A stretch of 11,420 nt of DNA from Methanobacteriota archaeon (lineage in GTDB: Archaea > Thermoplasmatota > Poseidoniia > Poseidoniales > Poseidoniaceae). A model generated the notes under the pieces. The model saw nothing but the letters and a program-made list of their open reading frames with translations. It was not told where the DNA came from and did no database searches. The position numbers and the translations under genes are program-made. Position 1 is the stretch's first letter, and each line of letters starts with the position of its first letter. The stretch covers positions 1 to 11,420 of the forward strand of contig PBUZ01000099.1 in assembly GCA_002728035.1 (NCBI GenBank), read 5' to 3'. Shown here in pieces: positions 1 through 11,420 of this stretch.

Positions 1-30
1 AATCGGTACCCTGTGGTTGGGAAGTCTTGA

Positions 31-2841
31 TCACGCTTCAGCGGTTTCGCCAACAGTTGTTTCAGCACCGATTTGGCCCTTCTGCTCGTTGACTTGACGA
101 GCGAGGAAGGACACGACGTCGAGGATCTCAATGTCGGCGTAGGCTTCGTCGCCTTCGAACTTCAGGCACTCAAAGTGGGAGACACACTTGGGACAAGAGG
201 TCAACATCGTGTCAGCACCGGTCGCACGAACCTCTTCCATGCGGGTGACACGGAGTGAGCGAGCGTTCTCGTTGCACGACATCATGCTCGAAACACCGCA
301 ACACATGGCGTCTTCGCCACTGTGCTCCATCTCAACGATTTCAACGCCCTCAACAGCGTTGATGAGTTCACGGGGTTCTTCATAGATGCCCATTTGTCGA
401 CCAAGGCGGCACGGGTCGTGGTAGGTGACGGTGGTGTCCTCGGACTTGAGGTTCATGTCAAAGCCCTGCTCGATGAGGAACTCTGTCGTGTGCATGACCT
501 TGACATCCTCGAGTTCGTAATCACGAGCAAAAGTTCGGAAACATTCTGCACAGGACGACACGAGGGTATCGATGCCGGATTCGTTGATCTTACGCTGGTT
601 GTAGGCCTTCAACTTCTCAAAGACTTCATCCAAGCCTTGCCACTTCTGGTCGTGGCCACAGCACTTCAGGAAGTCTCGGCCGAGATAGGCCACATCGGTG
701 TTCATTTCCTCGAAGAGGGTGAAGGCGGCCGTCGTGGTATCGCCGAGGTTCATGGTGCCTTCGTTAACATGGGAGAAGACCATTTCTTGGTCGAGGTAAT
801 CGACACAGCCAGGGTAGTAGCCAATGTTGGAGGTGATGGGGTAGTCTTCGGTGGCGATGAAATCGTCATCTGCTGCTTCTTCAGCCTCAGCGTTCAGGAC
901 AGCCTGAAGCACCGTGTGAGGAATCTCTGCCTGTGGGCCGCCGACGATCAGACTTCGGCGGATGTCAACGTAGGAATCGTAGTCGACCAATTGAGGGCAT
1001 GCGTTGGTGCATGCGGTACAGGTCAAACAGGAGTACAACGGCACACCGTCGTCCTCGTTGTTCCACGAGTTGTAGATGATGTTGAGTTTGTCACCGCCGT
1101 TGAACAGACGAACTGGACAAGCATCATCACAAAGGTCGCAGCCGTAACACTTGTTCATCTCGAACTCATAACCACGGGCCATGTAGCGAAGAAGAACGAA
1201 GACAAGTGCGCCGAAGGTCACACAGGGAATGAACATGGCGTAGGTCAACTTGGCGTCAAGCGACTTGGGGTTTTGATGGTAGGAGGGGTTCTCGATGGTC
1301 GAAAACGCCGTGCCACCAAGGGCCATTTCCTCGGCGTTACTCAGGTTCACGGTGTGGCCAGCAAGGCTTGCTGGGGCATCCTCGTTCCAGACCAAGAGCG
1401 GCTGGTATGCGGCGATGGAGAAGGCGGTCTCTGTGGTGATGCTCTGGTTCAACGCCAGTGCACCGCTAACGACCACTTCGTAGGAGTAATCGTAGGTCCC
1501 AACGGCGAGTTCAACCGTCGCACCTTCGCAGTCAGCAAAGGACACGATTTCTTTGCCCGTGCTGTCGGTCATCGACAAGGTCGTGGCGACCATGGATTGG
1601 GTCGAAACGCCATCGATCTTTCGCTCGCTGGAGCGGAATTCACAGGACAGGTCGGTGGTGATGGTCTGAACTTCATCAGGGTGGCCTTCTGGAAACAGCG
1701 TTGTGTCTTCGGTTACGGTAAACGAGCCACTTGTGGCGTAGCCTTCGCCACCGTTGAAGGTGGTACTCGCAGCAGCAGCGTTGATGCCGTTTGAAGCATC
1801 TTGATGCCCGTTGGCATCGCTGAAATCCGTAATGATGTAACGGGCGGGCTGATAGATGTTCCAATCAAGCCAGGCTGTTGTCGGAACAACACCGCTGTCC
1901 GACCAGCCACGGTCATCGGTGAACTCGTTGGTATCGTGAACATGCACATCGGCTGGCTGGGTTCGCATGGCCTCCAGCTCTCCGTAATCCTTGATGGTCA
2001 ACAGCCCCTTGGCATCCCAGAACCCTTTGTCGTAGGTATCGAAGGTTGCGACGGTGGCGGCCGACGAGATGATGAGGGCGCCAACGATCAATTGTCGACT
2101 CTTGGCGACCGTGAAGCTTGTGCCCCAAGCCTTGATCAGCAAACCTCTGCCTATGAAATAGATACAAATCCACATCAGGACGCCTGTCATGACCCACGGT
2201 ATCGCATTGAACACGTCCGCTATCCAAGGTTCTCGGACACCGCACAAGAGGTCACCGTGGGAATCCAATTTACAGAAGTCTGAACGATTCTTCCCGTAGA
2301 GTTCGAGGAAGATGTTGATCGAAAACACCGAGATGAACCAAATGTGGGCAAGGTAAACTGCACCCGCAGCGGCGAACCAAGGATCTTCAACAGGACGCTT
2401 TTCTCGTCCACCAAGGAAAGGCGGGAGGGCAAGAATACCGACTGGGATACCGGTCAAGGCAGCGCCCCACCATGCAGCGTTCCATGGGAACATGGGTTGG
2501 CCGACAATATCACCAATGAATCCGGTTGGAACCACAAATTGCGGCAGGTATTCACCCCATCGCAGGTACCCGTAAGAAAACAACACGTACCAGTCAGGGA
2601 ACACGAACCCTGCTTGAGCATAGGGGTCGGCAGCACCGTGAAGTGGCGGTGGAATCAACCAAGCATAGAACAGAAGAATCGAGAGCATGGCTGCGAAAAT
2701 GATGGTGTCACGCAGCACTTCGTGTGGCCAAAACCCGTGACCTGTTCGGGTACGCTTACGCTTTTCTTCCGCTTTTTGGAGGTTTTCTTTTTCCTCCATG
2801 TACATTGAGGCAACACGGCCAAAGTTGTCAATCAGTCCCAT
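31..2841 (-). CDS. Fusion: cytochrome b6f subunit IV-like domain + extracytoplasmic insert + HdrD/GlpC-like iron-sulfur CCG protein
   Basis: 936 residues, last gene of the five-gene operon, 15 nt after the cytochrome b gene with a GGAGG site 7 nt before ATG. Residues 35-182 look like cytochrome b6f subunit IV: WPH/EVLRD entry, helix at about 44-62, ADPY then FPDWY at 81-85 (the Qo PEWY motif with Asp for Glu), helices at about 121-140 and 155-182. Extra helices lie at 208-231 and 246-266. Residues 267-530 are a hydrophilic, beta-rich domain, probably outside the cell, with Cys400 and Cys438. A sixth helix (533-552), followed by Arg-rich RYMAR, returns the chain to the cytoplasm. Then come two [4Fe-4S] sites (Cys565/568/571/575 and 605/608/611/615, each CxxCxxCxxxCP) and two CCG domains (Cys679, CCG 727-729, Cys764/767; Cys811, CCG 847-849, Cys883/886) as in HdrD, GlpC and GlcF. 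Domain identities are strong; the reaction is inferred. The usual partners (Hdr, GlpA/GlcD dehydrogenases) are not in the window. Confidence 0.9.
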   Translation of the reverse strand: MGLIDNFGRVASMYMEEKENLQKAEEKRKRTRTGHGFWPHEVLRDTIIFAAMLSILLFYAWLIPPPLHGAADPYAQAGFVFPDWYVLFSYGYLRWGEYLPQFVVPTGFIGDIVGQPMFPWNAAWWGAALTGIPVGILALPPFLGGREKRPVEDPWFAAAGAVYLAHIWFISVFSINIFLELYGKNRSDFCKLDSHGDLLCGVREPWIADVFNAIPWVMTGVLMWICIYFIGRGLLIKAWGTSFTVAKSRQLIVGALIISSAATVATFDTYDKGFWDAKGLLTIKDYGELEAMRTQPADVHVHDTNEFTDDRGWSDSGVVPTTAWLDWNIYQPARYIITDFSDANGHQDASNGINAAAASTTFNGGEGYATSGSFTVTEDTTLFPEGHPDEVQTITTDLSCEFRSSERKIDGVSTQSMVATTLSMTDSTGKEIVSFADCEGATVELAVGTYDYSYEVVVSGALALNQSITTETAFSIAAYQPLLVWNEDAPASLAGHTVNLSNAEEMALGGTAFSTIENPSYHQNPKSLDAKLTYAMFIPCVTFGALVFVLLRYMARGYEFEMNKCYGCDLCDDACPVRLFNGGDKLNIIYNSWNNEDDGVPLYSCLTCTACTNACPQLVDYDSYVDIRRSLIVGGPQAEIPHTVLQAVLNAEAEEAADDDFIATEDYPITSNIGYYPGCVDYLDQEMVFSHVNEGTMNLGDTTTAAFTLFEEMNTDVAYLGRDFLKCCGHDQKWQGLDEVFEKLKAYNQRKINESGIDTLVSSCAECFRTFARDYELEDVKVMHTTEFLIEQGFDMNLKSEDTTVTYHDPCRLGRQMGIYEEPRELINAVEGVEIVEMEHSGEDAMCCGVSSMMSCNENARSLRVTRMEEVRATGADTMLTSCPKCVSHFECLKFEGDEAYADIEILDVVSFLARQVNEQKGQIGAETTVGETAEA

Positions 2842-2856
2842 ACATCTCCCTCCGTA

Positions 2857-3723
2857 TCAATGCGGCTCCGCAATTCCTTGCACCCAAACGATGAACAAGT
2901 GAATGATGATCAGCGTGGTGACGATCACCGGTAAGATAAACACGTGTATGAAGTACATACGAGTCACCGTAAGCGGCGTCAATTCCGAGCCGGAGAACAA
3001 CAGGGTTGCGATGTACTTCCCAACGAGTGGACTCGAGTTGGCAAGGTTGATGCCGATGATGGCAGCACCGTAGGCGAGGCTGTCCCATGGGAGTAAGTAG
3101 CCGGAATACCCGAACACGATGGTCAGTGCCATGAGCGCAACACCGATGAGCCAGTTGAGTTCACGGGGGTTGCGGTAAGCACCGGTGAAGTAAACGCGGC
3201 ACATGTGGAGAAAGACGCTGGCGACCATGAAGTGCGTCGTCCAGTGATGGACCGCTCGCAAGATGTAGCCAAAGGGCAACTCGGTCATGATGTATTGCAT
3301 GCTGGCATAGGCAGGTGATGGGTCGCCTTCTCCACCGGGAACATAGTAGATGCCGAGTACCGTACCGGTGATGACGAGAATGATGAACGAAAGGAAGGAG
3401 ATACCTCCCAAACAGTAGAGCGGGTACCAGTACCAAATGATGCGGAGCTTGTACTTCTCAGCGTGCGTCAGCGGCATCTGGCGGTGCATGTTGTAGTAGG
3501 CGCCTTTGGACATGTTCCAGTAATCTTGCAGACGGAACCTCGTGTCCAGCCAAGAAAATACCCAGAGGAAGGAACGTTCGGCAACACCCATCTTTCCGGT
3601 CGATTCGACGGCACGAAGAATGTCGCGTCGAGGCATCTCCTCGTTCTCCTTGCGCAGCGTGAACGCCACCAAGAGTACGAGGAAGGCAATGAAAAACCAC
3701 AGAATCCAAAACATTGTCGTCAT
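2857..3723 (-). CDS. Cytochrome b6-like diheme cytochrome b (N-terminal cytochrome b domain)
   Basis: 288 residues; membrane diheme subunit that oxidises quinol on the outer side and passes one electron across the membrane. Heme ligands are His159/His173 (14 apart) and His260/His275 (15 apart; the longer second spacing is the b6f type, bc1 has 14). The motif YCLGG puts Cys104 where b6f complexes attach the extra heme c_i covalently. PWD at 212-214 and the ending QGIAEPH also resemble cytochrome b6. Core helices fall at about 103-127, 155-180, 190-212 and 254-280. A fifth helix (about 4-22), followed by a charged stretch, is an N-terminal extension absent from ordinary cytochrome b6. The gene lies between Rieske and the subunit IV-like fusion, so the two halves of cytochrome b are split as in b6f. 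The start follows a GAGGTGA site that overlaps the Rieske stop codon. Confidence 0.95.
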   Translation of the reverse strand: MTTMFWILWFFIAFLVLLVAFTLRKENEEMPRRDILRAVESTGKMGVAERSFLWVFSWLDTRFRLQDYWNMSKGAYYNMHRQMPLTHAEKYKLRIIWYWYPLYCLGGISFLSFIILVITGTVLGIYYVPGGEGDPSPAYASMQYIMTELPFGYILRAVHHWTTHFMVASVFLHMCRVYFTGAYRNPRELNWLIGVALMALTIVFGYSGYLLPWDSLAYGAAIIGINLANSSPLVGKYIATLLFSGSELTPLTVTRMYFIHVFILPVIVTTLIIIHLFIVWVQGIAEPH

Positions 3724-3732
3724 GCCTTCACC

Positions 3733-4578
3733 TCAGTCACAATACGTGTACCAGTCAATGTAGTCGGTTAGACCCTCGATCACGTCACCGTTCAATTGAA
3801 TCGGAATGAGGGGCAAGCCCACAGGTGCAGGTCCACCTGCACGGCGGATGCCCGCGTAGTTGAAGGTCGCACCGTTGGAGCGGTTGCGATTCGTGTTCAT
3901 CTCAAGCGCCGTTGGGTCGAATCGAGAGGAGTGGCAGATGCAGAACATCTTGGTTCCACCGTCATCGCCTCCGCCAGGCGTCCACGAATCCTCCGTGAAC
4001 GAATTCGAAACGAGTTGCCAACCTGGAATGCAACAAAGGTGCGTGCAACGACCGAAGACCATCACCAAGTCATCCGAGGGCATCAAACGTGGGTCGGCTT
4101 CAGCCAAATCTTCGAAGTGACCGACATACTTGCCGGTCTCGTCATAGCCCTCCATGAACTGGAAGCGGGCTTTGCCGTTGGATTCAGGCGTCCCTGCGTA
4201 CTTTGAGTGCTCGACATAATTGACGACCACGGGCACACCGTTCCAAACGCCTGCGGCGCCTGCGGTCCCGGTTGCCGATTTTGCCGCCTCTGCGACAAAG
4301 TCTGCTTTGGTCATGGGCTGGAGGTGTTTTGCACCGTACCATGCTTCATCTTCACGGCCTTTTGCCCAAAATTGCACGGCGAGGTCACCGCCGCCGCCGC
4401 CGCCAGGTGGCAGGAGAATCGCAGCAAAGCCGAGCACACCCAACGAAGCGGTGAGGACACCCGCAGCGGTGTTGAATCCGTAGCGAAGGAATTGACGGCG
4501 GTTGATGGTGGTGGCGCCACCTGCAACAGCATCGGCTCCATCGGACGGGGCAGGTTTGAGATCGTATTCACGCGCCAT
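3733..4578 (-). CDS. Rieske [2Fe-2S] iron-sulfur protein, Tat-exported
   Basis: 281 residues; takes the high-potential electron from quinol at the Qo site and carries it to an outside acceptor. A twin-arginine signal (NRRQFLRYG, residues 26-34) precedes one hydrophobic helix (about 36-56), giving an N-terminal anchor with the cluster domain outside. Next comes PPGGGGGG (57-64), like the proline/glycine hinge of b6f Rieske proteins, encoded by a run of GGC/GGT codons. Cluster motifs are CTHLCC (178-183) and CICHSS (213-218): Cys178, His180, Cys213 and His216 bind the cluster, Cys183 and Cys215 can form the usual disulfide. The canonical Gly between the first His and the disulfide Cys is Cys182 here. 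The protein is longer than b6f Rieske (about 180 residues) because of an insert at roughly 70-165. Nine nt separate it from cytochrome b. Confidence 0.94.
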   Translation of the reverse strand: MAREYDLKPAPSDGADAVAGGATTINRRQFLRYGFNTAAGVLTASLGVLGFAAILLPPGGGGGGDLAVQFWAKGREDEAWYGAKHLQPMTKADFVAEAAKSATGTAGAAGVWNGVPVVVNYVEHSKYAGTPESNGKARFQFMEGYDETGKYVGHFEDLAEADPRLMPSDDLVMVFGRCTHLCCIPGWQLVSNSFTEDSWTPGGGDDGGTKMFCICHSSRFDPTALEMNTNRNRSNGATFNYAGIRRAGGPAPVGLPLIPIQLNGDVIEGLTDYIDWYTYCD

Positions 4579-4583
4579 GTTGC

Positions 4584-4589
4584 ATCACC
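4584..4589 (-). promoter_or_regulatory. Shine-Dalgarno site of the Rieske gene, overlapping the upstream stop
   Basis: GGTGAT on the minus strand, five nt before the Rieske ATG, matches the archaeal anti-SD. Its last bases overlap the TGA stop of the preceding membrane-protein gene (4585-4587), which suggests coupled translation and supports the chosen start. Confidence 0.75.
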
Positions 4590-5031
4590 ACTTATACTCC
4601 CGCCAATCCTTTTGATGTTCAGGAATGAACTTGTTTTGAGCGTACTTCACAATGATGGTATTGGGCAAGATGTACTTCAGGTAAATGATGCCCACCATGA
4701 TGAGTGTGGTCAAGGTCATGGCCAGGTGGAAGGAGAGCTGTTGCTGGTCCCATCCGTTTGCGAGCCCATAGATCATGGAGAAACTCCAGTAGCAGATCCA
4801 GAACAATCCCCAAGCGAAGAAGAACATGGTGAGGTAAGAAGCACCAGATGGTGCCAAAGAAGCGCTGACAATGGTGCCTGGCTCGGCGACGTTGAACACA
4901 CCGTGATCGATGGCCGAAGTCATTTGTTCTTCGGTCAACTCCGCACCTTCGAGTGCAGTTCGGGCATCGTCGACGGATATCGAACCGTCAGCGACACCTC
5001 GCAGAAGGGTGGTGATCGTGTCGTCCATCAT
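4585..5031 (-). CDS. Small membrane protein of unknown function, probable accessory subunit of the b6f-like complex
   Basis: 148 residues; I do not recognise the family. Residues 1-50 are soluble and helical, with an acidic stretch (DGSISVDDARTALEG) like the short helical repeats seen at the ends of other small proteins. Two helices follow at about 67-89 and 100-123, rich in aromatic residues, then a basic tail ending in KDWREYKW. There are no conserved Cys, and the single His of the helical part (His102 region) gives no obvious heme pair. The start overlaps the upstream stop (ATGA); a second ATG three nt further in has a more usual spacing from the GGTGAT site and may be the true start, giving 147 residues. 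Its place between two redox genes, with overlapping or 6-nt junctions, argues for a structural or assembly role in the same complex. Function is inferred from context only. Confidence 0.85.
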   Translation of the reverse strand: MMDDTITTLLRGVADGSISVDDARTALEGAELTEEQMTSAIDHGVFNVAEPGTIVSASLAPSGASYLTMFFFAWGLFWICYWSFSMIYGLANGWDQQQLSFHLAMTLTTLIMVGIIYLKYILPNTIIVKYAQNKFIPEHQKDWREYKW

Positions 5032-5873
5032 TGATCACCTCGTCGCATCAATTTGTATCGCAGACGGAGTTGATTGCTGCGACCTTCGTACGATGTGGAG
5101 AAGCCGTAGCGAAGAAGGAGACCTGCGAAGATGACCACGCCAATCACCGCACCAAAGCCCAAAAGACCGAGCCAGTGAGCTCGGAGTTTGGCGCCCATGT
5201 GGTGAAGGTCAACGCCGTGATGCGCTGGTTCCGGAGGGCTGACGTTTCCGTCGCCTGCAAACAGCGTCCGAGTCCCCATGGCGGTGGACGCCTCATCGCC
5301 TTCACTGAGCGCAAAATTGAGTTGATTCCAACGGTCTTCAACGCCGGGAATTTGGTCGCCGTTAACGGAATTACCGACGATCCAGAAGTTGACCGTCCCC
5401 TCACCGGCCTCCGCAGGTGCAATCCATTCAAAGGTCCAAGCACGGTCTTCGGTAGCGCTGGAGGCTTCGGTGTGCGTGAGCGTTTGCAGGTCGGCTTCGC
5501 CATCGATTTCCCAGTTCTGGGCCATGTCGCTGGCAAGGCTGCCCAAGGACACTCGCATGGAAAAGCCAGCGGTGTAGGTGCCTGTTGCAGGCGGCCCACC
5601 AATGAGTTGAAGTTGAAGCGTGTAGGTCTCGCCGGGGACGTAAGCATAGGGCACGTCGTCAAGAATGACTTGAACGGCGTTGTCCGCTATTTCGTTGTGA
5701 CAAAGGCACCCGGATTTTGCGACATCATCGATGTCGACTTGCCCCGTTGAGCCTTGGTGAGATTGAGCCCCACCAATGCCGCCGTGATAGGAGGAGGCAA
5801 GCGTTGGGAGAAGGAGAAGAATCCCCACCGCAGCGAGCAAGGTGATGCGGGATGTACGAGAAGATTTGTGCAT
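5028..5873 (-). CDS. Exported, membrane-anchored Reeler / choice-of-anchor-like protein with a CxCH site
   Basis: 281 residues, first gene of the operon. A signal peptide (basic start, hydrophobic 10-25, cut near SSYHGG) is followed by SGCLCHN (54-60), giving Cys56, Cys58 and His59. The middle part (about 65-190) has the pattern of Reeler / choice-of-anchor V-type beta domains: VPGETYTLQL, AGFSMRV, THT (133-135), W(T)FEWIAP and NFWIVGNSVNGD. Members of that group in bacteria usually carry a CxxCH heme motif at this N-terminal place; here one residue is missing, so covalent heme is doubtful and metal binding or a disulfide is possible. A His-rich stretch (218-225) precedes one helix (about 234-256) and a basic cytoplasmic tail, so the domain sits outside the cell. 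It could receive electrons from Rieske in place of cytochrome f, but that is inference. ATG follows GGGTGAGG by four nt. Confidence 0.82.
   Translation of the reverse strand: MHKSSRTSRITLLAAVGILLLLPTLASSYHGGIGGAQSHQGSTGQVDIDDVAKSGCLCHNEIADNAVQVILDDVPYAYVPGETYTLQLQLIGGPPATGTYTAGFSMRVSLGSLASDMAQNWEIDGEADLQTLTHTEASSATEDRAWTFEWIAPAEAGEGTVNFWIVGNSVNGDQIPGVEDRWNQLNFALSEGDEASTAMGTRTLFAGDGNVSPPEPAHHGVDLHHMGAKLRAHWLGLLGFGAVIGVVIFAGLLLRYGFSTSYEGRSNQLRLRYKLMRRGDQ
5033..5041 (-). promoter_or_regulatory. Shine-Dalgarno site of the small membrane-protein gene
   Basis: GAGGTGATC on the minus strand lies inside the last codons of the upstream gene. It is almost a full match to the archaeal anti-SD. Counted from GGTGA, it is three nt from the first ATG and six from the second, so the second ATG (5028-5026) is a real alternative start. 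Confidence 0.7.
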
Positions 5874-5888
5874 GGCCTCACCCTTACA

Positions 5889-5908
5889 TCCTTTCCGACT
5901 TGGAAGGA
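5889..5908. repeat. Imperfect dyad between promoter and start of the redox operon
   Basis: Arms TCCTTTCC (5889-5896) and GGAAGGA (5902-5908) pair over seven bases with one bulged T around a five-base loop. It lies just downstream of the TTTAAG box proposed for the operon, where an operator or leader hairpin would sit. Short and imperfect, so it may be chance. Confidence 0.3.
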
Positions 5909-5910
5909 CT

Positions 5911-5956
5911 CCTTAAACATTGCCAGCAAATCACCACATCAAGTGCGGCGCAGTAT
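5911..5956 (-). promoter_or_regulatory. Candidate TATA boxes of the redox operon in the divergent intergenic region
   Basis: The 163-nt gap between the divergent starts holds two AT-rich boxes. On the minus strand TTTAAGG (5917-5911) would place the transcript start near 5888 with a short leader holding GGGTGAGG. A second core, TATA (5953-5956), is readable on either strand and could serve the plus-strand TPR gene. Both are weak matches to an archaeal TATA box. Confidence 0.3.
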
Positions 5957-6036
5957 AGCGTTTTTTGAGAGAATTTTCAACACCAATCTATCACCAAACT
6001 GCGCCCGCCAGCAAACCGCCGAAGGAAGGGTTCATC

Positions 6037-6366
6037 ATGGCTCGGCTTCTGCGCACCACGAGTGCCATGGCCAATCACCCGTTTGAGAACACCTACAACC
6101 TCTCTGAAAGCCAACTTCAATTGTTGGATGAAGCAGAAGATTTGATGATCAAAGGCGCCCTCGGTGCGGCAGAAAAAATTCTTCTCAGCATGCTCAAAGG
6201 AGACGAAGAATGCATTCCTGTCCTCTCCAACCTTGGCCACCTCTACGGGCGACACCTTTCGGAGTTTGAGACGGCCGTCGAATATTATGACCGAGTCCTT
6301 GCCATCGAGCCCGACAACGCATGGGCAAGGGATGCTCGACGTCGCTATTTGCGCTACATCGATTGA
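6037..6366 (+). CDS. Small TPR-repeat protein
   Basis: 109 residues with about two tetratricopeptide repeats. The first helix pair (LDEAEDLMIKGALGAAEKILLSML) and the second (AVEYYDRVLAIEPDNAWARDA) show the TPR pattern of small and aromatic residues, with the typical IEPDNAWA turn. TPR proteins act as protein-binding scaffolds; no catalytic site is seen, nor signal peptide or membrane helix, so it is probably cytoplasmic. I chose ATG 6037 (MARLL); reading can extend back to TTG 5965 in the same frame, but that part looks non-coding, and ATG 6070 (MANHP) is a later alternative. A purine-rich AAGGAAGGG lies about seven nt upstream. The FtsZ-like gene starts 21 nt after its stop, so the two are probably co-transcribed. 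The binding partner is unknown. Confidence 0.8.
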   Translation: MARLLRTTSAMANHPFENTYNLSESQLQLLDEAEDLMIKGALGAAEKILLSMLKGDEECIPVLSNLGHLYGRHLSEFETAVEYYDRVLAIEPDNAWARDARRRYLRYID

Positions 6367-6387
6367 CGGACACCAACACCAAAGTTC

Positions 6388-7329
6388 ATGGAGATGCCAC
6401 GCACCGTGGCTGGCATGGACGCTTCCAACATCCTCATTGCAGGAGTGGGGGGCATCGGATGTGCATGGGCTCATCAAGCCCATCAGCGGGCACAACACCA
6501 TGCGCACCTCGTCCTCATCGATGCGGACGATGCCAGTTTTCAGAGCGGTGAAAACATCCACACACTTCGCCTTGGCCATGCACTCGACAGCGTTGGTTGT
6601 GCTGCCCTACCGCCGCTTGCAGAGCAGCGAATGCGTGGATTGAACACGCTGACGAATCAACTGCTTGCGGACACGGAACTCGTGATCTTGCTCACAGGAC
6701 TCGGAGGTGGCGTCGGGACGGGAGCAGCCCAAGAATTCGCCCGCCAAGCAAGGCAATGCGGCGCCATTGTCCTCGCTGTCGCCGCACTCCCGTTCGAGGC
6801 ACAACCCACCCGTCTCGAGTTGGCCAACGAGGGGCTTGACCGTCTGGAGCGAAATGCGCATGTGACCGTCCGTCTTTCGCTTGAACGTCTTGCCCGACAA
6901 GCCAGGGAACGTGGCCAACTTTGGCAAATGGGAGCAGAATGGATTGAAGACCTCGTCGACGGCTTGGTTCGAACGCTCATGAGCATGGGCCTCATCAACC
7001 TCGACCTGATGGATTTGCGAGCGATCGTCGACCAAGTGGGAGAGGCGACGATGTTGGTCGGCGTGGGAAGGCCAAACGACCCAAAGGGCATCCTCGAATC
7101 GGCGCTCAAAGCACCGCTTGCAGCGATGGATGTCGGTGGCGCAAAAGGGTGCCTCATTCAAGTTGAGGGAGGACAAGGCATGACGATCGGACAGGTCGAT
7201 GCTGTGGCTGAATTGTTCACCAGTGCACTCGATGAAGACGCCCAAGTGATTTTGGGTGCCAGGGTGAGCGATGACTTGGAGGACACCATTCGAGTGGTAA
7301 CATTGCTTTCGGGCATCCGCCCTGCTTAA
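6388..7329 (+). CDS. Divergent FtsZ/tubulin-superfamily protein
   Basis: 313 residues. FtsZ polymerises with GTP and organises cell division. Visible FtsZ signs: GVGGIG (19-24), the tubulin signature as GLGGGVGTGAA (104-114), PF at 135-136, and the T7 synergy loop NLDLMDLR (204-211) with Asn204, Asp206 and Asp209 kept, so contact-driven hydrolysis may work. Departures: the usual Thr in GGGTGTG is Val109, the GAGANP loop is replaced by SVGCAALP (68-75), and the residue that normally contacts guanine (Asn in IPN) appears to be Ser164 in RLSLERL. It also lacks the N-terminal extension and the C-terminal tail that binds membrane anchors. A non-canonical FtsZ paralogue is more likely than the main division FtsZ. 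Starts at 6388, 6394 and 6415 are all possible; no clear ribosome site decides. Its stop shares TTAA with the converging membrane gene. Confidence 0.83.
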   Translation: MEMPRTVAGMDASNILIAGVGGIGCAWAHQAHQRAQHHAHLVLIDADDASFQSGENIHTLRLGHALDSVGCAALPPLAEQRMRGLNTLTNQLLADTELVILLTGLGGGVGTGAAQEFARQARQCGAIVLAVAALPFEAQPTRLELANEGLDRLERNAHVTVRLSLERLARQARERGQLWQMGAEWIEDLVDGLVRTLMSMGLINLDLMDLRAIVDQVGEATMLVGVGRPNDPKGILESALKAPLAAMDVGGAKGCLIQVEGGQGMTIGQVDAVAELFTSALDEDAQVILGARVSDDLEDTIRVVTLLSGIRPA

Positions 7330-8684
7330 TCGAGCAATTCGATCTCGTCGTCCCAATCCACATCTTCGGTGGCGAGCACCTTTGGTTCACGCCATTCAAC
7401 ATCGGAGCCGATGGCGTCCTCCTTCGAAGAGGGCGCCTCTTCGACCTCGGATGCATCCGTCGGTTCGGTAGGGAGGGATTCACCAGCATCGGATTTATCA
7501 TTGGAGACGGGGACAACCTTCTCCACGATGGCCTTGATGTTCGATGCCTGTTGTGTTGTTCGGAAGACGCCCTTGAGAACGGTGGGTTGCATCCACATGA
7601 AGGTCAACAACACGACAACGTGACCCGCCATCATGACGTTCTTGACATCATCAAGCACAACCGTGAGCATCGCCACGCTGCCCGCATAGGCGTATCCAAA
7701 CGCGAGCCCAATGGGCAAGGCGTTGTCCAAACTCACCAATTTGAGCGGTGAGCGGAAGGACCGAGAGGTGAGCCCCCAAATCGCCATCAGTACGGTGAAC
7801 ACCATCAACACCAATTCCTCAAAGAAGAGCATCGGTCCACCGGGGGAGATGGCCCAGTGCCGCCATACCGTGAGCAAATGCCACGTCACCAGAAGTTGAC
7901 TCAAAAAAAGCCACCGAACGGTGAATGAATGGAGGTCCTTCTTGAGAGAAGCCTGCTGCCGTAAATACCTCGTACGCCTCCAAGTAAGCAAAAACAAACC
8001 AAGCGCGATACCAAAGAAAATCACGTTTTCAAGGAGTGCTTCCATCCATCCCTTTGAGGTGGCCAAATATTCGAACAAAACGACCAGGATCCCTGCGAGA
8101 ACGAGGATGAGAAGGCACGAAAAAATCCCAGAAGTAACGGTTCGACCTTGCGTTCGAGGAACAGCTTCGGGGAGTTTTTTGGCGGAGAGGGAGGAGAGAA
8201 AGCGGCCAAAACTCCGACCTTGAACAATGGCCCATACGACAAAACAGGACGACAGGACAACAGGGAGTGCATCTTTTGCATCACCTGCTGCATTCAATCC
8301 AGCCATACAAATCGCAGCGAACACCAGCGGTAGGAGGCAAATTCGGAACGAAAACAACAACCGCTTCCATCGAGGCGTGGTTTCTGCTTCGTCTCGTTGA
8401 GGTAATTGCGTCCAACCTCGTATCCGTTCGTTACCGCTGAGTAAACCTGTCAGTAGGTAGCCCCCAGAGAGCGAAAGAAAACCAATAGCACTCGCCACTT
8501 CGGAGCCAGCGTTCGCCATGAAATTGAGCACGATCGCAAAGGCGAAAATCAGCACCAAGTGCGGAAATGTTCGGGGACTGAGCAGAATACGGATGAGCGA
8601 AAGAAGTGAAGCGTCTTCCTCTTGCAACTCCGTGAGGAGGTCCTGCTCAACAGCCTCAACCGGTGCTTGCTCAACCTCCTCCAT
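7326..8684 (-). CDS. Polytopic membrane protein of unknown function with acidic C-terminal tail
   Basis: 452 residues; family not recognised. The first 30 residues are acidic and hydrophilic (EEVEQAPVEAVEQD). About ten helices follow, near 40-58, 64-83, 108-130, 138-157, 184-206, 217-235, 255-274, 285-305, 322-344 and 350-368, with basic loops (TWRRTRYLRQQ, 234-244) that suggest cytoplasmic sides. The last 80 residues form a low-complexity acidic tail (Glu, Asp, Ser) ending DDEIELLD. No transporter signature, catalytic His/Asp cluster or heme ligand pair stands out. It starts 82 nt from the divergent RNase P-like gene and converges on the FtsZ-like gene with a four-base overlap. The tail could dock a cytoplasmic partner, but nothing here shows which. 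The ATG has only a weak purine run (GCAGGAAAT) before it. Confidence 0.8.
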   Translation of the reverse strand: MEEVEQAPVEAVEQDLLTELQEEDASLLSLIRILLSPRTFPHLVLIFAFAIVLNFMANAGSEVASAIGFLSLSGGYLLTGLLSGNERIRGWTQLPQRDEAETTPRWKRLLFSFRICLLPLVFAAICMAGLNAAGDAKDALPVVLSSCFVVWAIVQGRSFGRFLSSLSAKKLPEAVPRTQGRTVTSGIFSCLLILVLAGILVVLFEYLATSKGWMEALLENVIFFGIALGLFLLTWRRTRYLRQQASLKKDLHSFTVRWLFLSQLLVTWHLLTVWRHWAISPGGPMLFFEELVLMVFTVLMAIWGLTSRSFRSPLKLVSLDNALPIGLAFGYAYAGSVAMLTVVLDDVKNVMMAGHVVVLLTFMWMQPTVLKGVFRTTQQASNIKAIVEKVVPVSNDKSDAGESLPTEPTDASEVEEAPSSKEDAIGSDVEWREPKVLATEDVDWDDEIELLD

Positions 8685-8766
8685 GGGATTTCCTGCATCC
8701 CGTGCGTTTTCATTCTATGGTCTACGCGTGGTGAAATCTCTTCAACATGGTCCCTCTCGCAGAAGC

Positions 8767-9153
8767 ATGGCCAAACGGTTGACAAAGGCGTTGCGGGAGA
8801 AGCGACGCTGGGTCGGCGTATTGGTTCAACCCGAGATCACAACAAGGGAAAAAGCCGCCCAGGCCGTGGAAGACCTACGAATTCATCTTGATTTGGCCAG
8901 CCTCAAATTGATGGATTTCCGACCCGCCTCTGACCGAGAAGTAGGCGACCTGTCAAGCGACATCGCTGGCACTCATAGCGATGGAGGATTGGCCGTGCTC
9001 AAGGTACGTCTTTCCGATGTGATGGATTTGCGTCGCTGCATCGAGGGCGAAAAGGCGTTTGAGAAACACGGCATGCGTGGCCTTACGACCAGCGGAAAAA
9101 TCCGTCTCGTACGTCAACGACTTGGATTGCCGAAACCCAATCGCCATCGCTGA
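8767..9153 (+). CDS. Pop5/Rpp14-like RNase P protein component (candidate)
   Basis: 128 residues, basic at both ends. The layout fits archaeal RNase P protein component 2 (Pop5), which binds the RNase P RNA to mature tRNA 5' ends: an opening strand RWVGVLVQPE (15-24), a helical part (REKAAQAVEDLRIHL), a strand GGLAVLKVRLSDV (71-83), a helix DLRRCIEGEKAF, and a terminal strand plus basic helix, GLTTSGKIRLVRQRLGLP, like the SGT/ra-rr-k ending of Pop5. Usual length is about 110-140 residues, which agrees. I chose ATG 8767; the frame stays open upstream with GTG codons at 8728 and 8731 as alternatives, and no ribosome site is clear. The next gene starts 55 nt downstream. The match rests on a memory-based pattern, not an alignment, so another small RNA-binding family is possible. 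Confidence 0.55.
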   Translation: MAKRLTKALREKRRWVGVLVQPEITTREKAAQAVEDLRIHLDLASLKLMDFRPASDREVGDLSSDIAGTHSDGGLAVLKVRLSDVMDLRRCIEGEKAFEKHGMRGLTTSGKIRLVRQRLGLPKPNRHR

Positions 9154-9160
9154 GCGATGG
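9144..9160. repeat. Perfect 7-bp hairpin whose loop is the stop codon
   Basis: CCATCGC (9144-9150) and GCGATGG (9154-9160) are perfect reverse complements around TGA, the stop codon of the RNase P-like gene. A second copy of the arms, CATCGCT (8961-8967) and AGCGATG (8977-8983), lies within the same gene. There is no U-run after it, so it is not a clear terminator. Confidence 0.5.
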
Positions 9161-9208
9161 AGGCCTTCTCGCCGAGAGCCTCAAGAGCCATACCCCCCAC
9201 GCCCTGTC

Positions 9209-9709
9209 ATGGGAGCAGGAGGCACGGCCCCGAAAATGAAGATGAGTGATGTCTTCATTTTGACTGGACTCACGGTGTTGCTGGGTGCGTTGTTCATGCA
9301 TGCTTGGGTCACACCGATCAACCTCAACAGCGAGGACCCCCCGTACACCAATGGAGCCTCGTTGATGACCGATGACAAGGTCACCCTCAACATCATGGTG
9401 GAAAACGAAACCACCATTCGCGTCGTGTTCATGGATGAATCAAATTCGATTTTGAGCGCTGAATCCATCGTCATGGGGGCTGGAGATTCCGTTGAACGTG
9501 AATTCCTCGCTGACCAAGGTGGATTTTACACCTACGAAATTGACACCAAAGGCGTTGCAGCTACCCTCGATGTCGAGATTGACCGAAAACTCATGCTCGA
9601 CATGCTGCCGTTCCCAATCGGCGCGTTCTTCCTCGCCTTTGGGCTGTATCAGCGCCAAATGCATACCGAGGAATCAGCGGAGGTCCTCGACGCCGAATTG
9701 GATGTTTGA
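9209..9709 (+). CDS. Two-helix membrane protein of unknown function
   Basis: 166 residues from ATG 9209; family not recognised. A helix at about 14-34 (DVFILTGLTVLLGALFMHAWV) is followed by a roughly 95-residue beta-rich domain, probably outside the cell (VTLNIMVENETTIRVVFMD, then GGFYTYEIDTKG), and a second helix at about 130-148, then a short acidic cytoplasmic tail. The domain pattern resembles small immunoglobulin-like folds that sense or bind at the membrane surface, with no Cys and no catalytic residue pattern. The ATG codons at 9236 and 9242 (MKMSDV, MSDV) are later alternatives; AGGAGG at 9217-9222 lies 13 nt before the first of these, a little far. The gene follows the RNase P-like gene by 55 nt and its end overlaps the converging methyltransferase-biotin ligase gene by 36 nt. 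Confidence 0.75.
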   Translation: MGAGGTAPKMKMSDVFILTGLTVLLGALFMHAWVTPINLNSEDPPYTNGASLMTDDKVTLNIMVENETTIRVVFMDESNSILSAESIVMGAGDSVEREFLADQGGFYTYEIDTKGVAATLDVEIDRKLMLDMLPFPIGAFFLAFGLYQRQMHTEESAEVLDAELDV

Positions 9710-11170
9710 CCACGTCAATTCATCGGGGTCATCGACCAACACATGACCTTCACCAAGGAGTATTTGACCCTCCTGAGTCAGCCCATATGCATTGGTTGTT
9801 TTCTTTCTATAGAAAATTGGACCCAGTGAATTAACACCTTCGAGCACGGCTTGAACCCCTGCTTCGGCACGGTACCAACTCGGAAGTGAAACGGAAAGAT
9901 GTGGGGCTTCGTAATGCGAAGCCACCATGGCGTGGATGGCACGATGAAGGTCTGCTGCTGTACCGTTCCAACCGATGGCATCCAATCCAGTATAGCGGGA
10001 GTCTGAGCAGGAAAGGTTCACGCCGATGCCACCGACGATTCGGGTCATCGCACCTTTGGTGGAGGCCTCGAAAAGGATCCCAGCGACCTTTTTCCATGGC
10101 GAGGATGCTTCGGTGCGAAGATACACATCGTTTGGCCATTTTAACGAAATGTGTTCTGCATACGCGGGGGCAAGGTGGCGAATCAGCCGAACCAGGCCAA
10201 CGCCCACCACCACTTGGTCAAGTGGCTGATGGACAACAGATTCACCTTCTCCGACCACCCACGAAGCGAATAAGGCGCCTTCAAACGCCAACCATCTCCG
10301 TTGACGACGACCTCTCCCGTTTGTTTGCATGTCCGCACGGAGGGTTGCCCCGAAACCATCGGCTGACGCCATCAATTCGGTGTTGGTGCTATGAACCGTC
10401 TCAAGAACACGTTTTGGTGCATGTTCAAACGGACGCCAGACAGCAAGAACAGAGAGACATTCTCCGTCCTCAAACGTCAATTGCTCAGCAACCGTTGCAC
10501 CAAGGCCAACTCGCCAAGCCTGAGCGAGGGCATCGTCGTTGGGGCCTTTCGAAGAGATCAGAAAAAAACCGACGCCCTGTTCTGCAAGGAGATGTCCTTG
10601 AACGATCAGATCAAGGGTTCGAGGAAACAGGCCAACCTCGTCGGTGTCGAGAAGTGAAGCCTCTTCCAGTGGCCCAAGTACCCCATCCGCTGTCGCGTTG
10701 GAAGAAAGATACGGCATGTTCCAAACCACGACATCGTAAGGTTGGGCACCACCCCATTGAATTGGCCCCCCGTCAACAGCCGGGCCTGGACCTCCTTCGT
10801 GGACGGTTGCCTGCAAACCTGCTGCATCGAAATGTGCACGCGTGCAGGAGACAGCATAAGGGTTGACATCACAGGCCACCACCTCGCACCCTTCACTTGC
10901 GGCGTACAACGAAAGGGCGCCACTCCCGCAACCGATTTCCATCAGCGTTTTCCCATGCTTCAATCCCGCGGATTGGAGCACCTTGGCCATGAGATCCGTG
11001 TCCTCTCGTGGCGGGTAAACCGTCGGTGGTAACCGAAGGGCGAAGGCGCGACCGTTGGGTGCCGTCCAGGTCCGTTCTTGAGCAGCACCGCGAAGGTACG
11101 AAACTTCACGCTCGGCATGCGTGGATAAGAAGGGGGGCTGCTCGTCCACAGGAGGGTGGAAATGCACCAC
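9674..11170 (-). CDS. Fusion of HemK/Mtq2-like methyltransferase and biotin-protein ligase
   Basis: 498 residues. Domain 1 (about 35-245) is a class I SAM methyltransferase of the HemK2/PrmC type, which modifies glutamine in release factors: VYPPREDTDLM (51-61), SAM motif MEIGCGSGALS (77-87), Asp101 in CDVNPYAV, and NMPY (151-154) where the family has NPPY. Domain 2 (about 255-498) is a biotin-protein ligase, which charges biotin carboxyl carrier proteins through biotinyl-AMP: HSTN (260-263), GRGRRQRRW (285-293), KWPND (344-348), KVAGILFE (361-368, catalytic-type Lys361) and GGIGVN (380-385). No DNA-binding HTH is present, so it should not act as a BirA repressor. One uninterrupted frame joins both. 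The start is GTG at 11170 (or 11167); no ATG occurs before residue 61 and no ribosome site is clear, so leaderless translation is possible. Domain calls are firm, the joint role is not. Confidence 0.92.
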   Translation of the reverse strand: MVHFHPPVDEQPPFLSTHAEREVSYLRGAAQERTWTAPNGRAFALRLPPTVYPPREDTDLMAKVLQSAGLKHGKTLMEIGCGSGALSLYAASEGCEVVACDVNPYAVSCTRAHFDAAGLQATVHEGGPGPAVDGGPIQWGGAQPYDVVVWNMPYLSSNATADGVLGPLEEASLLDTDEVGLFPRTLDLIVQGHLLAEQGVGFFLISSKGPNDDALAQAWRVGLGATVAEQLTFEDGECLSVLAVWRPFEHAPKRVLETVHSTNTELMASADGFGATLRADMQTNGRGRRQRRWLAFEGALFASWVVGEGESVVHQPLDQVVVGVGLVRLIRHLAPAYAEHISLKWPNDVYLRTEASSPWKKVAGILFEASTKGAMTRIVGGIGVNLSCSDSRYTGLDAIGWNGTAADLHRAIHAMVASHYEAPHLSVSLPSWYRAEAGVQAVLEGVNSLGPIFYRKKTTNAYGLTQEGQILLGEGHVLVDDPDELTWSNIQFGVEDLR

Positions 11171-11351
11171 AATGATGAGGGTATGCGTGCTGTGTGTTCA
11201 GAAAGTATGCGATTTTTCATTGTTTAAGCAGGTTTATGACGGATGATGTTGAGGGTCGTTTCATCCGAGCGGCTTCCATGCTCGCTCATGACCAGCCCGA
11301 AACGTATAAGAACACGAGGTAGGTCGGACGAAAAGCCCAAGTTGCTACATT
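11171..11351. other. Intergenic region between the biotin ligase fusion and tRNA-Lys
   Basis: 181 nt, divergent promoters expected. AT-rich CTTAAACAATG on the minus strand (about 11218-11229) could be the promoter of the GTG-started fusion gene. A 28-codon frame (11236-11322, plus) is open but unsupported. No repeat or terminator is clear. Confidence 0.4.
11303..11311 (+). promoter_or_regulatory. Candidate TATA box of tRNA-Lys
   Basis: CGTATAAGA lies about 41-49 nt before the tRNA 5' end, so transcription could begin roughly 15 nt upstream of the mature end, leaving a short leader for RNase P to remove. This is a good core TATA match but single-site evidence. Confidence 0.45.
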
Positions 11352-11420
11352 GGGCCTGTAGCTCAGTCAGGTAGAGCGTCGGACTTTTAATCCGATGGTC
11401 GCGGGTTCGAACCCCGTCGG
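11352..11420 (+). tRNA. tRNA-Lys (anticodon UUU), 3' end cut by the window
   Basis: Cloverleaf read by eye: acceptor GGGCCTG, D arm GCTC-AGTCAGGTA-GAGC, anticodon stem TCGGA/TCCGA with loop CTTTTAA (anticodon TTT), variable loop of five, T arm GCGGG-TTCGAAC-CCCGT with a G-T pair, then CGG, which starts the expected acceptor strand CGGGCCC. The last four acceptor bases, the discriminator and any CCA lie beyond the window. No intron is seen. It decodes AAA/AAG lysine codons. Confidence 0.96.

Follow-up and report, generated by a model that had tools for sequence, protein, structure and literature searches.

A b6f-type complex III of Candidatus Poseidoniales with subunit IV fused to an HdrD-like module: a putative cytoplasmic entrance for ferredoxin electrons

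The window, the whole analysed stretch of 11,420 nucleotides, carries a tight operon of five genes on the reverse strand, to which all positions below refer. Its last gene (31..2841) encodes a protein of 936 amino acids. The subunit IV-like part (residues 39-185, helices 1-3; 2287..2727) was recognized by predicted helices and by a profile match to b6f subunit 4 and the C-terminal part of cytochrome b. It contains PDWY (residues 82-85; 2587..2598), the counterpart of PEWY in the quinol oxidation site. Helices 4-5 (residues 206-271; 2029..2226) are followed by an outer region (residues 272-526; 1264..2028) with a PPC/GOLD-like beta sandwich at 343-480, and helix 6 (residues 527-555; 1177..1263) runs into the cytoplasmic module. 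By hydropathy, the six helices span residues 46-64, 126-144, 161-179, 213-231, 251-269 and 532-550. The outer region of about 255 residues between helices 5 and 6 was overlooked in the initial annotation. It is absent from the aligned relatives outside Poseidoniales. Among shorter relatives, P0134, P0153 and P0155 have a predicted total of four helices; L047 has five and G083 seven.

The HdrD-like module lies on the cytoplasmic side according to the predicted topology. An HdrC-like domain (residues 561-617; 991..1161) with the two CxxCxxCxxxCP sites C565/568/571/575 and C605/608/611/615 was identified by Pfam, profile match and alignment. CCG domain 1 (residues 673-790; 472..825) with C679, C727-C728-G-H-D and C764-A-E-C767 was found by alignment and by a fold match to HdrB, LutA and EtfD, and CCG domain 2 (residues 805-890; 172..429) with C811, C847-C848-G and C883-P-K-C886 by Pfam and alignment. 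In 45 fused proteins chosen from the search hits and aligned, PDWY and all 18 cluster cysteines are kept without exception, including C728 and, in both CCG domains, the five-cysteine noncubane set with its bridging cysteine; E766 is equally invariant. The eight [4Fe-4S] cysteines are conserved in 24 of 24 rows and in all 45 of the larger alignment, down to 33% identity.

Pfam assigned two CCG domains (81.9 bits) and Fer4_8 (31.4 bits) to the protein, both above the cut-off. PF00032 was not listed for it at E ≤ 0.01. Hence, subunit IV homology was examined with fused relatives, which pass this model (L047 with 39.3 and P0153 with 48.7 bits, cut-off 20.7); PDWY of L047 aligns with PEWY of 1vf5_B. 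The profile of the 45 sequences matched solved structures of cytochrome b and b6f subunit 4 (2qjp, 1e-7; 2e74_B, 5.8e-7), HdrC (5odc, 2.3e-8) and HdrB (8rvu, 4.7e-5). Thus the single 936-residue frame, PDWY, the sixth helix and both pairs of cluster domains, as claimed at first from the sequence, were all confirmed. A fold search with the whole model gave clear matches for the CCG part and the outer beta domain only. The membrane part had no match in this search, which barely tests such regions. Racemases in the same search were dismissed as long, loose alignments (rmsd 8-11). The single-chain AF2 model (pTM 0.49) has pLDDT below 50 at 574-610 and 618-643. It is poor at the junction of the [4Fe-4S] module with the membrane and therefore does not fix the cluster-to-heme distances.

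An assembly error joining two genes was ruled out by a survey of 59 genomes (the source genome and 58 relatives), since 48 of them hold both halves in a single open frame of 918-988 residues. Besides the source genome, 21 of the 48 belong to the same genus (88-94% identity), and in seven of the 48 the match contains a single stop, presumably that at the end of the gene. In nine genomes the search gave fragments only or a frame split in two. One further genome has only a weaker CCG match, corresponding to an EtfD homologue of the source genome, and another has none. G073, a genome consisting of one contig, likewise carries the fusion as a single frame. Fused proteins of smaller size are encoded by other Thermoplasmatota and by a Geothermarchaeales-like group that includes P0153-P0155 and P0202-P0209. 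The CCG part is a separate gene, next in order, in Marine Group III (MGIII), where C728, the second cysteine of CCG domain 1, is serine in the three genomes aligned; this cysteine is also missing in P0208 and P0209. All fused proteins, the split ones of MGIII, those of ANME archaea and P0156, P0157 and P0180 form one clade (SH-aLRT 100). The tree holds 87 of 91 pooled sequences (one HdrB sequence was removed by the length filter, and two more HdrB and one NarI-type sequence were left out); it was built with a quick method, and long branches were flagged. The fused state needs two changes on this tree, and a single origin may still apply. In general, the data support an old and conserved fusion.

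The operon gaps are -4, 6, 9 and 15 bp. Upstream of the fusion a cytochrome b6-type subunit of 288 amino acids is encoded (2857..3723; PF00033; 1.6e-43 to 1vf5_A). Its histidines 159, 173, 260 and 275, invariant in 12 of 12 sequences, are presumably the four heme ligands. C104 aligns with Cys35 of cytochrome b6, the ligand of heme c_n. This position is cysteine in nine of the 12 cytochromes and serine in the three of MGIII; thus, like C728, it is not essential to every member. H87 and H288 are additionally invariant and lie on the n-side by topology. The Rieske protein (3733..4578, 281 amino acids, CTHLCC...CICHSSRFDP) was recognized by its motif, both boxes of which were present in nine of nine sequences compared. 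TIGR01416 gave 35.6 bits, under the cut-off of 97.4, and Pfam gave no match to it. It keeps the potential-raising serine (CICHSS), with phenylalanine two residues further. The next gene encodes a protein of 148 amino acids (4585..5031), conserved in the operon and without Pfam or NCBIfam match. The last of the five (5028..5873) encodes a choice-of-anchor V protein (NF041895, 91.9 bits, cut-off 42) with an N-terminal hydrophobic signal-like segment, an outer beta domain with CxCH and a C-terminal helix. This protein is a candidate for the counterpart of cytochrome f. In general, a split cytochrome b6 with four heme histidines, a subunit IV, a Rieske protein encoded with them and the cysteine for heme c_n are found, as in b6f-type complexes. 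Exactly one PF00033 cytochrome b was detected in each of 21 genomes, always beside the fusion by position. As the sole cytochrome b of this family lies in the same tight operon, the fusion belongs to the complex III of these cells.

A 2[4Fe-4S] ferredoxin, 110 amino acids long in genomes such as G029, is encoded close to the fusion. One match at E ≤ 1e-12 was found in 79 of 80 genomes searched and in 77 of 78 Poseidoniales; the lone miss among the latter is the source genome, whose contig ends at the fusion. The gene lies on the contig of the fusion in 75 of the 77 Poseidoniales, within 3 kb in 73 of these 75 and about 14 kb away in two. Of the 73, 31 are co-directional with the fusion (including all 28 of family f2 among the 75) and 42 are convergent, so that the ferredoxin stands outside the operon there. 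Since gene order around the fusion is generally conserved, this closeness is weaker evidence than the count suggests. The best NCBIfam model of the ferredoxin is rnfB (51 bits, under the cut-off of 68.7). In G083 a ferredoxin-like open reading frame (39% identity) abuts the fusion, and in MGIII the gene after the CCG gene encodes a flavodoxin-ferredoxin in G306 and a longer ferredoxin in G143. G091 and G096 have no ferredoxin there and carry an HdrA-like gene downstream of the fusion, in G096 with an MvhD domain. HdrA was rejected as a general partner, because the protein of G096 matched only G061, G091 and G096 of 19 genomes, none of them Poseidoniales. Furthermore, the NADH-binding NuoF (PF01512) was found in none of 19 Poseidoniia genomes; 18 of these 19 have a POR domain, in one case below the cut-off. 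A published survey credits MGII with a canonical NADH dehydrogenase (PMC6336850); if present, it would be a separate route for NADH.

Taken together, the fused frame, the tight operon, the single PF00033 cytochrome, the heme c_n cysteine, the full Hdr-type cysteine set, the ferredoxin neighbour and a separate EtfD homologue suggest a complex of b6f type in which a permanent electron port on the n-side serves ferredoxin and most likely supplies quinone. The joint reading, in which the operon encodes the one complex III that Ca. Poseidoniales possess, of b6f type, with subunit IV fused to an HdrD-like n-side module that serves ferredoxin, has in our judgement an even chance of being correct. The built-in module and the adjoining dedicated ferredoxin make it probable that this complex takes electrons directly from the cytoplasm instead of only oxidising quinol. 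The partner and the electron direction of the port are what we infer. 2-Oxoacid:ferredoxin oxidoreductase would make reduced ferredoxin during amino acid breakdown, and its electrons would pass through the CCG and [4Fe-4S] chain of the fusion to heme c_n/b_N and reduce quinone in the n-side site, which would draw its protons from the cytoplasm. The resulting quinol would be oxidised at the PDWY site by the Rieske protein, which would send one electron outward, with the cytochrome f-like CxCH protein, a copper protein and an oxidase as candidate path. Overall, this would resemble cyclic electron flow around b6f, with the ferredoxin entrance inside subunit IV. Tentatively, the whole operon may be a ferredoxin:quinone:cytochrome oxidoreductase with the CxCH protein as cytochrome f-like subunit and an entrance hard-wired via Hdr-type noncubane clusters. 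The initial proposal of a quinol-oxidising b6f-like complex covalently joined to an HdrD-like cytoplasmic module is upheld. For the partner, which had been sought in thiol/disulfide chemistry or a dehydrogenase, the dedicated 2[4Fe-4S] ferredoxin now appears likeliest, with flavodoxin-ferredoxin or the longer ferredoxin in MGIII and an HdrA/MvhD-like protein in one family.

Electrons could also leave through the module. Quinol oxidation would then be bifurcated, in the manner proposed for the anammox Rieske/cytochrome b complexes: the high-potential electron would pass to the Rieske protein, and the low-potential one would travel over the b hemes, enter the [4Fe-4S]/CCG chain and end on ferredoxin or in NAD(P)-linked metabolism. 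Anammox complexes share the b6-type cytochrome b, a five-helix subunit IV and an n-side Fe-S chain, and by our own reading Kustd1480 has the same Ser/Phe pair in the Rieske protein (PMC12954380, available part). One may speculate that H87 and H288 hold an extra heme like that proposed for anammox. However, cells that oxidise amino acids and have POR should contain ample reduced ferredoxin, so there would be little need to make more of it, and the potential step from menaquinol to ferredoxin demands a very low b_P heme (PMC12954380, in part). We therefore consider this direction rather unlikely.

Somewhat more doubtful is an HdrD-like chemistry, in which a cytoplasmic dithiol/disulfide would be the redox partner of the CCG clusters, as in HdrDE or the thiol:fumarate reductase TfrB. 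The latter is the best NCBIfam match of the fusion, at 115.5 bits far below the cut-off of 385. In ANME archaea, the first gene of clusters with HdrC-, HdrB- and HdrA-like members encodes a close stand-alone relative, and glutamate stands where EtfD has a capping histidine. With the Hdr-type cysteine set intact in the aligned Poseidoniales proteins, such a partner keeps some probability. But the loss of the second CCG1 cysteine in MGIII and in P0208 and P0209 indicates that the full set is unneeded for the role of the family, and no particular disulfide is known to us as a substrate in these aerobic cells.

It is improbable that the module is fed by the ETF of fatty acid oxidation, as in EtfD. 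EtfD is the best match among solved structures, with the same module, and ETF genes were found in 21 of 21 genomes, but they share no contig with the fusion in 20 of these and lie about 180 kb from it in G073. Moreover, a separate full-length EtfD homologue (336 bits) is encoded elsewhere in the source genome. Similar weaker hits, which align with the fusion beyond about residue 600 at 27-33% identity, occur in 49 of 59 genomes; of these, only that of the source genome was checked as EtfD. A redox-silent or purely structural module, for which the varying partner genes and the lost cysteine of some relatives might speak, is very improbable in view of the eight invariant [4Fe-4S] cysteines.

No description of this build was found in the open-licence literature, in line with the initial annotation, which knew of none; the fusion is unmentioned in the consulted main-text passages and respiratory chain section of a survey of archaeal fusions (PMC11237513). 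The initial claim of a new build needs one qualification, as the nearest precedent has been published: in anammox bacteria, Rieske/cytochrome b complexes carry an NAD(P) module on the n-side (PMC12954380). Poseidoniales are globally abundant archaea of the ocean surface without cultured isolates. According to the available part of PMC6336850, most of them have cytochrome b and Rieske protein without a canonical bc1, described as an 'MGII specific' complex III, and many families have RnfB without the rest of Rnf. A parts list for this complex III is now given. The orphan RnfB may correspond to the RnfB-like ferredoxin encoded next to the fusion. If a ferredoxin port is correct, it would be a destination for the electrons of respiring archaea that make reduced ferredoxin without an NADH module. 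Ferredoxin reoxidation in aerobic archaea and the direct entry of n-side electrons into a Q-cycle complex become testable questions.

Of the known systems, the anammox complexes Kuste4569-4574 and Kustd1480-1485 also have a b6-type four-helix cytochrome b, additional helices in subunit IV and an n-side Fe-S chain on a quinol-oxidising core. They differ by an n-side module that is a FAD-containing NAD(P) oxidoreductase and by p-side multiheme cytochromes (PMC12954380, as far as available). In contrast, the module described here is HdrD-like, fused into subunit IV and neighboured by a ferredoxin, and Pfam and NCBIfam listed no flavin or NAD domain in the five operon proteins. Cytochrome b6f, known for ferredoxin-linked cyclic flow, shares the split cytochrome b6 and subunit IV, the Cys35-type heme c_n site, the Rieske protein and possibly a cytochrome f-like subunit. 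Its subunit IV lacks a redox module on the cytoplasmic side, whereas Poseidoniales add such a module, three predicted helices and the outer domain.

EtfD of mycobacteria (9ojn) likewise combines a membrane part, two [4Fe-4S] and two CCG in one chain, with a cytoplasmic module passing electrons to quinone. Its membrane part has five helices and one heme b and stands outside any Rieske complex, and its CCG ligands are altered (Thr539, His583), those of the fusion being of Hdr type (PMC13083937, in part). The match of our profile to 9ojn spans the Fe-S/CCG part only, and no EtfD-type membrane part was found. Both EtfD signatures, Thr or Ser for the second CCG1 cysteine and C-x-H-C, are absent from the fusion and present in the EtfD homologue of the source genome (CSG for CTG, CPHC with His). 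In HdrDE, HdrE is a separate b-type cytochrome; the enzyme has no Rieske chemistry, and its substrate is CoM-S-S-CoB. Unlike HdrE, the membrane part of the fusion is subunit IV-like. The same cysteine set, with two [4Fe-4S] and two CCG, is described for HdrD in the available part of PMC13083937. The fusion likewise carries both [4Fe-4S] sites and a five-cysteine noncubane set in each of its two CCG domains.

The fusion of a subunit IV-like part with an outer domain, two [4Fe-4S] sites and two CCG domains (936 residues; 31-2841, minus strand) is real and old. The initial annotation had proposed the joining of subunit IV to an HdrD/GlpC-like module. Both halves were found in a single open frame in 48 of 59 genomes: G000, the source of the window, and 58 others from its genus, family or order. 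Fused relatives outside the order are about 520-800 residues long and have no outer domain. Such shorter proteins occur in other Thermoplasmata (L046, L047, P0121-P0151, P0215); P0153-P0155, from a group with one member named Candidatus Geothermarchaeales, are also fused, and P0202-P0209 are related to that group. Marine Group III (MGIII) has two genes instead, the break falling after the [4Fe-4S] part (G143, G131, G306; n=3, clean gene calls): subunit IV and [4Fe-4S] form one protein and the CCG protein is the next gene. G061 resembles these genomes, but its gene calls are poor.

Close relatives of the C-terminal half are stand-alone proteins of about 350 residues in ANME-type Methanosarcinales (L083, L085, L088, L098, L102, L105, L106, L120), with 43-45% identity to P0153. 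Methanoperedens proteins are also close to this half (47-49% identity). The ANME relative heads a gene run resembling HdrC, HdrB, HdrA and MvhD, assigned by size and weak BLAST similarity, and is possibly an extra Hdr subunit. This search covered the best 80 of 341 loci and is therefore uninformative on absence.

The fusion ends an operon of five genes (5873 to 31, minus strand) with intergenic gaps of -4, 6, 9 and 15 bp. The gene order is the same in those examined Poseidoniales loci that extend far enough and, apart from the split, in MGIII. C104 of the cytochrome b aligns with Cys35 of b6, the heme c_n ligand; this position is Cys in 9 of 12 aligned cytochromes and Ser in the three from MGIII. 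H87 and H288 are invariant among the 12, besides the four heme ligands and H160. The window's cytochrome b is b6-type (1.6e-43 to 1vf5_A). A PF00033 search gave exactly one cytochrome b per genome (21/21), adjoining the fusion. Thus, the Rieske/cytochrome b/fusion operon encodes these cells' complex III. COX1 was detected in 16 of 19 Poseidoniia genomes, with none matched in G051, G037 and the incomplete G000; PF01578 (cytochrome c assembly family) was found in 21/21 genomes.

Two further window genes were recorded. A divergent FtsZ/tubulin-family protein is encoded at 6388-7329 (plus strand; TIGR00065, 141.8 bits vs the 295.2 cut-off), and a gene with a similar start adjoins the operon in several relatives. 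The 498-residue protein at 9674-11170 (minus strand) is an apparent fusion, with a HemK-like methyltransferase as its N-terminal half and a biotin ligase domain of BirA type as its C-terminal half.

According to PMC13083937, Hdr holds two noncubane clusters, each with a bridging catalytic Cys, whereas EtfD has Thr in place of one Cys and its other cluster is completed by His583 of C-x-H-C, which renders it non-catalytic. The aligned fused proteins, picked from search hits, have the full set of ten CCG cysteines together with Glu where EtfD has this His (45/45). Where EtfD has Thr and His583, the fusion has Cys and Glu, and its CCG site is thus Hdr-type. The C728 position is Ser in MGIII (3/3) and Val in P0208 and P0209. 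The signature CCGHDxxWQG...CAEC was found in 189 of 192 retrieved proteins bearing PDWY, the counterpart of PEWY at the quinol-oxidation site; these are 192 of 254, and the queries were family members, so the sample is biased. The second CCG protein of G000 (contig C29) is a full-length EtfD homologue with the EtfD signatures (336 bits), and the ETF genes lie on contig C51, not C29. The gene of this homologue (L071:6867-9302, plus strand) adjoins one judged MutY-like by eye.

A 110-residue 2[4Fe-4S] ferredoxin was searched at E <= 1e-12 in 80 genomes (of 90 first listed), 78 of them Poseidoniales, and gave one match per genome in 79. It is present in 77/78 Poseidoniales; in G000, the exception, the contig stops at the fusion. 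Ferredoxin and fusion are on one contig in 75 of the 77 (not in G008 and G198); the ferredoxin is at most 3 kb from the end of the fusion in 73 of these and about 14 kb away in G073 and G110. Among the 73, its orientation is co-directional in 31 (28 f2 genomes, G030, G033, G034), and in the remaining 42 it is convergent. The fusion of G083 is directly adjoined by a ferredoxin-like ORF (39% identity). The gene after the CCG gene of MGIII encodes a flavodoxin-ferredoxin in G306 and a longer ferredoxin in G143. The top named model of the ferredoxin is rnfB (51 bits, below the 68.7 cut-off). An earlier survey of Marine Group II (MGII; PMC6336850) reported that many families have RnfB but lack the other Rnf subunits; this orphan RnfB is probably the ferredoxin adjoining the fusion. 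A protein of about 96-100 residues starting RFGxEFGPxR adjoins ferredoxin or fusion in three Poseidoniales loci (L053:7412-7699, plus; L075:5305-5607, minus; L079:11700-11990, minus).

NuoF was not found in 19/19 Poseidoniia genomes searched, in contrast to the canonical NADH dehydrogenases credited to MGII in PMC6336850. A 2-oxoacid:ferredoxin oxidoreductase domain was detected in 18/19, one of the 18 below cut-off. Since NuoF is missing and this domain present, ferredoxin is likely a main electron carrier of Poseidoniia.

Other carrier genes were also observed. Within the MGIII complex III operon, a CysJ-like flavodoxin domain is fused to a 2[4Fe-4S] ferredoxin (L052:7004-7993, minus), and G306:C12:11681-12286 is a second flavodoxin copy. 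A 653-residue Poseidoniales protein (G073; L073:7750-9711, plus) combines ferredoxin, flavodoxin and 2Fe-2S domains far from the fusion; flavodoxin matches in other Poseidoniales have a similar frame length. An HdrA2-like protein, truncated at the contig end, lies directly 3' of the fusion in G091 (L047:5435-6379, plus). In G096, whose contig starts within the fusion's CCG part, a full 511-residue homologue with an MvhD (FlpD) domain lies 3' of it (L050:757-2292, plus). Both genomes hold many additional HdrA/MvhD-like matches.

The evidence best supports an n-side port, by which electrons would pass from ferredoxin through the CCG and [4Fe-4S] clusters to heme c_n/b_N and quinone; quinol would then be oxidised in the ordinary way at PDWY by Rieske and b_P. 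The main rival is electron flow in the opposite direction, as proposed for anammox complexes. The potential of ferredoxin lies far below that of menaquinone, the assumed quinone, which favours the direction from ferredoxin to quinone. Distances cannot be taken from the AF2 model, whose quality is too low where membrane part and module meet.

The initial annotation also knew of no described complex of this build. The fusion is not described in the consulted portions of the open-licence literature (PMC6336850, PMC6461757, PMC11237513, PMC4683180, PMC9723583, PMC9239135). The main text of PMC6461757 mentions neither cytochrome nor Rieske, and PMC4683180 treats Rieske/cytochrome b and HdrDE as separate systems and terms the fate of reduced ferredoxin unclear. 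The novelty does not extend to the principle, however, because an n-side redox module on a Rieske/cytochrome b complex has already been published for anammox bacteria. The fusion complex resembles these anammox complexes in having such a module and is thus a variant of a kind that is itself not new.
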